A DNA stretch of 64,000 bases, taken from Actinomycetota bacterium. GTDB taxonomy: Bacteria > Actinomycetota > Thermoleophilia > Solirubrobacterales > 70-9. A program made the position numbers and the translations under genes. Each line of letters starts with the position of its first letter. Within the stretch, counting starts at the first letter, position 1. The stretch covers positions 124,001-188,000 of the forward strand of contig JAFDWB010000089.1 in assembly GCA_018268675.1 (NCBI GenBank). The letters run 5' to 3'. The notes under the pieces are model-generated. The model was not told where the DNA came from. It searched no databases and was given only the letters and a program-made list of their open reading frames with translations. Positions 1 to 64,000 of the stretch are shown here, piece by piece.

Positions 1-1698
1 GCCGAGCCCCTGCCGCGCGAGCAGCTCGAAGGCGGCGCGGGAGACGAGGAAGTAGCCGGTGGCGAGGATCCGGTGGTTGCGCTCCCATTCGGCCAGCGCC
101 GTCTCCGCGATCGGCGCGCTGGAGGCGATCCCGGCGTTGGAGACGACCAGGTCGACGCCGCCGAACGCGGCCGTCGCGGCGGCGTAGGCGGCGGCCACGT
201 CCTCCTCGCTGGTGACGTCGCCGCCGACACCGAGCCCCTCGTCGCCGAGGTCGGCGACCGCGTCGGCCGCCCCGGCAGCATCGAGGTCGAAGCCGACCAC
301 GCACGCCCCCGCTCCCCCCAGGGCCGCCACCACGGCACGGCCGATCCCGCCCGCGGCGCCGGTGACGAACGCCACCTGGCCCTGGAGCTCGCCAGGCGGC
401 GGCGCCAGCGAGAGCTTGTACAGCTCCAGCGGCCAGTACTCGACCGCGAAGCTCTCGGGTGCGGTCAGCGAGCTGAAGCCGCCGAGCGACTCGGCCCCCG
501 CCATCACCTCGATCGCCCGCAGGTAGAGGTCGCGGGAGAGGCGCGAGGCCTTCACCGTCGTCCCCGCCGCGACCAGGCCGAGGTGTTGGATCAGCACCAC
601 GCGGGGGTCGGGGTCGGCGGCGGCGTCGCCCTCGCCGGCGTGCGCGGCGAAGTAGGCCCGGTACTCCTCGCGGTAGGTCGCGGCGCGCTCGCGGATCCGC
701 TCGGCCAGCACCACCGCGTCCTCGCTCGCCGGGTCGAACGGCACCCACAGCGGCACCCGCTTGGTGTGGACGAGGTGATCCGGGCAGGCGGCGCCGACCT
801 GGGTCACGCGGGCGCCGTCGGCGGAGCCGACCAGCTCCAGCACCGGCGCGCTGGTGTCGACGGTGAGCAGCTTATTGCGCTCGCTGGAGAGCGCCCCGCG
901 CGCGGCCGGCAGGATCTCCGCCAACAGCGCCCGGCGCCGCTCCTCGCTCACCGCAGCGGCGCCCGCCTCCGGCCCGCCGAAGCGCGGCGCCCCGGCGTTC
1001 CGCTCGTTGACCGCCGCGGCCGCTTCGTTGATCACGTCGATGGTCCGCCGGTAGGCCTCCTCGGCGCTGTCGCCCCAGACCACCAGCCCGTGCTTCCCCA
1101 GCACGACCAGCTCGAGGCCGGGGTCCGCGCGCGCCAGTTCACCGACCTGCTTGGCGAGGGCGAAGCCGGGGCGCACGTAAGGGACCCAGGCCGCTCGGGC
1201 CCCGAAGACCTCAGCCATGATCCGCTCGCCGTCGGCCGCCCCCGCGATCGCGTTGATCGCGTCAGGGTGGGTGTGGTGGACGTGGGCGGCGGGGACGAAG
1301 GCGTGCAGCAGGGTCTCGATCGAGCTCCGCGGCATCGCCGGGTCGAGCATGCAACGGCCGAGGTAGGCGACCATCTCCTCGTCGCTCATCGCCTCGCGCT
1401 CGAGCAGCGGCTCGATCTCGTCCAGGCGCAGGGCGGTGAAGTCACCCCGCCCCATCGTCGCCAGGTCGGAGCCGGAGCCCTTGACCCAGAGCGTGCGGAC
1501 CTCGCGCCCGGCATGGTCGACCGCGATCCCCTTGGCGGAGGTGTTGCCGCCGCCGTAGTTGGCGACCGCGCGGTCGGCGCCGAGCAGGTGCGAGGCGAGC
1601 ACGAGCTGCTCCAGCGGCTCCTCCGGCACCGCCCCGGCCGGCCACAACGACTCCGCCGGGTGAGCGATCTCCCCCTCCCCTCGACGCTTGTCTTCCAT
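1..1698 (-). CDS. rhaEW: Bifunctional rhamnulose-1-phosphate aldolase / lactaldehyde dehydrogenase (3' part cut by window edge)
   Basis: This cytoplasmic fusion enzyme is expected to split L-rhamnulose-1-phosphate into DHAP and L-lactaldehyde and then oxidise the lactaldehyde. About 566 residues are visible. The N-terminal class II aldolase domain shows GGGNTSAKG near residue 50 and a metal-binding HVHHTHPD motif. A short-chain dehydrogenase domain follows, with VTGAAGGIGRAVV and an NAG motif. Its Tyr-Lys catalytic motif lies beyond the left edge. It is the third gene after rhaB and rhaI. A strong AGGAGG lies at 1728-1733, but the ATG is about 29 bases further on, in the loop of a perfect 19-bp hairpin. 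In-frame TTG and GTG codons 17 and 23 codons downstream are possible starts, so the exact start is uncertain although the identity is clear. Confidence 0.9.
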   Translation of the reverse strand, partial: MEDKRRGEGEIAHPAESLWPAGAVPEEPLEQLVLASHLLGADRAVANYGGGNTSAKGIAVDHAGREVRTLWVKGSGSDLATMGRGDFTALRLDEIEPLLEREAMSDEEMVAYLGRCMLDPAMPRSSIETLLHAFVPAAHVHHTHPDAINAIAGAADGERIMAEVFGARAAWVPYVRPGFALAKQVGELARADPGLELVVLGKHGLVVWGDSAEEAYRRTIDVINEAAAAVNERNAGAPRFGGPEAGAAAVSEERRRALLAEILPAARGALSSERNKLLTVDTSAPVLELVGSADGARVTQVGAACPDHLVHTKRVPLWVPFDPASEDAVVLAERIRERAATYREEYRAYFAAHAGEGDAAADPDPRVVLIQHLGLVAAGTTVKASRLSRDLYLRAIEVMAGAESLGGFSSLTAPESFAVEYWPLELYKLSLAPPPGELQGQVAFVTGAAGGIGRAVVAALGGAGACVVGFDLDAAGAADAVADLGDEGLGVGGDVTSEEDVAAAYAAATAAFGGVDLVVSNAGIASSAPIAETALAEWERNHRILATGYFLVSRAAFELLARQGLG

Positions 1699-1719
1699 AC
1701 GAAGACAAGCGTCGAGGGG
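1677..1719. repeat. Perfect 19-bp inverted repeat over the aldolase start codon
   Basis: The arms 1677-1695 and 1701-1719 are exactly complementary, with a five-base loop (CATAC on the plus strand). On the minus strand the loop contains the ATG used as the start of the aldolase/dehydrogenase gene. The hairpin separates that ATG from the AGGAGG at 1728-1733. It resembles the other long hairpins of this window in size and loop length. It could be an inserted hairpin element or a translational control structure. Confidence 0.9.
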
Positions 1720-1739
1720 GTCAGGTGCCTCCTGGCCGC

Positions 1740-2894
1740 TCACGCGTTCCATCCGGCCGAGACCGGGGCAGCGGCGCCGCGCTCGCGCACGATCCGCTCG
1801 ACATACCCCGATTCGCGCAGCGCCGCGACCGGGTCGGCGGCGCCGCCGGCGGCCTCCCGAACCCGGGCGCAGAGCTCGCGGACGTCGGCGCGGAAGGCCT
1901 CCAGCAGCACCTCGTGGGCGCCCAGCACGTCGCCTTCGGCCTGCGCCGCGGCGAGCGCCTCGCGGTCGACCAGCAGCGCCTTCGCGAACGCCTCCTGGAT
2001 GTTGACCACCGACAGCGTCATCGCCTCGATCTTCGCCTCGACGTTGTGCGCCTGGTCGATCGTCAGCCGCGGCAGGTCGGTGCCGAGCTCGACGAAGACC
2101 GAGAACAGCTCGAACGGGTTGACCGAGCCGACGATCAGGTCGTCGTCGGCGTACTTGCGGTTGTTGAAGTGGAAGCCGCCGAGCCGGCCCTCGGCGGCGA
2201 GGATGGCGACGATCTGCTCGATGTTCGCGCCCAGCAGGTGGTGGCCGAAGTCGACCAGGACCGCGGCCTTCTCCCCCAGCTTCTGGCAGCAGAGGAGCGC
2301 CGAGCCCCAGTCGGCGAGATCGGTCGCGTAGAAGGCGGGCTCGAAGGGCTTGTACTCGAGCAGCAGCTCCTGCCCGGGCGGCAGCGCCGCGTAGACCTCG
2401 GTCAGCGACTCGAGCAGACGCTCGCGGCGCGCCCGCAGGTCGTCCTGGCCGGCGTAGTTGGTCCCGTCGGCGAGCCACAGCGACTGTGCGGTCGAGCCGA
2501 GCTCGGTGGCGATCTCGACGCACTCGAGCAGGTGGGCGACGGCGCGGGCGCGCACCGCCGGGTCCGGGTTGGCGACCGAGCCGAGCTTGTACTCGGCCGC
2601 CTGGAAGAGGTTCGGGTTGACCGCGCCGATCCGCAGCCCCCGTGACTCGGCGTGGCGGCGCAGCGAGCCGAGGTCCTCGACCCGGTCCCAGGGGAAATGG
2701 AGCGCGACGGCGGGCGCGGCGGCGGTCAGGCGGTGGACCTCGGCGGCGTCGTCGATCCGCTCGAAGGCGTCGCGCGGGCGGCCCGCCTGGGGGAAGGTGG
2801 CGAAGCGGGTCCCCGAGTCGCCATAGCCCCACGACGGCGTCTCGACCTCGAGTCGCGCGAGCTCCTGCTCCACTTCGGCGCTGGTCCTGGCCAA
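1740..2894 (-). CDS. rhaI: L-rhamnose isomerase (RhaI type)
   Basis: This enzyme converts L-rhamnose to L-rhamnulose in the cytoplasm. The 384-residue product matches the metal-dependent TIM-barrel isomerases of the Pseudomonas RhaI type rather than E. coli RhaA. Metal-site segments are visible: LLEYKPFEP, LVDFGHHLLGANIEQIV and GGFHFNNRKYADDDLIVGS. The start is a TTG at 2892-2894, two bases after the rhaB stop. An AAAGGA about eight bases upstream sits inside the end of rhaB. It lies between rhaB and the aldolase/dehydrogenase gene, so the three steps rhamnose to rhamnulose to rhamnulose-1-phosphate to C3 units are encoded together. Confidence 0.93.
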   Translation of the reverse strand: MARTSAEVEQELARLEVETPSWGYGDSGTRFATFPQAGRPRDAFERIDDAAEVHRLTAAAPAVALHFPWDRVEDLGSLRRHAESRGLRIGAVNPNLFQAAEYKLGSVANPDPAVRARAVAHLLECVEIATELGSTAQSLWLADGTNYAGQDDLRARRERLLESLTEVYAALPPGQELLLEYKPFEPAFYATDLADWGSALLCCQKLGEKAAVLVDFGHHLLGANIEQIVAILAAEGRLGGFHFNNRKYADDDLIVGSVNPFELFSVFVELGTDLPRLTIDQAHNVEAKIEAMTLSVVNIQEAFAKALLVDREALAAAQAEGDVLGAHEVLLEAFRADVRELCARVREAAGGAADPVAALRESGYVERIVRERGAAAPVSAGWNA

Positions 2895-2896
2895 TT

Positions 2897-4405
2897 TCAG
2901 ATCCTTTCGATCGATACGGGGACGGGCTGCGGCAGCTCGGTGCGGTCGAGGAACCGACGGTAGACGGCTTCGGCGCGGCCGTGGTCGGACCGCGGCTCAT
3001 AGGTCTGCGGTCGGGCCGAGGCGCGGGCGACGGCGTGGGCCTCGGCGAGCGAGCCGAGCTCGCCGACCGCGAGCGCCTGCACCAACACGTTGCCGAGCGC
3101 GCTCGCCTCCGCCGGCCCGGCGAGCACCGGGCGGCCGAGCAGCTCGGCGGTGAGCCGGCAGAGCAGCGCGTCGCGGGCGCCGCCGCCGATCACGTGCACG
3201 CAGGGGGCCACCCGCCCGGTGACGCTCTCCAGCTGCTCCAGTACCAGCCGGTACTTGCAGGCGAGCGAGAGCAGGATCGAGCGGACGAGGAGGCCGGGCT
3301 CGGTCGGCGCCGGCGAGCCGGTCGCGGCGCAGAGGGCGGCGATCCGCGCGGGCATGTCACCGGGCTCCAGCAGGCTCGGGTGGTCGGGATCGAAGAGGGC
3401 CGCGTCCTCGTCGGCGGCGGCATCGGCGAGGCGCGACAGCGTGGCGAAGGAGAGGTCGGGGTCGGCGGCGGCCCAGGCGCGCCGGCACTCCTGCACCAGC
3501 CACAGTCCCATCACGTTCTTCAGCAGCCGGGTCGTGCCTTCGACGCCCGCCTCGTTGCTCAGGTTGGCGGCCTGGGCGGCGGCGGTGAGGACCGGCTCGG
3601 CGACCTCCATGCCGAGGATCGACCAGGTGCCGCTGGAGAGGATCGCGGCGTCGGAGAGGAGCTCGGCCGGGGCGGCGGCGAAGGCGGCGGCGGTGTCGTG
3701 GGAGGCGGTCGCGATCACCGGCACGGCGCCCAGCCCGTGCGGGCCGAGGGCCGGAGCGAGGACGGTCCCCGGCTCGACCACCGGGCCGAAGATGCGCGGC
3801 GGCAGCCCGAGGGCGTCGATCAGCTCGCGCGACCAGGTGCCGCCGCCCGCCTCGAGCAGGCCGGTGGTGGAGGCGACGGTGCGCTCGTTGGCGAGCTCGC
3901 CGCTGAGCCAGAAGGACAGCAGGTCGGGGACCAGGGCGAGGCGGTCGGCGGCGGCGAGGACCTCGCTGTCCTCTTCGGCGAGCAGCTGGAAGACGGTGTT
4001 GATCGGGATCGCCTGGATGCCGCTGAGCTCGTAGCTCCGCTGCGGGGAGACGCGGGCCGCGGCGCGCTCGACCATCGCCCGCGAGCGCGGGTCGCGGTAG
4101 TGGTAGGGCATGCCGAGGAGGCGGCGCTGCCCGTCGAGCAGGCCGTAGTCGACGGCCCAGGTGTCGAAGGCGACGCCGGCCAGCGGCCCGTCCGCGGCGG
4201 CGGCCGCGAGCCCCTGCGTCCCCTGCTCGAAGAGCCAGGCCAGGTTCCAGTGCAGGCCGTCGGGCAGCTGCAGCGGGCGGTTCGGGAACCGGTGGATCTC
4301 CCGCAGCTCGACCCGGGCGCCGTCGAAGGCGCCCGCGAAGACGCGACCCGAGTCGGCGCCGAGGTCCACCGCACCAAAAGTTGGCTTCCCCGAGCGTGCC
4401 TCCAT
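2897..4405 (-). CDS. rhaB: Rhamnulokinase
   Basis: This FGGY-family kinase of 502 residues phosphorylates L-rhamnulose with ATP. The N-terminal phosphate-binding motif is DLGADSGRVF (near residue 14). The catalytic-Asp region ATASHDTAAAF, the phosphate-2 segment SSGTWSILG and the adenosine-binding HVIGGGARDALLC are all present. The ATG at 4403-4405 leaves the N-terminal motif at the position usual for the family. It is the first gene of the rhamnose operon, facing away from the LacI-type regulator gene. A palindromic operator (4428-4441) lies just upstream, so control by that regulator is likely. Confidence 0.93.
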   Translation of the reverse strand: MEARSGKPTFGAVDLGADSGRVFAGAFDGARVELREIHRFPNRPLQLPDGLHWNLAWLFEQGTQGLAAAAADGPLAGVAFDTWAVDYGLLDGQRRLLGMPYHYRDPRSRAMVERAAARVSPQRSYELSGIQAIPINTVFQLLAEEDSEVLAAADRLALVPDLLSFWLSGELANERTVASTTGLLEAGGGTWSRELIDALGLPPRIFGPVVEPGTVLAPALGPHGLGAVPVIATASHDTAAAFAAAPAELLSDAAILSSGTWSILGMEVAEPVLTAAAQAANLSNEAGVEGTTRLLKNVMGLWLVQECRRAWAAADPDLSFATLSRLADAAADEDAALFDPDHPSLLEPGDMPARIAALCAATGSPAPTEPGLLVRSILLSLACKYRLVLEQLESVTGRVAPCVHVIGGGARDALLCRLTAELLGRPVLAGPAEASALGNVLVQALAVGELGSLAEAHAVARASARPQTYEPRSDHGRAEAVYRRFLDRTELPQPVPVSIERI

Positions 4406-4427
4406 GGCGCGGAAGCCTAGCAAGTTT

Positions 4428-4441
4428 TTGAAACGTTTCAT
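4428..4441. promoter_or_regulatory. LacI-family operator between rhaB and the regulator gene
   Basis: TTGAAACGTTTCAT contains the perfect palindrome TGAAACGTTTCA (4429-4440) with the central CG typical of LacI/GalR sites. It lies 23 bases upstream of the rhaB start and about 90 bases upstream of the divergent regulator. Near-copies occur at 11488, 15904, 26190 and 28362. Confidence 0.75.
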
Positions 4442-4534
4442 AGCGATCCGGCGTGCGTGGCACGGGGTTCGAGACCGAATCGGGGGCGTGAACCTGACCG
4501 GTGGGCTCTGACGCCGGGGATATCGTTCCTCGCC

Positions 4535-5569
4535 ATGAAGCGGCTGACCATCCTCGACGTCGCCGAGCGTGCCGGTGTCTCGGTCGGCACCGTGTCGAAC
4601 GCGCTCAACCGACCGGAGATCGTCGCCCCGAAGACGCTGGCCTCGATCCAGGCGGCGATGGACGAGCTCGGGTTCGTCCGCAACGCGGCGGCCCGCCAGC
4701 TGACCGGGGCGAAGAGCCCGGCGATCGGCCTGATCGTCCTCGACATCGACAACCCCTTCTTCACCGAGGTCTACCGCGGGGTGGAAACGGCGGCCAACGA
4801 AGCGGGCTACCTGGTCGTCGTCTGCGGCCTCTCCGGCGACCCCACCCACGAGCGCCGCCAGCTCCGCCTGCTCGAGGAACAGCGGGTGGCCGGGATCCTC
4901 GCCACCCGGGTCGGCAAAGGCAACTCGCGCGTCTACAGCCAGATGCGCAAACGCGGCATGCCGGTGGTCCTGCTCGATCGCCGCAGCGCCAGCCGCAACC
5001 AGTGCAGCGTCTCGGTCGACGACGTGGCCGGGGGGCGCCTGGCGGGCGAGCACCTCTGCGGCCTCGGCCACGACCGCCTCGCCCTCGTCAACGGGCCGCG
5101 CGACTGGAGCCAGTGCGCCGACCGCCGCAGCGGCTTCCTCACCGCCACCGACGGCGCCGGCGCCCGCCTCCTCGCCGACGCCGACATCGAAGTCGAGAAG
5201 ATGACCATCGGCGCGGGCGAAGCCGCGGCCCACCACATCCTCGCCGCCGCCAAGCGCCCGACCGCGATCTTCTGCGCCAACGACCTCCTCGCCCTCGGCG
5301 TCGAGCACGCCCTGATCGCCGCCGGCCACCGCGTCCCCGAGGACTTCGCGATCGTCGGCTACGACGACGTCGCCTTCGCCACCATGGCCTTCGTCCCCCT
5401 CACCTCCGTCCGCCAACCCGCCTTCGAGCTCGGCCAGCGCGGCGCCCAACAGCTCCTCGGCGAGGCAACCGACGAGGCGCACAAGCACGAACAGGTCGTC
5501 TTCGAGCCCGAACTCGTGATCCGCGCCTCGACCGGCGCCGAGGTCGAGGCCAACGTCCCGGCCAGCTGA
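4535..5569 (+). CDS. LacI/GalR-family transcriptional regulator
   Basis: This 344-residue regulator has an N-terminal helix-turn-helix (LTILDVAERAGVSVGTVSNALN, residues 4-25) with the usual hinge. A periplasmic-binding-protein-like sugar sensor follows (GLIVLDIDNPFFTEV, IFCANDLLALGVEHAL, FAIVGYDDVAFA). The ATG at 4535 is chosen because it puts the helix-turn-helix at the very N-terminus; an upstream in-frame ATG would add an unrelated tail. It is divergent from rhaB and is the only regulator in the first 28 kb. It is therefore the natural candidate for the matching operators upstream of the P450, aldo/keto reductase and hydrolase operons. The effector is probably a deoxy-sugar or its catabolite (inference). 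Confidence 0.92.
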   Translation: MKRLTILDVAERAGVSVGTVSNALNRPEIVAPKTLASIQAAMDELGFVRNAAARQLTGAKSPAIGLIVLDIDNPFFTEVYRGVETAANEAGYLVVVCGLSGDPTHERRQLRLLEEQRVAGILATRVGKGNSRVYSQMRKRGMPVVLLDRRSASRNQCSVSVDDVAGGRLAGEHLCGLGHDRLALVNGPRDWSQCADRRSGFLTATDGAGARLLADADIEVEKMTIGAGEAAAHHILAAAKRPTAIFCANDLLALGVEHALIAAGHRVPEDFAIVGYDDVAFATMAFVPLTSVRQPAFELGQRGAQQLLGEATDEAHKHEQVVFEPELVIRASTGAEVEANVPAS

Positions 5570-5592
5570 AAGGCCCGAAGCGCGGCCCGCCC

Positions 5593-6798
5593 TCACCACG
5601 CGACCGGCAACGCCGCCGCTCGATAGACGCCGAAATCGGTGCAGCTGAGCTGAACCTCGGCGGGAGCGACGGCGAGGTCGAGGCTCGGGAAGCGGGCGAG
5701 GAGGCCGGTCAGCGCGAGACGGAGCTCGAGGCGAGCGAGGTACTGACCGAGGCACTTGTGGATGCCGTGGCCGAAGGCGAGGTGACGGTTCTCGCCGCGG
5801 TCCAGGTCGATCCCATCGGGCTCGTCGAAGCGGGCGGGGTCGCGGTTGGCGGCGAGCAGGGAGATCGCGACGCTCTCGCCCGCGGCGATCGTCACCTCGC
5901 CGACCGCCACGTCCTCGAGAGCGGTCCGCGTGAAGCCGATTTCGACCACGCTGACATAGCGCAGCAACTCCTCGATCGCCGCGTCCTCGAGCGCGCCCGC
6001 GGCGCGCAGCGAGTCCCACCGCGATCTGTCTTCGAGCAGGGCGAGGACGCACATCGTGATCAGGCCTGCGGTGGTCTCGTGGCCGGTGACCAACAGCTCG
6101 AGCGCCAGGCCCGCCACCTCGGCGTCAGACAGCCCGCCCCCGGCCAGCAGATCGCTGAGCAGATCGTCGCGAGGGTCGCTCCGCTTCTCCTCGACCAGAA
6201 GCCGCGCGTAGTCGGAAAAGCCGCCGAACGCCGCCGCAACCTCGGCCGCCGTCGCGTCCGGGTCGAGCAGCAGCTCGGTCGGGCGCACGAACCGGTGCTG
6301 CTCACTCTCGGGGACGCCGAGCAGGTCGCAGATCACCCGCGCCGGGACCGGGTCGGCGAGCATCGCGTGCAGATCGGCAGGGGGCCCCGCCGCCTCCATC
6401 GCGTCGAGCCGCTCGGCGACGATGCTTTCGACGCGCGGGCGCCGCCGCTCGACCCCGGCCGGGGAGAGGCGCTCGCCGACGGCGCGCCGCAGCCGCGTGT
6501 GCCCGGGCGGATCGAGGCTCGTGATCGCGCCGGCGCGCAGGGGGCCCAGCGCCGCGTCGTAGGCTTCCGACTTCGCCGGCTCGCCGACCGCCTGCCGCGT
6601 CACGCCGATGCTGAAGCGCCGATCCGCCAGCACCGCCCGCGCGTCGGCGTAGTCGCCGATCAGCCAACCGAGGTGCCCGTCCGGAAATCGCAGGCGCCGC
6701 GGGCGCCCGCCGGCGACGGCGTCACGGAGGGGCGGCGGCGGGTCGAATCCGTCCACCCGTTCGCGCGGGTAGGAGACGGCCGCGTCGATCTCGGGCAC
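5593..6798 (-). CDS. Cytochrome P450 (importer operon, distal)
   Basis: This soluble bacterial class I P450 has 401 residues. The oxygen-activating I-helix motif is TGHETT (238-243). The K-helix ExxR is E277-R280. The haem loop is FGHGIHKCLG with ligand C349. The GTG at 6796-6798 starts two bases after the stop of the sugar ABC permease, so the P450 is the last gene of the P450-ferredoxin-importer operon. The substrate cannot be read from sequence. The context (sugar importer, formaldehyde dehydrogenase in the next operon) suggests oxidation of a sugar or glycoside, for example O-demethylation. It converges on the LacI gene with a 23-base gap. Confidence 0.93.
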   Translation of the reverse strand: MPEIDAAVSYPRERVDGFDPPPPLRDAVAGGRPRRLRFPDGHLGWLIGDYADARAVLADRRFSIGVTRQAVGEPAKSEAYDAALGPLRAGAITSLDPPGHTRLRRAVGERLSPAGVERRRPRVESIVAERLDAMEAAGPPADLHAMLADPVPARVICDLLGVPESEQHRFVRPTELLLDPDATAAEVAAAFGGFSDYARLLVEEKRSDPRDDLLSDLLAGGGLSDAEVAGLALELLVTGHETTAGLITMCVLALLEDRSRWDSLRAAGALEDAAIEELLRYVSVVEIGFTRTALEDVAVGEVTIAAGESVAISLLAANRDPARFDEPDGIDLDRGENRHLAFGHGIHKCLGQYLARLELRLALTGLLARFPSLDLAVAPAEVQLSCTDFGVYRAAALPVAW

Positions 6799-6800
6799 GC

Positions 6801-7685
6801 CTACTTCACCGCCCCGCTCGTCAGCCCGCGCGCCAGATCGCGCTGAAAGAACAGGAAGATCAGCAGCGGCGGGATCATCGAGAGCAGCAGGCCCGCCGAG
6901 ACGACGCCGAGGTTTTTTTCCCAGTGACTCTGGAACTGCGCGATCCCGACCATGATCGTCCGGTTGGTTTCCTTCTGCAGGATCACCAAGGCGTAGAGGA
7001 ACTCGTTCCACATGAAGAGGAAGTTCAGCGTGACCAGGGTCAGGAGCCCGGGCCGGACCAGCGGGATCACCACCGACCACAGCGTCCGCAGCGGGCCGGC
7101 GCCGTCGATCCGGGCGGCGTTCAGGAGCTCGTCGGGAACGGAGCGCATGAACGACGCCATCAGGAAGATGCTGAACGGAAGGTTGAGCGCGGAGTAGACG
7201 AGGATCAGCCCGAGCCGGTTGTTGAGCAGCCCGGCTTCGAGCACGACCTTGAAGATCGGGATCAGGACGACGGCCGGCGGCAGCGCCATCAAGGCGACGA
7301 CGACGACGAGCGCCGACCGGCGCAGCGGGAATCTGAAGTGGACCAGGGCGTAGGCGGCGAGACAGGCGAAGACGGTGACGATGATCACCGCCGGGACCAC
7401 GACCATCAGCGAGTTCAGCGCCAGCTTGCCGATTTCGACTTCGGAGAAGGCGAGGTGGATGTTGTCGAGGGTGAGTTCGTGGGGGATCCCGGCGGGCGAG
7501 AGCCGGTAGTCCTGGGTCGTGCGCAGCGCCGTCGCGACGAGGAAGAAGAGCGGATAGAGAGTCGACAGCGCGATCGTCGCGAGGATCAGCCAGAGGGCCA
7601 AGGCGCCGCCGAGACGGCCGATCCGACGCGCCTTCCCGGCTTGGCGGAAGCGCGGCCCGGCCAGGCGCGCGGCGTCGGTGCTCAC
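6801..7685 (-). CDS. Carbohydrate ABC importer permease (MalG/UgpE type)
   Basis: This 294-residue inner-membrane subunit has about six hydrophobic segments. The EAA-loop region reads PDELLNAARIDGAGPLRTLWSVVIPLVRPG and marks it as a CUT1 sugar permease. The GTG start at 7683-7685 overlaps the stop of the partner permease by four bases (GTGA). It works with the other permease, the lipoprotein binding protein and, probably, the ATPase of the next operon upstream (13681-14892), because no ATPase is present in this operon. Confidence 0.92.
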   Translation of the reverse strand: MSTDAARLAGPRFRQAGKARRIGRLGGALALWLILATIALSTLYPLFFLVATALRTTQDYRLSPAGIPHELTLDNIHLAFSEVEIGKLALNSLMVVVPAVIIVTVFACLAAYALVHFRFPLRRSALVVVVALMALPPAVVLIPIFKVVLEAGLLNNRLGLILVYSALNLPFSIFLMASFMRSVPDELLNAARIDGAGPLRTLWSVVIPLVRPGLLTLVTLNFLFMWNEFLYALVILQKETNRTIMVGIAQFQSHWEKNLGVVSAGLLLSMIPPLLIFLFFQRDLARGLTSGAVK

Positions 7686-8632
7686 GCGAGCCTCCGGCGC
7701 CAACGCAGCAGCGCCACGGTCAGCCCCGCCACCAATCCGATCACGATCAGCAGCACCACTCCGATCGCGCTGGCGTAGCCCATGTTGCCGCCGGCGAAGG
7801 CTTCCTGGTAAAGGTCGTAGTCGGCCGTGTAGGTCGAGAATCCGGGCCCGCCCTGGGTCAAGGTGTAGATCAGCGGGAAGAACGCGGTGAACGAGGCGAT
7901 CACGATGATGATCGCCCAGAACTCGATCACCGGCAGGAGCTGCCAGAACACCACGTGCCGCTGGATCTGCCACCGCGAGGCCCCGTCGACGTGGGCGGCT
8001 TCGACCAGCTCCTCGTCGAGGTTCGCGAGCGCGCTGAGGAAGATCAGGACGCCGACCCCGAAGGTCGACCAGATGATGATCGCGATCACGACGCCGAGCG
8101 TCAGCCCGGGCTGGTTCAGCCATTCGTGGGCAAGCCCGCCGAGCCCGATCGCCCGCAACAGCCCGTTCAGGGGCCCGTCCGGTTTCAGGACCATCCCGTA
8201 GTACACGCCGATCACCACCGGCGAGAACACGGCGGGGAGAAAGAAGGCGAAGCGGAAGAACCGCCATCCCCAGACCTTGGTGTGCAGCCCCCAGGCGATG
8301 AAGTAGGGGATCGCGATCCAGATCGGCAGACTCGCGACGATGATCAGGTTGTGGAGCAGCGCTTCCTTGAAGTGTTTGTCATGCGCAAGTTCGGTGAAGT
8401 TGTCGAGGCCGATCGACTTCGGCGCCGAGAACCCGTCCCAGTTGGTGAACGACAGGTGCACCGCGTCCCCGAGGGGATAGGCGAGGAGCCAGACGAGGAG
8501 CGCCGCGGCGGGCGCCAGCAGCAGCCACGGGGTGAAGCGGCCGACGGCCCGCCGGAGGCGGATGCGGGCGGTGGGCCCGCGCCGGTCCAGCGCGGGCCCA
8601 CCGAGCGCGTGGGTCTCGGGGGAGGAGGACAT
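7682..8632 (-). CDS. Carbohydrate ABC importer permease (MalF/UgpA type)
   Basis: This 316-residue CUT1 permease has a cytoplasmic N-terminus and about six membrane spans. Its EAA loop is LDEELVEAAHVDGASRWQIQ. It pairs with the downstream permease, which it overlaps by four bases. It follows the binding-protein gene by 30 bases. Transport of an oligosaccharide, monosaccharide or glycoside is expected from family and context. Confidence 0.92.
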   Translation of the reverse strand: MSSSPETHALGGPALDRRGPTARIRLRRAVGRFTPWLLLAPAAALLVWLLAYPLGDAVHLSFTNWDGFSAPKSIGLDNFTELAHDKHFKEALLHNLIIVASLPIWIAIPYFIAWGLHTKVWGWRFFRFAFFLPAVFSPVVIGVYYGMVLKPDGPLNGLLRAIGLGGLAHEWLNQPGLTLGVVIAIIIWSTFGVGVLIFLSALANLDEELVEAAHVDGASRWQIQRHVVFWQLLPVIEFWAIIIVIASFTAFFPLIYTLTQGGPGFSTYTADYDLYQEAFAGGNMGYASAIGVVLLIVIGLVAGLTVALLRWRRRLA

Positions 8633-8662
8633 CGGGTCTGGAGGAACGCCCCGAGCCGGGGC

Positions 8663-9994
8663 CTATTTCTTTTCCTTTTCGAATTTTTCCTGGAGCGACT
8701 TCTGCATGTCTTCCATGGAGATTCGGCCCTGGAAATATTCGGGTGCTTCCTTCGACAGCTGCGCCGCGACCGTATTCGGGATGAGGTGCGCGACATCGTC
8801 GAAGGTTTCGTTGTTTTCGTAGAGTTCGACGACTTCCTTTGCCTGCCTGGGCGCGTCGGCAGGCAGCTTCACATCTTTGCGGTTCGGCAGGAGGCCGCCC
8901 TTTTCATAGAGCAATTCCATCGCCGGTTTGCTCGCCATGAATTCGATATACGCCCATGACGCAGCCTTGTTCGGCGCGAACTTCGGGATCGACCAGCCGA
9001 ATTCGGGCCCGGCCGTCACGTATTCGGCGCCGGGGGAATAGAACATTCCGACGTTTTCTTCTCCCAGCGCTTTGTTGAATTCGCCCCAGTAGGCGGTGGT
9101 CGTCGAGCCGCCCAGGATCATGCCGCCCTTTCCTTCGCTGAACTGTTCATAGCCTTCGGTGAAGAACGGGGTGGTGAAGCGGCTCTTCTGCAACAAGCCG
9201 GCCTTTTCCATCATTTCCTCTGGTCCCCAGGCCTTGGCAAACTCTTCGCTGGTGAACGGGATTTCGCCTTCGCCGAGTTCGATCGACTGCTGTTTGGTGT
9301 TGACGGTCGGCCACCCCAACATCCACCACCACTGATCTTCGTAGCCTTCTTTGTCTCCACCGACAAAGGGCTGGATACCCGCCGCCTTCAGCTTTTCGCC
9401 CGCTTCCCGGACTTCGTCCCAGGTCTTCGGTTCGAAGGTGGTCGGCAGACCGGCTTTCTTGAACAGCTTTTTGTTGTAGTAGAAGATGAATTCGGTCGAG
9501 CCGATCGGGACCCCGTAGTGCGGGCCTTCTTCTTCATAGCCAGGGGTCATCGTGTACCAATAGCTCAACTGTTCTTTCATTTCCGGCGTGATTTTGCCGT
9601 TGAGTTCTTCCAGTCCCGCGGTGTAGTTCAGGACCCCCGAGTAGCTCGGGAGCATCATCATCACGTCCGGACCTTCGCGCGCGGTGAACGCCGCCTGCAC
9701 CAAGGCCGGATACTGTTCGAATCCCTGCGCCACATGTTCGACCGTGACGTTCGGGAATTTCTTTTCGAACGCTTCGTCGAGCGGCTTCACGGCTTTGGTG
9801 TATTCCGGGAACAATTTGTAGAAGACATCCCAGACCGTGAGGTGGCCGCTGACTTCCGACGGCTTGGCCGGGGTGCCTTCGGCCGACCCACCTTCGGTCC
9901 CACCGCCGCTACTACCACCCCCGCATGCGCTGACCGCCAACAGCAGGCCACACAACAGGGCGACCATGCATCCCAGTCTTGCTCTCTTACTCAT
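8663..9994 (-). CDS. Sugar ABC importer substrate-binding lipoprotein
   Basis: This 443-residue extracytoplasmic binding protein (family 1 solute-binding type) has a signal peptide and lipobox VSAC with the lipidated C24. A Gly/Ser linker GGGSSGGG follows. Aromatic-rich segments such as YEDQWWWMLGWPTVN are typical of sugar-binding sites. The ATG overlaps the ferredoxin stop (ATGA). Its codon use differs from neighbouring genes: glutamate is mostly GAA and the C-terminus is rich in AAA and GAA. The other binding proteins here share this, perhaps because of high expression. Placement between a ferredoxin/P450 pair and sugar permeases is unusual. Confidence 0.93.
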   Translation of the reverse strand: MSKRARLGCMVALLCGLLLAVSACGGGSSGGGTEGGSAEGTPAKPSEVSGHLTVWDVFYKLFPEYTKAVKPLDEAFEKKFPNVTVEHVAQGFEQYPALVQAAFTAREGPDVMMMLPSYSGVLNYTAGLEELNGKITPEMKEQLSYWYTMTPGYEEEGPHYGVPIGSTEFIFYYNKKLFKKAGLPTTFEPKTWDEVREAGEKLKAAGIQPFVGGDKEGYEDQWWWMLGWPTVNTKQQSIELGEGEIPFTSEEFAKAWGPEEMMEKAGLLQKSRFTTPFFTEGYEQFSEGKGGMILGGSTTTAYWGEFNKALGEENVGMFYSPGAEYVTAGPEFGWSIPKFAPNKAASWAYIEFMASKPAMELLYEKGGLLPNRKDVKLPADAPRQAKEVVELYENNETFDDVAHLIPNTVAAQLSKEAPEYFQGRISMEDMQKSLQEKFEKEKK

Positions 9995-10200
9995 CTCTCT
10001 CCTCCGTCATCGATAATCGAAAGCGCTGCGGACGGGCAAAGGTCGACCGCCTCGCGTGCCAAGCGGAATTCACCGGCCGGGACCTCCTCGACCAGCACCC
10101 TGACCAGACCATCGTCGGCGCTCTGGTCGAAGACGTTCGGCGCGGTCAGCACGCAGACGCCGGCGCCGATGCACACATCCAGATCGGCGATGACCTTCAT
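9991..10200 (-). CDS. Single-cluster ferredoxin (P450 redox partner)
   Basis: This 69-residue cytoplasmic electron carrier has Cys at positions 10, 16 and 55 (followed by Pro56). Position 13, where a fourth cluster Cys would sit, is alanine (CIGAGVC). This three-cysteine pattern is typical of [3Fe-4S] ferredoxins that serve actinobacterial P450s. It starts four bases after the upstream P450 stop and overlaps the binding-protein start, so all three are translationally coupled. No ferredoxin reductase is found in the window. Confidence 0.93.
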   Translation of the reverse strand: MKVIADLDVCIGAGVCVLTAPNVFDQSADDGLVRVLVEEVPAGEFRLAREAVDLCPSAALSIIDDGGER

Positions 10201-10204
10201 CGGA

Positions 10205-11434
10205 CTACCAGGCCACCGGCAGCGTCTGGACGCCGTAGAGCTGAGAATCCTCGCTCACGAACGAGATCTCACCCGCCGGAGCCGCCAGGTCCAGGTCGGG
10301 GAAGCGCTCGAGCAGCCCGCGCAGAGCGACCCTCAGCTCGGCGCGGGCAAGGTGCTGGCCGATGCACATATGTTTCCCGTGCCCGAAGGAGACGTGTCCG
10401 GCGGCATTGCGGCCGAGGTCAAGTCGGTCCGGATCGGCGAACTTCTCGGGGTCGCGATTCGCGGCCGGGATCGAGACGACCACCATCTCGCCCTTCCTCA
10501 CGGTGACGTCCTCGAGCTCGACGTCCTCGGTCGCGGTCCTCGCGAAGGTGCCCATCTGCAGGATCGAGAGGAAGCGCAGCAGCTCCTCGACGGCGGGCTC
10601 GATGAGCGCCGGATCCTCACGCAGGGCTTCCCAGTCGGAGCGCTCGCGAAGGAGCGTGAAGACGCTGAGCGAGAGCTGCGTCGCGGTGGTCTCGTGACCG
10701 GCCTCGAACAACTGGCGGGCCAGTCCGACGATCTCGTCCTCCGTCAACTCACCTTTCTGGATCAGATCACTGAGGAGGTCGTCACCGGGCGCCGTCCGCT
10801 TCTTCGTCACGACCTGTCGACAGTAGGAGAAGAAGTCCTCCAGCGCCGCCCGCTTGTCATCCGCGTCGGCGCGGGGATCGGCGAGCACCGCGCTGGGCCG
10901 CTCGAACAGCTCCCGGTCGCCGTGTGGAACCCCGAGCACCTCACAGATCGCGAAGGACGAAAGGGGCAGGGCGAAGGTGGAGACCAGGTCGACCGGGCTC
11001 CCGGCCGCTTCCATCGCATCGAGACGTTCGGCGACGATCCGGGCGATGGCGTCTTCCCGCTCGGCAACCGACCGCACGGTGAAATAGCCGGCCGCTGCTC
11101 GGCGGATCCGGGTGTGCTGGGGTGGGTTGAGCGCGATCAGCACCCCGGCGTCCTCGGGCATCGCCCGTTCGATCCGATCGGTTTCCGCGATCACCTCGGG
11201 GTCACCCAGCGGCATGACGGAGGGCGCGACGGCGAAGCGGTTGTCGACCAACATGCTGCGACCGAGCGCATATCCGGTGATCAACCACCCCGCCTGCCCG
11301 TCCGAGAACCGCAGGGGGCAGATCGGGTCGCGCTCGCGCAGGGCGCGCAGGGCCGGCGGCGGATCGAGGGGATCGACCCGTTCGGTAGGAAGGTCGATGG
11401 GCTCAGCCACGACCACGTCTTGATTGCGCTTCAC
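10205..11434 (-). CDS. Cytochrome P450 (importer operon, proximal)
   Basis: This 409-residue soluble P450 has the I-helix motif AGHETT (245-250), ExxR at E284-R287 and the haem loop FGHGKHMCIG with ligand C357. GTG at 11432-11434 is preferred because a strong GGAGGAAGAGGG precedes it closely; a longer ATG form would add about 15 residues. It opens the operon P450, ferredoxin, binding protein, two permeases, P450. A LacI-type operator lies at 11488-11501. The same-operon ferredoxin is the likely electron donor. Confidence 0.93.
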   Translation of the reverse strand: MKRNQDVVVAEPIDLPTERVDPLDPPPALRALRERDPICPLRFSDGQAGWLITGYALGRSMLVDNRFAVAPSVMPLGDPEVIAETDRIERAMPEDAGVLIALNPPQHTRIRRAAAGYFTVRSVAEREDAIARIVAERLDAMEAAGSPVDLVSTFALPLSSFAICEVLGVPHGDRELFERPSAVLADPRADADDKRAALEDFFSYCRQVVTKKRTAPGDDLLSDLIQKGELTEDEIVGLARQLFEAGHETTATQLSLSVFTLLRERSDWEALREDPALIEPAVEELLRFLSILQMGTFARTATEDVELEDVTVRKGEMVVVSIPAANRDPEKFADPDRLDLGRNAAGHVSFGHGKHMCIGQHLARAELRVALRGLLERFPDLDLAAPAGEISFVSEDSQLYGVQTLPVAW

Positions 11435-11487
11435 CGTCCCTCTTCCTCCACGAATCGTCTGGGCACCCGCAATGAACATAGCAGAAT

Positions 11488-11501
11488 TTGATGCGTTTCA
11501 A
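11488..11501. promoter_or_regulatory. LacI-family operator upstream of the P450/importer operon
   Basis: TTGATGCGTTTCAA matches the rhaB operator around a central CG. It lies in the short gap between the end of the beta-propeller gene (11503) and the P450 start (11434), so it should act on the P450-ferredoxin-importer operon. Confidence 0.7.
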
Positions 11502-11502
11502 C

Positions 11503-12465
11503 TCAGTTGGGCTCGAGGCGGACCAGCCGCCCTCCCAACACCCACTCGGCGACGTAGATATCGCCGCCGCCGCCGACCGCGAGGCCGTGTGGGCTGTTGA
11601 AGAAGCCGGGGCGGAGAGCGGGCCGGATCGTCCGCCCGTCCGCCTCGAGAGCGTTCGGCCAGCCCTCCCGCGAGACCGCGTCCGGATCGTCGCCGATCCG
11701 CTCGACCGCGCGATCCTCGGCGTCGAGGATCGTCACCCGCGCCTCCAGCTCGGCGACCACCAACTGGTCGCCGCGGAGCGCCAGCCCACTGGGCGCCCGG
11801 AATCCATCCTCGATCGAGCGCCGGAACTTCCCGTCGAGGTCGTAGACGACGATCCGGTCGTTGCCGCGATCGGTGATGTAGACCTCGGGGTCAGCGGGGC
11901 GACGGCGGTCGACCAGGATGCCGTGCGGGGTGTCGAAGCGACCCGCGCCCTCCTCCCCGCTCAGCGTCAACAGGTGCTCGCCCGCGCGCGAGAGCTTGTG
12001 GACGAGCTCGGCGCCGTAGCCGTCGGCGACCCAGACCGAGCCGTCGCCCTGCCAGTCGACGTCGACCGTCGTCGGCCGGTAGGTCTTCTCCTCGTAGACG
12101 GGCAGAGCGGGGGTCGGCAGCTCGGCGATACCGGCGCCGGTGAGGTCGAAGGTGACGACGCGGCCGTGCTCCGGCGCGAACACCGCGTCGTGGACGCCGG
12201 CGGCGTCACGGGCGAAGGTGACGGCGGGATCGGCGACCCACAGCTCCTCCGCGTCGGGCGGGCCGGCGAGGGTCAGGCCGTGTCCCTCGCCGAGCTCGGT
12301 CGCCCACTCGCCGACCAGCCGACCGTCCCGATCGAGGACCCAGAAGGAGTGGCCGCCGGAGCGGAAGCCGACGAGCCGCCCGTCGGCGGTGGCCGCGAGA
12401 TCGTGGTGCGCCCAGGCGTCCTCCGGGTAGAGCTCGGCGGCGGCCCAGTCCTCGTCCCAGATCAC
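11503..12465 (-). CDS. NHL/SMP-30-like beta-propeller protein
   Basis: This protein of about 320 residues has repeated blade-like segments ending in patterns such as GHGLTLAGPPDAEELWVAD, PHGILVD, ITDRGNDRIVVYD and NSPHGLAVGGGGDIYVAEW. These are typical of six-bladed NHL or gluconolactonase-like propellers. No signal peptide is seen. The GTG at 12463-12465 lies five bases after the formaldehyde dehydrogenase stop. In a sugar-oxidation cluster it may be a sugar lactonase, but no metal site was assigned and the reaction is unproven. Confidence 0.75.
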   Translation of the reverse strand: MIWDEDWAAAELYPEDAWAHHDLAATADGRLVGFRSGGHSFWVLDRDGRLVGEWATELGEGHGLTLAGPPDAEELWVADPAVTFARDAAGVHDAVFAPEHGRVVTFDLTGAGIAELPTPALPVYEEKTYRPTTVDVDWQGDGSVWVADGYGAELVHKLSRAGEHLLTLSGEEGAGRFDTPHGILVDRRRPADPEVYITDRGNDRIVVYDLDGKFRRSIEDGFRAPSGLALRGDQLVVAELEARVTILDAEDRAVERIGDDPDAVSREGWPNALEADGRTIRPALRPGFFNSPHGLAVGGGGDIYVAEWVLGGRLVRLEPN

Positions 12466-12470
12466 GGCGC

Positions 12471-13680
12471 TCAGGCCGCGACCATGCCGTGCGGGTCGAT
12501 CACGTACTTGCGGGCCGCCCCGTGGTCGAAGTCGGCATAGCCGGTGGGGGCCTCGTCGAGGGAGATCACGGTGGCGTTGACGGCGTCGGCGATCTTCGCC
12601 TTGCCCGAGAGGATCATCTGCATCAGGCCGTGGTGGTAGCGCATCACCGGGCACTGGCCGGTGGCGATGCTCTGCGACTTGGCCCAGCCGAGGCCGATGC
12701 GGATCGAGAGCGAGCCTTCCTTTGCCGCGTCGTCGACGGCGCCGGGGTCGCCGGTGACGTAGAGGCCCGGGATGCCGAGCTTGCCGGCGGCGCGGGTCAC
12801 CTCCATGATCGAGTTGAGCACGGTGGCGGGGGCCTCGTGGCCGGAGTCGCCGCCGTGGCCGCGGGCCTCGAAGCCGACCGCGTCGATCGCCGCGTCGACC
12901 TCGGGGACGCCGAGGATGCCCTCGATCAGGTCCTTGGGGTCGCCCTTCGAGACGTCGACCGTCTCGCAGCCGAAGCTGCGGGCCTGGGCGAGGCGCTCCT
13001 CGTTCAGGTCGCCGACGATGACCACCGCGGCGCCGAGCAGGAGGGCCGAGTAGGCGGCGGCGAGGCCGACCGGGCCGGCGCCCGCGACGTAGACCGTGGA
13101 GCCGGAGGTGACCCCGGCGGTGACCGCGCCGTGGTAGCCGGTCGGGAAGATGTCGGAGAGCATCGTCAGGTCGAGGATCTTCTCGAGGGCCTGCTCGCGG
13201 TCGGGGAACTTCAGCAGGTTCCAGTCGGCGTAGGGGACCACCGCGTACTCAGCCTGGCCGCCGACCCAGCCGCCCATGTCGACGTAGCCGTAGGCGGAGC
13301 CGGGGCGATCGGGGTTGACGTTCAGGCAGACGCCCGTGTCGCCGGTCTTGCAGCGCCGGCATCGCCCGCAGGCGATGTTGAAGGGGACCGAGCAGAGGTC
13401 GCCGACCTCGATGAACTCGACCCCGGGGCCGACCTCGATCACCTCGCCGGTGATCTCGTGGCCGAGGATCAGCCCTTCGGGGGCGGTGGTGCGGCCGCGG
13501 ACCATGTGCTGATCGGAGCCGCAGATGTTGGTGGTGACGCACCTGAGGATCGCCGCGTGGGGGAGCTTGCGGCCGACGTTGGCCGGGTTGACGCCGGGGC
13601 CGTCCTTCAGTTCGAAGCCGGGGAAGTCGATCGGGCGGACCTCGACCTTGCCCGGTTCGACGTAGGCGACGCCTCGGTTG

Positions 13681-13688
<8 letters not shown>
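12471..13688 (-). CDS. fdhA: Glutathione-independent formaldehyde dehydrogenase (FdhA-like)
   Basis: This 405-residue zinc- and NAD-dependent dehydrogenase resembles Pseudomonas FdhA along its length. The markers are TTNICGSDQHMVRGRTTAPEG, GHEITGEVIEVGPGVE, the structural-zinc cluster CGRCRRCKTGDTGVC, YGYVDMGGWVGGQAEY and the nucleotide-binding GAGPVGLAAA. The family oxidises formaldehyde to formate without glutathione and can also dismutate aldehydes. The ATG overlaps the end of the ABC ATPase gene by eight bases. Its presence beside P450 genes is the main clue that the P450s remove O-methyl groups, since oxidative demethylation releases formaldehyde. Confidence 0.9.
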
Positions 13689-14892
<1,204 letters not shown>

Positions 14893-14939
14893 TGGGTCTC
14901 CTCGAGTTGTTTGCGTCGGGTCTCACGTCTCGACTGTCC

Positions 14940-15848
14940 TTATGCCGCTCCGGCGGTCGCGGGCGCCGCGATCCGGGCCAGCTCGTCGCCGGTGAGCCGC
15001 AGATCGTCCGCTGCGGCCGCATCTCGAATGGAAGCAGGGCGCGACGCGCCGACGATCGGGATCACCGCCGGGCTCTGCGCCAGGAGCCACGCCACGATCA
15101 CCTGGTGACGCGAGACCCCCCGCTCCCGCGCGATCGCCTCGAGGCCCGGGCGGGGCGCCTGCGGCAGCGACTCGCCGTCGGGCCCGAAGGGCCCGGTGAA
15201 CGGGGCATAGGCGAGAAAGGCCACGCCCGCCGCCTCGCAGGCCGCGAGGACGTCGCCCTCGGGTGAGGTCCCGTCCGGTCCCCCGGGATGGAATACCGCC
15301 TGTCCGGCCCAGGGCGAAAGGTGGTTTTGGACGGAGGCGATGGCGACGATCTCGCGCGCCTCCTCGAACTGGGCCAGGGTGACGTTCGAGAGCCCCACCT
15401 GGCGAACCTTCCCCGCGTCCTTCAACTCCGCGAGAGCCCCGACCGACTCCGCGAACGGCACCTTCGGGTCCGGGAGGTGCAGCTGATAAAGGCCGATGCA
15501 GTCGACCCCGAGTGCCGCCAGGCTCGCGTCGCAATGGCGGACGATCGTCTCCGGCCTGCCGTCGATGGGGAATTCGTCCCCATCCCGGTAGTGACCGCCC
15601 TTGGTCGCCACCAAAGGCGCGGCGTCGGCTCCCCGCCCCGCGAGCACCGCCGCGATCAACTGCTCGTTGTGGCATTCGACCCCCGCCTTGGTGTAGACGA
15701 AGGCCGTGTCGATCAGCGTCACGCCTGCGGCGAGCGCCGCGTCGATGGTCGCCTCGACCTCCGCCGGATCGATCTCGAGCAGCGACCAGTTCGCTCCACC
15801 GAGCGCTACCGCACCGACTTCCACGTCACCTACCCGGCGCTGCTCCAT
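14940..15848 (-). CDS. Aldo/keto reductase (sugar dehydrogenase-like)
   Basis: This 302-residue NAD(P)-dependent TIM-barrel oxidoreductase shows the tetrad context: Asp and Tyr in LIDTAFVYTKAG, Lys in VATKGGHY and His in LYQLHLPDP. A C-terminal nucleotide-binding region IPIVGASRPASI is also present. It belongs near the bacterial L-fucose or D-threo-aldose 1-dehydrogenase-like enzymes, so oxidation of a deoxy-sugar to its lactone is plausible. It heads the operon that continues with the ABC ATPase, formaldehyde dehydrogenase and beta-propeller protein. A LacI-type operator lies 56 bases upstream. A 17-base direct repeat (15830-15846 and 15853-15869) surrounds the start codon. Confidence 0.88.
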   Translation of the reverse strand: MEQRRVGDVEVGAVALGGANWSLLEIDPAEVEATIDAALAAGVTLIDTAFVYTKAGVECHNEQLIAAVLAGRGADAAPLVATKGGHYRDGDEFPIDGRPETIVRHCDASLAALGVDCIGLYQLHLPDPKVPFAESVGALAELKDAGKVRQVGLSNVTLAQFEEAREIVAIASVQNHLSPWAGQAVFHPGGPDGTSPEGDVLAACEAAGVAFLAYAPFTGPFGPDGESLPQAPRPGLEAIARERGVSRHQVIVAWLLAQSPAVIPIVGASRPASIRDAAAADDLRLTGDELARIAAPATAGAA

Positions 15849-15869
15849 GGCGCTACCCGGCGCTGCTCC
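15830..15869. repeat. 17-base tandem duplication at the aldo/keto reductase start
   Basis: CTACCCGGCGCTGCTCC occurs at 15830-15846 and again at 15853-15869, a 23-base unit duplicated across the start codon. On the minus strand the upstream copy carries ACG where the gene copy has ATG, so only one copy starts translation. Confidence 0.85.
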
Positions 15870-15903
15870 GTAGCACTCCCATGGCGAGCGAGTCTAACAG
15901 AGA

Positions 15904-15917
15904 TTGAGACGCTTCAA
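15904..15917. promoter_or_regulatory. LacI-family operator upstream of the aldo/keto reductase operon
   Basis: TTGAGACGCTTCAA fits the same 14-bp pattern. On the minus strand a TTGGGT and a TGTTAG 17 bases apart frame it, a weak possible promoter. Binding here would control the reductase, ABC ATPase, formaldehyde dehydrogenase and propeller genes. Confidence 0.65.
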
Positions 15918-15983
15918 CCCAATATGGGACGAGCGCTTGGCCGGCTACCGCCCGTCAGCGCGCCCGCCGAGACGAGGAGAGCC

Positions 15984-16042
15984 CCGGCCTTCCGGTGTTC
16001 CTTACTTGCCATATGCGCAAGTAAGGAACACCGCAGGGCCGG
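15984..16042. repeat. Long hairpin after the isomerase gene
   Basis: The outer arms CCGGCC/GGCCGG (15984-15989, 16037-16042) are followed by a short unpaired step and a perfect 16-bp stem (15994-16009 with 16017-16032) closed by a seven-base loop. It sits 3' of the isomerase stop and could end that operon's transcript. Its GTTCCTTA core resembles the hairpins at 19313 and 48785. Confidence 0.85.
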
Positions 16043-16047
16043 CGTCC

Positions 16048-17493
16048 CTACGCCGGCTCCACGCAGGCCACGCCCAGCATCTCGGCCACCCGGCGCACGT
16101 CGGCGGCGCGGTGGCCGACGCCGAGCGCGACGTGGTGGGTCGGGCCCTCGGCGCACCAGGCCTCGAAGAACTCGGCGGGCGGGATGCTGAAACGGAGGCG
16201 CGAGTTGGTGTTGCCGATCTTGAAGGTGGCGCCGGGGATCGACTCGCCCTCGGCGACGAGGAGCTTCAGGCGGCCGTCGGCGGTCTGGGTGCAGCCGACG
16301 ATCGTGGTCGGTCCGTAGCGGACCCGGCACTCGACCGAGAGGCCGGAGCCGCTCTTGCCGTGGTAGAGCTTCAGGTTGCGGAGGGTCGGGCGACCCTCGG
16401 CGATCGCCACGTGCGCGGGCCCGTCGTGACCCATGAGGACGAAGTCGTCCTCGAAGTCGAGCGCGTAGAACTCGGTGTAGGAGCCGCCCGCGCCGAGGCG
16501 GTCGAGGATCAGCTGGGCCACGTTCGTCTTCAGGTCCCCCTCCCCCGCCGTCGGGATCCCGCGCGCGGTCAGCAGCGAGTTGCCGACGATCACCCCCGCC
16601 CCGAGCCGCTCCGCCTCGTTGCCGCCGACCCCGCGGTAGTAGTAGGTGAGCGCGTCGAGGTCGAAGTCGGCGGCGAGGCGGTCGAGCCCGACCGCGACCC
16701 GGGCGCTCCAGTCGAGCGCCTCGTCCTCGATCGGCGCCGCGATCGGGTCGGTCGACGGGTCGGCCCAGTCGAAGCTCGCCCGGATCTCCTCCAGCTTCGC
16801 CGCCACCGCGGCGGGCTCGGCCGCCGCCACCCGCGCCCCGAGGTCGTCGATCTCCAGCACCTCGACGTGCGCCCCGAGGTCGGCGTGGAACGCGGTGAAG
16901 TCCGAGTACATGTCGAGCATGCCGGGGTAGACGTGGCCCATGAAGCCGAGCCGCGCGCCCCGCAGCGCCCGCGCCACGCCGGCCGCCCGCACCCAGGAGC
17001 CGATCTTGCCCCAGGCGCGCTCGTCGCCGTCGATCGTGCCGGTCACGGTGTCGAAGGGGATCCGGCAGCGCACGCAGGCGCCGGCGATCTCGGGCACGCA
17101 GCAGGCGGCGCAGTTGGCGAGCCACTCGGCGGTGTCGGTGCGCTCGTAGTCGAGGGTCGGGGTCGGCTGGAGCCCCGCGAGCAGCACCGGCGCGCCGGCC
17201 CGCTGCAGGGTCGGGATCACCTGCGAGGAGGTCGCGTAGGTGACCGCATGGCAGATCACCAGGTCGAGTCCGGCCGCGGCGAAGGCGTCGCCCGCCGCGC
17301 GCGCACCCGGGGCGTCGTCGACGAGGCCCGCGGAGACGACCTCCGCACCGAGCTCCCGCACCCGGTCCTCGACCCGGCGCTGGTATCCCTCGCAGCGCTC
17401 CCGCAGCCCCTCGAACTGCGGCCAGTAGGCGGCGAGGCCGATCCCGAACACGCCCACCTTCGCTCCTGCCCTCTCCCGCGGCGCCGCCGTCAT
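16048..17493 (-). CDS. L-arabinose/L-fucose isomerase-like sugar isomerase
   Basis: This 481-residue cytoplasmic protein resembles the AraA/FucI-like family that converts aldoses to ketoses with a divalent metal. Visible segments are GVFGIGLAAYWPQFEGL at the N-terminus, a middle domain with LGFMGHVYPGMLDMYSDF and GDLKTNVAQLILDRLG, and the C-terminal HHVALGVGHRAADVRRVAEML. The ATG overlaps the stop of the large glycoside-hydrolase gene by four bases. With the cupin isomerase upstream it suggests a second sugar besides L-rhamnose. The exact substrate cannot be assigned. Confidence 0.82.
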   Translation of the reverse strand: MTAAPRERAGAKVGVFGIGLAAYWPQFEGLRERCEGYQRRVEDRVRELGAEVVSAGLVDDAPGARAAGDAFAAAGLDLVICHAVTYATSSQVIPTLQRAGAPVLLAGLQPTPTLDYERTDTAEWLANCAACCVPEIAGACVRCRIPFDTVTGTIDGDERAWGKIGSWVRAAGVARALRGARLGFMGHVYPGMLDMYSDFTAFHADLGAHVEVLEIDDLGARVAAAEPAAVAAKLEEIRASFDWADPSTDPIAAPIEDEALDWSARVAVGLDRLAADFDLDALTYYYRGVGGNEAERLGAGVIVGNSLLTARGIPTAGEGDLKTNVAQLILDRLGAGGSYTEFYALDFEDDFVLMGHDGPAHVAIAEGRPTLRNLKLYHGKSGSGLSVECRVRYGPTTIVGCTQTADGRLKLLVAEGESIPGATFKIGNTNSRLRFSIPPAEFFEAWCAEGPTHHVALGVGHRAADVRRVAEMLGVACVEPA

Positions 17494-20400
17494 GCCTGTT
17501 CCTTTCCGTCGGTGCGGGCCGACCCGAGCGTCACCGGCCCGAAGATCCCCGATCGCGTCTGGCCCTCGAATACATAGTGGGTGGGGCTGATCGCGTCGAG
17601 ATGCGGCCCCAGCGTGTTCATCACGAGGATCTCCATGATCGCCCCCGGCGCGGCCGCGAACTCGAAGCGGTAGGGCGAGCAGACGCGGACGCCGACGCTC
17701 TCGCCGTCGATCAGCAGCTCGGCGGTGCCACGGACGACGCCGAGGTCGAGCCGCAGCGGGCCGGCGGGGACATCCTCGAGCCGCCGCCGGTAGCGCAGCC
17801 CGCCGCTGTAGCTCGCGAGTCCCTGCGCGCGCCAGTCGCCGAGCTCGATCTCCCCCGGCCCGGTGGCGAAGCGGACCGGACCGGCGAGCACGCCGCCGCC
17901 ACGCAGGCCGGGCGCGGGCTCGATCAGGAGCTCGACCGGGCACGGGCCGGGGGCCTTGGCCGGGAGGTCGACGAGCGCGACGTCCCCCGGCGCCCGGGAG
18001 TCGACCGCGACCGGCGCGCCGTCGACAGTCAGTTCGACCAGGCGGCAGTCGGGCGCCGGCGAGACCTCGATCCGCCGCGCGCCGGGCGGGGCGGTGAGGC
18101 GCAGTCGCTGCGGCGGGCTCGTCGCGGCGAGGCGGGCGTCGATTGCGGCGCCCGCGTTCGCCCCGGCGCGGCCGGGCTCGAGCCACACCGCGTCGGGCAG
18201 TGGGTGCGGGCGCTGCCAGAGGTGGGAGGCGGAGGCGTCGCCGGTCTGCAGGTAGAGCCCCATGCTCGCCGGGCGGACCACGATCATGCCCGCCGGCGCC
18301 CGCCTGATCTCGACGTCGGCGGGGAGGCCGTCGCGCTCGCCGCGCCAGTCGCGGCCGCTGTGGACCCGGAGCTCCCCGCCCGCGGTGACCGCGACCAGGT
18401 CGAGCTGCGCCGAGGGGTTGGTGCGACCGAAGTCGTCGACCTCGACCCGCAGCTCGTGGGGCCCGCGGGAGAGGTGCGGGGCGAGGTCGTAGTAGCCGAA
18501 CTCGTCGCGGACCCCTTCGGTCTCGGCCGTGTAGCCGCCGTGCCTGCCGACCGCCCGGCCGTCGACCAGCACCCGACAGGGGCCGCTGGAGGAGACCAGG
18601 GCGCGCGCCTCGCGCGGGTCGGAGTCGAGCTCGACCGTGCGGCTGAAGGCGACCACGGAGCTCGGCCGCGACGGTCCGACGGTGCGGATCCACTCCGGGC
18701 GCAGATACCCCTCGAGGTCGGCGACGAGGGCGAAGTGGGCACGCAGGAAGATCGGCTCCTCCGCGGTCAGGCGGAGGTCGAGGACCGCGGTGCCCGCCGC
18801 CAGCGCGACCGGGGCGTGGGCGAGATAGCCGACTTCCTCGAGCGCCAACGGCTCGCCGTCAAGCCAGGCCGACTTGACGGCGGCCGCGCCGACGACGAGG
18901 TTCGTCGTCGCCGCCGACTGGGCGTGCAGGACCGTGCGGACGTGGACCGCCTGGCCGGGCTCGACCCAGCCGAAGCGCAGGAACTCTTCCGGCACGCGGC
19001 CGCTCGGGCCGAGGGTCTGCCGGTGGATCGGGTCTTTGTGGATGCCGCGCGAGGGCGACCAGACGGCATCCTGCCAGGCGCCCGCCGAAGGCTCCTCCCC
19101 CGGCGCGGGCAGGTCGGCGGGCGTCGCGGGGCCGGCCCAGCGCGCCCGCGCCCCGAAGGTGGCGTGGGCCGTTACCCAGGTCCCGTCCTCGCCCTCGCAC
19201 TCGAGCTCCCACGCCTCGACCGGGAGATCGGCCGGCGGCGCGTCGAGGTCGCCCCACTCGTCCTCGAGCGCGGGCTCGATCTCGACCTCCCAGGGCCCAT
19301 CCACCACCTCCGCCCAGCTGTTCCTTTTGCCGGACTGGTCGGCAAAAGGAACAGCTGGGGGCGGGTGCTCCTCTGCGGGCTCGGCGGGCTCGGCGGCGCC
19401 CCAGACCAGCAGCGCGGCGGGGCCGTCGTCGAAGGGGACGCGGACCTTGACGCCGTCCGCGGTGTCCTCGGCCTCGAGTTGACGGCGGCGGCCGGAGAAG
19501 GGCTCCCAGAGCTGCGGCGCGCCGCTCACCCCGGCGACGACCACCTCGCGCTCGCGCGCCCAGCGGGCCGGGTCGAAGTCGATCATCGGGTCGAGCCAGT
19601 CGAAGACCGGGTCGGGCTCGGCGGGGGTCGTGACCTCGCTGGCGCGCGGGAAGGCGGCGGGGACGAAGAGCACGGTCCGCTCGCCGTCGCGGCGGCAGAG
19701 CGTCGGCACGTCGGCGCGGACCGTGGCCGGCACGTCGGCCAGAAGCGCGGCCACCTCCTCGGCGCTCGCGGCCAGGGCCGCGGCGCCGCCCTCGAAGCGC
19801 GCCCGCAGCTCGGCCACGGCCTCGTCGTCTTCCTCGATCCCCGCCGGCGCCTCCGGCAGCGCCCCGACCGCGATCAGCGTCCCGCCCCGGTCGACGAACT
19901 CGACCAGGCGACGCGCCGCCGCCGCCTCGATCGCGGCGCAGGCGGGGAGGATCACCGCCCGGTAGCTCTCGCCCCGGTGCGCCAGCCGCCCCTCCCCCGC
20001 GACGGCGGCGGCAACGCTCTCTTCGTCGAGCACGTCGAAGTCGCGGCACAGACCGTCGAGCACGCCCGGCGCCGTCGCGTACCAGGCCATCTTGCCGACC
20101 AGCGGATCGTAGGCCGCGCGCGCCGCGTCGCCCGCCGCGGTCACCCCGTCGAGCGTCAGCGCCGACTGGGCGGTCGCGGTCGGGAAGAGCACGGCGACGT
20201 CGCAGGCGTGCGTCCCCCAGCTGAGGACGCTGCAGAGGCGGGCCACGGCGCGCGCGAAGGGCAGGTTGTGGCGCCAGTAGGGCTGGCGCCAGTCGGTCGC
20301 GGGCGGCGCCCACTCCCACCAGCCGCGCCGGGTCGAGTAGTAGGTGGCGTGCGGGTCGTAGAGGTTGGCGCCGGCGCCGATCCAGGGCAGCAGCCAGTCG

Positions 20401-21527
20401 AAGGTCTCCTCCAGCGTCCCGCCCCAGCCGCTCGAGTGGAAGGCCTCGATCCAAACCCGTTCGTGGCCGTGGGCGTGGGCCAGCGAGGAGTGGAGCTTGG
20501 CGGTCCCGTGGTGGTCGGAGCCGGGGACGCTGAAGCTGCGGTGCGTGCCGAGATAGTCGCCGTAGAGCTTGCTCGACACCACCGGGTCGCCGTCGCGCGC
20601 CCCGTATTCCTGGTCGAAGCCGGAGAGCATGCCGTGGCGCTGGTGCCACTCGTGCAGGGGGCGGAAGAAGGCCGCCTCGGCGAGCCTGCCGCGAACGTGG
20701 TGGAAGTCGCGCCGCACCCGCGGGCTGGTCGGCGTGAGGTCCTCCCAGAGCTCGGCCAATCGCGGCGCGAGGTCGTACCCGGCGAGCTCGGCGAACCGCG
20801 CCGCGAAGTCCCGCGACCAGGTCTGCACCGGCGGCAGCTCGTCCTGGAAGGTGCCGACGATCAGCTCCCCGAGGCGCTCGGGCACGCGCTCCTCGTAGGG
20901 CCCGAAGGCGGTGCGGATCAGCTCGGCGCAGGCCGCCGGGGAGAAGAAGTCGAGGCCACGTGGCACGGTGTAGAAGAGCATCAGCCGGCCGCGGCCGGTG
21001 GCGCGGGCGACGCGGCCCTCGACCTCCACCGGGCGCAGCGCCCCGTCCCGTTCCACCAGCGCGGCGGCGAGCGGCGCGCCGGCGGGCGGGCACTCGACCG
21101 CGCCCGCGCCGTCGATCTCCACCACCGCGCGCTCCAGTTCCATCCCGGCCGCCTCCGGAAAGCGCCCGGTCACCTCGCCGAGCAGGTTGGCGCCGCCGTG
21201 GCCGATCTGGTCGTAGAGCCAGATCGAGGCGCCGAGCTCCTCCGCGTCGCGGCAGACCCCTTCGAAGAACCCCCACCACTCCTCGCTGAAGAGCGGCGGG
21301 TCGTCCCGCGACTTGCCGATGTCCGGCACTTCGGGGAGCAGGTTCATGATCAGGAGGTTGCGGGAGCCGCCGGCGACCAGCCGCTCCATCTGCCAGCGCA
21401 GCCGCCTCGCGTCGAGGCGCTCGCCGCTCCACCACCAGACCGGCGTCGGGTAGAAGGTCCGCGCCGGGCGCTCGAAACGGCCCAGCAGATCGGCACCCGG
21501 CGAAGGTGACTGCGTCGAAGAGCTCAC
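17490..21527 (-). CDS. Large GH106-like glycoside hydrolase (possible alpha-L-rhamnosidase)
   Basis: This protein has 1345 residues and no signal peptide. The N-terminal barrel begins with FYPTPVWWWSGERLDARRL, followed by SIWLYDQIGHGGANLLGEV and ELIVGTFQDELPPVQTW. The length and the later beta-rich, jelly-roll-like domains match GH106-like rhamnosidases. The rhamnose operon nearby fits release of L-rhamnose from a glycoside, but the family call rests on pattern memory. The GTG at 21525-21527 follows the cupin stop by four bases. A perfect 20-bp inverted repeat (19313-19359) lies in frame at about residues 723-738, coding AVPFADQSGKRNSW between a Pro/Glu-rich linker and the next domain. Confidence 0.68.
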   Translation of the reverse strand: MSSSTQSPSPGADLLGRFERPARTFYPTPVWWWSGERLDARRLRWQMERLVAGGSRNLLIMNLLPEVPDIGKSRDDPPLFSEEWWGFFEGVCRDAEELGASIWLYDQIGHGGANLLGEVTGRFPEAAGMELERAVVEIDGAGAVECPPAGAPLAAALVERDGALRPVEVEGRVARATGRGRLMLFYTVPRGLDFFSPAACAELIRTAFGPYEERVPERLGELIVGTFQDELPPVQTWSRDFAARFAELAGYDLAPRLAELWEDLTPTSPRVRRDFHHVRGRLAEAAFFRPLHEWHQRHGMLSGFDQEYGARDGDPVVSSKLYGDYLGTHRSFSVPGSDHHGTAKLHSSLAHAHGHERVWIEAFHSSGWGGTLEETFDWLLPWIGAGANLYDPHATYYSTRRGWWEWAPPATDWRQPYWRHNLPFARAVARLCSVLSWGTHACDVAVLFPTATAQSALTLDGVTAAGDAARAAYDPLVGKMAWYATAPGVLDGLCRDFDVLDEESVAAAVAGEGRLAHRGESYRAVILPACAAIEAAAARRLVEFVDRGGTLIAVGALPEAPAGIEEDDEAVAELRARFEGGAAALAASAEEVAALLADVPATVRADVPTLCRRDGERTVLFVPAAFPRASEVTTPAEPDPVFDWLDPMIDFDPARWAREREVVVAGVSGAPQLWEPFSGRRRQLEAEDTADGVKVRVPFDDGPAALLVWGAAEPAEPAEEHPPPAVPFADQSGKRNSWAEVVDGPWEVEIEPALEDEWGDLDAPPADLPVEAWELECEGEDGTWVTAHATFGARARWAGPATPADLPAPGEEPSAGAWQDAVWSPSRGIHKDPIHRQTLGPSGRVPEEFLRFGWVEPGQAVHVRTVLHAQSAATTNLVVGAAAVKSAWLDGEPLALEEVGYLAHAPVALAAGTAVLDLRLTAEEPIFLRAHFALVADLEGYLRPEWIRTVGPSRPSSVVAFSRTVELDSDPREARALVSSSGPCRVLVDGRAVGRHGGYTAETEGVRDEFGYYDLAPHLSRGPHELRVEVDDFGRTNPSAQLDLVAVTAGGELRVHSGRDWRGERDGLPADVEIRRAPAGMIVVRPASMGLYLQTGDASASHLWQRPHPLPDAVWLEPGRAGANAGAAIDARLAATSPPQRLRLTAPPGARRIEVSPAPDCRLVELTVDGAPVAVDSRAPGDVALVDLPAKAPGPCPVELLIEPAPGLRGGGVLAGPVRFATGPGEIELGDWRAQGLASYSGGLRYRRRLEDVPAGPLRLDLGVVRGTAELLIDGESVGVRVCSPYRFEFAAAPGAIMEILVMNTLGPHLDAISPTHYVFEGQTRSGIFGPVTLGSARTDGKEQA
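19313..19359. repeat. Perfect 20-bp inverted repeat inside the glycoside hydrolase gene
   Basis: The arms 19313-19332 and 19340-19359 pair perfectly around a GACTGGT loop. The hairpin at 48785-48827 is nearly the same sequence in the opposite orientation, differing at about two of 43 positions, including a reverse-complement loop. The copy here is read through in frame. Confidence 0.92.
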
Positions 21528-21531
21528 CGGA

Positions 21532-22770
21532 TCAACCGACCGGCCCGCGGATCTGCTCCAGGTCGGGATTCCCCGGCCCGAAGTGCTTCAACATCACGAG
21601 CGGCTCCGAGGCGCTCGTGTTCGCGATCGCCACGCCCGCCCGGGCGGCCCCCTCGGAGACGAAGTACTCGTCGAAGGTGAGTTCGCCGAAGCGGATCAGG
21701 GTGCGATTCTCGAGTGGCCGGCCACCGATCGTCCCGTGCCCCTGGACGACGATGCAGCCGTAGGCGGCGGCGTCGGTGACCAGCGCGCTCGCCCCTGGCG
21801 CGACGTTCAGCTCCTTGGCGCTGAAGGCGGGTGAGCGGTAGACCACCCAGCGCTCCTGCCACTCCTCGGCCTGCCCGCCCGCGGGGAGCGGCCGCATGAA
21901 GCGCGCCCGGGCGAACTCCGGGTCGACGTTGGCGTCCCAGTCGAGCAGGGAGACGACGAAGTCGACGTCGCCGTGGTGCTCGGCGGGCACGTCCTTCCAC
22001 AGCAGCTCCTCCGGCACCGGGCGACCGCCGGTCATCGACTCGCACATCGCGAACACGTCCGAGGCGCACTGCGGCTCGTAGGTGCAGAGGCTGGCCGGCG
22101 CGTGGACGATCCCGGCGGGCACGTCCCAGCCGGTCCCCAGCTCCAGCCGGTGGGCCTGCGAGAGCTCGGTCACCCGGTTGTCGCCGGCCCGGCCGAAGGC
22201 CTCGATCCGCGCCGCGAACTCCTCCCTGGTCGTCCCCGGGATCAGGCCGAAGAAGGTGAACGGATCGTCGCCCAGATGGTTGTTCATCTGGGGCGAGAAG
22301 TAGTAGGCCTCCGGCTTCGCCACCCGGCCCACCAGCTCGGCATGCTCCTGGCGGTGGTGGACGTGGAACGGCAGCCGCCCCTGGTTGTCGAAGAACTTGC
22401 TGTACACCGGCCAGCCGCCGTGCTCGTCCCAGATGCGCTCGCCGATCAGGGCCGCGCCGAGCTCGGCGACGACCTCGTCGAGCGGCAGCTTCTCCCGGTC
22501 GGGGCCGACGACGAAGCTGAGCCCCTCGTCGGCGCCCGTCAGCGGCCCGTTGTCGGCGCGGACCGCGGAGGCGAGCCAGCGCTCGTCGATCCCGCCCCGC
22601 TCGCCGCCGAGCGCGAAGTAGTCGTCCGGATGGAGCCGGATCCGCCGGCCGGGGACGCAGAAGGATCGCGGCACCCAGGTGGGCGCCAACCGCAGGATCC
22701 CCTCGCCCTGCTCGAGCGCGCGCTCCGCCGCCGCGGCACTGGTCGAACGGTGAAGCTCGTCGATGTTCAT
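21532..22770 (-). CDS. Phosphomannose-isomerase-like cupin protein
   Basis: This 412-residue protein has the cupin fold of class I mannose-6-phosphate isomerases. The metal-binding region is LPFHVHHRQEHAELVGRVAK, and a second half-site is WDVPAGIVHAPASLCTYEP. Family members interconvert aldose and ketose phosphates or free sugars. The ATG overlaps the upstream stop by four bases (ATGA), and the glycoside hydrolase starts four bases after its stop. The role is probably sugar isomerisation in the same pathway; the substrate is unknown. Confidence 0.75.
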   Translation of the reverse strand: MNIDELHRSTSAAAAERALEQGEGILRLAPTWVPRSFCVPGRRIRLHPDDYFALGGERGGIDERWLASAVRADNGPLTGADEGLSFVVGPDREKLPLDEVVAELGAALIGERIWDEHGGWPVYSKFFDNQGRLPFHVHHRQEHAELVGRVAKPEAYYFSPQMNNHLGDDPFTFFGLIPGTTREEFAARIEAFGRAGDNRVTELSQAHRLELGTGWDVPAGIVHAPASLCTYEPQCASDVFAMCESMTGGRPVPEELLWKDVPAEHHGDVDFVVSLLDWDANVDPEFARARFMRPLPAGGQAEEWQERWVVYRSPAFSAKELNVAPGASALVTDAAAYGCIVVQGHGTIGGRPLENRTLIRFGELTFDEYFVSEGAARAGVAIANTSASEPLVMLKHFGPGNPDLEQIRGPVG

Positions 22771-24908
22771 CGGTCCTCCTGGTAGTTCGCGTACAGCATC
22801 TCGAAGAGCTCGAGGCCTCGGATCTCGGCCCGCATCGCGCCGTCCTCGTCGAGGGTGAAGTCGACCTCCCCGCCGTCGGGCACCCGTCGCAGCGAGGTGA
22901 ACCGCGCCCCGGCCGGCGCCGCGAGGCGGAGGCCGATCCGGGGGATCGGCAGCGGCGCGCCCTCCGGCGGCGAGTTGAGGAAGGCAAGCCGGAACCGCGA
23001 CCGCTCCGGCTCCGCGAAGACGGTCGACCAGACGTGCGGGTGCGCCTCGGCCTCGAAGGTCGGCGGGCGCCCGAGCAGTAGCCGGACGAGCTCGACGAAC
23101 AGCCACCGCGAGCCCTGCGACAGCCGGCCGCGGGCGCCCTCGAGGGCGACGGTCGAGTAGATGACCTCGCCGGCCCCGAAGCGGTGGCGGAGCACCGCCG
23201 GGCGGGTGGTGTCCTCCCACGGCGGGGAGGAGTGGATGTTCGCCCAGCCCTGGTCGTCGCGGGTGCCGCGGCCGCCGCCGTAGGGGACCGTCAGCGTCAT
23301 CAGCACCTCGGCGTCATCGGCCGCGGCGACCTCCAGCACGGTCGGCGGGGAAACCGGTCGGTAGGCGCGCTCGAGCTCGGACGGCTCGCCGAGCGCCACG
23401 TACTCCAGCGGGCCGAGGGCCCGCGACACCTTCGCCGCCGCGGGCTTCAGGTAGGTGAGAGCCTCGGCGGCCTCACCGCGCAGGTGGCACCCGAAGAGAT
23501 CGGCGAGGAGGAAGTCGTCGTGCCCGGTGCCGTCGGTCGAGAGCAGCGACGTCGGGCCGCTCGCGTACAGGCGCCCGCCGCCGGCGACGTAGTCGCGGAT
23601 CGCGTCCGCCTCCTCCGCGTCGATCCGGGTGAGCGCGGGCAGGACCACGAGCGGGGTCCGGTCGAGCCGCCGCAGGTCGGCGCGCGAGAGCGCGCCCGCC
23701 GGGAGGTGCGCCTCGTTCAGCGCCCGCAGCGCGCCTTGGACGGCGAGCCAGTGGGGGTCGGCGGGCCCCATCGGCGCGCCGGGCGGCAGCTCGTCGAGGC
23801 CGACGCCGTCGCGCTCGACGCTCACCCGCGCGGCCGGGCTCCAGTAGACGCCGACGTCGGCCAGCAGCGTGCCGCCGCCCGCGCCCTCGTAGGGCTCCAT
23901 GCCCACGAAGACGTCCCGCAGTCGCTCGTACGTCCGCGGGTTCAACTTGCCGTCGGGCTCGACCGCGTCGATCGCCATGAACTGCCCGCCGAAGGCGAGC
24001 GCCGACATCGCCCGCGCCTTCTGGTCCGCCAGCGGGGTCAGGTCGCTGACCCCGCCCCCGTAGCCCGAGATCGCGTACATGTACTGGATCACCGACGGGG
24101 TGAGGGCGGCCGAGATCTCGAAGAGCGCGCGCACCTCGTAGTCGCCGCCGAGCAGGTCGTTCAGCGCGCAGATCTCCTCGCTCGCGCCGCCGACCCAGTT
24201 GCAGGCGAGCAGATCGGAGTTGAGGAAGACCGGGATCGGGAGCGACGCCTTGACGCGGTCGCGCAGGCGGCGGAAGGCGTCGGCGAGCCAGCGCTCCCGC
24301 GCCGCCTGGAACCGGCACCAGGCGGGGTCCCGCCAATCGACGCGAGCGGGGATCTCCTCGCCCGCCTCCTCTCGATGCCGGCGACGGCAGCTCGCGCAGA
24401 CACAGACGTCGGGCCAGAACACCATGTCGAAGAAGAAGGCGTCGAAGGGGTAGCCGCGCGCCAGCTCCTCGGTCTGGGCCAGCATGAAGTTCAGGTAGTC
24501 CGGGTTGGCCGGGCAGCACTGCCCGTACCGGGTGCCGGGGCCGAACAGGCCGCCGGGCGCCGATGCCTCCAGGCGCCAATCGGGGTGGGCGTGGTAGGCC
24601 CAGTTGTTGAAGATCGCGCTGTAGTAGGCGCAGACGGCGATGCCGCGCTCCTGCAACAGCTCGACCGTTTCGCCGACGAGGTCCCGGCCGCGGAGGTTCC
24701 GGTGGACCTGCCCGGTCGTCGTCGGCCAGAAGCACTGGCCCGCGTGCGAGTTGCAGTACACCATCACCGCCTCCGCGCCGGCCGAGGCGCAAAGGTCGAC
24801 ATAGGCGGCCGGGTCGAACTCGGAGAGAAACCGCTCGTCCCAGTCCGGGATGTGCATGTCGAGCAGGATGTGGCGCCTGCACTCGAGATACGGGGAGCGA
24901 TCTGCCAT
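22767..24908 (-). CDS. Putative glycoside hydrolase (GHL6-like with beta-galactosidase trimerisation-like domain)
   Basis: This 713-residue protein has a TIM-barrel-like N-terminal half with features of the hypothetical glycosyl hydrolase family: VMVYCNSHAGQCFWPT, FDAFFFDMVFWPDVCVCASC and VFLNSDLLACNW. A glutamine-amidotransferase-like trimerisation segment follows (PLVVLPALTRIDAEEADAIRDY) and then a small beta-rich end. Cysteines in CVCASCRRRH may bind a metal. There is no signal peptide, so it would act on imported glycosides. It starts 23 bases after the P450 stop and overlaps the cupin start. The substrate is unknown. Confidence 0.7.
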   Translation of the reverse strand: MADRSPYLECRRHILLDMHIPDWDERFLSEFDPAAYVDLCASAGAEAVMVYCNSHAGQCFWPTTTGQVHRNLRGRDLVGETVELLQERGIAVCAYYSAIFNNWAYHAHPDWRLEASAPGGLFGPGTRYGQCCPANPDYLNFMLAQTEELARGYPFDAFFFDMVFWPDVCVCASCRRRHREEAGEEIPARVDWRDPAWCRFQAARERWLADAFRRLRDRVKASLPIPVFLNSDLLACNWVGGASEEICALNDLLGGDYEVRALFEISAALTPSVIQYMYAISGYGGGVSDLTPLADQKARAMSALAFGGQFMAIDAVEPDGKLNPRTYERLRDVFVGMEPYEGAGGGTLLADVGVYWSPAARVSVERDGVGLDELPPGAPMGPADPHWLAVQGALRALNEAHLPAGALSRADLRRLDRTPLVVLPALTRIDAEEADAIRDYVAGGGRLYASGPTSLLSTDGTGHDDFLLADLFGCHLRGEAAEALTYLKPAAAKVSRALGPLEYVALGEPSELERAYRPVSPPTVLEVAAADDAEVLMTLTVPYGGGRGTRDDQGWANIHSSPPWEDTTRPAVLRHRFGAGEVIYSTVALEGARGRLSQGSRWLFVELVRLLLGRPPTFEAEAHPHVWSTVFAEPERSRFRLAFLNSPPEGAPLPIPRIGLRLAAPAGARFTSLRRVPDGGEVDFTLDEDGAMRAEIRGLELFEMLYANYQEDR

Positions 24909-24931
24909 CAGGGCACCGGGGCCGGCCTCGC

Positions 24932-26143
24932 CTACCAGGTGACCGGCAGCGCCTCGACCGCGAAGGTGAGGGCGCCTTCGCCGGAGAGCGGGACCTCGTC
25001 GGTCGGGACGGCGACGCGCAGGTCCGGGAAGCGCTCCAGCAGGCGGGTGAGGGCGACACGCATCTCGAGGCGCGCCAGGTGCTGGCCGAGGCAGACGTGG
25101 ACGCCGTGGCCGAAACCGATCTGCCCTTTGCCGCCGCGGTGGACGTCGAGCTCGTCGGGATGCTCGAAGCGCTCGCCGTCGCGGTTGGCGCCGAGGAGCG
25201 AGACCGAGACCAGGTCGCCGGCGCGGATCGTGCCGCCGTCGATCTCGACGTCCTCGGTCGCGGTCCGGGTCAGCGTGCCGATGTTGAAGACGGTGAGGTA
25301 GCGCATCAGCTCCTCGACCGTGGCGTCGACCAGGGTCGGGTCGGCGCGCAGCAGCGCCAGCTGGTCGGCGTGGCAGAGCAGGGCGAAGGTGCCGGTGGCT
25401 AGCATCGAGGCGGTCGTGTCGACGCCGGCGATGAAGAGCAGGACGAGGAGGCCGAGGATCTCGTCGTCGGTGAGCTCGCCGGTCGCGATGATGTGGGTCA
25501 TCAGGTCGTCGCCGGGTTCGGCCCGCTTGCGCGCCACGACCTCCTGCAGGTAGTCGCGGAACTCGCCGGTGGCGCGGGTCACCTCCTCGATGCTCAGCTC
25601 CTGGTCGGAGATCGTCTCGCCGATCTTCTCCAGCATCGGGATGTCGGTCTCGGGGACGCCGAGGAGCACGCAATGCATGCGCTCCGGGATCGGGGTGGCG
25701 AAGCGCTCGACCAGGTCGGCCGGGCGCCCCGCCGCCTCCATCTCGCCGAGGCAGCGGCCTACGACCTCCTCCACCGCCGGGGCCAGCTCCTTGATCGCGT
25801 TGGTGGAGAACCGCGGCGCCAGGACCCGGCGGAGGCGAGTGTGCTCGGGCGGGTCCATCGCCAGCATTTCGCCCGCGATCAGCCCGGTGCGGTCCATCAT
25901 CTCGACGTAGGCGGCGTGCTTGGTCGGGTCTTCGGTGAGCAGCGGCGGCCAGGGGCGCAGGGTGAAGCGGGAGTCGTTGAGGAGGGCGCGCGCCTCCCGG
26001 TACCCGGTCACCAGCCAGCCGACTTCGCCGCCGCGGAAGCGCAGCGGGTGCAGCGAGCGGCCGCTCTCCAGCAGCTCCTCCAGCTCCGGCGCTGGGTCGA
26101 AGGTCCGCTGGCGACGCAGCGTAAGGGTGATCGGCTCCGACAT
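24932..26143 (-). CDS. Cytochrome P450 (glycosidase operon)
   Basis: This 403-residue soluble P450 heads the operon with two glycoside-hydrolase-like proteins and two isomerase-like proteins. The I-helix motif is AGVDTT (239-244), with Asp in place of the usual Glu. ExxR is E278-R281 and the haem loop FGHGVHVCLG has ligand C351. The promoter at 26184-26212 contains a LacI-type operator as its spacer. No ferredoxin lies in this operon, so it may share the one at 9991-10200. Confidence 0.93.
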   Translation of the reverse strand: MSEPITLTLRRQRTFDPAPELEELLESGRSLHPLRFRGGEVGWLVTGYREARALLNDSRFTLRPWPPLLTEDPTKHAAYVEMMDRTGLIAGEMLAMDPPEHTRLRRVLAPRFSTNAIKELAPAVEEVVGRCLGEMEAAGRPADLVERFATPIPERMHCVLLGVPETDIPMLEKIGETISDQELSIEEVTRATGEFRDYLQEVVARKRAEPGDDLMTHIIATGELTDDEILGLLVLLFIAGVDTTASMLATGTFALLCHADQLALLRADPTLVDATVEELMRYLTVFNIGTLTRTATEDVEIDGGTIRAGDLVSVSLLGANRDGERFEHPDELDVHRGGKGQIGFGHGVHVCLGQHLARLEMRVALTRLLERFPDLRVAVPTDEVPLSGEGALTFAVEALPVTW

Positions 26144-26183
26144 CTTCCTCCTCCGTTACGTCCCGACGTTACCGTGGCGGCGG

Positions 26184-26212
26184 ACCTTATTGAAGCGTTT
26201 TAACGCTGTCAA
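26184..26212 (-). promoter_or_regulatory. Promoter with embedded LacI operator, P450/glycosidase operon
   Basis: On the minus strand TTGACA (26207-26212) and TAAGGT (26184-26189) are exactly 17 bases apart. The spacer contains the 14-bp operator TTGAAGCGTTTTAA as read on the plus strand (26190-26203). A bound repressor would cover the promoter. The divergent hydrolase gene starts 15 bases beyond the -35 element and could be affected as well. Confidence 0.75.
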
Positions 26213-26226
26213 GGTACGCTTCCCGG

Positions 26227-27156
26227 GTGCCGCTTCATCCACAGTCCGAGGAGCTGGTCGAGCGGGCCGCCGCGCTCGGCGTGTCCGACGTGGTCGGGCT
26301 GGCGTGGGAGGAGATCCGGGTGCTCGAGCTGCGGGAGCTGGAGCTGAAGGGCGAGGCGCCGGCGGTGGCGAGCGAGGACCTCGTGGTCCCGGCGGCCCAC
26401 GGCGGGGTGCCGGTGCGGGTGTACCGGCCGGGCGGCCGGGCGACGGCGCTGGTCGTCTACTTCCACGGCGGCGGCTGGTGCGCCGGGTCGGTGGCGCTGT
26501 CGGACCCCGATTGCCGCGTGCTGGCGACGCGCGCCGAGGCGGTCGTCGTCTCGGTCGATTACCGGCTGGCGCCGGAGCACCCGTTCCCGGCGGGCCTCGA
26601 TGACTGCTGGGAAGTCGTCGACTGGGCGGCGCGGAATCGCGAGGAGATCGCCCCGGGGGCCGCGCGGCTGGTGACGGCCGGGAGCAGCGCGGGCGGGAAC
26701 CTGGCGGCGGTGGTCGCGCTGCGGGCGCGGGCCGCGGGAGGCCCGGAGATCGACCTCCAGGTCCTCCTCTGCCCCGCTCTCGACCTCAGCTTCGACTACC
26801 CCAGTTGCGTCGAGGATCTCGGCGGGTTCTGGCTCGGTTGCGGGGACATGCGGGCGCTCGCCGCGGCCTACGTCGGCGACCGCGACCCCGGCGTGTGGGG
26901 GGCGCCGGCGCGCGAGCCCGACCTCTGCGGCCTACCCGCGACGCTGATCGTGACCGCCGAGTACGACGTGCTCCGGGACGAGGCCGAGCAATTCGGCGAG
27001 CGGCTGGCCGCCGCGGACGTCCCGGTGCGCACCGTGCGCTTCCCCGGGATGCTGCATGGCTTCTACGAGTACCGAGCCGTGGTCGACGCCGCCGACGAGG
27101 TGTGGGACCTCGCCGGCGGCGCGATCCGCGATCCCTATTCCATCGACCCCGGGTAG
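26227..27156 (+). CDS. Alpha/beta hydrolase, hormone-sensitive-lipase family
   Basis: This 309-residue esterase-like enzyme has the oxyanion motif HGGGW (80-84) and nucleophile S154 in GSSAG. An acidic residue occurs in the segment TAEYDVLRDEAEQFGERL and a catalytic His in MLHGFYEYR. The GTG at 26227 gives the usual family length. It lies divergent to the P450 operon across the operator-containing promoter, so co-regulation is likely. It may remove acyl groups from the imported substrate (inference). Its 3' end overlaps the convergent serine-hydrolase gene by 22 bases. Confidence 0.88.
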   Translation: MPLHPQSEELVERAAALGVSDVVGLAWEEIRVLELRELELKGEAPAVASEDLVVPAAHGGVPVRVYRPGGRATALVVYFHGGGWCAGSVALSDPDCRVLATRAEAVVVSVDYRLAPEHPFPAGLDDCWEVVDWAARNREEIAPGAARLVTAGSSAGGNLAAVVALRARAAGGPEIDLQVLLCPALDLSFDYPSCVEDLGGFWLGCGDMRALAAAYVGDRDPGVWGAPAREPDLCGLPATLIVTAEYDVLRDEAEQFGERLAAADVPVRTVRFPGMLHGFYEYRAVVDAADEVWDLAGGAIRDPYSIDPG

Positions 27157-28310
27157 AGGTGGGCGCCGATCCGCTCGAAGATGCGCGAGAAGATCGCCAG
27201 CGTCGGGGTCGAGAAGTTCTCCACCCCGACGATCGAGGCGCCGCTGCGCGGTTCGTACATCGTCTCGGTGGCGTACCCCGGGACCTCGCCGTCGTGCCCC
27301 AGCCACTGGCCGAAGCTGAGGATGCCGAGCCCGTAACCGAAGACCGAGGGGCCTTCAAACGGGTACGGGACGTAGCCGAACGTCAGTCGTTCGGCCTGCA
27401 TCGCGGGGCTGAGCAGCGCCCCGGTCGCCAGCTGGCGGCTGTACTTGGACATGTCGGCGAGGGTCGAGTTGATCGCCCCGGCGGTCCAGAAGATCCCCGG
27501 GTTGAACGCGGTGCAGTTCGCCAGCGGGTTGGTCGGGAGGCTGCAATATCCCTGGGTGAACGGCTTCGGCATTTCGGCCGTGGTGGCGAAATTGGTGTGT
27601 TGCAGCCCGAGCGGCTTGATCACGTCGGTGGTGATCGCCGCTTCCGCGGTTTCGCCGCTCACCTGTTCGAGGATCAGGCCGAGCAGCACGTAGTTCGAGT
27701 TCGTGTACACGGTCTTTTCGCCGGGGGCGAACTGCGGCTGGCCTTCGCGGATCAGCTGCAGCGCGTCCTGCGGCCCGAACGGCAGGAGCAGGTTTTCGGA
27801 GATCTTCTGGTCGAGTTCTTCGGACTCGTATTCGTAGACGCCGGACTGCATGTCGAGCAGGTCGCGGATCGTGATGATGTTCCCGTTCGCGATCCCGCCG
27901 ATGTACTGGCCGAGCGTGTCGGAGAGCTTCAGGTGACCCATTTCGACCTGGCGCAGGATCGCGGTCGCGGTGAAGGTCTTGGTGATGCTCCCCACCCGGA
28001 AGTGGTCGCCGGTGGTCAGCGGCGCCCCGCTCGCGACATCGCGGACCCCCCAGGCCTTGGTGTAGTCACCCTTCGGCCCGGTGATCGAGAGCATGATGCC
28101 CGGCTGGCCTTCTTCCTTCATCGCCGCTTCCACCGTGGAGTTGACGAATTCCTGGTCGGCTTTCGACAGCGGCTTGGCTTGCGCGTTGGCAACCAAGCCG
28201 AGCGCCACCACCAACACCACTCCGACGGCGAGCAGCGAACTCACCCAGCGCCGTCCGGTACCTCGGGAAGCAAGACCTGGCACGCGCACCGCAGGGACGA
28301 TCGGCTCCAT
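27135..28310 (-). CDS. Secreted beta-lactamase-fold serine hydrolase
   Basis: This 391-residue class C beta-lactamase/esterase-family protein has an N-terminal membrane or signal segment (about residues 22-44, ending ANAQA). The active-site triad motifs are present: S108-ITK, Y202-TN and HDG (339-341). It is probably an extracytoplasmic esterase or D-alanyl peptidase-like enzyme, possibly acting on the island's substrate before import. It has its own operator-containing promoter (28356-28384). Glutamate codons are mostly GAA, as in the binding-protein genes. A decayed relative of its first codons lies at 28960-29160. Confidence 0.88.
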   Translation of the reverse strand: MEPIVPAVRVPGLASRGTGRRWVSSLLAVGVVLVVALGLVANAQAKPLSKADQEFVNSTVEAAMKEEGQPGIMLSITGPKGDYTKAWGVRDVASGAPLTTGDHFRVGSITKTFTATAILRQVEMGHLKLSDTLGQYIGGIANGNIITIRDLLDMQSGVYEYESEELDQKISENLLLPFGPQDALQLIREGQPQFAPGEKTVYTNSNYVLLGLILEQVSGETAEAAITTDVIKPLGLQHTNFATTAEMPKPFTQGYCSLPTNPLANCTAFNPGIFWTAGAINSTLADMSKYSRQLATGALLSPAMQAERLTFGYVPYPFEGPSVFGYGLGILSFGQWLGHDGEVPGYATETMYEPRSGASIVGVENFSTPTLAIFSRIFERIGAHLYPGSME

Positions 28311-28355
28311 ACCTCTCCTCCATTCTGATCGAACATCCCTGCCTGAGACCCACCG

Positions 28356-28384
28356 ACCCTATTGAAGCGTTTTAACAAAGTCAA
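28356..28384 (-). promoter_or_regulatory. Promoter with embedded LacI operator, serine hydrolase
   Basis: On the minus strand TTGACT (28379-28384) and TAGGGT (28356-28361) are separated by 17 bases. The spacer holds the same 14-bp operator (28362-28375) as the P450 promoter at 26190. The two promoters are built identically. Confidence 0.75.
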
Positions 28385-28412
28385 GGCGCCTCACGGCCGG
28401 CTGCCGCCGGTC

Positions 28413-28462
28413 GGCGCGGGCGTCCCCTTCATAGTTCGGCTGTTATGAGGGGTACGGGCGCC
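28413..28462. repeat. Hairpin 1 of array 1 (family D)
   Basis: The outer stem GGCGC/GCGCC (28413-28417, 28458-28462) is followed by an internal loop and an inner stem CCCCT-T-CATA with TATGAGGGG. The loop GTTCGGCTGT resembles the reverse complement of the loop in the hairpin at 28840, marking the two as inverted copies. Confidence 0.65.
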
Positions 28463-28497
28463 TCGGCCCGAGCCGGCCCGGGGAGCCTCCGGCCTTC

Positions 28498-28538
28498 CGT
28501 GGTTCCTTTTCCTCGGATGGCGAGGATCTGGAACCACG
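28498..28538. repeat. Hairpin 2 of array 1 (family B relative)
   Basis: A nine-bp outer stem CGTGGTTCC/GGAACCACG, a 4/4 unpaired step (TTTT/ATCT), a five-bp inner stem and the loop GATGG. The GTTCCTTTT core is shared with the hairpins at 19313 and 48785. Confidence 0.8.
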
Positions 28539-28555
28539 CAACGGGACGACCCCCG

Positions 28556-28602
28556 GTGAGTTCGCAGAAACCCGCGGATGGCGCGGGAAAGTGCGAACTC
28601 AC
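28556..28602. repeat. Hairpin 3 of array 1 (family A, inverted)
   Basis: An 11-bp outer stem (28556-28566 with 28592-28602), a 4/4 unpaired step, a six-bp inner stem and the loop GATGG. Its reverse complement matches the hairpins at 45820 and 48630 at most positions. Confidence 0.88.
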
Positions 28603-28615
28603 TGGGGCCCTCCCA

Positions 28616-28665
28616 CGCGCTGCAGTCATCGGTGTCGTCCTGGCGACACCAATCACTGCAGCGCG
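28616..28665. repeat. Hairpin 4 of array 1 (family C)
   Basis: An 11-bp outer stem with a CTGCAG core (28616-28626, 28655-28665), a 4/4 step, a seven-bp inner stem GGTGTCG/CGACACC and a six-base loop. It is related to the hairpin at 48891-48946. Confidence 0.88.
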
Positions 28666-28686
28666 CCGCCCCTGGGCGCCCACCGC

Positions 28687-28735
28687 GTTGATGGGCCGAA
28701 AACCGCTCTATATCAGCGGTTTTCGGCCCATCAAC
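28687..28735. repeat. Hairpin 5 of array 1
   Basis: Perfect 21-bp arms (28687-28707, 28715-28735) around the loop CTATATC. Unlike its neighbours it has no unpaired step. Confidence 0.9.
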
Positions 28736-28770
28736 ATCGGGGCCTGGGGAAGGCTCACGGAATCCGCGCG

Positions 28771-28804
28771 GATGCCGGCGGGACGCGCACCGTCCCTTGC
28801 CATC
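28771..28804. repeat. Hairpin 6 of array 1 (weak)
   Basis: A six-bp inner stem GGGACG/CGTCCC with a five-base loop, an unpaired step and GATG/CATC outside. It has the same layout as the others but is short, so it could be chance in this GC-rich context. Confidence 0.5.
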
Positions 28805-28839
28805 TCTATGACGACGGCGCCCGGCCCGACGCACGCCAA

Positions 28840-28891
28840 GGCGCGGCCATCCCCCTCATAACCGCCGAACCATGAGGGGGATGGCCGCGCC
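28840..28891. repeat. Hairpin 7 of array 1 (family D, inverted)
   Basis: Perfect 20-bp arms (28840-28859, 28872-28891) with a 12-base loop. The loop and the CCCCTCAT core relate it to the first hairpin of the array. Confidence 0.9.
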
Positions 28892-28959
28892 GCCGGGTGG
28901 CAGCCGGCCTCGGGCGCCAGCCGCCGCGCCGCGCCAGCCGCCCCCGCTGACCGCTATGT

Positions 28960-29160
28960 CAGCATGTCGGGGATTTCGGGTTTCCATCGAGCCCGGGGAG
29001 AGGTGTTGTCACTCTTTCCGTGGGCTTTCACGTATTCGTCGATTACACCGTGGAGTTGACAAATTGCTGATCTGTGGCCGACAGCGGCGCGGCCTGGAAT
29101 TTGCCGCCAGCGCCATCAGCATCGCCACCGACACTCCCACTGCGATCCGCGGACGCGGGA
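28960..29160 (-). pseudogene. Decayed 5' fragment of a second serine-hydrolase gene
   Basis: On the minus strand this stretch encodes QAAPLSATDQQFVNSTV and then a stop. The intact serine hydrolase at 27135-28310 has QAKPLSKADQEFVNSTV at the end of its signal region. At DNA level the CACCGTGGAGTTGAC core (29045 onward) is shared with 28131 onward. The rest of the gene is missing and frameshifts are present, so this is a relic of a duplicated gene. An eroded operator-like sequence lies upstream of it at 29164-29195, as for the intact gene. Boundaries are approximate. Confidence 0.75.
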
Positions 29161-29163
29161 TCC

Positions 29164-29195
29164 TTGAGACGTTGAGCGTCTTAAGAGGAGGTCAA
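29164..29195 (-). other. Eroded operator/promoter of the relic gene
   Basis: TTGAGACG at 29164-29171 and CGTCTTAA at 29177-29184 look like the two halves of the LacI-type operator pushed apart by inserted bases. A minus-strand TTGACC at 29190-29195 sits where the -35 box lies in the intact promoters. No -10 box remains at the right distance. Confidence 0.45.
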
Positions 29196-29236
29196 CCCAT
29201 TTCCGACATCCGGCCAATCTGCCTAAGGTTTTCCGG

Positions 29237-29660
29237 ATGAGACCGAAGCTGGTGCCGGAGCTGGATGTCACCGACCTCGACCGGGCGATCCGCTTCTACA
29301 CGAGCGCGCCTGCGGGTTTCGCGTCCGCTACGAGCGGCCCGAGGAGCGCTTCGCCTACCTCGAGCGGGACGGGGCCGAGCTCATGCTCCAGGAAGCGAGC
29401 GGGCCTGGCCGCCGCTTTCGCACGGCCCCGCTTGAGCCACCCTTCGGTCGCGGCGTCAACCTCCAGATCGAGGTCGACGACGTAGGGGGCCTCTACGACT
29501 CGATCCTCTCCCCGGGCTGGAGCCCGTGATCCCGCTGGAACAGCGGCGTTACCGCGTCGGCGCAAACGAGGTCACCAGCGAGCAGTTCGTGATCGCCGAC
29601 GAGGACGGCTACCTGCTCCGCTTCTTCGCCGACATCCCGGCCGACCCGCAGATTTCCTAG
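29237..29660 (+). pseudogene. Frameshifted VOC/glyoxalase-family gene
   Basis: The translation starts MRPKLVPELDVTDLDRAIRFYT, then continues in another frame as CGFRVRYERPEERFAYLE and GRGVNLQIEVDDVGGLYDSIL. It changes frame again to EPVIPLEQRRYRVG and GYLLRFFADIPADPQIS before a TAG. Together these give a normal bleomycin-resistance/glyoxalase-like protein of about 140 residues. Two frameshifts (near 29305 and 29515) break it. It lies between the relic hydrolase and two hairpins, in a stretch that seems to be decaying. A sequencing error is possible but two independent ones are less likely. Confidence 0.8.
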
Positions 29661-29685
29661 CGGGAGGCGTCGGCCGGTGCTCGCA

Positions 29686-29733
29686 GCGCGGCCATCCCCT
29701 CCCAGGAGGGCTGCTAGGAGGGGAGGGCCGCGC
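29686..29733. repeat. Hairpin after the broken VOC gene
   Basis: The arms GCGCGGCC and TCCCCTCC (29686-29702) pair with 29717-29733 with one mismatch, around a 14-base loop. It may act as a terminator for the converging genes or be another dispersed hairpin. Confidence 0.75.
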
Positions 29734-29754
29734 CTTGGCCTCCGCCGGGCCGGG

Positions 29755-29797
29755 GCGTTCGCAGTTGGCCACAACAGTTGTCGATAACTGCGAACGC
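29755..29797. repeat. Hairpin with TTCGCA core
   Basis: A 12-bp outer stem (29755-29766 with 29786-29797), a 4/4 unpaired step, a short inner stem and a five-base loop. The outer stem shares GTTCGCA/TGCGAAC with family A. Confidence 0.85.
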
Positions 29798-29874
29798 ACC
29801 GTTGGTGCCGTGGTGCGGGGCCTGTGCCCTGTCCGTCACCGGATACCCGCGAGGGGCGGCAGCAGGCAGGAGCG

Positions 29875-30855
29875 TCAGGGGGTGGCGCGGAGGACGGAGA
29901 TCGGGCCGGAGGCGCCGCGGGGGATGGTGCGGGAGAGGCCGGCGGCGGTGAGCCAGGCGGTGATCTCGGGGGTGGTCCAGGTGAAGCCGCCCTCGTTCTC
30001 GACCAGCATCATCGGGGTGAAGAGGGCGACCGGGGGTGGGCCGGCTCGGTCGGGGTCGATGATCCAGTCGTAGATCAGGAGGGCGCCGCCGGGGCGGAGG
30101 AGGGCGGCGGCCTCGGCGAGGAGGGCGCGGCAGCGGTCGGCGGGGTGGTCGTGAAGGATGTTGGCGAGGAGGACGGTGTCCCATGAGTCGTCGGCGGGGA
30201 GGCCGAAGCGGGGCTCGTCGAGGTCGCCGGGGACGAAGCCGAGGTCGGGGTGGCGCTCGGCGACGAGGGGGCCGACCGGCTCCAGGTCGAGGACCGTCGC
30301 CTCGAGGCCGGGGTTGACCTCGACCAGCGCCGCGGCGTGGGAGCCAGCGCCGCCGCCGACGTCGAGCAGGCGGCCCGAGCAGGGCCCGGCGAGCTCCGCC
30401 AGCTCGGTGCCGAAGAGGCCGGCGAGGTCGTCGAGGGCGCGGAGGAACTCGAGCGAGGTCTCGGGGTCGGCGGCGAGGCGCTCGCGCCACGGGGCGATCC
30501 GGGCGTGGCCGTCGCGGACCGCCTGCGGCAGCTCCGCCCAGACGCGGTAGAAGAACCACTCCTTGCGGACCACCGAGGCGACGCTCCGCGGGTGGGCGGA
30601 GGCGAGCGGGGCGCCGCGCTCCGTCAGCTCATAGCCCTCCTCGACCCGCGCCGCGAGCCCGACCGCCACTAGGCCCGAGAGCAGCGCCTGGACGCCGCGC
30701 GGGTCGCAGCCGCACGCGGCCGCCACCGCCTCCGGGTCCCGCGCGCCGCCAGCCAGCGCCTCGGCGACGCCGGTCTCGACCGCGGTGCCGATCAGCGCCG
30801 ACTCCTGGTAGGCGGTGATCGGGCCGAGCAGGTCGGCGAGGCCTGGATCGCTCAT
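29875..30855 (-). CDS. SAM-dependent O-methyltransferase (COMT-like)
   Basis: This 326-residue methyltransferase has an N-terminal winged-helix dimerisation domain (ALIGTAVETGVAEALAGGARD) and a SAM-binding motif LLDVGGGAGSHAAAL. A HDHPADRCRALLAEAAALLRPGG region is typical of small-molecule O-methyltransferases. It is the last gene of the long IclR-linked operon, starting 25 bases after the oxidoreductase stop. Why a catabolic operon would contain a methyltransferase is unclear. It may detoxify an intermediate, or the operon may modify rather than degrade its substrate. Confidence 0.85.
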   Translation of the reverse strand: MSDPGLADLLGPITAYQESALIGTAVETGVAEALAGGARDPEAVAAACGCDPRGVQALLSGLVAVGLAARVEEGYELTERGAPLASAHPRSVASVVRKEWFFYRVWAELPQAVRDGHARIAPWRERLAADPETSLEFLRALDDLAGLFGTELAELAGPCSGRLLDVGGGAGSHAAALVEVNPGLEATVLDLEPVGPLVAERHPDLGFVPGDLDEPRFGLPADDSWDTVLLANILHDHPADRCRALLAEAAALLRPGGALLIYDWIIDPDRAGPPPVALFTPMMLVENEGGFTWTTPEITAWLTAAGLSRTIPRGASGPISVLRATP

Positions 30856-30880
30856 CGTTCTCTCCTCCTTGGTGGTGTGG

Positions 30881-32515
30881 TCAGCCCGCGCGCAGCGTCC
30901 GCGCCGCCCGCGCCGCGTCGCGCAGCATCGCCGCCCGCGCCCGCAGCTCGGCGCCGCGCGAGCGCCGCCGCAGGCCTAGCCGCTCCAGCACCACGCCCGC
31001 CGCGTTGCGGCCCGGCATCCCGGTGATGCCGCCGCCCGGGTGGGTGCCGGCGCCGGTCAGGAAGAGGCCCTCGAGCGGCGTCCGGTACCCCGACAGGCTG
31101 GGCGAGGGGCGCAGCGCCAGCAGCTGGTCGATGCTCATCTCGACGTGGTTGGGGTTCGCCCCCGCGTTGCCGTGGCGGGCGACCCACTGCTCGGGCCCGG
31201 TGACGACCCGCTCGCGCACCGCGGGCAGCGACCCGAGCGCCCGCTCGGCGCAGGCCCAGGCGTGGTCGGCGGCGCGCTCCAGCAGCGCCTCGTCCCAGGC
31301 CCCCGCGGCGGGCCGCCAGGGGACGAAGGTCGAGATCCAGGCGACGGCGCCGCCTTCCGGCGCCCAGCCCGCTTCGAGGCTCGACGGGAAGGCGATCATC
31401 AGCGGCGGGCGCTCGGGCAGTTCGCCGCAGCCGATCCGGGCAAAGGCGGCGGCGATCTCGCGGCCGCCCTGGGGCGAGAGCATGAAGGCGCGCTCGAACC
31501 CCGGCGGGCCGGGGACGGCGGGCGGCGCCGCGAGCACCGCGTCGACCTTCAGCTCGGAGACGTTGTGGGAGGTGCCGTGGATCCGCTCCACCTCGGCGAG
31601 CAGCGGCGCCGGGACCTGGTCGCGGTCGATCAGGCCGAGGAAGACGCGGCGCGCGTCGATCGCCGAGACGACCGCCCGGCGCGCCTCGATCCGCTCGCCG
31701 CCCGCGACGACCGCCCGGGCGCGCCCGCCCGCGACCTCGATCCGTTCCGCCGGCGCCCCGCAGCGCAGCCGCCCGCCCGCCGCCTCGAGGCAGCGGACCA
31801 GCGCGTCAACCGTCCCCCGCGAGCCGCCCTCGGGCCGCACGGCGGGCGAGCCGTGCGAGGCGGCGAGGAAGAGCGCGCCCGCCCCCGTCCCCGGCGTCTG
31901 CGGCGGCAGCTGGGAGTGCGCGGCCCAGTGGTCGAGCACGCCGCGCAGCCGCTCGTCGGCGAAGGCGGCCTCGGTCAGCGCCGTCGCCGGGGCGAGGAAG
32001 GACTGCACCAGCCGCTGCCCTTCGCGGCCGAGCGCCGCCTCGGCGAGCGCGGCGAGCCCGCGCAGGCTCGGCGGCGGCCCGGCGTCGGCCTGCCCGAGCA
32101 CCCCGATCGCCGCCCCCGCCCAGCCGGCGAAGCGCCGGTAGGCCTCGGCGTCCTCCGTCCCGACCACCGCAGAGAGCCCCTCGACCGTCCGCTCGAGCGA
32201 GCTCCAGAAGGCCAGCTGCGTGCCGTCGTCGCAGGGCGAGAGCGTCTGCTCGTCGCGTTCGCGGAAGCGCAGGCCGAAGCGGCTCTCCAGCTCCAGGTCG
32301 GCGGCCACGCCGCTCCCCCGGATGCCGCCGTGCTCGTAGGCGCCGAGCTCGAGCCGGCCGCGACCGTCGGGCAGCGTCACCGTGTTGATGCAGCCGCCCG
32401 GGTCGCCGGCCGCCTCGACCACGCTCACCTCGAGCCCCGCCCGGGCCAGATAGCAGGCGCAGGCGAGGCCGTTGTGGCCCGCCCCGATCACGCAGACGTC
32501 GGCGCTCTCAGGCAA
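30881..32515 (-). CDS. Phytoene-dehydrogenase-like FAD oxidoreductase
   Basis: This 544-residue flavoprotein has the dinucleotide-binding motif VIGAGHNGLACACYLARAG (10-28) and a C-terminal FAD segment LFLTGAGTHPGGGITGMPGRNAA. Both are typical of the phytoene desaturase/amine oxidase superfamily. No carotenoid genes are nearby, so the link to an N-heterocycle operon suggests oxidation of a ring or side chain. It overlaps the upstream amidohydrolase by eight bases. Confidence 0.85.
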   Translation of the reverse strand: MPESADVCVIGAGHNGLACACYLARAGLEVSVVEAAGDPGGCINTVTLPDGRGRLELGAYEHGGIRGSGVAADLELESRFGLRFRERDEQTLSPCDDGTQLAFWSSLERTVEGLSAVVGTEDAEAYRRFAGWAGAAIGVLGQADAGPPPSLRGLAALAEAALGREGQRLVQSFLAPATALTEAAFADERLRGVLDHWAAHSQLPPQTPGTGAGALFLAASHGSPAVRPEGGSRGTVDALVRCLEAAGGRLRCGAPAERIEVAGGRARAVVAGGERIEARRAVVSAIDARRVFLGLIDRDQVPAPLLAEVERIHGTSHNVSELKVDAVLAAPPAVPGPPGFERAFMLSPQGGREIAAAFARIGCGELPERPPLMIAFPSSLEAGWAPEGGAVAWISTFVPWRPAAGAWDEALLERAADHAWACAERALGSLPAVRERVVTGPEQWVARHGNAGANPNHVEMSIDQLLALRPSPSLSGYRTPLEGLFLTGAGTHPGGGITGMPGRNAAGVVLERLGLRRRSRGAELRARAAMLRDAARAARTLRAG

Positions 32516-33911
32516 GGGCCTGGTCCTCGCGCCGCAGCCGCCCGGGGCCGGCGTACACCGACTCGCCCCCGAGCCCGGCGCGCACCGCCAGCTCGATCGC
32601 CGCCTCCCGCGCCACGTCGGTCAGCACCGAGAGGTCGACGCCGACCACCTCGCCTCCGCTCACCCGCCGCGCCCCGTCGACCCAGACCTCGGCGACGCAG
32701 CGCGCGGTCGCGCAGTAGACGACCTGCTGGAAGGGATCGTGGATCGTCGCCAGCTCCGGCGTGGCGCCGTCGAGCAGCACCACGTCGGCGCGCTTGCCCG
32801 CCGTCAGCGAGCCGACCCGCGAGTCGATCCCGAGCGCCCGCGCCCCGCCCAGCGTCGCCATCTCCAGCACCGTCGCCGCGTCGATCGCCGCCGGGTCGAG
32901 CGAGTGGACCTTCTGCAGCAGCGCCGCGCACTTGAGCGCGCCGAACATGTCCTGGCTGTCGTTCGAGGCGGCGCCGTCGGTGCCGAGCGCCACGTCGACC
33001 CCCTCGCGGCGCAGCCGCGGCACCGGGCAGACGCCGGAGCCGAGGATCATGTTGGCGACCGGGTTGTGGGCGACGCCGACCCCGTGGCGGGCGAGCAGGC
33101 CGATGTCGCGCTCCGTGCACCAGATGCAGTGGCCGGCGATCACCGGCAGGTCGAGCAGCCCCATCCGCGCCGACTCCTCGATCGTCCCGTGGCCGAAGCG
33201 CAGGCGCGATTCGGTGATCTCCTCGCGCACCTCGGCGAGGTGGGTGTGGACCGCCCAGCCGTGCTCGCGCCCGGCGGCGACCGTCTGCTCGAAGAGCTCG
33301 GTGCTGATCCCGAGCACGGTCCCGATCCCGATCCGGAAGTCGATCAGCGGCTCGGGCTCGATCCGCGCCGCCAGCTCGTGGTGCTCGGCCATGAACGCCT
33401 CGGTGCCGGGGGCGCCGGGGTAGGCGTTCTCGGCGCCGAAGGAGACGACCCCGCGCATCCCCATCGCCGCCAGCCCGTCGACCGCGCCGGGGGTGACGGC
33501 GGCGCCGAGGTTGCGGTGGCAGGTCATGTCGTTGACCGTGGTGATCCCCGAGCGCAGCATCTCGACCGCCTTCAGCTCGGTCCCGATCCGCATCTCCTCG
33601 CGGGTGATCACCTTGCCCGCCGGGTTGACCACCCGTTCGAACCACTCGAAGAGGCTCGCCGTCTCCCCCATGCCGGCGATCAGGCACTCGCTCAGGTGGG
33701 TGTGGGCGTTGATCATCCCCGGCATCACGATCCCGTTGCCGTCGCCGACGACCTCGGCCTCCGGGTGCGCGGCGAGGAGCTCGGCGGCGGGGCCGACGGT
33801 GGCGATCGAGCCGTCGGCGGCGATCGCGACGGCGCCGTCGCGCAGGGCGCCCACCTCGGCGTCCATGCTCAGCACCCAGGCGCCGCGGACGATCGCGGTC
33901 ACGGCGCTCAT
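32508..33911 (-). CDS. Amidohydrolase of the TRZ/ATZ (MTA/SAH deaminase) family
   Basis: This 467-residue metal-dependent hydrolase has HxH H70/H72 in MINAHTHLSE. Later ligands appear in WAVHTHLAEVREE and AGHCIWCTE, and the catalytic Asp in ALGTDGAASNDSQDM. Family members deaminate or dechlorinate nucleoside-like or triazine rings. The start ATG overlaps the permease stop (ATGA). Its place downstream of an importer and near a hydantoinase suggests deamination of a heterocyclic intermediate. Confidence 0.88.
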   Translation of the reverse strand: MSAVTAIVRGAWVLSMDAEVGALRDGAVAIAADGSIATVGPAAELLAAHPEAEVVGDGNGIVMPGMINAHTHLSECLIAGMGETASLFEWFERVVNPAGKVITREEMRIGTELKAVEMLRSGITTVNDMTCHRNLGAAVTPGAVDGLAAMGMRGVVSFGAENAYPGAPGTEAFMAEHHELAARIEPEPLIDFRIGIGTVLGISTELFEQTVAAGREHGWAVHTHLAEVREEITESRLRFGHGTIEESARMGLLDLPVIAGHCIWCTERDIGLLARHGVGVAHNPVANMILGSGVCPVPRLRREGVDVALGTDGAASNDSQDMFGALKCAALLQKVHSLDPAAIDAATVLEMATLGGARALGIDSRVGSLTAGKRADVVLLDGATPELATIHDPFQQVVYCATARCVAEVWVDGARRVSGGEVVGVDLSVLTDVAREAAIELAVRAGLGGESVYAGPGRLRREDQALA

Positions 33912-34726
33912 ACCTCCGCCCCCAGCATCAGCCCGTCGACCTCCGGCTCGCCCTCGTCCTCGCGCGCCTCGTAGTACCAGGGCAGGGCGAGGTGCTCGAC
34001 CCCGCGGACGAGCAGGAAGAGGGCGATCCCGATCACGCCGAGGATCGCGATCGTGGCGAACATCTCCGCCGTCGCCGACTGGTTGTTGAGGGTGAGGATC
34101 AGGTACCCGAGGCCTTCCGAGGAACCGACCCACTCGGCGAAGACGGCGCCGATCACGCTGAACGCCGCCGCCACCTTGAGCCCGGAGAAGATGAACGGCA
34201 GCGCCGCCGGCAGCTGCGCCTTGACGAAGCGCTGGACGCGGTTGGCGCGCAGGGTCCGCAGCAGCCGCAGCAGCTCCGGGTCGGCGGCGCGCAGGCCGTC
34301 GATCGTGTTGACCGTGATCGGGAAGAAGCAGACCAGGGCGATCACGATCACCTTCGGGCGCAGGTCGAAGCCGGTCCAGATCACGATCAGCGGCGCCACC
34401 GCCGGCACCGGCACCATCTGCGAGGCGACCAGCCACGGGTAGAGGGCCCGCTCGATCAGCCGCGAGGAGCGGATCAGGACCGCGAGCAGGAATCCGAGCA
34501 CCATCGCGGCGGCGAAGCCGAGCAGGATCTCCTCCACCGTCACCCAGGTGTTTTCCAGCAGCAGCGAGCGGTTTTCCCAGAGCGCGCTCGCGACTTCGGT
34601 CGGCTTCGGCAGGGTCAGCGAGCTGACCGGGCCGACCGAGGCGTAGAGCTGCCAGAGGCCGAGGACGATGATCGCGAAGACCAGCGGCGGCCCGGCCGCG
34701 GCGGCGATCCGGCGCAGCGCCTTCAC
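33908..34726 (-). CDS. ABC importer permease (SsuC/TauC/ThiX type)
   Basis: This 272-residue inner-membrane subunit has about six spans and an EAA-type loop near LRAADPELLRLLRTLRANRVQR. The GTG at 34724-34726 overlaps the ATPase stop by four bases. It belongs with the ATPase and NMT1-type binding protein upstream. Confidence 0.92.
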   Translation of the reverse strand: MKALRRIAAAAGPPLVFAIIVLGLWQLYASVGPVSSLTLPKPTEVASALWENRSLLLENTWVTVEEILLGFAAAMVLGFLLAVLIRSSRLIERALYPWLVASQMVPVPAVAPLIVIWTGFDLRPKVIVIALVCFFPITVNTIDGLRAADPELLRLLRTLRANRVQRFVKAQLPAALPFIFSGLKVAAAFSVIGAVFAEWVGSSEGLGYLILTLNNQSATAEMFATIAILGVIGIALFLLVRGVEHLALPWYYEAREDEGEPEVDGLMLGAEV

Positions 34727-35526
34727 CCGACCGCCCCCGGTTGGGTCTCCCGCAGGGCCGCTTCGAGCGGCTCCATCAGGCGCGCCTTCAGCGCCTGGAA
34801 GCCCTCGGTCATCGTGATGTCCTGGCGGCGTGGGCGGGGCAGGTCGATGTCGAGGCAGAGGACGACGCGGCCGGGCCGGCCCGACATCACGTAGACGCGG
34901 TCGGAGAGGAAGACCGCCTCCTCGACGTCGTGGGTGACGAAGACGATCGTCTTCGAGTCGGCCTGCCAGAGGTCGAGCAGCCAGGCCTGCATCTGGCGGC
35001 GGGTGAGCGCGTCGAGGGCGCCGAACGGCTCGTCGAGCAGCATCACCTCGCGGCCGGCGAGGAAGGTGCGCAGCAGCGCGGCGCGCTGGCGCATCCCGCC
35101 GGAGAGTTTCGCCGGCCAGTGCTGCTCGAACCCGGCGAGGCCGAAGCGGGGGAACTCGGCCCGCGCCCGCTCGCGCGCCTCGCGCCGGCCGACCCCGTTC
35201 AGCTCGAGGCCGACGCAGGTGTTGTCGAGCACCGTCCGCCACGGCATCAGCAGGTCGCGCTGCAGCATGTAGCCGATCTCGCCGAGCAGCTGGTCGGGCG
35301 GGCTGCCGTCGAGCAGCACCCGGCCCCCGCTCGGCCGGATCAGGCCGGCGAGGATGTTGAACAGGGTCGACTTGCCGCAGCCCGAGGGGCCGACGATCGA
35401 GATGAACTCGCCCGCGCCGACGTCGAGGTCGACCTCGTGCAGCGCCGCGACCCGGCCGCCGTTGCCGCCGTAGACCTTCGAGATGCGCTCCGCCTGGAGC
35501 TTCTCGGAGCGCATCTCGGCCGCCAC
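34723..35526 (-). CDS. ABC importer ATPase (SsuB/TauB type)
   Basis: This 267-residue ATPase has Walker A GPSGCGKST, Q-loop MLQRDLLMPW, signature LSGGMRQR, Walker B VMLLDEPFGALD and the H-loop THD. The GTG at 35524-35526 is used here. A downstream in-frame ATG (MRSEKLQ) is possible and would remove four residues. It follows the binding-protein stop by four bases. Confidence 0.93.
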   Translation of the reverse strand: MAAEMRSEKLQAERISKVYGGNGGRVAALHEVDLDVGAGEFISIVGPSGCGKSTLFNILAGLIRPSGGRVLLDGSPPDQLLGEIGYMLQRDLLMPWRTVLDNTCVGLELNGVGRREARERARAEFPRFGLAGFEQHWPAKLSGGMRQRAALLRTFLAGREVMLLDEPFGALDALTRRQMQAWLLDLWQADSKTIVFVTHDVEEAVFLSDRVYVMSGRPGRVVLCLDIDLPRPRRQDITMTEGFQALKARLMEPLEAALRETQPGAVG

Positions 35527-35530
35527 CGGC

Positions 35531-36571
35531 TCAGCCCGCGCCTTCGACGAACTTGTTCGTCGCGTATTCGCTCGGCTTGAACGGTTTCTTGGACAGTTCG
35601 TTCTTGATCATGTATTCGGAGAGTTCTTCGATCACTTTCGGTTCGAAGGTCCCGTACTGCGACGCCTTGCCCTTGAACAGCGGCATGTAGGCGGTGAGGC
35701 TCGCTTTCGCCAGCCCTTCGTCGATGCCCTTGTTCTGCTTGACCAACGCTTCGATCCCCAGTTGCGGGTTCTTGAAGACGTCTTCGTAGCCTTTGATCGT
35801 CGCCGAGACGAACGCCTGCATCAAGGCCGGCTCTTCCTTCACCCGCTGCGGGGTCGAGAAGACGACCAGGCCGGGGTAGCTCGGCGCGCCCCATTCGTCG
35901 GCCGCGAACGCCTTGATCGGGAAACCGTCGTGTTCCATCTGCACGCCGTCGGCGGGGATGAAGCCGATGAACCCGGAGACCTTGCCGTTCTCGGTGTTCT
36001 GCACGCCGTTGAAGCCGATCGTCACCACGTGGACGTTCTTCGGGTTGCCGCCCGCGGTCGAGATCACCGTGTTCAGGATCGCGGTGTCCGAGGGGACGCC
36101 GGTGATCCCGACCGTCTTGCCTTCGAACTGCTTCGGGTTGGTGATGCCTTCCTTCTTCAGCGCGATCAGGCCGCCGGGCGGGCGCTCCAGCAGCGCCATG
36201 ATGCCCTCGACCGAGCGCCCTTCGACCAGCTGGGTGGCGACGTCGATCCCGTCGGCGATGCCGAACTGCGCCTTGCCCGCGTCGATCAGTTTCAGCGTGT
36301 CGGCGGTGGAGGTCGGCTGGATGATGTTCAGCTTGATGTTTTCTTCTTCGTAGTAGCCAGCTTCGACCGCCCGGTAGATGCCCGCGTGGACGGCGTTGGG
36401 GATGAAGTCGAGGACCAGGGTGGCTTCGGTCATTTCGCTCAGCTTGCCGCTGCTGCTCGTCGCCACCGTCGACGAGGCGCCGCCGCCGCAGGCGGCCACG
36501 GCCAAGGCGACGGTCAGGGCCAGGACGGACGCGGTCACTGCCCGGTAGTGCTTCTTCACTGCTCGACTCAT
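35531..36571 (-). CDS. NMT1/THI5-like ABC importer binding lipoprotein
   Basis: This 346-residue lipoprotein has lipobox AVAAC (C28) and a short Gly/Ser linker. The NMT1/THI5-like binding domain shows LDFIPNAVHAGIYRAVEAGYY, KTVGITGVPSDTAILNTV and PGLVVFSTPQRVKEEP. This family carries pyrimidine precursors, sulfonates and similar small heterocycles, matching the hydantoinase-type enzymes of the operon. The ATG overlaps the aldolase-family stop. GAA is preferred for Glu, unlike the flanking genes. Confidence 0.92.
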   Translation of the reverse strand: MSRAVKKHYRAVTASVLALTVALAVAACGGGASSTVATSSSGKLSEMTEATLVLDFIPNAVHAGIYRAVEAGYYEEENIKLNIIQPTSTADTLKLIDAGKAQFGIADGIDVATQLVEGRSVEGIMALLERPPGGLIALKKEGITNPKQFEGKTVGITGVPSDTAILNTVISTAGGNPKNVHVVTIGFNGVQNTENGKVSGFIGFIPADGVQMEHDGFPIKAFAADEWGAPSYPGLVVFSTPQRVKEEPALMQAFVSATIKGYEDVFKNPQLGIEALVKQNKGIDEGLAKASLTAYMPLFKGKASQYGTFEPKVIEELSEYMIKNELSKKPFKPSEYATNKFVEGAG

Positions 36572-37281
36572 GTTGCGGGCTCCTCTTGGTTGCCTTGCCA
36601 TTTACCGGTCCGGCGGGCGTCGTCGCCGAACCTCCACACGAGCCAGCGCGAGGCCCTCTCCTCCTCGGCTGCCGTCCAGCGGAGCCGGTCGCGCAGCTCC
36701 TCCCCGGACATCTCCCGTCCCTTCCCGCCGGCCTCCTCCGCGACCCGGCAACGCTCCTCGAGGAAGTAGGCCCGCACCGCCGCCTGGGCGAGGTCGGCGC
36801 CGACCGCGAGGCAGCCGTTGGCGCGCAGGAGAAGGCAGGCGGCGTCGCCGAGCGCGACCGCCACCTCCTCCCCGGCCGCGGCATCGACCACCAGGTCGGT
36901 GCGCGGGCAGAGGCGGACCTCGCCCGCGATCGCGCCGAGCCCGTGGACCAGCGGCGGCACCTCCCCCCGCGCCCCGGCCGCGACGGCGGCGGGCGAGTGG
37001 GTGCGGCAGATCGCGCCGACATCCGGGCGGGTGGCGTAGATGGCGGCGTGCAGCGGCGCCTCGAGCGGCACGTCGCTCGCCCCGGCGGCGGGCTCGCCGG
37101 ACTCGTCGAGCACGTGGACGTCGGCGGCGGTGGCGGCGCCGAGCGGCGTCGTCGCGGTCAGCAGGAAGCCGTCGGCGACCCGCGCCGAGACGTGGCCGAA
37201 GGCCTCGACCAGCCCCGCCCGCGCGAGCAGGCGCGCGCTCGCCGCCACCGCCTCGGTCCGGGTCGGGGCGGCGACCGGCAT
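36568..37281 (-). CDS. Class II aldolase/adducin-family protein
   Basis: This 237-residue protein has the class II aldolase fold: FGHVSARVADGFLLTATT, PLHAAIYATRPDVGAICRTHSPAAV with a metal-binding His, and LLLRANGCLAVGADL. Relatives are fuculose-phosphate aldolases and decarboxylases that cleave or decarboxylate keto or hydroxy acids. Its Glu/His metal set seems only partly kept, so the activity is uncertain. It overlaps the DUF1989 gene and the binding-protein start. Confidence 0.82.
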   Translation of the reverse strand: MPVAAPTRTEAVAASARLLARAGLVEAFGHVSARVADGFLLTATTPLGAATAADVHVLDESGEPAAGASDVPLEAPLHAAIYATRPDVGAICRTHSPAAVAAGARGEVPPLVHGLGAIAGEVRLCPRTDLVVDAAAGEEVAVALGDAACLLLRANGCLAVGADLAQAAVRAYFLEERCRVAEEAGGKGREMSGEELRDRLRWTAAEEERASRWLVWRFGDDARRTGKWQGNQEEPAT

Positions 37282-37886
37282 CAGCTCTCCCCGTAGACGC
37301 GCAGGGCCATCGGCGTCGGGTCGAAGGCGTTGCAGGGGCTGAGGTCCTGGGGACAGGCCGAGAGGGCGACGACCAGGTCGGCCAGCGCCTCCATCTCGAT
37401 CGTCGCCCCCGCCCCGTGCTCAGGCTCGTGGGTGACGATCCGCCCGTCCTCGTGGCGATTGTTCATGAACACGTTCCAGCACTGCTCCCCCTCCAGCGGC
37501 AGATCGCGCCCGTCGGCGGCCAGCGCCCGCTGCAAGGAGGCGAGGCACGAGGGGTGGTCGGCCAGCCCGTAGTCGCGCGAATAGCGCTCCGGGTCGCAGC
37601 AGGGGACGATCAGGTCGTGGCGGCCGACGTCGTCGCGGACGATCCGCAGCAGCGGCGTGCGGTGGTTGGAGAAGATCTCGTCGCCCACCTCCGGCACCAG
37701 CTTGGTCAGGCAGGAGAGCGTGTGGCCGGGCGAGAGGTACTCGCGCGGGTCCCGCAGCCAGGCGGCGAGGTCGCCGACCTGCCGGCCCTCGAGGTCGACG
37801 ACGGCGAGCACCTGGCCCGCCTCGACCTCGATCGTGCGCGCCTCGCGGGCGGGGACGACGACCTCGCGCAGGAGCTCACGTCTCAC
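37281..37886 (-). CDS. DUF1989 (urea carboxylase-associated) family protein
   Basis: This 201-residue protein has the family features VDLEGRQVGDLAAWL, a Cys-rich metal-binding segment (VPCCDPERY) and ECWNVFMNN-like EQCWNVFMNNRHEDG. A late CPQDLSPCNAFDPTP motif is also present. Members are linked to urea/allophanate and guanidine-type nitrogen metabolism, and some act in amide chemistry. The GTG at 37884-37886 overlaps the upstream amidohydrolase stop (GTGA). The exact reaction is unknown. Confidence 0.85.
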   Translation of the reverse strand: MRRELLREVVVPAREARTIEVEAGQVLAVVDLEGRQVGDLAAWLRDPREYLSPGHTLSCLTKLVPEVGDEIFSNHRTPLLRIVRDDVGRHDLIVPCCDPERYSRDYGLADHPSCLASLQRALAADGRDLPLEGEQCWNVFMNNRHEDGRIVTHEPEHGAGATIEMEALADLVVALSACPQDLSPCNAFDPTPMALRVYGES

Positions 37887-39031
37887 GCCAGCACCCCTTC
37901 GACCGCGGCGCGCAGCGGCGCCGGCGTGTTGCGGGAGCGCAGCACCAGCGGCTCGCCGTCGACCAGGACCGCGGTGATCGAGGGCAGGTCGCCGAGCTCG
38001 AGCGCCGCGAGCGGGTCGGTGGCGGCGCTGCCGAGCGGGGTCTGGAGGAGGACGACGTCGGCGGGCCGGCCCCACTCGAGCACCCCCTCCGGACGGCCGA
38101 GCACGCGGGCGTTGTTGCCGGTCGCCATCGCGATCCCCTCGGCGGCCGGGAGCCCGCCGAGCGAGCAGAGCTCGGCGATCGTGCGCAGCATGCCGAGCGG
38201 CATCACGCCGGTCCCGGTCGGGGTGTCGGTGGCGAGCACGAGGCGGTCGAGCGCGCCGCGCTCCCGCGCCAGGTCGAGGATCCGCAGCGCCGAGCGCAGG
38301 TTGCCCGCCTGGACGATCTGGATCGCGCCGGGAGCGTCGAAGAGGCGGTCGAGGTCGGCGTCGGGGAGCGCCGTCGGGCCGCCGTTGGCGTGGCCGACGA
38401 TGTCGCAGCCGAGCGCCAGCACGTCTTCGATCGTGACCGGGCTGGAGTCCGGGATCGAGGCGCCGCCGGTGTGGTTCATCACCACGAACCCGTGCGCCTG
38501 GGCGGCCCGCACCAGCGGCGCCGCGTCGGCCTGCGGGGCGAAGTCGCCGAAGCCGACCTTGGCCAGCCAGACCCCGGCGGCGGCGAGCTGCTCGAAGTCC
38601 TCCGGCTCGAGCACCGGCTCGATGATCACCGAGCCGCCGAGCACCTTGACCCCGCCGGGCCGGTACTCGGCGTAGGCCCGCTGGGCGGCGAGCGCGAGCG
38701 CCTTCACCCCCTCGCGGTCGTGCGGGCGGCCGGGCAGGTGGACCTCGGAGGCCGACATCATCATCGTCACCCCGCCGTGGAGGCTCGACTCGATCCAGCC
38801 GATCGTCGACTGGCGCGGCGTCCAGTCGCCGAAGACGACGTGGGCGTGGGAGTCGATCAAGCCCGGCACGGCGACCGCGCCCGCGGCGTCGATCTCCCGC
38901 TCGGCCGGCCCCGGCTCGAAGCCGGCGACGAGCCCGTCCTCGACCAGCAGCGAGTCGACCTCGCGCGGCGCCTCACCGGCGCGGCCGCTGACCAGCCCGC
39001 CGAGGTTGCGGATCAGGAGGCGACCAGACAT
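37883..39031 (-). CDS. Enamidase-like amidohydrolase
   Basis: This 382-residue metal-dependent hydrolase has H62/H64 in GLIDSHAHVVF, later His in VVMNHTGGASIP and CDIVGHANGGP, and Asp in LATDTPTGTGVMP. The SSLHGGVTMMMSASEVHLPG segment resembles enamidase of anaerobic nicotinate breakdown, which opens a six-membered lactam ring. This supports a nitrogen-ring substrate for the operon. The assignment to enamidase itself is tentative. Confidence 0.75.
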   Translation of the reverse strand: MSGRLLIRNLGGLVSGRAGEAPREVDSLLVEDGLVAGFEPGPAEREIDAAGAVAVPGLIDSHAHVVFGDWTPRQSTIGWIESSLHGGVTMMMSASEVHLPGRPHDREGVKALALAAQRAYAEYRPGGVKVLGGSVIIEPVLEPEDFEQLAAAGVWLAKVGFGDFAPQADAAPLVRAAQAHGFVVMNHTGGASIPDSSPVTIEDVLALGCDIVGHANGGPTALPDADLDRLFDAPGAIQIVQAGNLRSALRILDLARERGALDRLVLATDTPTGTGVMPLGMLRTIAELCSLGGLPAAEGIAMATGNNARVLGRPEGVLEWGRPADVVLLQTPLGSAATDPLAALELGDLPSITAVLVDGEPLVLRSRNTPAPLRAAVEGVLA

Positions 39032-39034
39032 CGC

Positions 39035-39628
39035 TCAGGTCCGACCGCCCTCTTCTTCGGCCCACTTCGCCTCCGCTTCCTCCCGGGTCATGCCGCCGAG
39101 CCGCGCGTTCATGCGGCCGCGCGAGGCGACGGCGCCGATCAGGACGATCTCGTCCGGGGCCGGCGCGTCGGGGACGAAGACGGTGATCGTGTCGTAGTGG
39201 GAGCGGACCCAGATCTCGTCCTTGAAGCAGAGCGGCACGTCGACCTGGGCGCCGGGGGCGCAGCGCTTGGTGGTCGAGGGCAGCCAGGCGCGCCCGCCGC
39301 CGAACGCGGCGCGGAAGGGGTTGCCGAAGGTCGTCGTCTTGACCGCGTTGCCGTGCTCCTGCTCGCCCGCCGTGCCGACCAGCACCGCCTTGCCGTGGCT
39401 CTCGACCGGGGCGCCGAGGACGGCCAGGCAGTTCGCCCCGATCAGCGTGCCGAGCTCGGCGCTCGGCTCGACCAGCTCGCTCAGGTCCTCGCTGAAGGGG
39501 CGGCCCGCGTAGGGGTTGCGGAAGACGACCCCGGTGGCGGCCCGCCGCAGCGGCTTGCCGTCCCCGCGGCCACCTTCGAGGCGAACCTCGTCGACCCAGG
39601 TGAGGACGCGGCGGACCTCGAGGCTCAC
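39035..39628 (-). CDS. DUF1185 ('amino acid synthesis') family protein
   Basis: This 197-residue protein of unknown function shows LRRAATGVVFRNPYAGRPF, ELGTLIGANCLAVLGAPVES and KAVLVGTAGEQEHGNAV. These are family features found beside ring-opening amidohydrolases and pyrimidine-type catabolic genes. The GTG at 39626-39628 overlaps the isochorismatase stop by four bases. It probably has a metabolic role in the same pathway, but no reaction can be assigned. Confidence 0.8.
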   Translation of the reverse strand: MSLEVRRVLTWVDEVRLEGGRGDGKPLRRAATGVVFRNPYAGRPFSEDLSELVEPSAELGTLIGANCLAVLGAPVESHGKAVLVGTAGEQEHGNAVKTTTFGNPFRAAFGGGRAWLPSTTKRCAPGAQVDVPLCFKDEIWVRSHYDTITVFVPDAPAPDEIVLIGAVASRGRMNARLGGMTREEAEAKWAEEEGGRT

Positions 39629-40362
39629 GCGGTTCCCCCGGCGGTCGGGGTCAGCTCGCCGCAGGGCCGCTGCGGCAGCGAGCGCAGGTAATCGATCACC
39701 GCGTCGGTGGTCTTCACGTCGCCGTACTTCATCTGGATGTCGAAGAGGTTGACCTTGTGGGTGAGCTCGCCACGATCCCAGACGCACTCCTCGGGGACGA
39801 TCGAGTGGAAGTTGTACTGGGCGGCGTCGACCGCGCTGGCGCGGACGCAGCCGCTGGTCGTGGTGCCGGTGGTGATCACGGTGTCGACGCCGAGGTAGAT
39901 CAGATAGTCGAGCAGGTGGGTGCCGTGGAAGGCGCTCGGCTTGTCCTTGACGAAATAGACATCAGGGTCCTGCGGCGCCACCTCGGCGACGATCTCGTTG
40001 CCGAGCGAGCCCTTCACGTCGCTCGCCTCGCCCGCCCGGTGGCTCTTCCAGTTCCAGGCCCCCTGGTCGAAGCCGTCGGGGCGCCGGTCCATGCCGGTGT
40101 AGAAGATCGGCACCTCGCGCTCGCGGGCGACCGCGATCAGCCGCGCCAGTTCCTCCACCCCTTTCCAGCCGCGCTCGCCGCAGCTGTAGCGCCAGCGCTT
40201 CACCGACTCGAGGATCGGCTCGGGCACGTCGCCGACGAAGTTGTAGATCACGTCGACCACGAGCAGCGCCGGGCGGGCGCCGAAGCCCGCGTCCTTACCC
40301 CAGCCGGCCGCCTCGAAGACGGCCCGGTCGGTGTCCGGGAGGACGTCGTCCCAGACCGCCAT
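39625..40362 (-). CDS. Isochorismatase-family amidohydrolase
   Basis: This 245-residue cysteine hydrolase has the Asp in LLVVDVIYNFVGD, Lys in YFVKDKPSAFHGT and nucleophile Cys in TGTTTSGCVRASAVDA. It resembles N-carbamoylsarcosine amidase and ureidoacrylate/maleamate amidases. Directly downstream of a hydantoinase (TGATG junction), hydrolysis of an N-carbamoyl or amide product of ring opening is the likely step. Confidence 0.9.
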   Translation of the reverse strand: MAVWDDVLPDTDRAVFEAAGWGKDAGFGARPALLVVDVIYNFVGDVPEPILESVKRWRYSCGERGWKGVEELARLIAVAREREVPIFYTGMDRRPDGFDQGAWNWKSHRAGEASDVKGSLGNEIVAEVAPQDPDVYFVKDKPSAFHGTHLLDYLIYLGVDTVITTGTTTSGCVRASAVDAAQYNFHSIVPEECVWDRGELTHKVNLFDIQMKYGDVKTTDAVIDYLRSLPQRPCGELTPTAGGTA

Positions 40363-41867
40363 CAGACCGCCCCCGCGCTCTCCAGCGGGACCAGGTCGCG
40401 GCCCGGCACGCGCCGCAGGTACTGCCCGTCGGCGTCGCCGATGTACTCGGGCTTCGGCGCGCCCTCCTCCCAGCGCGCGACCTGCTTGCCGCGGAGGAAG
40501 GTGGCGACGCTCCAGCCGTGGATCGTGTGGCCGTCGAGGACGGTCCAACCGGAGCGGGTGAGGACCTGCTCGTTGGCGACCTTGACCGTGCGGTCGAGAT
40601 CGACCAGGACGACGTCGGCGTCGGCGCCGACGTCGAGCGTCCCCTTCGACGGGTAGAGGCCGAAGATGCGGGCCGGGTTGGCGCAGGCGACCTCGACCAG
40701 CCGTTCGAGCGACAGGCTGCCCGCGTGGACGCCCTCGAGCAGCACCGGCAGCAGCATCTCGACCCGCGAGGTGAAGCCCGTTTTCAGCTCCCAGATGTTC
40801 TCGTCGTAGGAGGACTCGTAGTCGGAGGGGGCCCAGAGGACGACGTGGTCGGAGCCGACGCTGTTGATCACGTCCTCGCGTAGCGCCGCCCAGATGTTGG
40901 GGTTGTTCTCGCGCGAGCGCAGCGGCACGTTGATCCGCCAGGCGTTGTGCTCGCCCTTGCCGAAGTGGAGCCAGTGCGGTCCGGTCTGGGCGTGGCAGGT
41001 GACGCCGCGGCGGCGCAGGTCGAGGATCTCGCGGTAGCTCTCCGGGGTGGTCGCATGCTGGATGTAGATCGGGCAGTCGAGCTCGGCCGCCATGTCGCCG
41101 TAGGTGCGGATGTGAGTCGCCTCGAGGAAGTGCGGCGAGCGGTCCGACCAGGCGGCCCAGTCGGTGCGGCCGGCGGCCCGCAGGCGGGCGTCGAAGATCC
41201 GCGCGACCTCCCAGTTCTCGCAGTGCATGCAGACGACGCCGGGGGCGCCGAGGGCGGCGACCGCCTCCATCGTCAGCCAGCAGGTGCCGTCGTCGAAGCC
41301 GTGGCCGAGGCCCGCCCGCCGGCCCGGCCAGTGCGGCTCGGCCTCGGGGCTCATCGACTGGAGGTAGAGCTTGTAGGAGGTGACGCCGTGTTCGGCGGCG
41401 TACTCGGGGATCTCGTTCGCCTGCTGGTCGGTCTCCAGCATGTAGGTGAGGAAGATGTCGAGCGCCGCATCGCTCTCGACCAGGTCGGTGAAGTAGCCGA
41501 TCACGTCGTGGAAGCTGCAGACGTCGTCGGGCTGGACGAAGTCGACGAAGTCGGGGTGGCCCATCCGCGTCGAGGGCGCGTGGATGCCCCAGGTGGTGAC
41601 CCCGGCGGTGACCGCGGCGCGGCTCTCGGTCGCGAGGTCGTCCTTCAGCGGCGAGTAGCAGCCGGGGTGGGCCTCGCTGTCGACCAGGCCGGGGATCACG
41701 TGCAGGCCGGTCGCGTCGTACGTCTGGCGCGCCTCGGGCAGCAGGTGGTCCTCGCAGACGGCGACGATCCGACCGCCGTCGATCGCCAGGCCCGCCCGCC
41801 GCAGGCCGCTGGGGGCGACCAGCGTGCCGCCGGTGATCGTCAGGTCGACTGTCGCGTTATCGCTCAT
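40362..41867 (-). CDS. Dihydropyrimidinase/hydantoinase-like cyclic amidohydrolase
   Basis: This 501-residue cytoplasmic ring-opening hydrolase has the carboxylated Lys K166 (SYKLYLQ), H215 (VCMHCEN), H271 (YIQHATT) and Asp D340 (VGSDHVVLW). The first metal site normally reads DxHxH; here it is D63-S-E65-A-H67, with Glu replacing the first His. The codon is an unambiguous GAG. It is the first gene after the promoter at 41928-41956 and upstream of an amidase, a usual order for hydantoin or pyrimidine breakdown. Confidence 0.88.
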   Translation of the reverse strand: MSDNATVDLTITGGTLVAPSGLRRAGLAIDGGRIVAVCEDHLLPEARQTYDATGLHVIPGLVDSEAHPGCYSPLKDDLATESRAAVTAGVTTWGIHAPSTRMGHPDFVDFVQPDDVCSFHDVIGYFTDLVESDAALDIFLTYMLETDQQANEIPEYAAEHGVTSYKLYLQSMSPEAEPHWPGRRAGLGHGFDDGTCWLTMEAVAALGAPGVVCMHCENWEVARIFDARLRAAGRTDWAAWSDRSPHFLEATHIRTYGDMAAELDCPIYIQHATTPESYREILDLRRRGVTCHAQTGPHWLHFGKGEHNAWRINVPLRSRENNPNIWAALREDVINSVGSDHVVLWAPSDYESSYDENIWELKTGFTSRVEMLLPVLLEGVHAGSLSLERLVEVACANPARIFGLYPSKGTLDVGADADVVLVDLDRTVKVANEQVLTRSGWTVLDGHTIHGWSVATFLRGKQVARWEEGAPKPEYIGDADGQYLRRVPGRDLVPLESAGAV

Positions 41868-41885
41868 CCGCTGCCCTCCAGGCTG

Positions 41886-41901
41886 GTTCAGAATTTTGAA
41901 C
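41886..41901. promoter_or_regulatory. Palindromic operator upstream of the hydantoinase operon
   Basis: GTTCAGAATTTTGAAC is a 16-bp near-perfect palindrome between the hydantoinase start and the IclR gene. It lies downstream of the likely -10 box, where a repressor would block transcription. The adjacent IclR-type protein is the natural ligand. Confidence 0.7.
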
Positions 41902-41927
41902 TCGGTCCCACATTCGGAACCCGCGCC

Positions 41928-41956
41928 AGCCTAGCCCAGACCAGGCCGGCGTGCAA
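41928..41956 (-). promoter_or_regulatory. Likely sigma-70-type promoter of the hydantoinase operon
   Basis: On the minus strand TTGCAC (41951-41956) and TAGGCT (41928-41933) are 17 bases apart, in the short gap after the IclR gene. The operon would thus have its own start, separate from the dehydrogenase/IclR unit. Confidence 0.55.
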
Positions 41957-41975
41957 GCGATTTCTTTTCCGCAGG

Positions 41976-42743
41976 TCAGCCCCCGAGGCCGGCGGCGGTG
42001 CGGATGCGGCCGGCGGTGCCGACCAGGAGGGCGCCCGTCGCCTCGATCACCGGGTCGTCGAAGCGCTCGGCGAACCCGAGGGCTAGGAGGAAGAGGGCGG
42101 GCGTGCCGGCGCGGTCGGCGACCGTGGCGGCGACGACGTTGTTCTCGTTCAGCTCGCCGCGCGCCGCCGCCCAGCCGCGCTCGCGGACCTGGCCGACCTC
42201 CGCGAGGATCTGCTCGGGGTCGGTCAGGGTCCGCTCGGTGTAGGCGGGGACTTTGCGTTTGTGGAGGATGTTGCGGACCTCGGCGTCGTCGAGGGCGGCC
42301 AGCAGGCACTTGCCGATCGCGCCCTCGTAGAGCCCGTAGGTGGCGCCGAGGCGCACCCCGACGTGGACGTCGTCGCGGGGGTAGAAGCGGTCGATGATCA
42401 CCACCTCATACGGGCTGACCGGTTGGCCGATCGCGAAGGAGAGGTCCTTTTCCGCGGCCAGGCGGCTGAGCTCCTCGGTGGCGATGTCGAGCAGCCGGGT
42501 CTGGCCCGAGGCGGCGGCGCCGAGGGTGATCAGGGTCGGCCCGAGGCGGTAGGCGAGGGTGCGCGAGTCGCGCGCCACCAGGCCCTCGTCGGCGAGCGTG
42601 CCGAGGAGGTTGTGCATCGAGCTCTTCGAGGCGCCGGTGGCGCGGCAGAGCTCGGCCGCGGTCTGGCCGGCGTCGTCCCCCTGGGCGAGCTCGTGGAGCA
42701 CCCGGACGGCGTTGACGACGGCCGGCACCCGGTAGTCGGTCAC
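41976..42743 (-). CDS. IclR-family transcriptional regulator
   Basis: This 255-residue regulator has an N-terminal winged helix-turn-helix (QTAAELCRATGASKSSMHNL). The C-terminal effector domain shows GATYGLYEGAIGKCLLAAL and ERGWAAARGELNENNVVAATV. It overlaps the aldehyde dehydrogenase stop (GTGA) and lies just upstream of the hydantoinase operon and its palindrome. It probably controls the whole 29.9-44.2 kb set in response to the imported compound. Confidence 0.92.
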   Translation of the reverse strand: MTDYRVPAVVNAVRVLHELAQGDDAGQTAAELCRATGASKSSMHNLLGTLADEGLVARDSRTLAYRLGPTLITLGAAASGQTRLLDIATEELSRLAAEKDLSFAIGQPVSPYEVVIIDRFYPRDDVHVGVRLGATYGLYEGAIGKCLLAALDDAEVRNILHKRKVPAYTERTLTDPEQILAEVGQVRERGWAAARGELNENNVVAATVADRAGTPALFLLALGFAERFDDPVIEATGALLVGTAGRIRTAAGLGG

Positions 42744-44158
42744 GCCCCCGGCTCCGGCTCGCGGAAGCGGCGCAGGACGATCGTCTTCTCGCGCGAGAGC
42801 TCCTCGATGGTGTAGCCGAGGCCCTCGCGGCCGGTGCCCGAGAGCTTGATCCCGCCGAACGGGATCACCGGCGGGCGGTAGTTGTCGCTGCCGTTGATCA
42901 CGACGCCGCCGGCTTCGAGCCGCTCCGCCAGCGCCACCGCGCGGCGCTCGTCGGCGGAGAAGACGCTCGCCATCAGGCCGAAGCTGGAGGCGTTGGCGAC
43001 GGCGAGCGCCTCCTCGTCGTCGGCCACCGGGATCAGGGTGATCACCGGCCCGAAGATCTCCTCGTCGCGGGCGACGTCGGCGCCGGTCGGCACCGCGGCG
43101 AGCAGGCAGGGAGCGAGGTAGGCGCCGTCGGCTATCGCGTCCCCGGCGATCAGCTCGGCGCCCTGTCCGCGGGCGCCCTCCACCTGGTCGGCGACACGCG
43201 CCGCCGCCGCCGGGGTGATCAGCGGGCCGACCGTGGTCTCCGGCTCGGTCGCCGGGCCAAGGCGCTGAGCGGCCAGGGCGGTGGCGAGGCGCTCGGCCAG
43301 CTCGTCGTGGCGGGAGGCGTGGACGAGCACGCGCTTGGTCGCCGAACAGGCCTGGCCGTTCATCATCAGCCGGCCGCGGATCACCTCGGCGGCGACGAGG
43401 TCGAGGTCGGCGTCGGCGCGAACCACGCAGGCGTTGTTGCCGCCGAGCTCGAGGTGGAGCTTGCGCAGGCGCGGCGCGGTCGCCTCGGCGACCGCGATCC
43501 CGGCGGCGGTCGAGCCGGTCAGCGAGATCGCGTCGACCCCCGGGGCGCCCGCGAGCGCGGCGCCGACCGCGGCGTCGCCGTGGACCGCGGCGAGCACCGG
43601 GGCGGGCACGCCGGCGTCGAGCAGGGCGGCGTGGAAGCGGTCGACGACGAGCGGGTCCTCGAGCGGCAGCTTGACGACGACGGCGTTGCCGACGACGAGG
43701 GCGGCGGCGCACTTCTCGACGAACAGCTCGACCGGGAAGTTGAAGGGGAGGATCGCGGCGACCACGCCGAGGGGCTCGCGGCGGGTGTAGGCGAGGTCCC
43801 ACTCGGTGCCCGCGTTGCCCTCGGTCGGCAGCACGCGGCCGCCGAGCCGCCGGCCCGCGGTCGCGTTGCCGCGCAGGAGGCCGATCGAGGCGCGCACCTC
43901 GAACTCAGCCTGGGCGAGCGGCTTGCCGGACTCGGCGGCGAGCAGCGGGCCGAGCTCCGCCGCTTCCCCGGCGAGCCGATCGGCCGCCGCCTCGAGCATC
44001 GCGGCGCGCGCGGCGACCGGTAGGGCGGCCCAGGTATGGCGGGCGTCCGCCGCGGCGGCGACGATGTCGGCGACCTCCGCGGCGGGCGTCGAGGCGATCT
44101 CCCCGAGCACCGCGGTCGAGTCGGGCGCGCTGATCGTTCTATCCAGTTGGTTGAACAC
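42740..44158 (-). CDS. NAD(P)-dependent aldehyde dehydrogenase
   Basis: This 472-residue enzyme has catalytic Cys C271 (GQACSATKR) and Glu E237 (HLELGGNN), with the nucleotide-binding segment ISLTGSTAAGIAVAE. It oxidises an aldehyde to the acid, here probably a semialdehyde from the ring-degradation route. It starts with GTG at 44156-44158 and is co-transcribed with the IclR gene. Confidence 0.92.
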   Translation of the reverse strand: MFNQLDRTISAPDSTAVLGEIASTPAAEVADIVAAAADARHTWAALPVAARAAMLEAAADRLAGEAAELGPLLAAESGKPLAQAEFEVRASIGLLRGNATAGRRLGGRVLPTEGNAGTEWDLAYTRREPLGVVAAILPFNFPVELFVEKCAAALVVGNAVVVKLPLEDPLVVDRFHAALLDAGVPAPVLAAVHGDAAVGAALAGAPGVDAISLTGSTAAGIAVAEATAPRLRKLHLELGGNNACVVRADADLDLVAAEVIRGRLMMNGQACSATKRVLVHASRHDELAERLATALAAQRLGPATEPETTVGPLITPAAAARVADQVEGARGQGAELIAGDAIADGAYLAPCLLAAVPTGADVARDEEIFGPVITLIPVADDEEALAVANASSFGLMASVFSADERRAVALAERLEAGGVVINGSDNYRPPVIPFGGIKLSGTGREGLGYTIEELSREKTIVLRRFREPEPGA

Positions 44159-44201
44159 GGTTCCAGACTCTAGACCGCACGAGGCGTCGGCGTCGCGGCG
44201 C

Positions 44202-44870
44202 TCAGTGGAGGATGTTGACGGCGCGGGCGACCACGAGGCCGAGGATCGCCAGCGAGATCAGCGACTGAAAGGCCATCGTCAGCTTCGCCCAGGGGACCAG
44301 CGGCATCACGTCGGTGGGGCTGAAGGCGAGGGCGTTGGTGAAGCCGAGGTAGAAGTAGTCGACGAACATCGGGCGCCAGCCCGGCGACGCCAGGTGCGGG
44401 TTCATCTGCTGAGGGAAGGCGAGGTCGGGGTAGTCGCGCGGGTGGAGGGTGCGGGCCACCGACCCGCCGCCGTCGACCTCCCAGTAGACGAGGCCGAAGA
44501 CGATGTTGTTGGAGACCCAGACGGCGGTGCCGGTGAGGAGGAGGCGGGTCGGCGAGTGGGTCAGTTCGCCGCCGACGATCAGGAGGTGGACGAGCAGGGC
44601 GGTGGCGAGCGCCGAGGAGACGGCGAGCAGGGTGAGGAGCAGGCGCGAGAGCCAGCGGACGAGGCGGGTCGAGCGGTCGATGCGGCCCGGGTCGGCGATG
44701 ATCAGGACGAGGAGCACCAGGCCGATGATGCCGAGGAACCAGCGCGACTCGGGGCGCACGCTCGACGGCAACGCGCCGGTGATCACCACCGCGGCGACGA
44801 CCGAGGCGGCCATCGGCCAGCGCCGCTCACCCCTGGGGTGCCTCGCTTTGACCGCCGGCCGTGCGTTCAA
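44202..44870 (-). CDS. DUF1345 membrane protein
   Basis: This integral membrane protein of about 222 residues has four to five hydrophobic segments and the family signature FVDYFYLGFTNALAFSPTDVMPL. The TTG at 44868-44870 is chosen because it keeps the conserved HPRGERRWP N-terminus and overlaps the aquaporin stop (TTGA). An internal ATG would drop this motif. The function of the family is unknown; coupling with an aquaporin hints at a membrane-homeostasis role. Confidence 0.8.
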   Translation of the reverse strand: MNARPAVKARHPRGERRWPMAASVVAAVVITGALPSSVRPESRWFLGIIGLVLLVLIIADPGRIDRSTRLVRWLSRLLLTLLAVSSALATALLVHLLIVGGELTHSPTRLLLTGTAVWVSNNIVFGLVYWEVDGGGSVARTLHPRDYPDLAFPQQMNPHLASPGWRPMFVDYFYLGFTNALAFSPTDVMPLVPWAKLTMAFQSLISLAILGLVVARAVNILH

Positions 44871-45727
44871 GCCTGGCCGGGCCGTTGCTCTTCGGTGAAG
44901 AGGCCGCCCTGCGCCGCGGCCGAGCCGGATTTGCCGCCGCCCGGTCCGCGCAGGATGTAGGCGACGCCGACCGCCAGGAGCGCGCCGGTGAGCGGGCCGG
45001 CGACGTAGACCCAATAGCAGCTGAAGTTGCCGCCGACGAGGTCGGGGCCGAAGGTGCGCGCGGGGTTCATCGACGCGCCCGAGATCGGGCTCCCCCAGAG
45101 CCCGGCCAGGGCGATGTAGGCGCCGACGCCGATCGCGCTGAAGATGCCGATGTTCTGGGCGCCCGAGGCGGTGCCCAGGATGACGCTCACCAGGCCCAGC
45201 GTGAGCAGCGTCTCCATCAGGTACCCCTGGCCCAAGGAGTAGCCGCCGGCGACGTAGTTGGACCCGAAGGTCGCCGAGACGCCGATCGCCCAGCGCAGCA
45301 CCAGCGCCGCGAGCGCCGCCCCGATCAGCTGCACCACGATGTAGCCGAGGATCCGCCGCCCGGGGAAGTCGCCCCGCGCCCAGAAGGCGATCGTGACCGC
45401 GGGGTTCAGATGGGCCCCCGACACTTTGCCCATGAACATGATGATCCCCAGCACCATCAGCCCCGGCGCCACCACCGCCGCCTCGCGGCTGATCGTGTGT
45501 GGGAACGCCTGCCCCATCATCCCGCCGCCCGCCGCCACGAGCACCAGCAGAAACGTCCCGTAGAGCTCCGAGAACAGCCGCCGCCACTCCTGATTCGGAT
45601 CCCTGAAGTCCCGCATCGGCCCGGTGACGTCCCGGTCGAACCACCCGAGGATGCCGACCACCGCCTCCCTGCCCCGCTCGGCCGACCCCTCCGGCGCCAC
45701 CCCTTTGTCCCAACCTGGCTCGGCCAC
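44867..45727 (-). CDS. Aquaporin/MIP-family channel
   Basis: This 286-residue channel has both NPA motifs (NPA 108-110 in GAHLNPAVT and 221-223 in GASMNPARTF) and six spans. The second NPA is followed by Arg, as in water channels. The N-terminus has an extra hydrophilic stretch of about 50 residues. The GTG at 45725-45727 is the start given here. Water or small-solute transport is expected. Confidence 0.9.
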   Translation of the reverse strand: MAEPGWDKGVAPEGSAERGREAVVGILGWFDRDVTGPMRDFRDPNQEWRRLFSELYGTFLLVLVAAGGGMMGQAFPHTISREAAVVAPGLMVLGIIMFMGKVSGAHLNPAVTIAFWARGDFPGRRILGYIVVQLIGAALAALVLRWAIGVSATFGSNYVAGGYSLGQGYLMETLLTLGLVSVILGTASGAQNIGIFSAIGVGAYIALAGLWGSPISGASMNPARTFGPDLVGGNFSCYWVYVAGPLTGALLAVGVAYILRGPGGGKSGSAAAQGGLFTEEQRPGQA

Positions 45728-45819
45728 CCGGCGAAGCTATTCGACCGACAGATCGCCGTCAATCGGCGGGGGTGCGTCGGTGTGGCTGGCTGACGCCCGA
45801 CGGCGTGCGCCGGGCCGGC

Positions 45820-45862
45820 GAGTTCGCACTTCTCCGCGCTATCCGCGGGTTTCTGCGAACTC
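45820..45862. repeat. Hairpin of family A between aquaporin and kinase genes
   Basis: A nine-bp outer stem GAGTTCGCA/TGCGAACTC, a 5/5 unpaired step (CTTCT/GTTTC), an inner stem CCGCG/CGCGG and the loop CTATC. It matches the hairpin at 48630 closely in the same orientation and the one at 28556 in reverse. Confidence 0.88.
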
Positions 45863-45872
45863 ACCACGGCGC

Positions 45873-45898
45873 GTTATGCCGCCCTGTGACCGCATAAC
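45873..45898. repeat. Hairpin at the end of the phosphotransferase gene
   Basis: GTTATGC/GCATAAC arms (45873-45879, 45892-45898) abut the stop codon of the phosphotransferase. It may be a terminator or another short member of the hairpin set. Confidence 0.6.
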
Positions 45899-46786
45899 TC
45901 ACACCGCAAGGAAGTCGGCGTCGGTCAGGGCCGCCCGGAGGACGGCGACCGCGTCCTCCCACGGGCCCGGGCCGCCCATCTGCCGACGCCGGTGCGCGAA
46001 CTGGACGCCGGCGACGGTCGTCCACCAGCGGCGGTCCGAGGGGGTCGGGGTCCATGTGCCGGCGAGAGCGTCGAGGTAGCCGGCGGTGACCGAGGCGGCG
46101 CGGGAGCGGTGGTCGCGCGCATCGAAGCCGCGCGGGCCGGAGCCGAGGAGGGCGATGAAGGCGAGGCGGGCGAGGTCGAGGCCGCGGGGGGCGACGAAGG
46201 CGTCCTCCCAGTCGATCACCGCCCCTTCCCCGCCGTCGTCGAGGAAGTTCCCCGGACCGGGGTCACCGTGGGTGAGCACCAGTGGGGCGGGCTCGGGGAT
46301 TGCGGCGGAGGCGAGGCGCTCCCAGTCGGGGACCGCCGTGGCGACCGGGTCGAGGCAGGCGCCCAGGTCCTCGACCCGCCGGGCGTGCTCCCGCCCGAAT
46401 GCGGCCCGGCCGAGCACGCGCAGGCGGGTGGCCGGCGCGGCGGGGGCGCCGAATCGCGCGAACGCCCGCCCCATCCGCCGCCAGCCGTCGTCGGTCCTCG
46501 GCGCCTCCCCCGGCAGCCGCTCCGTCACGAGGCAGGCATGCCGCTCCCCGCCCAGGAGCACCTCGCCGCTCGCGAGGACTCGGGGCGCGGGGCCGCCGGC
46601 CGCGGCGATCTCCTCGAGCGCCCACCGCTCGCGCTCCAGCGCCCCCGCGATCCGCTCGAGCTTGACCACCACCCGCTCCCCGCTCGCCTCCAGCACGCCG
46701 AACACCACCTCGTGCCGCGCCCCCTGCGCGGGCCGGCCCTCGACGAGGACCGCGGGGCCGCCGTCGATGACGATCCGCCCCTCCAC
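45899..46786 (-). CDS. Aminoglycoside phosphotransferase-fold kinase
   Basis: This 295-residue protein has the small-molecule kinase core: VVVKLERIAG for ATP binding, the catalytic loop LTHGDPGPGNFLDD and the metal-binding VIDWEDAFVAP. Family members phosphorylate antibiotics, choline or sugars, and resistance cannot be inferred. The GTG at 46784-46786 follows the fusion-protein stop by one base, so the two are co-transcribed. Confidence 0.85.
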   Translation of the reverse strand: MEGRIVIDGGPAVLVEGRPAQGARHEVVFGVLEASGERVVVKLERIAGALERERWALEEIAAAGGPAPRVLASGEVLLGGERHACLVTERLPGEAPRTDDGWRRMGRAFARFGAPAAPATRLRVLGRAAFGREHARRVEDLGACLDPVATAVPDWERLASAAIPEPAPLVLTHGDPGPGNFLDDGGEGAVIDWEDAFVAPRGLDLARLAFIALLGSGPRGFDARDHRSRAASVTAGYLDALAGTWTPTPSDRRWWTTVAGVQFAHRRRQMGGPGPWEDAVAVLRAALTDADFLAV

Positions 46787-46787
46787 C

Positions 46788-48530
46788 TCAGCCGGCCAGG
46801 CTCTTCTCGAACCAGCGATCGGCCGCGTCGTTGCCGTTGTAGTCGGGAACCTCCGCGTAGCCGCGGGCGCGATAGAGGGCGATCGCCTCGGCGAGGACGT
46901 CGGCGGTGTCGAGCCGCACCGAGCGGCAGCCGCGCTCGCGGGCGAGCATCTCCAGACGGCCGAGCAGCGCTCCGCCGACACCCTCCCCCCGCGCGTCCGG
47001 CGAGACGTACATCCGCTTGACCTCGGCGATCGCGCCGCCCAGGCCGCGGACGGCGCCCATGCCGACGGGGCGACCGTGGCGATGCGCGACGAGGATCGCC
47101 CCGTCGGGCGGCTCGAGGTCGGCCGGGAGGCTCGTCCCGGTGGGCGCATGGCCGCGGCGGCGATCGACCTCGGCGCTCAGGGCCGCGTCGAAGAAGGTCA
47201 GGACCGGGTCCGAAGTCCGCGCGTCGCGGAACTCGATCGCCCCGGAGCCTTCGGGCCCAGACCCGCTCTCGGGAGCGGCGAGCGAGAGGACGAAGCCGCG
47301 CAGATACCGCCCGACCGCGGCGGGATCCTCGAGCCACGGCGAGTGCCCGGCGCCCGCGATCGGCGCCCAGACCCCACGGGGAGCGATCCGGCCAACCTCA
47401 CGGGCGCCGGGGTCGGGATCGGCCTCGCCATGCAGGACGAGGACCGGCACCGGGAGCGCCGCCAGCTGGTCCTCGATCCCGCCGTCGAGCCGGCGGCGCC
47501 AGTCGTCCTCCACCGACCGGGCGACCGCGTCCGCGCGGGGGTACTCGTAGAGAGGGCCCCGTTCGAGCGCCCCGTCGGCAGCCGCGCGGGTCGCGAAGTC
47601 CGTGGTCCAGAGGAGGCGCAGGAAGCGCGCCCTGGCCTCGTCGTCCTCGCGGCGCGCGAGCCGCAGCGCCAGCGTGTCGAGCTCCTCCCGCTCCGCTGCC
47701 GTCAGCCGCCGCATCCGCTCGGCGTGCGCGCGCTCCCGCGCCTCCCACCGGATCGAGGTGCCGCCCAGGTAGACGACCCCGAGCGTCCGCTCCGGATGCG
47801 CCAGCGCGTAGAAAAGCGCCAGCGCCGCGCCCCACGAATGGCCTCCGACGATCCACCGCTCGTGACCCCAGTGTCGCCGCAGCGCCTCCAGGTCGGCGAC
47901 GAAGGTCTCGACGTCGAACGGCCCACCGCCGGCAGAGCGACCGCCTCCCCTCTGGTCGTAGAGGTGGACCGCGGCGACGTCGTCCACCATCCCCGCGATC
48001 GGCCCCAGATTGTTCGAGAGCCCAGGCCCGCCGTGGGCGAGGACGAGCGGGGTGCCCGCGCCGACCGACCAGGTCCATAGCGATGCCCCTGGTACCGCCA
48101 CCGCCTCCTCCGCCCCGCCGAGCCGGTCCAGGGCGGCCTCGTAACGGGCGACGCGCGCCGACACCTCGGGGGTCACGGGCAGCCTGCGGTTGTTGGCGAG
48201 GTTGTCGGCGATGTCCGCCATCTTGACCCGTCGGGCAAGCCCGTTGGCGGCGACCCGCGCGATGTAGGAAGCGTAGGTCTCCCCCGGATCGCGGGTGAGA
48301 GCCACGACAGCGTCGACTATCTCCGGCGACATCCCCGCCTCGACCAGATCCCGCGCGGTCGTCGGCGTGTCCTCGAGGATGTCATGCAGGACCGCGACGC
48401 TCCGCGCCGCCGCGTCCTCGAACGCCAGCATCACCCGGAAGAGGTGGAGCACATAAGGCTCGCCCTGAGGCGTCGGGTAGACCTGCCCGCGATGCGCCTC
48501 GCAAGCCATGCCGATGGCGCGCCCAAGCAT
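46788..48530 (-). CDS. Three-domain fusion: HD phosphohydrolase + alpha/beta hydrolase + GNAT acetyltransferase
   Basis: This is a continuous 580-residue frame. Residues 1-140 form an HD domain like small alarmone hydrolases (MESH1/SpoT type): H29, H49-D50 in VLHDILEDT and D106 in VKMADIADN. Residues 145-420 form a proline-iminopeptidase-like alpha/beta hydrolase with HGGPG (166-170), nucleophile S232 in GGHSWG, D371 and H396. Residues 430-580 form a GNAT domain with acetyl-CoA loop RGEGVGG (514-520). The ATG at 48528-48530 begins the HD domain directly. No frame breaks are seen, so the fusion looks genuine. Its role is unknown, and it is coupled to a kinase-fold gene. Confidence 0.82.
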   Translation of the reverse strand: MLGRAIGMACEAHRGQVYPTPQGEPYVLHLFRVMLAFEDAAARSVAVLHDILEDTPTTARDLVEAGMSPEIVDAVVALTRDPGETYASYIARVAANGLARRVKMADIADNLANNRRLPVTPEVSARVARYEAALDRLGGAEEAVAVPGASLWTWSVGAGTPLVLAHGGPGLSNNLGPIAGMVDDVAAVHLYDQRGGGRSAGGGPFDVETFVADLEALRRHWGHERWIVGGHSWGAALALFYALAHPERTLGVVYLGGTSIRWEARERAHAERMRRLTAAEREELDTLALRLARREDDEARARFLRLLWTTDFATRAAADGALERGPLYEYPRADAVARSVEDDWRRRLDGGIEDQLAALPVPVLVLHGEADPDPGAREVGRIAPRGVWAPIAGAGHSPWLEDPAAVGRYLRGFVLSLAAPESGSGPEGSGAIEFRDARTSDPVLTFFDAALSAEVDRRRGHAPTGTSLPADLEPPDGAILVAHRHGRPVGMGAVRGLGGAIAEVKRMYVSPDARGEGVGGALLGRLEMLARERGCRSVRLDTADVLAEAIALYRARGYAEVPDYNGNDAADRWFEKSLAG

Positions 48531-48629
48531 CTCGATCCCGCCATCCCAAGTTCCTGCGCCGCCAACCAACCGTCCGCCCTCCGTCTAGGTGGACTCGGCG
48601 AGCCTAGATGGTCGTCCCCCGTCCCCGGC

Positions 48630-48668
48630 GTTCGCACTTTCCGTCGCATACCGCAGGTTTCTGCGAAC
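48630..48668. repeat. Hairpin 1 of array 2 (family A)
   Basis: Outer stem GTTCGCA/TGCGAAC, a 5/5 unpaired step (CTTTC/GTTTC), a weak inner stem and the loop CATAC. Similarity to 45820-45862 continues past the stem into ACTCAC. Confidence 0.8.
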
Positions 48669-48714
48669 TCACCGCGGGAAAGAGAACCGGCGAAAGGAAG
48701 AAGGGTCACGAGGT

Positions 48715-48743
48715 GGTGACGGGAGCCGCACGGGTCCGTCACC
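48715..48743. repeat. Hairpin 2 of array 2
   Basis: GGTGACGG/CCGTCACC arms (48715-48722, 48736-48743) with 13 bases between. It is short and has no clear relative. Confidence 0.6.
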
Positions 48744-48784
48744 GAAGTGGGAATTCGCCGTCGCCTCGAGGACGCCCCTCCCTC

Positions 48785-48827
48785 CAGCTGTTCCTTATGC
48801 CGACCAGTCCGGCAAAAAGAACAGCTG
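48785..48827. repeat. Hairpin 3 of array 2 (family B, inverted)
   Basis: A nine-bp outer stem CAGCTGTTC/GAACAGCTG, a 4/4 step (CTTA/AAAA), the inner stem TGCCG/CGGCA and the loop ACCAGTC. It is the reverse-complement counterpart of the hairpin inside the glycoside hydrolase gene at 19313-19359. Confidence 0.92.
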
Positions 48828-48838
48828 ACCCGGGTCGG

Positions 48839-48882
48839 CCGGGGAACGGGAGGTCCGTCACCCTTCCTCCCGTCTTCCTCGG
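48839..48882. repeat. Hairpin 4 of array 2
   Basis: Arms of about 15 bp (48839-48853 with 48866-48882) with one wobble pair and a small bulge, around a 12-base loop. Confidence 0.65.
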
Positions 48883-48890
48883 ACGTCCGG

Positions 48891-48946
48891 GACACGCTGC
48901 AGCGATAAGCGTCGCTGGGGCGACACTTATCGCTGCAGCGAGTGTC
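48891..48946. repeat. Hairpin 5 of array 2 (family C)
   Basis: A 15-bp stem CGCTGCAGCGATAAG/CTTATCGCTGCAGCG (48895-48909, 48926-48940), a single mismatch, the inner GTCG/CGAC and a six-base loop. It shares the CTGCAG core and the GTCG..CGACAC centre with 28616-28665. Confidence 0.9.
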
Positions 48947-48969
48947 GGGGCCCCGATCTCGGCCTTGAA

Positions 48970-49020
48970 AGGGCACGGAAGTGTGACGTCCCCGTCATCT
49001 TCGTCACGATCCCGTGCCCT
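48970..49020. repeat. Hairpin 6 of array 2
   Basis: A nine-bp outer stem AGGGCACGG/CCGTGCCCT, a 4/4 unpaired step, the inner stem GTGACG/CGTCAC and a 13-base loop. Confidence 0.8.
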
Positions 49021-49036
49021 CTTCCCCACGCACCCC

Positions 49037-49102
49037 TCACGTCCCGGGCGCCTCATGGGGGTCACAGCCTGCCAGGAGCCCCATGAGGCGCCCGGGGCGT
49101 GA
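49037..49102. repeat. Hairpin 7 of array 2
   Basis: 24-bp arms with one mismatch (49037-49060, 49079-49102) around an 18-base loop, the longest stem in the window. Confidence 0.9.
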
Positions 49103-49160
49103 CTCGGACGGCCGCCGGCGCCCCGGACCCTCCGCCGTCCCTCCCCGCCGAACCAACCAC

Positions 49161-49562
49161 CTACCGGTGGGGCTCGGTGACGTAGAACATGTTGCCCTCC
49201 GGGTCGTAGATCGGGCGGTAGCGGTACCAGGCGCCGGAGGGGTGTTTCCATTCGATGATCTCGGCGGCCCACTCGACCTGACCGTCGAGGCGGGCGATCT
49301 CGGCGTCCAGGTCCTCGACCTCGAAAGCGAGGGAGTCCCAGCCCGGGCGGTTGACCTCGTTGACCGGGGTGCGACGGGGGAGGTCGGCCTCGTGGGTGGT
49401 CTCGAAGATGAAGATGGTGAGGTTGCCGGCGTCGAGGGCGACCCAGCCCTCCTCGCGCTCGAAGGGGAAGTGGAACGGCAGGCCGAGGACGCCGTGGTAG
49501 AAGTCGGCGATCACGCCGACGTCGCGGCAGAGCAGGTCGACGTTGTCAATTCGCGCGTACAT
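49161..49562 (-). CDS. VOC (glyoxalase-fold) metalloprotein
   Basis: This 133-residue two-module VOC protein has MYARIDNVDLLCRDVGVIAD at the N-terminus, the ligand-like LTIFIFETT and the terminal PIYDPEGNMFYVTEPH. The family includes lactoylglutathione lyase-like, dioxygenase and resistance proteins, and the reaction is not readable here. It is the last gene of the polyamine-importer/hydantoinase operon and overlaps the C45 amidase gene by 17 bases. Confidence 0.85.
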   Translation of the reverse strand: MYARIDNVDLLCRDVGVIADFYHGVLGLPFHFPFEREEGWVALDAGNLTIFIFETTHEADLPRRTPVNEVNRPGWDSLAFEVEDLDAEIARLDGQVEWAAEIIEWKHPSGAWYRYRPIYDPEGNMFYVTEPHR

Positions 49563-50697
49563 CGAGCACCTCCTGGTCGGGATGGTTCGGTGGGACGAAG
49601 ACCTCGGTCCAGCTCTCCGGGCCGGCCTCGCAGGGACCGCCGTCGGCGAAGCGCAGGCGGCCCGCGGCGGGATCGACGAGGACGGTGGCGAGGGTGGCGT
49701 AGCGGTCGCCGAGCCCCGCACCGGGCTCGGGGTGGCAGCAGACCGCGCCGCCGCCGCCCAGGTGGCTGCGGAAGGCGGCGAGCATCTCCTCGCCGCCCGC
49801 GGGCGCGGTCAGGTGGCCGGCGCGCCGCCGCATCAGCTCGAACCGGAAGAGCGAGTCCGGGCCGACCACCGGCTCGAGGTCGCCCGCCTCGCCCCCCGGC
49901 GAGAGGAAGTGATTGGTGTGCACGAGGTGCCCGCGCTCGTCGGGCAGCACGTACCCGGGGCGCGCGCCGGGGCGCAGCTCGGCGGTCAGCGCCGTCCCCT
50001 CCCCGCCCTCGGCCGCCACCAGCGTCACCGCGCTCGAGGCCGCCGGGGCGAAGGAGCCGAGCAGCCGCAACGCGTCGAAGATCGTCTCCGACTCGCCGAG
50101 GATGCGCCGGAGCAGGGCGTGGATCGGCACCCCGAGAGCGACCGACGCGTCGTCCTCGTGGTGGAGCACGTTCAGCAGCACCGCGATCCCGGCCGAGTTC
50201 ACCCCGAGCTTCGCCAGCACCCCGGCCTCGGTCAGCGTCTGCACCCGCATCCCCGACTCTTCCTCGAGGCCCCAGACGAGCCAGGTCGTGGCGAACTCGT
50301 CGTGCCAGTCCCAGGTCTGGGCGCCGAGCGGGCCGTCCGCCTCGCTCTCGACCGCGACCATCACCGTGCACTCCCCCCGCCCCGGGAGCCGGCGCCGCCG
50401 CGCCACCTTGGCGAGGATCTCGGTGCGCGCGTTCAGCGCCGCGACCTGCGCCGCCCCGAGCCCGGCGCCGTCCGCGATCCCCTCGATCTCCTCGGCCAGG
50501 TGCGGCGCCCAGGCGGCGACCGCGGCGAGCGCCTCCGCCCCCCACGCCTCGACCTCCTCGCGCCCGCAGAGCCCGCCCGCCTCGAAGTGCTCCAGATACC
50601 CCGCCCAGCTCGCCCCGACCAGCTCGGCGCGCGCCCGGCCGAACTCGCGGCCGCGCTCCCCGGGCCGCCGAGAAGCGGTCGCGACCAACCGGCTCAT
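49546..50697 (-). CDS. C45-family Ntn amidase (acyl-CoA:6-APA acyltransferase-like)
   Basis: This 383-residue N-terminal-nucleophile hydrolase has the probable self-cleavage and nucleophile Cys at C110 (GECTVMVAVESE), followed by DGPLGAQTWDWHDE and AGIAVLLNVL. The family cleaves or transfers acyl-amide bonds and matures by autoproteolysis. The ATG overlaps the NodB-fold gene stop (ATGA). In this operon it may hydrolyse a linear amide made by the hydantoinases. Confidence 0.85.
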   Translation of the reverse strand: MSRLVATASRRPGERGREFGRARAELVGASWAGYLEHFEAGGLCGREEVEAWGAEALAAVAAWAPHLAEEIEGIADGAGLGAAQVAALNARTEILAKVARRRRLPGRGECTVMVAVESEADGPLGAQTWDWHDEFATTWLVWGLEEESGMRVQTLTEAGVLAKLGVNSAGIAVLLNVLHHEDDASVALGVPIHALLRRILGESETIFDALRLLGSFAPAASSAVTLVAAEGGEGTALTAELRPGARPGYVLPDERGHLVHTNHFLSPGGEAGDLEPVVGPDSLFRFELMRRRAGHLTAPAGGEEMLAAFRSHLGGGGAVCCHPEPGAGLGDRYATLATVLVDPAAGRLRFADGGPCEAGPESWTEVFVPPNHPDQEVLDVRAN

Positions 50698-51542
50698 CGG
50701 CCCGGCGCCGCCGCCTCGGCCAGCCGCGGCCCGACGTGGTCGGCGACCTCGTCCAGGCGGGCGAACCAGACGTCGCCGGCGGCGACCATCTCCTCCACCA
50801 GCGCCTCCAGCGCGGCGAAGCGGTAGGCGCGGCCGATCACCTCCGGGTGCATGGTGAAGGTCACGTGGCGACCCTCCTCCCGCGCCGCCCGGAACTCGGC
50901 CAGCCAGGAGTCGCGCAGCTCACCCACGTCGGCGACGTTGCCGCCCCCGTCGATCGCCCAGCCGAACCGCGGCCAGTCGTCGAGCGACCAGTGCACCGGC
51001 AGCTCCAAGATGCGCTCCCCCTCCCACTCCTGCAGGTAGGGGCGGTCGTCCCCCATGCAGCTCGAGTCGTAGGCGAACCCGTGCCGGCGCAGCAGCGCGA
51101 ACGTCTCCGGGGTCAGCTCCCAGGAGGTCGAGCGGTAGCCGCGCGGGACCGGCGCCCCGGCCGCCGCCAGTGCCTCCAGGCCGCGCTCGATCTCCTCCCG
51201 CTGGGCCTCCGCCGACACCTTGTCGCTGCGCAGGTGCAGGTACCCGTGGTGGCCGATCTCGTGCCCGCCCTCGAGCAGCGCCGCGCACAGCCCGGGGTGG
51301 CGCTCGGCGGTGTCGCCGGGGACGAAGAAGGTCGCCGGGATGCCGAGCCGCTCCAGCAGCCCGAGGATCCGCGGCACCCCGCGGCGCACCCCGAACGCCC
51401 CCTCCGAGAGCGTCGTGATCCGCCGCCGGTACTCCTCCCCCTCGCCGAGAAAGCCGGACTCGGCGTCGACGTCGAAGGTGATGCTGACGGCGACCGCGGC
51501 ACCGCCGGGCCAGCCCCAATCGGTGGTGCCGCGGTCGCTCAT
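50694..51542 (-). CDS. NodB-fold polysaccharide deacetylase/PuuE-like hydrolase
   Basis: This 282-residue cytoplasmic protein (no signal peptide) has the NodB Asp pair in ITFDVDAES (D24, D26) and metal His in IGHHGYLH (H99, H103). Later markers are YRSTSWELT and VTFTMHPEVIGR. Lack of export and the hydantoinase context favour a cyclic-amide or allantoinase-like (PuuE) hydrolase over a cell-wall deacetylase. This is inference. Confidence 0.83.
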   Translation of the reverse strand: MSDRGTTDWGWPGGAAVAVSITFDVDAESGFLGEGEEYRRRITTLSEGAFGVRRGVPRILGLLERLGIPATFFVPGDTAERHPGLCAALLEGGHEIGHHGYLHLRSDKVSAEAQREEIERGLEALAAAGAPVPRGYRSTSWELTPETFALLRRHGFAYDSSCMGDDRPYLQEWEGERILELPVHWSLDDWPRFGWAIDGGGNVADVGELRDSWLAEFRAAREEGRHVTFTMHPEVIGRAYRFAALEALVEEMVAAGDVWFARLDEVADHVGPRLAEAAAPGR

Positions 51543-51552
51543 CGCCGCGCCC

Positions 51553-53658
51553 CTAGGCCGAGACGGCCCCGGTCAGCGCCCCGCCCGCGGCCCCGGCCGC
51601 CGGCGCCACCTCGATCAGGAACCCGTCGGCGTCGCGGCGCTCGAGCACGTCGCCCTCGTGGAGGACGATCGTGGTCGTCGGCGCGGCGACGATCGCCGGG
51701 CCCCGCACCGAGGCGCCGACGCCGAGCGCGGCGACGTCGTAGATCGGCGTCTCCTCGACCTCGCCGCTCGCCGTCGAGTAGGCCTCGGTCGTCCGCATCG
51801 GCTGCACATCACCGGCCTCGGCCGCGGCATCCGGGCGCGCGGCCGCGGCGCCGGTGCCGATCGCCGCCACCCGCCAGTGCAGGCACTCGATCGGCATCGT
51901 GGTCCGGTTGTAGGCGAACTGGGCGAGGTGCTGCTCGTGGAAGGAGCCGACCAGCGTCGCGATGTCGTCGGGACCGAGCCGCGGGGTACTCGGCACCGGC
52001 ACGGTGATCTCGTGGACCTGGCCGGGATAGCGGGCGTCGACCTCGCGCTCCAGCGTGATCTCGTCCTCGGTGAACCCCTCCTCGAGCAGCTCGGCCCGCG
52101 CCGCCCCCTCCATCTCGGCGATCGTCGCGTTGACCGCGTCGAGGTCGATCGTGTCGGTCACCTGGTGGAGTGCCGTGACGTGATCGTGGCGGACGTCGGT
52201 CACCGTCATCCCGAAGGAGCAGAAGACGCCCGCCTCGAGCGGCACGAAGACCTTCTCGATCCCCAGCTCGCGCGCCAGCTCGGCCGCGTGCAGGCCGCCC
52301 GCGCCGCCGGCGCAGACGAGCGTGAAGCGGCGCGGGTCGACGCCGCGGTCGACCGAGACGGCGCGGATCGCGCCGACCATGTTGGCGTTGACGACGCGGA
52401 CGATCCCGGCCGCCGCCTCGACCGTCGAGAGCCCCAGCGGACCGCCGACGAACTCGTCGACCGCCGCCCGCGAGAGGTCGTCGCGGAGCCGCCGCCGGCC
52501 GCCGAGGAAGGCGTCCGGGTTCAGGTAGCCGAGCACGACGTTGGCGTCGGTCACCGTCGGTTCGGTGCCGCCCTGGTCATAACAGGCCGGCCCCGGGTTG
52601 GCCCCGGCGCTGCGCGGCCCGACCCGCAGGGCGTCGCCGGCGTCGACCCAGCCGATCGATCCGCCGCCGGCGCCGATCGAGTGGACGTCGACCGCGGAGA
52701 CGCCGATCGGCTGCCCCTCGACCTGGATCTCGCGGCTCATCGCCGCCCGTCCGTCTTCGATCAGGCAGACGTCGAGGCTGGTGCCGCCCATGTCGACCGA
52801 GATCAGGTTGTCGCCGACCGAGCCGGCGAAGTGGAGCGCCGCCGCGGGCGCCGCGGCCGGGCCGGAGGCGAGGATGTTGACCGGCCGGGCGAGGATCTCC
52901 GGGACCCGGGCGCAGCCGCCGTTGATCTGCATGATCAGCAGCGGCGAGGCGAGCCCGCCGCCCTCGAGCTGGGCGGTCAGCGCGGTCAGGTACTCGCGGA
53001 TCTTCGGCATCACGTAGGCGCTCATCGCGGTCGCCGAGGTGCGCTCCCACTCGCGGATCTCCGGCAGCACGTCGGCCGAGCAGATCACGTCGACGCCGGG
53101 CAGCTCCTCGCGCAGGATCGCCGCCGCGCGCTGCTCGTGCCGCGGGTAGAGCATCGACCAGAGGAAGGCGACGGCGACGGCGCGCACGCCCGCCTCGCGG
53201 AACTGCGCGGCGGCGGCCCGGACCTCGTCCTCGCCGAGCGGCGCGACCTCCTCGCCGGTCGGGTCGAAGCGGCCGGGGACACCGATCCGCAGCCAACGGT
53301 CGACCAGCTCCCGCGGGTGCGGCAGGTGCATGTTGAAGCGCTCGGGCTTGTAGCCGTCGCGGAAGTAGAGGACGTCGCGGAAGCCCTCGGTGCAGAGCAG
53401 GCCGATCGTCGGCCCGTTGCGCTGGATCAGCATGTTCGTCGCCACCGTGGTGCCGTGGACGAAGAGCTCGGTCTCGCCGAGCAGGCCCTCGACGTCCGTG
53501 TCCAGCTGCTCGGCCACCGCGGCGAGGCCCTGGACCACGGCGCGGCCCGGGTCGTCGGGGGTCGAGTCCTGCTTCCACAGCAGCAGCTCGCCGCTCTCGC
53601 GGGCGACGGTGAAGTCGGTGAAGGTGCCGCCGATGTCGACACCGATGCGATAACTCAT
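51553..53658 (-). CDS. Hydantoinase/oxoprolinase A subunit (copy 1)
   Basis: This 701-residue ATP-dependent subunit has the N-terminal phosphate motif GVDIGGTFTDFTVA, HGTTVATNMLIQRNG, the metal/phosphate segment SVDMGGTSLDVCLI and GAGGGSIGWVD. It pairs with a B subunit to open five-membered cyclic amides such as hydantoins or 5-oxoproline using ATP. It follows its B partner (53691-55583) by 32 bases, the reverse of the order in copy 2. Confidence 0.92.
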   Translation of the reverse strand: MSYRIGVDIGGTFTDFTVARESGELLLWKQDSTPDDPGRAVVQGLAAVAEQLDTDVEGLLGETELFVHGTTVATNMLIQRNGPTIGLLCTEGFRDVLYFRDGYKPERFNMHLPHPRELVDRWLRIGVPGRFDPTGEEVAPLGEDEVRAAAAQFREAGVRAVAVAFLWSMLYPRHEQRAAAILREELPGVDVICSADVLPEIREWERTSATAMSAYVMPKIREYLTALTAQLEGGGLASPLLIMQINGGCARVPEILARPVNILASGPAAAPAAALHFAGSVGDNLISVDMGGTSLDVCLIEDGRAAMSREIQVEGQPIGVSAVDVHSIGAGGGSIGWVDAGDALRVGPRSAGANPGPACYDQGGTEPTVTDANVVLGYLNPDAFLGGRRRLRDDLSRAAVDEFVGGPLGLSTVEAAAGIVRVVNANMVGAIRAVSVDRGVDPRRFTLVCAGGAGGLHAAELARELGIEKVFVPLEAGVFCSFGMTVTDVRHDHVTALHQVTDTIDLDAVNATIAEMEGAARAELLEEGFTEDEITLEREVDARYPGQVHEITVPVPSTPRLGPDDIATLVGSFHEQHLAQFAYNRTTMPIECLHWRVAAIGTGAAAARPDAAAEAGDVQPMRTTEAYSTASGEVEETPIYDVAALGVGASVRGPAIVAAPTTTIVLHEGDVLERRDADGFLIEVAPAAGAAGGALTGAVSA

Positions 53659-53690
53659 CTCTAGTTCTCCTCTTGTCTCGCTCGCCGCGC

Positions 53691-55583
53691 CTAGAGCAGC
53701 GGGTCGAGCTCGTAGGTGTCGCCGTCGCGCATCTGGTTCTTCAGCCAGGGCGACGCGTTCGGCTCGGTCGGGCTGACCACCGGGCGCTCGACCTTGGCCA
53801 GCTCGCCACGCCGCGCCGCGGTCGCGTCCGCGTCGATCACCGGGTCGGCGTCGGCGGAGAGGACGACGCCGAAGACCTCGGCCGCCGCCTCGCGGCTGAC
53901 GATCCCGTCGCGGACGTCGATCCGCACCTGCTCCGCGTCGCGCTCGTGCGGGTTCCCCCAGCCGCCGCCGCCGGTCGAGACGCCGACGTAGACCTCGCGC
54001 GTGTGGTCGACCTTGAAGGCGCCGGAGGAGGAGACGAAGCGGCGCTTGCCGGTCTGCTCGTCCTCGACGTACTGGCCGCCGCCGCTGCCCTGGCCGCCGC
54101 CCATCGCCCCGTGGGGCGGGTTGGAGGCCGCGTCGCCGAAGGTGATCGTCACCATCTCGTCGACCAGCGGGCGCACCGCGCAGATGTTGCCGGGGCCGCC
54201 CAGCCACTGGCCGAAGCCGACCGAGTCGACGTCGATCTCGCAGCGGTCGATCCGCACCGGATAGAGCAGCTCGAGCTGCTCGATCGGCTGGATTTTCATC
54301 CCCCCGAGGGCGGCCTGGTTGTACCAGAGGGGCCAGCCGTCGTTGCCTTTCGCGGCACCGCCGGCGCCGGCGTTGTTGAAGAGCATGAAGCCCCAGGGCG
54401 AGTGGCCGTCGGCGCCGTTGCCGGCGAACTGCGGGATGTTGCCGCAGCGGGCGCCGCCCGCCGGGACCCGCTCCGGCATCGCCTCCACCATCGCCCGGTT
54501 GACCACGTCCTGCATCAGGTCGGAGGGGACGATCGTGGCGACGCTGGTCGAGGCGGGGAATTTGGCGTAGCAGACGGTCCCCTCTTCGGCCGAGACCGAG
54601 ACCCGTTCGATCACCCCGTGGTTGTGCGGGATGTCGGCGTCGATGTAGTAGAGGAACGGCACCGCGCCGGCGGCCTGCGAGGTCGCGTAGCTGCCGTTGG
54701 CGCCGCCGCGCGCCTGCGGGTCGGAGCCCGCGTAGTCGACCCGCACCTCTTCGCCCGCGATCTCGACCTCGACCTGCACGCGGATGTGCTCGCGGCCGAA
54801 GCCGTCGGAGTCGATCCAGCCCTCGGCGGTGTAGGTGCCGTCGGGCATCGAGGCGAATTCCTGGCCCGCGCGGCGGCTCGAGTAGCCGATGATCTCGTCG
54901 ACGTAGCGCAGCACCACGTCGGTGCCGTACTGGGCGCAGAGCTCCTCGAGGCGCTGGCGGGCCTTTTCGATCGAGCCGATCTGCGCCCGCAGGTCGCCCT
55001 CGATCAGGTCGGCGTAGCGCAGGTTCGCCAGCAGCAGGCGGAAGAAGTCCTCGCGCAGCACGCCCTCCTCGACCATCTTCATCGGCGGGATCGTGATCCC
55101 CTCCTGGTAGATGTCGGCGGCGGAGGCGACGACCGAGCTCGGGATGTAGGCGCCGGTGTCCATCTGGTGCCCCTTGGTCACCGACCAGAAGACGAGCCGC
55201 CCGTCGGCGAAGACCGGCGCCGCGGTGACGAAGTCGCCGACGTGGGTGTTGCCCGAGTAGGGGTCGTTGAAGAGGAAGACGTCGCCAGGGTTGATCTCGC
55301 CCTCGAAGGCCTCGGCGATCTCGCGCACGGCGATGTGCAGCGAGGCGGTGTGGATCGGCAGCGCGTCGTACATCGACACCTGCCGCGGCACCGCGTCGTA
55401 GATCGCGCACGAGTAGTCGTGGGCGAGCGCCAGGATCGAGGTCCAGGCGGACTTCTCCAGCACCCGCGTCATCTCCTCGACGATCGCGTCGAAGCGGCTG
55501 AGGATCACGCTGAAGGTGATCGGGTCGTAGTCGCCTCCGGCCGCGGTGGCGGTCGGGGTGGTCATCGTCTGGGTGGGCTCCAT
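53691..55583 (-). CDS. Hydantoinase/oxoprolinase B subunit (copy 1)
   Basis: This 630-residue subunit has FLFNDPYSGNTHVGDFVTAAP, the central GGANGSYATSQAAGAVPFLYY and the C-terminal GGGGWGNPHERDAEQV, all typical of HyuB. The ATG at 55581-55583 follows a GGAGG about 12 bases upstream; an internal ATG at residue 7 is an alternative. It lies between the second B gene and its A partner. Confidence 0.92.
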   Translation of the reverse strand: MEPTQTMTTPTATAAGGDYDPITFSVILSRFDAIVEEMTRVLEKSAWTSILALAHDYSCAIYDAVPRQVSMYDALPIHTASLHIAVREIAEAFEGEINPGDVFLFNDPYSGNTHVGDFVTAAPVFADGRLVFWSVTKGHQMDTGAYIPSSVVASAADIYQEGITIPPMKMVEEGVLREDFFRLLLANLRYADLIEGDLRAQIGSIEKARQRLEELCAQYGTDVVLRYVDEIIGYSSRRAGQEFASMPDGTYTAEGWIDSDGFGREHIRVQVEVEIAGEEVRVDYAGSDPQARGGANGSYATSQAAGAVPFLYYIDADIPHNHGVIERVSVSAEEGTVCYAKFPASTSVATIVPSDLMQDVVNRAMVEAMPERVPAGGARCGNIPQFAGNGADGHSPWGFMLFNNAGAGGAAKGNDGWPLWYNQAALGGMKIQPIEQLELLYPVRIDRCEIDVDSVGFGQWLGGPGNICAVRPLVDEMVTITFGDAASNPPHGAMGGGQGSGGGQYVEDEQTGKRRFVSSSGAFKVDHTREVYVGVSTGGGGWGNPHERDAEQVRIDVRDGIVSREAAAEVFGVVLSADADPVIDADATAARRGELAKVERPVVSPTEPNASPWLKNQMRDGDTYELDPLL

Positions 55584-55602
55584 GGGGGTGGGCTCGCCTC
55601 CT

Positions 55603-57441
55603 CTAGTCGACAGTCGGGTTCTCGAGGTACAGGTCGCCGGGCCGGAGGTTCTCCTCGACCCAGGTCGCGGCTTCGGGCTCGGTGGGCTCGACCAGCGGCC
55701 GCGCGCGCGAGGCGAGCTCCGCCCGCCGTGCCCGCGTCGCCGCCGCGTCGAGCGCGGGGTCGTCCCCCTCGCCGATCACGAGGCCGAAGATCTCGGTGGC
55801 CGCGGCGCGGCCGATGACGCCGTCGCGGACCTCGCGGCGGACGCGCTCGGCGTCGCGCTCGAGCGGGCTGCCGTAGCCACCGCCCCCGGTCGCGACGCCG
55901 GTCCAGGTGTCGCCGCGGGCGACCAGCACGTGGCCGGAGGCGGAGACGTAGGTGCGCCGGCCGCTCGCCGCCTCCTCGACGAACTGGCCGCCGCCGATCG
56001 CGGGCGTGCCGCCGACGGCGCCGTGCGGCGGGTTGGCGGTGCCGTCGCCGAAGGTGATGCAGTGCATCGAGCCCTTCAGCGGGCGGATCGTGAAGCGGAC
56101 GCCGAAGCCGCCGATCGTGGTGCCGAAGCCCATCGAGTCGGGCTCGATCTCCATCTCCTCGACCTGCACCGGGTAGAGCAGCTCCATCTGCTCGATCGGC
56201 AGCGCTTTCTGGCCGCCCATCGCCGCCACCGACTCGAGCAGCGGCCAGCCGTCGGCCTCCTTCACCGCGCCGGAGCCGCCGCAGTTGTTGAAGATCATCA
56301 TCGCCCACTCCTCGCCGGTCTCCTCGTCGACGCCGAAGAACTGCGGCACGTTGGAGCAGCGGGCGGTGCCGGCGTGGACCATCTCGGGGACCGCCGCCGC
56401 CAGCGCCTTGTTGATCGCGTCGTGGAACATCGCCGCCGGGACGACGGTCGCGCAGGAGGTCGAGGCGGGGTACTCGGGGTTGGCGATCGTCCCCTTCGGC
56501 GCCCGCACCTCGATGTGTTCGAAGCAGCCCTGGTTGTGGGGGATGTCAGGGTCGGCGTAGAAGAGGAAGGGGATGCGGCCGGCGGTGAGGGTCGTCGCCA
56601 CGGAGCTGTTGAAGCCGCCCTCGGCCTGCGCCCCGGTCCCCTCGAAGTCCACCACCACCTGGTCGCCGCTGACCTCGACCGTCACCTCGACCGGCACGTT
56701 CTTGACCGCGTAGCCGTCCGAGTCGACCCAGCCCGAGCCGCGGTAGGAGCCGTCGGGGATGCGCTCGATCACCGCGCCCATGCGGCGGTCGGCGTAGGCG
56801 ATCACCTCCTCCCCATACTCCTCGACCGTCTCCAGGCCGAACTCCTCGCAGAACTCGAGGATCAGCCGCCGGCCGCGCTCGGCCGAGCCGATCTGGGCCA
56901 GCAGGTCGCCCTCGACCAGGTTGCGCAGGCGGACGTTGGAGAGCACCAGCTCGAGCACGTCGAGGCGCGGCGTCCCGGCGGCGACGATCTTCAGCGGCGG
57001 GATGCGCAGCCCCTCCTGGAAGGTGTCGCGGGCGGCGGCGGTGCAGGAGGCGGGCTCGAAGGCGCCGACGTCGATGTGGTGCGCCTTGATCATCAGCCAG
57101 AACATCAGCCGCTCCTCGACGAACACCGGCCGCGAGATCACCAGGTCGCCGACGTGGGTGTTGCCGCGGTAGGGGTCGTTGCAGAGGAAGATGTCGCCGT
57201 CGGCGATGTCGTCGCCGAAGCCCTCTTCGATCGCATCGACGACCAGCTCCAGCGAGGTGACCAGGGCCGGGATCGGGTCGTGCACGGAGAGCTGGCGGCC
57301 CTTGGCGTCGTAGATCACGCAGGAGAAGTCGTGGCAGAGGGCGATGATCGAGCTCCAGGCGGAGCGCTCGAGCGCCTGCGTCATCTCCAGCGAGATGCTC
57401 TCCAGCCGCCGCATCATCACGCTGAACGTGACCTGGTCCAT
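55603..57441 (-). CDS. Hydantoinase/oxoprolinase B subunit (copy 2)
   Basis: This 612-residue HyuB subunit has FLCNDPYRGNTHVGDLVISRP, DFEGTGAQAEGGFNSSVATT and GGGGYGSPLERDAERV. It shares a TGATG junction with the A gene upstream, so translation is coupled. It is clearly paralogous to copy 1, but divergence is high enough to suggest a different substrate. Confidence 0.92.
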   Translation of the reverse strand: MDQVTFSVMMRRLESISLEMTQALERSAWSSIIALCHDFSCVIYDAKGRQLSVHDPIPALVTSLELVVDAIEEGFGDDIADGDIFLCNDPYRGNTHVGDLVISRPVFVEERLMFWLMIKAHHIDVGAFEPASCTAAARDTFQEGLRIPPLKIVAAGTPRLDVLELVLSNVRLRNLVEGDLLAQIGSAERGRRLILEFCEEFGLETVEEYGEEVIAYADRRMGAVIERIPDGSYRGSGWVDSDGYAVKNVPVEVTVEVSGDQVVVDFEGTGAQAEGGFNSSVATTLTAGRIPFLFYADPDIPHNQGCFEHIEVRAPKGTIANPEYPASTSCATVVPAAMFHDAINKALAAAVPEMVHAGTARCSNVPQFFGVDEETGEEWAMMIFNNCGGSGAVKEADGWPLLESVAAMGGQKALPIEQMELLYPVQVEEMEIEPDSMGFGTTIGGFGVRFTIRPLKGSMHCITFGDGTANPPHGAVGGTPAIGGGQFVEEAASGRRTYVSASGHVLVARGDTWTGVATGGGGYGSPLERDAERVRREVRDGVIGRAAATEIFGLVIGEGDDPALDAAATRARRAELASRARPLVEPTEPEAATWVEENLRPGDLYLENPTVD

Positions 57442-59516
57442 CAGTCGCCTCCCTTCCCGACCTCGATCAGGAAGCTGTCGTCCTCGTCGCAGCGCAGCAC
57501 GTCGCCGGGTTCGAGCAGGATCGTCGTCGTGTCGCCGGCGACCACCGCGGGGCCGTCGACGCGGCTGCCGGTGGCGAGCGCCTCGACCTTGAAGAGCGGC
57601 ACCGCAGCGACCTCGCCGAGCGCGGGGACGTAGACGCGGCGCTCGCCGAGCGGCGCCGCCGCGACGGTGGTCGCGACCGCCGCCACGGCGCCTTCGTGCA
57701 GCAGGTCCATCCGCCCGACCGCGGCGGCCCGCCAGTGCAGGAACTCCACCGGCAGCTCCTCGCGCCGGTAGCCGAACTGGCGCTCGTGCTCGGCGTGGAA
57801 GGCGTCCTCGATCTGCGCCAGGTGCTCGGGGCCGTAGCTCTCGGCGGCAGGGATCGCGACGGTCAGCTCGTAGACCTGGCCCGGGTAGCGGGCGTCGACC
57901 GAGCGCTCGACCCGGATCTCCTCGGCGGCGAAGCCGTCGTCGCCGAGCCGCGCCCGGCCGCGCTCCTCGAGGCCCGCGTAGAGCGCGTCGAGGGCGGCCG
58001 AGTCGAGGCTGTCGGAGGTGCAGTGGAGCGGCTGCAGATAGTCGTGGCGGACGTCGGTGACGGTCATCCCGAAGGCGCAGAGCGTCCCCGCCTCGCGTGG
58101 GATCACGACCCGCTCGATGCCGAGGTCGCGGGCCAGCGCCGAGGCGTGCAGGCCGCCCGCGCCGCCACCGACGACGAGGGCGAAGTTGCGCGGGTCGAGG
58201 CCGCGCTCGACCGAGACGGCGCGCACGGCGGCGGTCATCGAGGCGTTGACGACGCGGATCACCCCGGCCGCCGCGGCGACCGGGTCGAGGCCGAGCGGCT
58301 CGCCGACGCCGGCGGCGATCGCCTGCTCGGCGAGGTCGGCGCGCAGCTCGCGGCGGCCGCCGAGGAAGGCCTCCGGGTCGAGGTACCCGAGCACGACGTT
58401 GGCGTCGGTGACGGTCGGCTCGGTGCCGCCGGCGCCGTAGGCGGCCGGCCCGGGGACCGAGCCGGCGCTGCGCGGGCCGACGTTCAGCGCGCCGCCCTCG
58501 TCGACGTAGGCGATCGAGCCGCCGCCGGCACCGACCGAGTGGACGGCGACGGCCTCCACCCCGACCGGCTGCTGGTCGACCCGGATCGAGCGCGAGCGGG
58601 CGGCCCGGCCCTCGCGGACGAGGCAGACGTCGAAGCTGGTGCCGCCCATGTCGATCGTGATCACGTCGCGCAGGCCGCGCCGGCCGGCGTGGTGCGCGGC
58701 CGCCGCGGGCGCCGCCGCGGGGCCCGAGTGGAGGGCGTAGACGGGCCGCTTGAGGACCTCGTCGATCGGCGCGCAGCCGCCGTTCAGCTGCATGATCAGC
58801 GGGTCCTCGCCGAGCCCGGCGGCGGCGATGTCGCTTTTCAGCCGGCCGAAGTAGGCGTCGATCCCCGGCAGCACGTAGGCGGAGAGGACGGCAGCAGAGG
58901 TGCGCTCCCACTCGCGGATCTCGGGGACCACGTCGGCGGAGCAGACGACATAGGCATCGGGCAGCTCCTCGCGCAGGATCGCCGCCGCGCGGTGCTCGTG
59001 GTCGGGGTTGACGATCGACCAGAGGAAGGCGACCGCGACCGCCTCCACCCCGTGCTCGCCGAGGTAGGCGGCGTGGCGGCGCACCTCGTCCTCGTCGAGC
59101 GGCGCGACGACCTGGCCCGCCGGGCCGATCCGCTCGCTCACCCCGCGGCGCAGGAAGCGCTCGACGAACGGCTCGGGCGGCGCGAAGCGCATGTTGAAGC
59201 GTTCCGGCTTCCAGGCGTCGCGGAAGTAGAGGACGTCGCGGAAGCCCTTCGTCGCCAGCAGGCCGATCCGCGGGCCGTTGCGCTGGATCACCGTGTTGGT
59301 GGCGATCGTCGTGCCGTGGACCAACAGCCGCGCTTCGCCGAGCAGCTCGGCGACCGGGCGGTCGAGGCTGCCCGCCAGCCCCTCGAGGCCGGTGAGGATC
59401 GCCGCCATCGGGTCGGCGGGCGTCGTCGGCTCCTTCCAGAGGTGGGCGCGGCCCGATTCCTCGAGCGCGGTGAGGTCGGTGAAGGTGCCGCCGATGTCGA
59501 TGCCGATGCGCAGCAA
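57441..59516 (-). CDS. Hydantoinase/oxoprolinase A subunit (copy 2)
   Basis: This 691-residue HyuA subunit has GIDIGGTFTDLTA, HGTTIATNTVIQRNG, TIDMGGTSFDVCLV and GAGGGSIAYVDEGG. The start is a TTG at 59514-59516 with AAAGGG about six bases upstream. It follows the permease genes, so its substrate is probably what the importer brings in. Confidence 0.92.
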   Translation of the reverse strand: MLRIGIDIGGTFTDLTALEESGRAHLWKEPTTPADPMAAILTGLEGLAGSLDRPVAELLGEARLLVHGTTIATNTVIQRNGPRIGLLATKGFRDVLYFRDAWKPERFNMRFAPPEPFVERFLRRGVSERIGPAGQVVAPLDEDEVRRHAAYLGEHGVEAVAVAFLWSIVNPDHEHRAAAILREELPDAYVVCSADVVPEIREWERTSAAVLSAYVLPGIDAYFGRLKSDIAAAGLGEDPLIMQLNGGCAPIDEVLKRPVYALHSGPAAAPAAAAHHAGRRGLRDVITIDMGGTSFDVCLVREGRAARSRSIRVDQQPVGVEAVAVHSVGAGGGSIAYVDEGGALNVGPRSAGSVPGPAAYGAGGTEPTVTDANVVLGYLDPEAFLGGRRELRADLAEQAIAAGVGEPLGLDPVAAAAGVIRVVNASMTAAVRAVSVERGLDPRNFALVVGGGAGGLHASALARDLGIERVVIPREAGTLCAFGMTVTDVRHDYLQPLHCTSDSLDSAALDALYAGLEERGRARLGDDGFAAEEIRVERSVDARYPGQVYELTVAIPAAESYGPEHLAQIEDAFHAEHERQFGYRREELPVEFLHWRAAAVGRMDLLHEGAVAAVATTVAAAPLGERRVYVPALGEVAAVPLFKVEALATGSRVDGPAVVAGDTTTILLEPGDVLRCDEDDSFLIEVGKGGD

Positions 59517-59544
59517 GAGTCGCCCTTTCGGTTCGCCCGCGGGC

Positions 59545-60339
59545 CTATTCGCGGGCCAGGTCGGCGGCGCCGAATTTGGACCAGATGACGACGCCGACCA
59601 GCGAGATGACGAGCACGACGGTGCCGATCGCGTTGATTTCCGGGGTCAGCGTGCGGCGCAGGCTGGAGAGGACGACGATCGGCAGGGTGTCCTGTTCGCC
59701 GACCACGAAGGCCGTGCGCGCGGTCTCGTCGAGCGAGATCGCGACCCCGAGCAGCGAGGCGCCGACGATCGCGGCGCGGATGTTCGGCCAGGTGACGTAG
59801 AAGAAGGTGCGGATCTCGTTCGCGCCGAGATCCTGCGCGGCGAGCTCCAGCGAGCGGTTCCAGCGGTCGAGCACCACCGCCATCTGGATCACCACGATCG
59901 CGATCAGCATCGTCGCGTGGGCGATGATCACGGTCATCAGCGAGAGCTTGAAGTGGAAGTCGAGGATCACCGTCAGCAGGGTCAGGCCGCTGATCAGGCC
60001 CGGCATCAGGAAGGGCAGCATCAGCAGCCGCTGGAAGGCCGTTTTGCCGAAGAAGTGGAAGCGGTCGACGCCCATCCCGGCCGGCACCCCGAGGATGACC
60101 GCGATGCCGACGCTGACCGCGGCGACGATCGCCGAGTTCTTCAGACCTTCCACCATCGCCGGGTTGGCGAACGCTTTCGAGTACCAGCTCAGGGTCGCCA
60201 GTTCCGGCGGCCAGCCCATCACCGAGCCCTTGTTCAGCGAGTAGACCCCGATCACGATCGCGGGCATGTAGAGGAAGAGCAGGATCAGGCCGATGCCTGC
60301 CCCGATCCCGAGCGAGCCGAGCCGTTTCCTCACGCTCAC
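59545..60339 (-). CDS. Polyamine/spermidine-type ABC permease (PotC-like)
   Basis: This 264-residue inner-membrane subunit has about six spans and an EAA loop near LELAAQDLGANEIRTFFYVTWP. The GTG at 60337-60339 overlaps the PotB-like stop (GTGA). It imports the operon's substrate together with the other Pot-like subunits. Confidence 0.92.
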   Translation of the reverse strand: MSVRKRLGSLGIGAGIGLILLFLYMPAIVIGVYSLNKGSVMGWPPELATLSWYSKAFANPAMVEGLKNSAIVAAVSVGIAVILGVPAGMGVDRFHFFGKTAFQRLLMLPFLMPGLISGLTLLTVILDFHFKLSLMTVIIAHATMLIAIVVIQMAVVLDRWNRSLELAAQDLGANEIRTFFYVTWPNIRAAIVGASLLGVAISLDETARTAFVVGEQDTLPIVVLSSLRRTLTPEINAIGTVVLVISLVGVVIWSKFGAADLARE

Positions 60340-61271
60340 GCTCCCGGCACCCCCTCCAGCGCGCCGGAGCTGACCCGGCTCGGCTCGGGGCCGCGCCGCG
60401 CCCGCAGCCCGGCCACCCGGCGGTAGATCGCCAGCAGGATCCCGGGCAGCGCCAGGACGGCGAAGATGGAGACGATCATGACCACGCCGATCGCCGCCCC
60501 GAGCGGCCAGGCGAGACCGTGTTCGAACTGCGAGGAGGCGAGGTTGGCGATCCCGATCGAACCCGGGTCGCCGACCAGCTGGGGGGCGAAGTAATCGCCG
60601 AAGGAGAGGACGAAGGCGAAGGTCGCGCCGACCGCGACGCCGGGCGCGATCAGCGGCGCCTCGACCTCGAGGATCTGGCGCCAGCGCGGCGCACCGAGGT
60701 CGCTCGCCGCCTGCATCAGCCGGTGCGGCACGCGCTGCATGACGACGAAGATCGGGATGAAGGCGAACGACATCGCCAGGTGCGTCTGCACCAGGATCAC
60801 CGCGAACGGGTTGAAGACGAGGACCTTGGTCGGGTGTTCGAGGATCCCGGCGCTGGTCAGCAGGCCGTTGAGGACGCCTTCGCGGCCGAGCAGGATGCGC
60901 CAGCCGACGATCCGCAGCAGGTAGCCGAGCCAGAGGGCGACGACGACGCCGGCGAACCAGAGGAACTGGTGGCGTTTGACGCGGAAGGAGATGAAGTGCG
61001 CGAGCGGCAGGCTGATCCCCACCGCGAGCGCCGCGACGATCGCCGCGCGGACCGCCGAGCGCACCAGCGCTTCGGTGTACAGCGGGTTGGAGAAGAACAG
61101 CTGGAAGTTTTTCGTCGTCCAGTCATGTACCAGGTGGTAGTACTCCACCTGCGAGAGGCTCATTTTCACCGCCTCCACCATCGGGAAGACGATGAACGCG
61201 GCCGCCCAGATGGCCGCAGGCCCGAAGAGGAGAAGGGCCTGCAGCCATCGGTGTCGGCGGATCACGGTCAT
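60336..61271 (-). CDS. Polyamine/spermidine-type ABC permease (PotB-like)
   Basis: This 311-residue permease has about six spans and the EAA-loop region QAASDLGAPRWRQILEVEAPL. The ATG lies 22 bases after the binding-protein stop. Substrate specificity may be a cyclic amide or cationic amine rather than spermidine, given the downstream hydrolases. Confidence 0.92.
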   Translation of the reverse strand: MTVIRRHRWLQALLLFGPAAIWAAAFIVFPMVEAVKMSLSQVEYYHLVHDWTTKNFQLFFSNPLYTEALVRSAVRAAIVAALAVGISLPLAHFISFRVKRHQFLWFAGVVVALWLGYLLRIVGWRILLGREGVLNGLLTSAGILEHPTKVLVFNPFAVILVQTHLAMSFAFIPIFVVMQRVPHRLMQAASDLGAPRWRQILEVEAPLIAPGVAVGATFAFVLSFGDYFAPQLVGDPGSIGIANLASSQFEHGLAWPLGAAIGVVMIVSIFAVLALPGILLAIYRRVAGLRARRGPEPSRVSSGALEGVPGA

Positions 61272-61293
61272 GACATGGGCGACGCGCGCAGGA

Positions 61294-62511
61294 CTAGCCG
61301 TTCAGTCCGGCGATGATTTCCTGCATGGTCTGGTTGTAGGCTTCCGGATTCTTGGGCGCTTTCTTCACGATCGCGCTGCCGAGGAACGCCTTCGGGTCGC
61401 TGAGCCCGGTCCGTTCGATTTCTTCCTTGGACATGTACTGTTTCGCGGCCGGGTTGACCGGGGTGTAACCGCTCGACTTCGACAGCGCCGCCTGGCCTTT
61501 CGGCGAGGTGAGGTAGTTCATGAAGTCGTACGCCGCCGCTTCGCAGTCAGGGCTGATCCCGGTGGTCATCGCCGGGCCCTCGGTCCAGGCCTGAGCGCCC
61601 ATGTCCTTCACGTTCGCTTCGGCGACCGGTTCGCCCTTCGCTTTGAGTTCGTTGAGGACGTAGCTCCACCCCATCGAGGCGCCGACCTCTTTGTTCGCGT
61701 AGAGCTGGATCAGGTCACCGGCGCTCGACCACATGGTGCGCACGTTGCCCTTGAGTTCGAGCATTTTGTCGCGGATTTCGTTCAGCTGTTCCTGGCTCAG
61801 GTTCCACAGCTGTTCGGGTTCCTTGTCCATGCCGAGCACCGAGGCGCCGATCCAGATCAGGGAGATGTCTTCCCACAGCGCCACCTGACCCTTCAGCTTC
61901 GGGCTCCACAGTTCGGCCCAGCTGGTCGGCGGCTTCTTCAGCAGTTCGGTGTTGTAGATGAACGGGTTCTTGCCCCAGTCCGAGACCATCGCCCAGGTGT
62001 TGCCGTTGTATTCCATCGATTCGGTGGTGAACGGCAGGAGGTTCTTGTATTCGGTGAGCAGTTCCGGATTGATCGGCTTGATCACTTCTGCCTGCACCAT
62101 CGGTTCGATCACTTCGGCCGCCGCGATCACCAGGTCGTACTGACTGGTAGCGCCGGCCGCGAGCTTCGCGATCGCCTCGGCGCTGGAGGTCATGTAGGTG
62201 GGCTTGACCTGGACGCCGTATTTGGCTTCGAACGGCTTCAGCAGTTCTTCCGGCGCCTCGCCTTCCCAGGTGTAGAGGTTCAGCGTGCCGCACGCTTTCG
62301 CGTTGCCTTCCAGCTTCGCCGGCACGGCGACGCCTTCCGAGGCGGAGCCGCCGGACGAGCCGGAGCCGCCGGAGGTCGAGCTCGAGCTCGAGCCGCCGCC
62401 ACCGCAGGCGGCGAGGAGCGCGGCGACCGCGGCCGCCGCCAGGGCGAGGACCGACAGCCGCAGCGTCCGCCGTCCCCGCAACTTGCCGTTGCGTTCTTTC
62501 TCAGTCTTCAT
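61294..62511 (-). CDS. Polyamine-type ABC substrate-binding lipoprotein (PotD-like)
   Basis: This 405-residue lipoprotein has lipobox LLAAC (C36), a long Ser/Gly linker and a periplasmic-binding domain (LNLYTWEGEAPEELLKPFEA, DLVIAAAEVIEPMVQ). GAA dominates glutamate codons, unlike the permease genes. Its start overlaps the ATPase end by 11 bases. Confidence 0.92.
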   Translation of the reverse strand: MKTEKERNGKLRGRRTLRLSVLALAAAAVAALLAACGGGGSSSSSTSGGSGSSGGSASEGVAVPAKLEGNAKACGTLNLYTWEGEAPEELLKPFEAKYGVQVKPTYMTSSAEAIAKLAAGATSQYDLVIAAAEVIEPMVQAEVIKPINPELLTEYKNLLPFTTESMEYNGNTWAMVSDWGKNPFIYNTELLKKPPTSWAELWSPKLKGQVALWEDISLIWIGASVLGMDKEPEQLWNLSQEQLNEIRDKMLELKGNVRTMWSSAGDLIQLYANKEVGASMGWSYVLNELKAKGEPVAEANVKDMGAQAWTEGPAMTTGISPDCEAAAYDFMNYLTSPKGQAALSKSSGYTPVNPAAKQYMSKEEIERTGLSDPKAFLGSAIVKKAPKNPEAYNQTMQEIIAGLNG

Positions 62512-63718
62512 CGTCCGCGCTGTCTCCTGTCTTGCGACTTGATTCCGGGTGGGCTTCCTCGTCCAGCTGGACGAGGACGGTGCGACCGACGGGGAAGCGG
62601 ATCAACACCCGCGACCCCGGTTCGAAGGGTTCGGCCGAGGCCGGCATGCGCGAGTGCACCCGGTCGCCGCTCGGCGTGTCGAGGAAGTAGTGGACGTCGG
62701 AGCCGCCGTACTCGAGCTCGGCGACGGTCGCGCCGACCTGGTTCCAGTCGGAGCCCGGCGACGCGGTGCCGTCGGCGTGGACGGTGGTGTGCTCGGGACG
62801 GATCATCGCCACCGCGGCCACCGTGGCGTCGGTGCTGCCGGGGCGGGCGGCGATCTGCTGGCCGTCGCGCAGGGCGAAGCCGACGGTCTCGCCGCCCCCG
62901 CCCGCCTGGCGCTCGCCGGCGAGGAAGCTCGACTCGCCGATGAAGTCGGCGACGAAGCGGTTGGCCGGGTGGTCGTAGATCTCGCGCGGGGTGCCGATCT
63001 GGAGCGCTTTGCCGTGGTCCATGACCGCGATCCGGTCGGCCATCGCGAGCGCCTCTTCCTGGTCGTGGGTGACATAGACGAAGCTGATCCCGACGTCGCG
63101 CTGGATCCCCTTCAGCTCCAGCTGCATCGCGCGGCGGAGCTTCAGGTCGAGGGCGCCGAGCGGCTCGTCGAGGAGCAGCACCCGCGGGTGGTTGATCAGC
63201 GCCCGCGCCAGCGCCACGCGCTGCTGCTGGCCGCCGGAGATTTCGGAGATGCGCCGGTCGCCGAGGCCCGGCAGCGCCATCCGCTCGAGCATCTCGTCGG
63301 CGCGGCGGCGCCGGTCGCTCCGCCTGACGCCCTTGATTTTCAGGCCGAAGGCGACGTTGTCGCGCAGGTTCAGGTGGGGGAAGAGGGCGTAGTCCTGGAA
63401 GACCAGGTTGACGTCGCGGTGGAATGGCGGGGTGTCGGTCACGACCTCGCCCTCGAGCAGGACGTCGCCCGCGTCGGGGAGCTCGAACCCGGCCATCATT
63501 TTCAGGGTCGAGGTCTTGCCGCAGCCGGACGGGCCGAGCAGGGCGAAGAACTCCCCCTTGGCGATCTGGACGTCGAGGTCGTCGACGGCGAGGACGTCGC
63601 CGTAGCGCTTGGTGACCCCGGCCACCTCGATCGCCGGACGCAGCGCGCCGCCCTCGGCGGCGGTGGCGACGGCGGAACGGACCCGGGAGGCGGCGCTGGG
63701 AGTCGGCGTCGAGGACAT
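62501..63718 (-). CDS. Polyamine-type ABC ATPase (PotA-like)
   Basis: This 405-residue ATPase has Walker A GPSGCGKTST, Q-loop VFQDYALFPHLN, signature ISGGQQQRVALARAL, Walker B LLDEPLGALD and a C-terminal TOBE domain. It is the first gene of the eleven-gene operon, preceded by a likely promoter at 63769-63797. Confidence 0.93.
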   Translation of the reverse strand: MSSTPTPSAASRVRSAVATAAEGGALRPAIEVAGVTKRYGDVLAVDDLDVQIAKGEFFALLGPSGCGKTSTLKMMAGFELPDAGDVLLEGEVVTDTPPFHRDVNLVFQDYALFPHLNLRDNVAFGLKIKGVRRSDRRRRADEMLERMALPGLGDRRISEISGGQQQRVALARALINHPRVLLLDEPLGALDLKLRRAMQLELKGIQRDVGISFVYVTHDQEEALAMADRIAVMDHGKALQIGTPREIYDHPANRFVADFIGESSFLAGERQAGGGGETVGFALRDGQQIAARPGSTDATVAAVAMIRPEHTTVHADGTASPGSDWNQVGATVAELEYGGSDVHYFLDTPSGDRVHSRMPASAEPFEPGSRVLIRFPVGRTVLVQLDEEAHPESSRKTGDSADDED

Positions 63719-63768
63719 CTGACTACCGACTCGGACAAACTGAAGAAAGAGCCTGCTTCATCTGCGTG

Positions 63769-63797
63769 ACGCTATAGATTTCTGAAGCTAGAGTCAA
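63769..63797 (-). promoter_or_regulatory. Likely sigma-70-type promoter of the importer/hydantoinase operon
   Basis: On the minus strand TTGACT (63792-63797) and TAGCGT (63769-63774) are 17 bases apart; TATAGC with 15-base spacing is an alternative. This AT-richer stretch lies 51 bases before the first gene. Confidence 0.55.
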
Positions 63798-63853
63798 GTA
63801 GCAATTTCGATACGTACGTAGCCATGCCGCTTTTCCGCTGTGTACCGCGGTTT

Positions 63854-64000
63854 TCAGCCGGCCGCGTAGCCGAGCGCGATCGAGACGTCGCCCGCCGCCT
63901 CGCGGGCCTCGATCTCGGCCCGATAACGGGGATACCTGTAGGAGTCGTAGAGCCCGACGCAACGCTCCGAGCAGGCGATCAGCCGGCGCTCGTGGTGGGC
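63854..64000 (-). CDS. Unidentified protein, C-terminal end only
   Basis: The last 48 codons before a TGA at 63854-63856 are visible. They encode a Tyr/Arg-rich stretch (CVGLYDSYRYPRYRAEIEAR) with two Cys four residues apart (CSERC). No family is recognised. The open reading frame and typical codon use suggest a real gene extending beyond the right edge. It is separated from the ATPase gene by the promoter region. Confidence 0.55.
   Translation of the reverse strand, partial: AHHERRLIACSERCVGLYDSYRYPRYRAEIEAREAAGDVSIALGYAAG

Follow-up and report, generated by a model that had tools for sequence, protein, structure and literature searches.

The perfect palindrome lying inside a glycosidase gene of the window (the whole 64,000-nucleotide stretch of DNA that was analysed) is a member of a genus-specific, dispersed palindromic family with about 111 copies in the genome concerned (G000). 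It is likely to be a copy of a non-autonomous, REP/MITE-like palindromic element.

The hairpin in the glycosidase gene

The palindrome was real and beyond chance. Its two arms (19313−19332 and 19340−19359) were fully complementary over 20 bp around a 7-nt loop and, when extended, remained 89% complementary over 28 bp. The 39-nt core within it had the form GCTGTTCCTT-N19-AAGGAACAGC. The pattern TGTTCCTT-N19-AAGGAACA was found three times in the window (15996, 19319 and 48789) and not at all in 100 dinucleotide shuffles. The intergenic core listed in Table 1 differed from the glycosidase core at two positions and was in the opposite orientation. The first-pass annotation had claimed both a perfect 20-bp inverted repeat in this gene and its near-identity, in opposite orientation, to an intergenic hairpin at 48785−48827, and both claims held. 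The spacer of G006 orthologous to that of the third window copy did not contain the copy. No match to a known RNA family was found over the Rfam gathering score in the window.

Table 1. Positions of the element copies and associated genes in the window
Feature	Position	Strand	Remarks
Perfect 20-bp palindrome with 7-nt loop	19313..19359	.	Hairpin copy within the glycosidase gene
39-bp element core	19317..19355	-	13 codons (AVPFADQSGKRNS), glycosidase residues 725−737
GH106-like glycoside hydrolase gene	17490..21527	-	1345 aa; hairpin in a variable linker; sub-threshold Pfam match
Intergenic core copy	48787..48825	+	Inside a larger mosaic repeat present at many places in the genome
Third window copy	15994..16032	+	Subfamily GGTGTTCCTTACTTGC; 15 bp past the stop of the isomerase gene
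Sugar isomerase gene	16048..17457	-	L-fucose/arabinose isomerase C-terminal domains; end adjoins the third copy

The ORF carrying the hairpin was intact and long, and the segment was translated without a frame break to give the peptide AVPFADQSGKRNS. This peptide came after a Pro/Glu-rich stretch, as had been claimed. The designation of the host protein as GH106-like was only weakly backed, since the match to Pfam PF17132 scored 22 bits, below the cut-off of 29. In the 12 genus genomes and one scan of a genome collection, a single full-length close homologue was identified, in G006 (77% identity; also recorded under JAFDWO010000023, Actinomycetota bacterium SZAS-9). The two genes were colinear on both sides of the hairpin. 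The G006 linker comprised 26 residues compared to 31 in G000, and exhibited neither the hairpin nor a similar peptide. Because this sole close homologue is hypervariable in the linker, insertion of the hairpin at this exact site is inferred only by analogy with the other genes described below. The modelling recommended to see whether the peptide lies on a surface loop gave no usable structure, the AlphaFold model, built from two sequences, having a mean pLDDT of 33.5.

Copy number and distribution of the family

A BLAST search of G000 revealed about 40 places with the element. From these, 44 copies were extracted with an allowed core length of about 20−52 nt, and the core was exactly 39 nt in all 44. 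The 19-base spacing was built into the pattern searches; the fixed length therefore rests on these 44 copies together with the diverged ileS hairpins of G008 and G009. The outer arm TGTTCCTT/AAGGAACA was near-invariant across copies, the stem was 16 bp or more and the loop 3−7 nt.

With at most one mismatch allowed, the pattern search returned 111 copies in G000, 111 in G006 and 93 in G008, between 1 and 25 in each of seven further members of the genus, and none in two members, so that the family was present in 10 of the 12 genus genomes. None of 109 genomes drawn from other genera of the same family and order contained the pattern. A slightly wider pattern gave 113 copies in G000, and the reversed-pattern control gave none. 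The sample of copies from outside G000 was partly selected by likeness to the G000 form.

Location of copies relative to genes

Genes were called with our own simple coding-score caller and not with a published annotator. Across four whole G000 contigs (1.15 Mb), 31 of 35 copies were intergenic, though about 91% of the sequence was coding. The remaining four were nominally in genes, three of them real and one a spurious 24-codon ORF. About 9% of copies were located in genes, in frame, where they added 13 codons in linkers or tails.

Many copies began 0−21 nt past a stop codon. Of the intergenic G006 copies with known flanks, 11/15 were flanked by convergent genes (P 0.002 on the basis of spacer length); the corresponding excess in G000 was weak (P 0.08). 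None of 249 flanks had TTTT within 12 nt, and the copies are therefore not canonical intrinsic terminators. At four loci (L019, L047, L064 and L081) the gene ends reached just into the 39-bp core, so that the stop codon was located at the hairpin or beside it, as has been described for some REPs.

Some copies belonged to larger mosaics with other palindromes, and one orthologous spacer measured only 11 bp in G006, whereas in G000 it extended to 533 bp and contained several palindromes. Several copies were near contig ends. The intergenic region at 48785−49102 of the window contained three palindromes, and near-identical hairpin surroundings were present near the ends of several contigs; this region probably breaks the assembly.

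In-frame copies in other genes

The first-pass annotation had proposed that the hairpin element was inserted in frame in a protein gene. An in-frame element was supported, in that the dispersed family was found in frame in several genes. The alignment of homologues that it recommended gave a clear result in ileS and in a transporter/mannosyltransferase-like gene, where orthologues either lacked the hairpin or had a variant palindrome that encoded a different peptide.

In ileS, G000 and G006 carried the 39-bp hairpin at the same linker with inner stems that differed but were each self-complementary, GGTCGCC/GGCGACC and GGTCCTC/GAGGACC. Diverged hairpins were present at this linker in G008 and G009. 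The other aligned genomes had no such hairpin there, and the linker was shorter in the other members of the genus; G008 exceeded G003 in linker length by exactly 13 residues. In IleRS the catalytic Pfam domain ends at residue 635 and the anticodon-binding domain starts at 699; the site is located between the two and is gapped when aligned to solved IleRS sequences.

In the transporter-like gene, the hairpin was located at the same codon and in the same frame in G000, G006 and G007. The stems exhibited compensatory changes, and the encoded peptides were AVLFAGQVGKRNS, AVPFAGEVGKRNS and AVPSGVHSAKRNS in the three species. The G003 gene was split over two contigs near the hairpin site. Further in-gene copies, in tails or loops, were observed in a cytosine methyltransferase (G007), a peptidoglycan-binding protein and a membrane protein (both G003) and a C26-type amidohydrolase (G006).

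The in-gene copies used all three reading frames, and in ileS and the transporter-like gene the peptide differed while the palindrome was kept. It is therefore very likely that the symmetry of the DNA, and not the encoded peptide, is maintained.

Covariation of the stem

The inner stem varied between copies and between species and remained paired. At inner stem positions 9−14, Watson−Crick pairing was 65−91% compared to 36−72% expected for independent sides. In 71% of cases, versus 20% expected, a core had its nearest relative in the same genome. The copies thus exhibited strong covariation, accompanied by concerted evolution or recent spread. Of the mismatches counted on the transcribed strand, 14 were G-U and 10 were A-C. 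As G-U was not clearly commoner than A-C, nothing favours RNA over DNA as the level at which the symmetry acts. Orthologous positions were often palindromic in both species, sometimes with another family; this is a point against the mobile-element interpretation, as it also fits a locally maintained function.

Other palindrome families in the genus

Long near-perfect palindromes numbered 106 to 127 in 1.15 Mb of G000, the count varying with the loop length permitted, compared to none after shuffling. They included at least seven families with more than one copy. In a second family the loop was constant, CCTCCCCGCTGTTG, and the stems of 22−32 bp varied freely; 21 of its 36 examined copies were in called genes. 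Its copies occurred at shared sites in several species, including in proteins that we take to be a cysteinyl-tRNA synthetase and an Lhr-type helicase (translations read by eye, without a profile search). A site in PrmA was shared by five species (L163:3509-4399; G000 C91:104180-104247), and further loci of this family were L240-L246 and L279-L308.

Within the window, four palindrome families (GTTCGCA, GCTGCAG, GTTGATGGGCC and GGCGCGGCC types) were clustered within 340 bp at 28551−28891. A CGACGCTTGTC-family palindrome was located at 1677−1719, with a relative at G000 C82:109630 in frame in an FAD-linked oxidase/CCG-domain gene. Different families were observed at apparently the same site in sister species (G000 C82:109630 and L300; G000 C87:121445 and G006 C76:44051) and in the same spacer (G000 C87:116618 and G006 C76:48827), as if palindromes had replaced each other or, potentially, as if the site attracts them. 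These observations suggest that the glycosidase hairpin is one instance of a broader trait, and that the genus, rather than this gene only, merits attention.

Proposed mechanism

Under the preferred interpretation, the element would spread as DNA through a hairpin or cruciform recognized by an unidentified enzyme. Most copies would survive only between genes; the few within genes would persist because the 13 codons they add can be read and the protein accommodates additional residues there. Symmetry would be kept at the DNA level, whether through arm-to-arm template switching, exchange between copies or selection for the site that the recognizing enzyme uses, and the encoded peptide would be incidental.

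No mobilizing partner was identified, in a search that covered only Y1_Tnp (RAYT, PF01797). This domain was absent from all 12 genus genomes, with control genomes positive, and a RAYT transposase was rejected as the mobilizer on these grounds. No target-site duplication could be read because the orthologous filled and empty sites were too diverged. Phage carriage was not supported, since in viral contigs the exact pattern matched only one unrelated low-GC phage locus, present four times. It was also rejected that loss of SbcCD is what specifically causes the palindrome richness, as an SbcD match over the cut-off was missing in most of the relatives tested as well; among these, G014 was not palindrome-rich.

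A bolder reading, which is no more than a possibility, is that the genus has an active system for writing and rewriting palindromes, which would favour certain places, among them in-frame sites within essential genes. It rests on the occurrence of different families in the same linker or tail across sister species, each symmetric while the sequence changes. If true, it would imply a hairpin-targeting element or enzyme that has not yet been described.

Alternative explanations

The copies could instead be functional RNA elements at gene 3′ ends, such as bidirectional terminators, mRNA stabilizers or processing sites, with the in-gene copies as tolerated strays. The convergent excess in G006, the many copies shortly past a stop codon and the occupation of the same spacer by different palindrome families in two species all favour this explanation. 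Against it are the complete absence of TTTT in the flanks, the weak convergent excess in G000, the lack of a clear G-U enrichment among mismatches and the harm that terminator copies would be expected to do within ileS. As a full account it is considered unlikely; a role at gene 3′ ends nevertheless remains possible and is compatible with the mobile-element view. It could also be argued that the palindromes arise and stay perfect in place through replication template switching, without transposition. Template switching is able both to form stems and to repair them (PMC8794818, PMC8604942), multi-base compensatory changes were seen at orthologous sites in ileS and the transporter-like gene, and the genus has no SbcD match over the curated cut-off. 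However, template switching alone cannot account for over 100 unrelated loci with the same TGTTCCTT ends and a length of 39 bp, and SbcD over the cut-off was equally lacking in most of the relatives tested, including G014. As the origin of the family it is therefore very improbable; it is more likely to be a mechanism of upkeep, and offers a credible way of keeping the stems symmetric.

The remaining two explanations can be all but excluded. If the peptide were a conserved motif with a function in the protein, and the palindrome only incidental, translation of the segment in an intact long frame would be accounted for; however, three frames were used across genes, the peptide changed while the palindrome was kept, and the G006 glycosidase did not contain the peptide. 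An assembly artefact, with a repeat wrongly joined into a gene, finds some support in the copies near contig ends, which indicate that assemblers do break at copies, and in the G003 transporter-like gene divided between two contigs near the site. Against this, the glycosidase gene was intact and colinear with that of G006 on both sides, and separate assemblies shared the in-frame sites in ileS and the transporter-like gene.

Significance

Protein-coding palindromes are best known from Rickettsia and Wolbachia, where they have been treated as selfish DNA that lengthens proteins, and intragenic REPs extend the phenomenon to other bacteria. As far as the literature searched shows, the case presented here would be the first actinobacterial one. 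Some of the palindrome-bearing genes are essential, both here and in sister species. The genus provides natural comparisons, in that one and the same linker of IleRS or PrmA contains a palindrome in some sister species and is free of one in others. Two questions thereby become testable: by what means such elements move when no transposase is visible, and in what way long palindromes keep their symmetry in spite of having to encode protein.

Comparison with known systems

The parallel with Rickettsia palindromic elements (RPE) drawn in the first-pass annotation held for the way the element works, but not for membership. Like RPE and the Wolbachia palindromes, the elements are dispersed, comprise several families, occur in frame in unrelated and in conserved genes, and have no known dedicated transposase. 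RPE are about 105−150 bp in length, Rickettsial, and nearly half are in genes (PMC2229807, PMC10969869). In contrast, the core described here is fixed at 39 bp (within a 47-bp palindrome in the glycosidase), has a variable inner stem, is found in genes in about 9% of cases and belongs to an actinobacterial genus. The RPE criterion of a palindromic repeat located in frame in unrelated genes as well as between genes was therefore met, and those of a length of about 100−150 bp and a Rickettsiales host were both not met.

A survey of tagged REPs found them in many genes, including those of tRNA synthetases, and near gene 3′ ends, and its CGTC group is also without a dedicated transposase (PMC3733652); Actinobacteria were not mentioned in its main text. 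The present elements resemble REPs in being short palindromes near gene 3′ ends, some of them in genes that include tRNA synthetases. They differ in their stems of 16 bp or more, compared to 8−9 bp in CGTC REPs and 5−13 bp in GTAG REPs; the CGTC combination of an 8−9-bp stem and a 4−5-bp loop was not met. The GTAG tetranucleotide was absent from about 250 element ends, and of 125 copies only 41, most of them from G000, had CGTC no more than 6 nt from the core, so that the CGTC-end criterion was not met either. Membership of the GTAG or CGTC REPs was rejected on the basis of the missing GTAG tag, the inconsistent CGTC tag and the absence of RAYT.

The neisserial dRS3 and intergenic mosaic elements have conserved ends, a variable core and mosaics with other repeats, dRS3 being about 20 bp. 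The present element shares the conserved ends, variable core and mosaics with dRS3, and differs from it in its 39-bp length and its occurrence also in genes. Perfect inverted repeats within working protein genes are also found in the mitochondria of Nematomorpha (PMC6649704); there, both arms encode conserved regions of the protein, whereas the palindrome described here is extra, dispersed and located in linkers and tails. Although it was placed in neither the RPE nor the REP groups because the length, tag and transposase tests failed, the element acts like RPE and intragenic REPs.

Follow-up and report, generated by a model that had tools for sequence, protein, structure and literature searches.

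A three-domain fusion of an SAH-type HD domain, an alpha/beta-hydrolase and a GNAT acetyltransferase found in a single actinobacterial genome

A gene in the window, the whole 64,000-nucleotide stretch of DNA that was analysed, encodes a 580-residue protein in which an HD domain of the small alarmone hydrolase (SAH) type, an alpha/beta-hydrolase and a GNAT acetyltransferase follow one another (Table 1). The fusion is real, rare and clean, is built of known domains and is present in one genome: the parts lie in one frame, their motifs are intact, their homologues are separate in relatives and the junctions between them are clean. It probably arose in one lineage through the joining of three independent enzymes, each catalytically complete, and would be expressed from a likely two-gene operon with an APH-fold kinase, its HD domain acting as an SAH. 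We know of no earlier SAH fused to two other enzymes, and the available portions of the literature searched gave no description of an SAH fused with a hydrolase and a GNAT domain.

Table 1. Features of the fusion gene and its surroundings (window positions; residue numbers refer to the fusion protein)
Feature	Position	Strand	Basis
Fusion gene, 580 aa, SAH-type HD + alpha/beta-hydrolase + GNAT	46788..48530	-	ORF, Pfam, 7smg, phrog_990, motifs
HD domain, residues 1-138, small alarmone hydrolase type	48117..48530	-	7smg; Foldseek; phrog_990; motifs
Junction 1, HD end RLGG straight into hydrolase AEEAVAV	48099..48128	-	Relatives' ends, frame analysis
Alpha/beta-hydrolase, residues 139-420	47271..48116	-	Pfam; triad; 62% to standalone gene of G181
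Gly/Ser/Pro-rich linker (about 421-430) and GNAT to residue 580	46791..47270	-	Pfam; RGEGVG; genus-mate GNATs
APH-family (PF01636) kinase-fold gene, GTG start	45899..46786	-	PF01636 E 8.4e-22; junction DNA
Dispersed ~460-bp repeat, four different hairpins, upstream of fusion gene	48688..49147	.	Genome matches
~48-bp hairpin repeat, copy upstream of operon	48630..48677	+	Repeat search
~48-bp hairpin repeat, second copy, same direction, downstream of operon	45815..45869	+	Repeat search

The frame runs for 580 codons without an internal stop, from an ATG at 48530 to a TGA ending at 46788 on the minus strand, at the coordinates given in the preliminary description; a TTG at 48569 is a possible earlier start that would add 13 residues. 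Other frames over the same stretch are open for up to 430 codons, and length is weak evidence in DNA this rich in GC; the frame is taken as coding because there is homology in all three of its parts. GC at codon position 3 stays even throughout (0.84-0.98 in windows of 50 codons), with no break at either junction. For the gene as a whole this value is 0.90, lower than the 0.948-0.975 of five neighbours, and the gene may thus have arrived recently from elsewhere rather than been assembled locally. No Rfam family reached its gathering score in the window, and no promoter-like sites were found near the gene.

The HD part, which the Pfam search left unscored, matches the (p)ppApp hydrolase of PDB entry 7smg over residues 2-131 (E 2.2e-18) and phrog_990 (E 2.8e-41). 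In an AlphaFold2 model built on a 13-row alignment, residues 1-130 have pLDDT block means of 88-97, and Foldseek superposes the modelled domain on 7smg with an rmsd of 1.6 A, a target-normalised TM score of 0.90 and 35% identity. The human HD domain-containing protein 3 (3nr1), which we take to be MESH1, is a much weaker match (E 1.4e-4), so that the label "MESH1-like" given at first sight is right as to the HD family but not as to the closest member, which is 7smg. The HD motifs are H29, H49-D50, E53-D54 and D106; presumably H29, H49, D50 and D106 are metal ligands and E53-D54 the catalytic acid pair, as in RSH hydrolases. Aligned with nine HD relatives, this part carries the H, HD, ED and D motifs that mark an SAH within the RSH superfamily. 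SAHs have been defined as an HD domain alone (PMC3153485, accessible part). The protein has no synthetase domain, yet a hydrolase and a GNAT domain are fused to its HD domain; by its motifs, the segment of residues 1-138 is classed as an SAH domain, while the whole protein falls outside the strict definition of an SAH.

A single match to PF04607 (RelA_SpoT synthetase) occurs in the genome, on another contig and within a frame of 772 codons, which is what one would expect of a housekeeping Rel. Because this sole synthetase match is Rel-like, the HD domain would be an orphan SAH; the genome search with PF04607 found no toxic small alarmone synthetase of the toxin-antitoxin type beside it. According to the accessible part of PMC9765508, an orphan SAH of Xanthomonas has NADPH as well as several alarmones among its substrates and influences both stress and competition. 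The SAH of Methylobacterium prefers (p)ppApp, and the base preference of SAHs is described as not yet readable from their residues (both from the portion of PMC7644958 available).

In the middle of the protein, Pfam Abhydrolase_1 (PF00561) covers residues 161-372 with E 4.2e-18, over its curated cut-off. This match, the Foldseek matches and a Ser-Asp-His triad of S232 (within GHSWG), D371 and H396 identify an alpha/beta-hydrolase fold, with an oxyanion motif HGGPG at 166-170. Its solved relatives, whether found through sequence or through fold, include iminopeptidases and esterases, and the same AlphaFold2 model supports the domain, apart from a low-confidence hinge at residues 140-145. The scores against two NCBIfam models of proline iminopeptidases are 65.3 bits for a cut-off of 259.75 and 64.1 bits for one of 167.65; "iminopeptidase-like" therefore describes the nearest fold but not the family.

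The C-terminal part is recognised as a GNAT acetyltransferase by Pfam Acetyltransf_1 (PF00583; residues 472-558, E 6.7e-15, 55.8 bits against a cut-off of 20.7) and by RGEGVG at 514-519. The acetyl-CoA binding motif of GNAT enzymes is (R/Q)xxGx(G/A). This part is modelled poorly, with pLDDT below 50 at 460-516 and 562-580, because the alignment supplied to the predictor contained no relatives of the GNAT. All three domain assignments of the preliminary description are thus borne out, by Pfam for the hydrolase and GNAT and by 7smg and phrog_990 for the HD domain, and each catalytic motif set is intact, as it had supposed; the roles of the residues in the HD, hydrolase and GNAT motifs are assumed from family knowledge.

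Relatives that carry the domains singly locate the joins. A free HD protein of the same genus (G042), 56% identical and encoded by a 148-aa frame, ends with RYEAAIARLAP and a stop where the fusion reads RYEAALDRLGG. A free hydrolase from another family of the order (G181), 62% identical and paired with the fusion's domain in the tree (support 100/99), begins MQEHVAVPGA against GAEEAVAVPGA in the fusion, a start that is inferred in a frame open further upstream. The end of the standalone HD protein, the beginning of the standalone hydrolase and junction 1 coincide. After a one-base slip at this junction the next stop would lie 137 or 238 codons away, which fits no free HD protein seen; of the two frames shifted at junction 2, one reaches a TGA after another 13-23 codons. 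Codons 416 to 470 of the GNAT frame include no ATG, GTG or TTG, so that the GNAT domain could hardly start alone. A missed stop or frameshift is unlikely, since slips at junction 1 give no nearby stop and the GNAT domain has no start codon of its own. The preliminary description had named, as what would overturn it, separate genes in all relatives with such an error here: in every relative that was found the genes are indeed separate, but nothing points to a stop or frameshift that was missed in this genome.

Where did the parts come from? In the fetched loci, no close relatives of the HD, hydrolase, GNAT and APH genes were seen linked to one another, and an ancestral four-gene operon was rejected on this ground. 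The GNAT domain clusters in the tree with free GNATs of genus-mates (support 87/83), and standalone GNATs from seven of them are 44-59% identical to it. In all seven this GNAT2 adjoins another, GNAT1, and in six the pair has clpX and clpP on its two sides, the clp genes being named by us from their presumed resemblance to known sequences; around the pair of the seventh (G040) neither was found in 2.6 kb. The count covers these seven genomes, the family search having found no such GNAT in the other four of the eleven genus-mates. The genome with the fusion keeps clpP, GNAT1 and clpX in order, with no GNAT2 there. The fusion's GNAT domain therefore probably derives from GNAT2 of the genus's clpX-GNAT1-GNAT2-clpP locus, although tree support is moderate, and the simplest reading is that GNAT2 moved from the clp locus to become the C-terminal domain; loss of GNAT2 with gain of a related GNAT is a less simple possibility. 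Elsewhere in the family, another genus has an SAH-type HD protein (L037:4874-5719, 48%) with an additional C-terminal stretch of about 120 aa that matches nothing in Pfam.

Searches of 50 genomes from the family, 232 from the order, 399 from the class and 396 from the phylum each found the full-length fusion once, always in this genome; these sets overlap, those of class and phylum are drawn samples, and strict limits of 1e-18, 1e-32 and 1e-32 applied to order, class and phylum. This accords with the suspicion that the architecture is an unfamiliar one. A scan of 84,980 species by exact peptide words, which reaches close relatives only, gave four, three of the hydrolase part and one of the HD part, and a search of the order with the HD domain alone, at a limit of E 1e-9, was positive in 7 of 232 genomes. 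Viral contigs hold 13 relatives of the HD domain and none of the GNAT domain or hydrolase. A phage or plasmid origin of the whole was rejected, as none of 416 matching phage records and none of 474 matching plasmid records covers 80% of the protein. The sole assembly that carries the fusion has 95 contigs and is 96.65% complete with 3.13% contamination.

The kinase-fold gene noted beside the fusion is an APH-family gene that starts one base past its TGA, and the two likely share an operon. The preliminary description also placed a hairpin array next to the fusion. This array is the ~460-bp repeat, of which a 331-base query has 14 matches in the genome, itself included (at least 88% over at least 300 bases), besides more diverged ones at 72-79%; copies stand at the start of about ten contigs, and no Rfam family corresponds to the repeat. 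Because this is a dispersed genomic repeat, its nearness says nothing on function, and it is better regarded as a bystander. The ~48-bp hairpin repeat around CCGCRGGTTTCTGCGAACTCACC has 56 copies in the genome, against none for a reversed-pattern control, and a further copy in the window at 28551-28598. The two copies that flank the operon are no ground for calling it a mobile cassette, about one same-strand pair within 2.8 kb being expected by chance. In the clpP-clpX region of this genome (L121), the gap between clpP and GNAT1 holds hairpin repeats like those at window positions 28551-28843. Upstream of the fusion gene, positions 49164-51542 hold nearly overlapping genes of the same strand for a VOC/glyoxalase-family protein, an AAT-family acyltransferase and a polysaccharide deacetylase. 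Two genes with hydantoinase A-like starts follow at 51553-55583 and 57444-59516, adjoined by further large genes of the same strand; their DIGGTFTD motif we take to be a mark of hydantoinase A, and amide or hydantoin catabolism is a possible role of this region.

How might such a protein work? The N-terminal HD domain would act as an SAH, its metal held by H29, H49, D50 and D106 with the E53-D54 pair assisting, and would remove the 3'-pyrophosphate from (p)ppApp, possibly from (p)ppGpp, or the phosphate from NADPH. The middle domain would hydrolyse a small ester or amide through its Ser-Asp-His triad, and the C-terminal domain would use acetyl-CoA to acetylate a small amine. Most likely the active sites would be separate enzymes tethered to one another under one promoter, rather than stations handing on one intermediate. 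A more ambitious proposal is that a trifunctional enzyme ties the breakdown of an alarmone (or NADPH) to the hydrolysis and acetylation of small metabolites, so that stringent signalling and metabolic or protein modification are set at once, the clp-locus acetyltransferase having moved behind a hydrolase and an SAH in one lineage; as a whole, this seems doubtful.

Could the protein serve detoxification instead? The hydrolase, the acetyltransferase and the APH kinase might act on one small molecule, such as an antibiotic-like nucleoside or an aminoglycoside, on which the HD domain would also act by taking off a phosphate or a pyrophosphate. The APH fold that begins one base after the fusion's stop, the VOC/glyoxalase-family gene just upstream and weak matches of the GNAT domain to several aminoglycoside and streptothricin acetyltransferase models would suit such self-resistance. 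However, every resistance-model score is far under its cut-off (24.4 against 270 bits, for example), the APH gene reaches 22.3 bits where APH(3') requires 205, and the HD domain is by sequence a standard alarmone hydrolase. Moreover, the genes for kinase, acetyltransferase, hydrolase and HD domain are not linked in the fetched relatives, save that in locus L102 a hydrolase of weak similarity (27%) lies about 1.5 kb from the APH gene, and we consider self-resistance unlikely. The HD domain is closest to a (p)ppApp hydrolase, and it could confer immunity to (p)ppApp-making toxins from rivals or from phage-defence modules, with the other two domains as passengers. An SAH of phage PVP-SE1 relieved a toxic synthetase, as cited in the accessible part of PMC7644958, and the phage record is 42% identical to the HD domain. 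This too is a poor prospect, distinctly less probable than not: the genome search showed no toxic synthetase, the one PF04607 match lying in the 772-codon frame, and at E 0.01 PADLOC matched none of the four proteins searched (fusion, APH, AAT and deacetylase), a result on which a defence system, as suggested in the preliminary description, was rejected.

Two further explanations concern the product itself. An internal GTG at codon 144, five bases behind a GGAGG and near the beginnings of free hydrolases, might yield a hydrolase-GNAT protein without the HD domain beside the full fusion, but this GGAGG can equally be explained as the codons of a Glu-Glu pair that free relatives also have (for example VREEAVPV in L086), and a second product is very improbable. 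Least probable of all is an artefact, whether a chimaeric contig or a base error that joined separate genes. The fusion is known from one assembly, the dispersed repeat that starts about ten contigs lies just upstream, and an error at junction 2, where a shifted frame soon meets a TGA, is less firmly excluded; against this, the repeat lies outside the gene, both junctions sit within a uniform frame of even codon use, an error of one base at junction 1 restores no nearby stop and the GNAT domain lacks its own start. A lineage-specific fusion of three complete enzymes is the explanation we prefer. If made whole, the protein would be a naturally occurring fusion of three enzymes, one of them an alarmone-hydrolase domain, and would stand, given that its counterparts in relatives are unlinked, as a clear example of enzymes fused recently. 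It would offer a direct handle on which reactions the cell finds worth tying to alarmone turnover, though its general weight is limited, as that of one genome and of a predicted function.

Each part has its known counterpart. The kinase gene is 48-54% identical to APH kinases of three genomes (G032, G038, G042) that are not linked to close HD, hydrolase or GNAT relatives. GNAT2 of the clpX-GNAT1-GNAT2-clpP loci (L005-L010, L012) is 54-59% identical to the fusion's GNAT over 110 residues in five of seven, and 44% and 47% in the others; the two are sisters in the tree, but GNAT2 is free-standing in the genus-mates and the GNAT is a C-terminal domain in the fusion. With proline iminopeptidase- and esterase-like hydrolases (1azw, 3nwo, 4uhc) the middle domain shares HGGPG, GHSWG and the Asp and His of the triad, whereas sequence likeness mostly stops past the N-terminal half and scores stay far under the iminopeptidase cut-offs. 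SAHs such as 7smg of Bacteroides caccae and those of phage PVP-SE1 (the PVPSE1 gene is 42% identical to the fusion's HD) and Xanthomonas share HD fold, motif order and length with residues 1-138. Unlike these known SAHs, which are an HD domain alone, the fusion adds two enzymes behind it.
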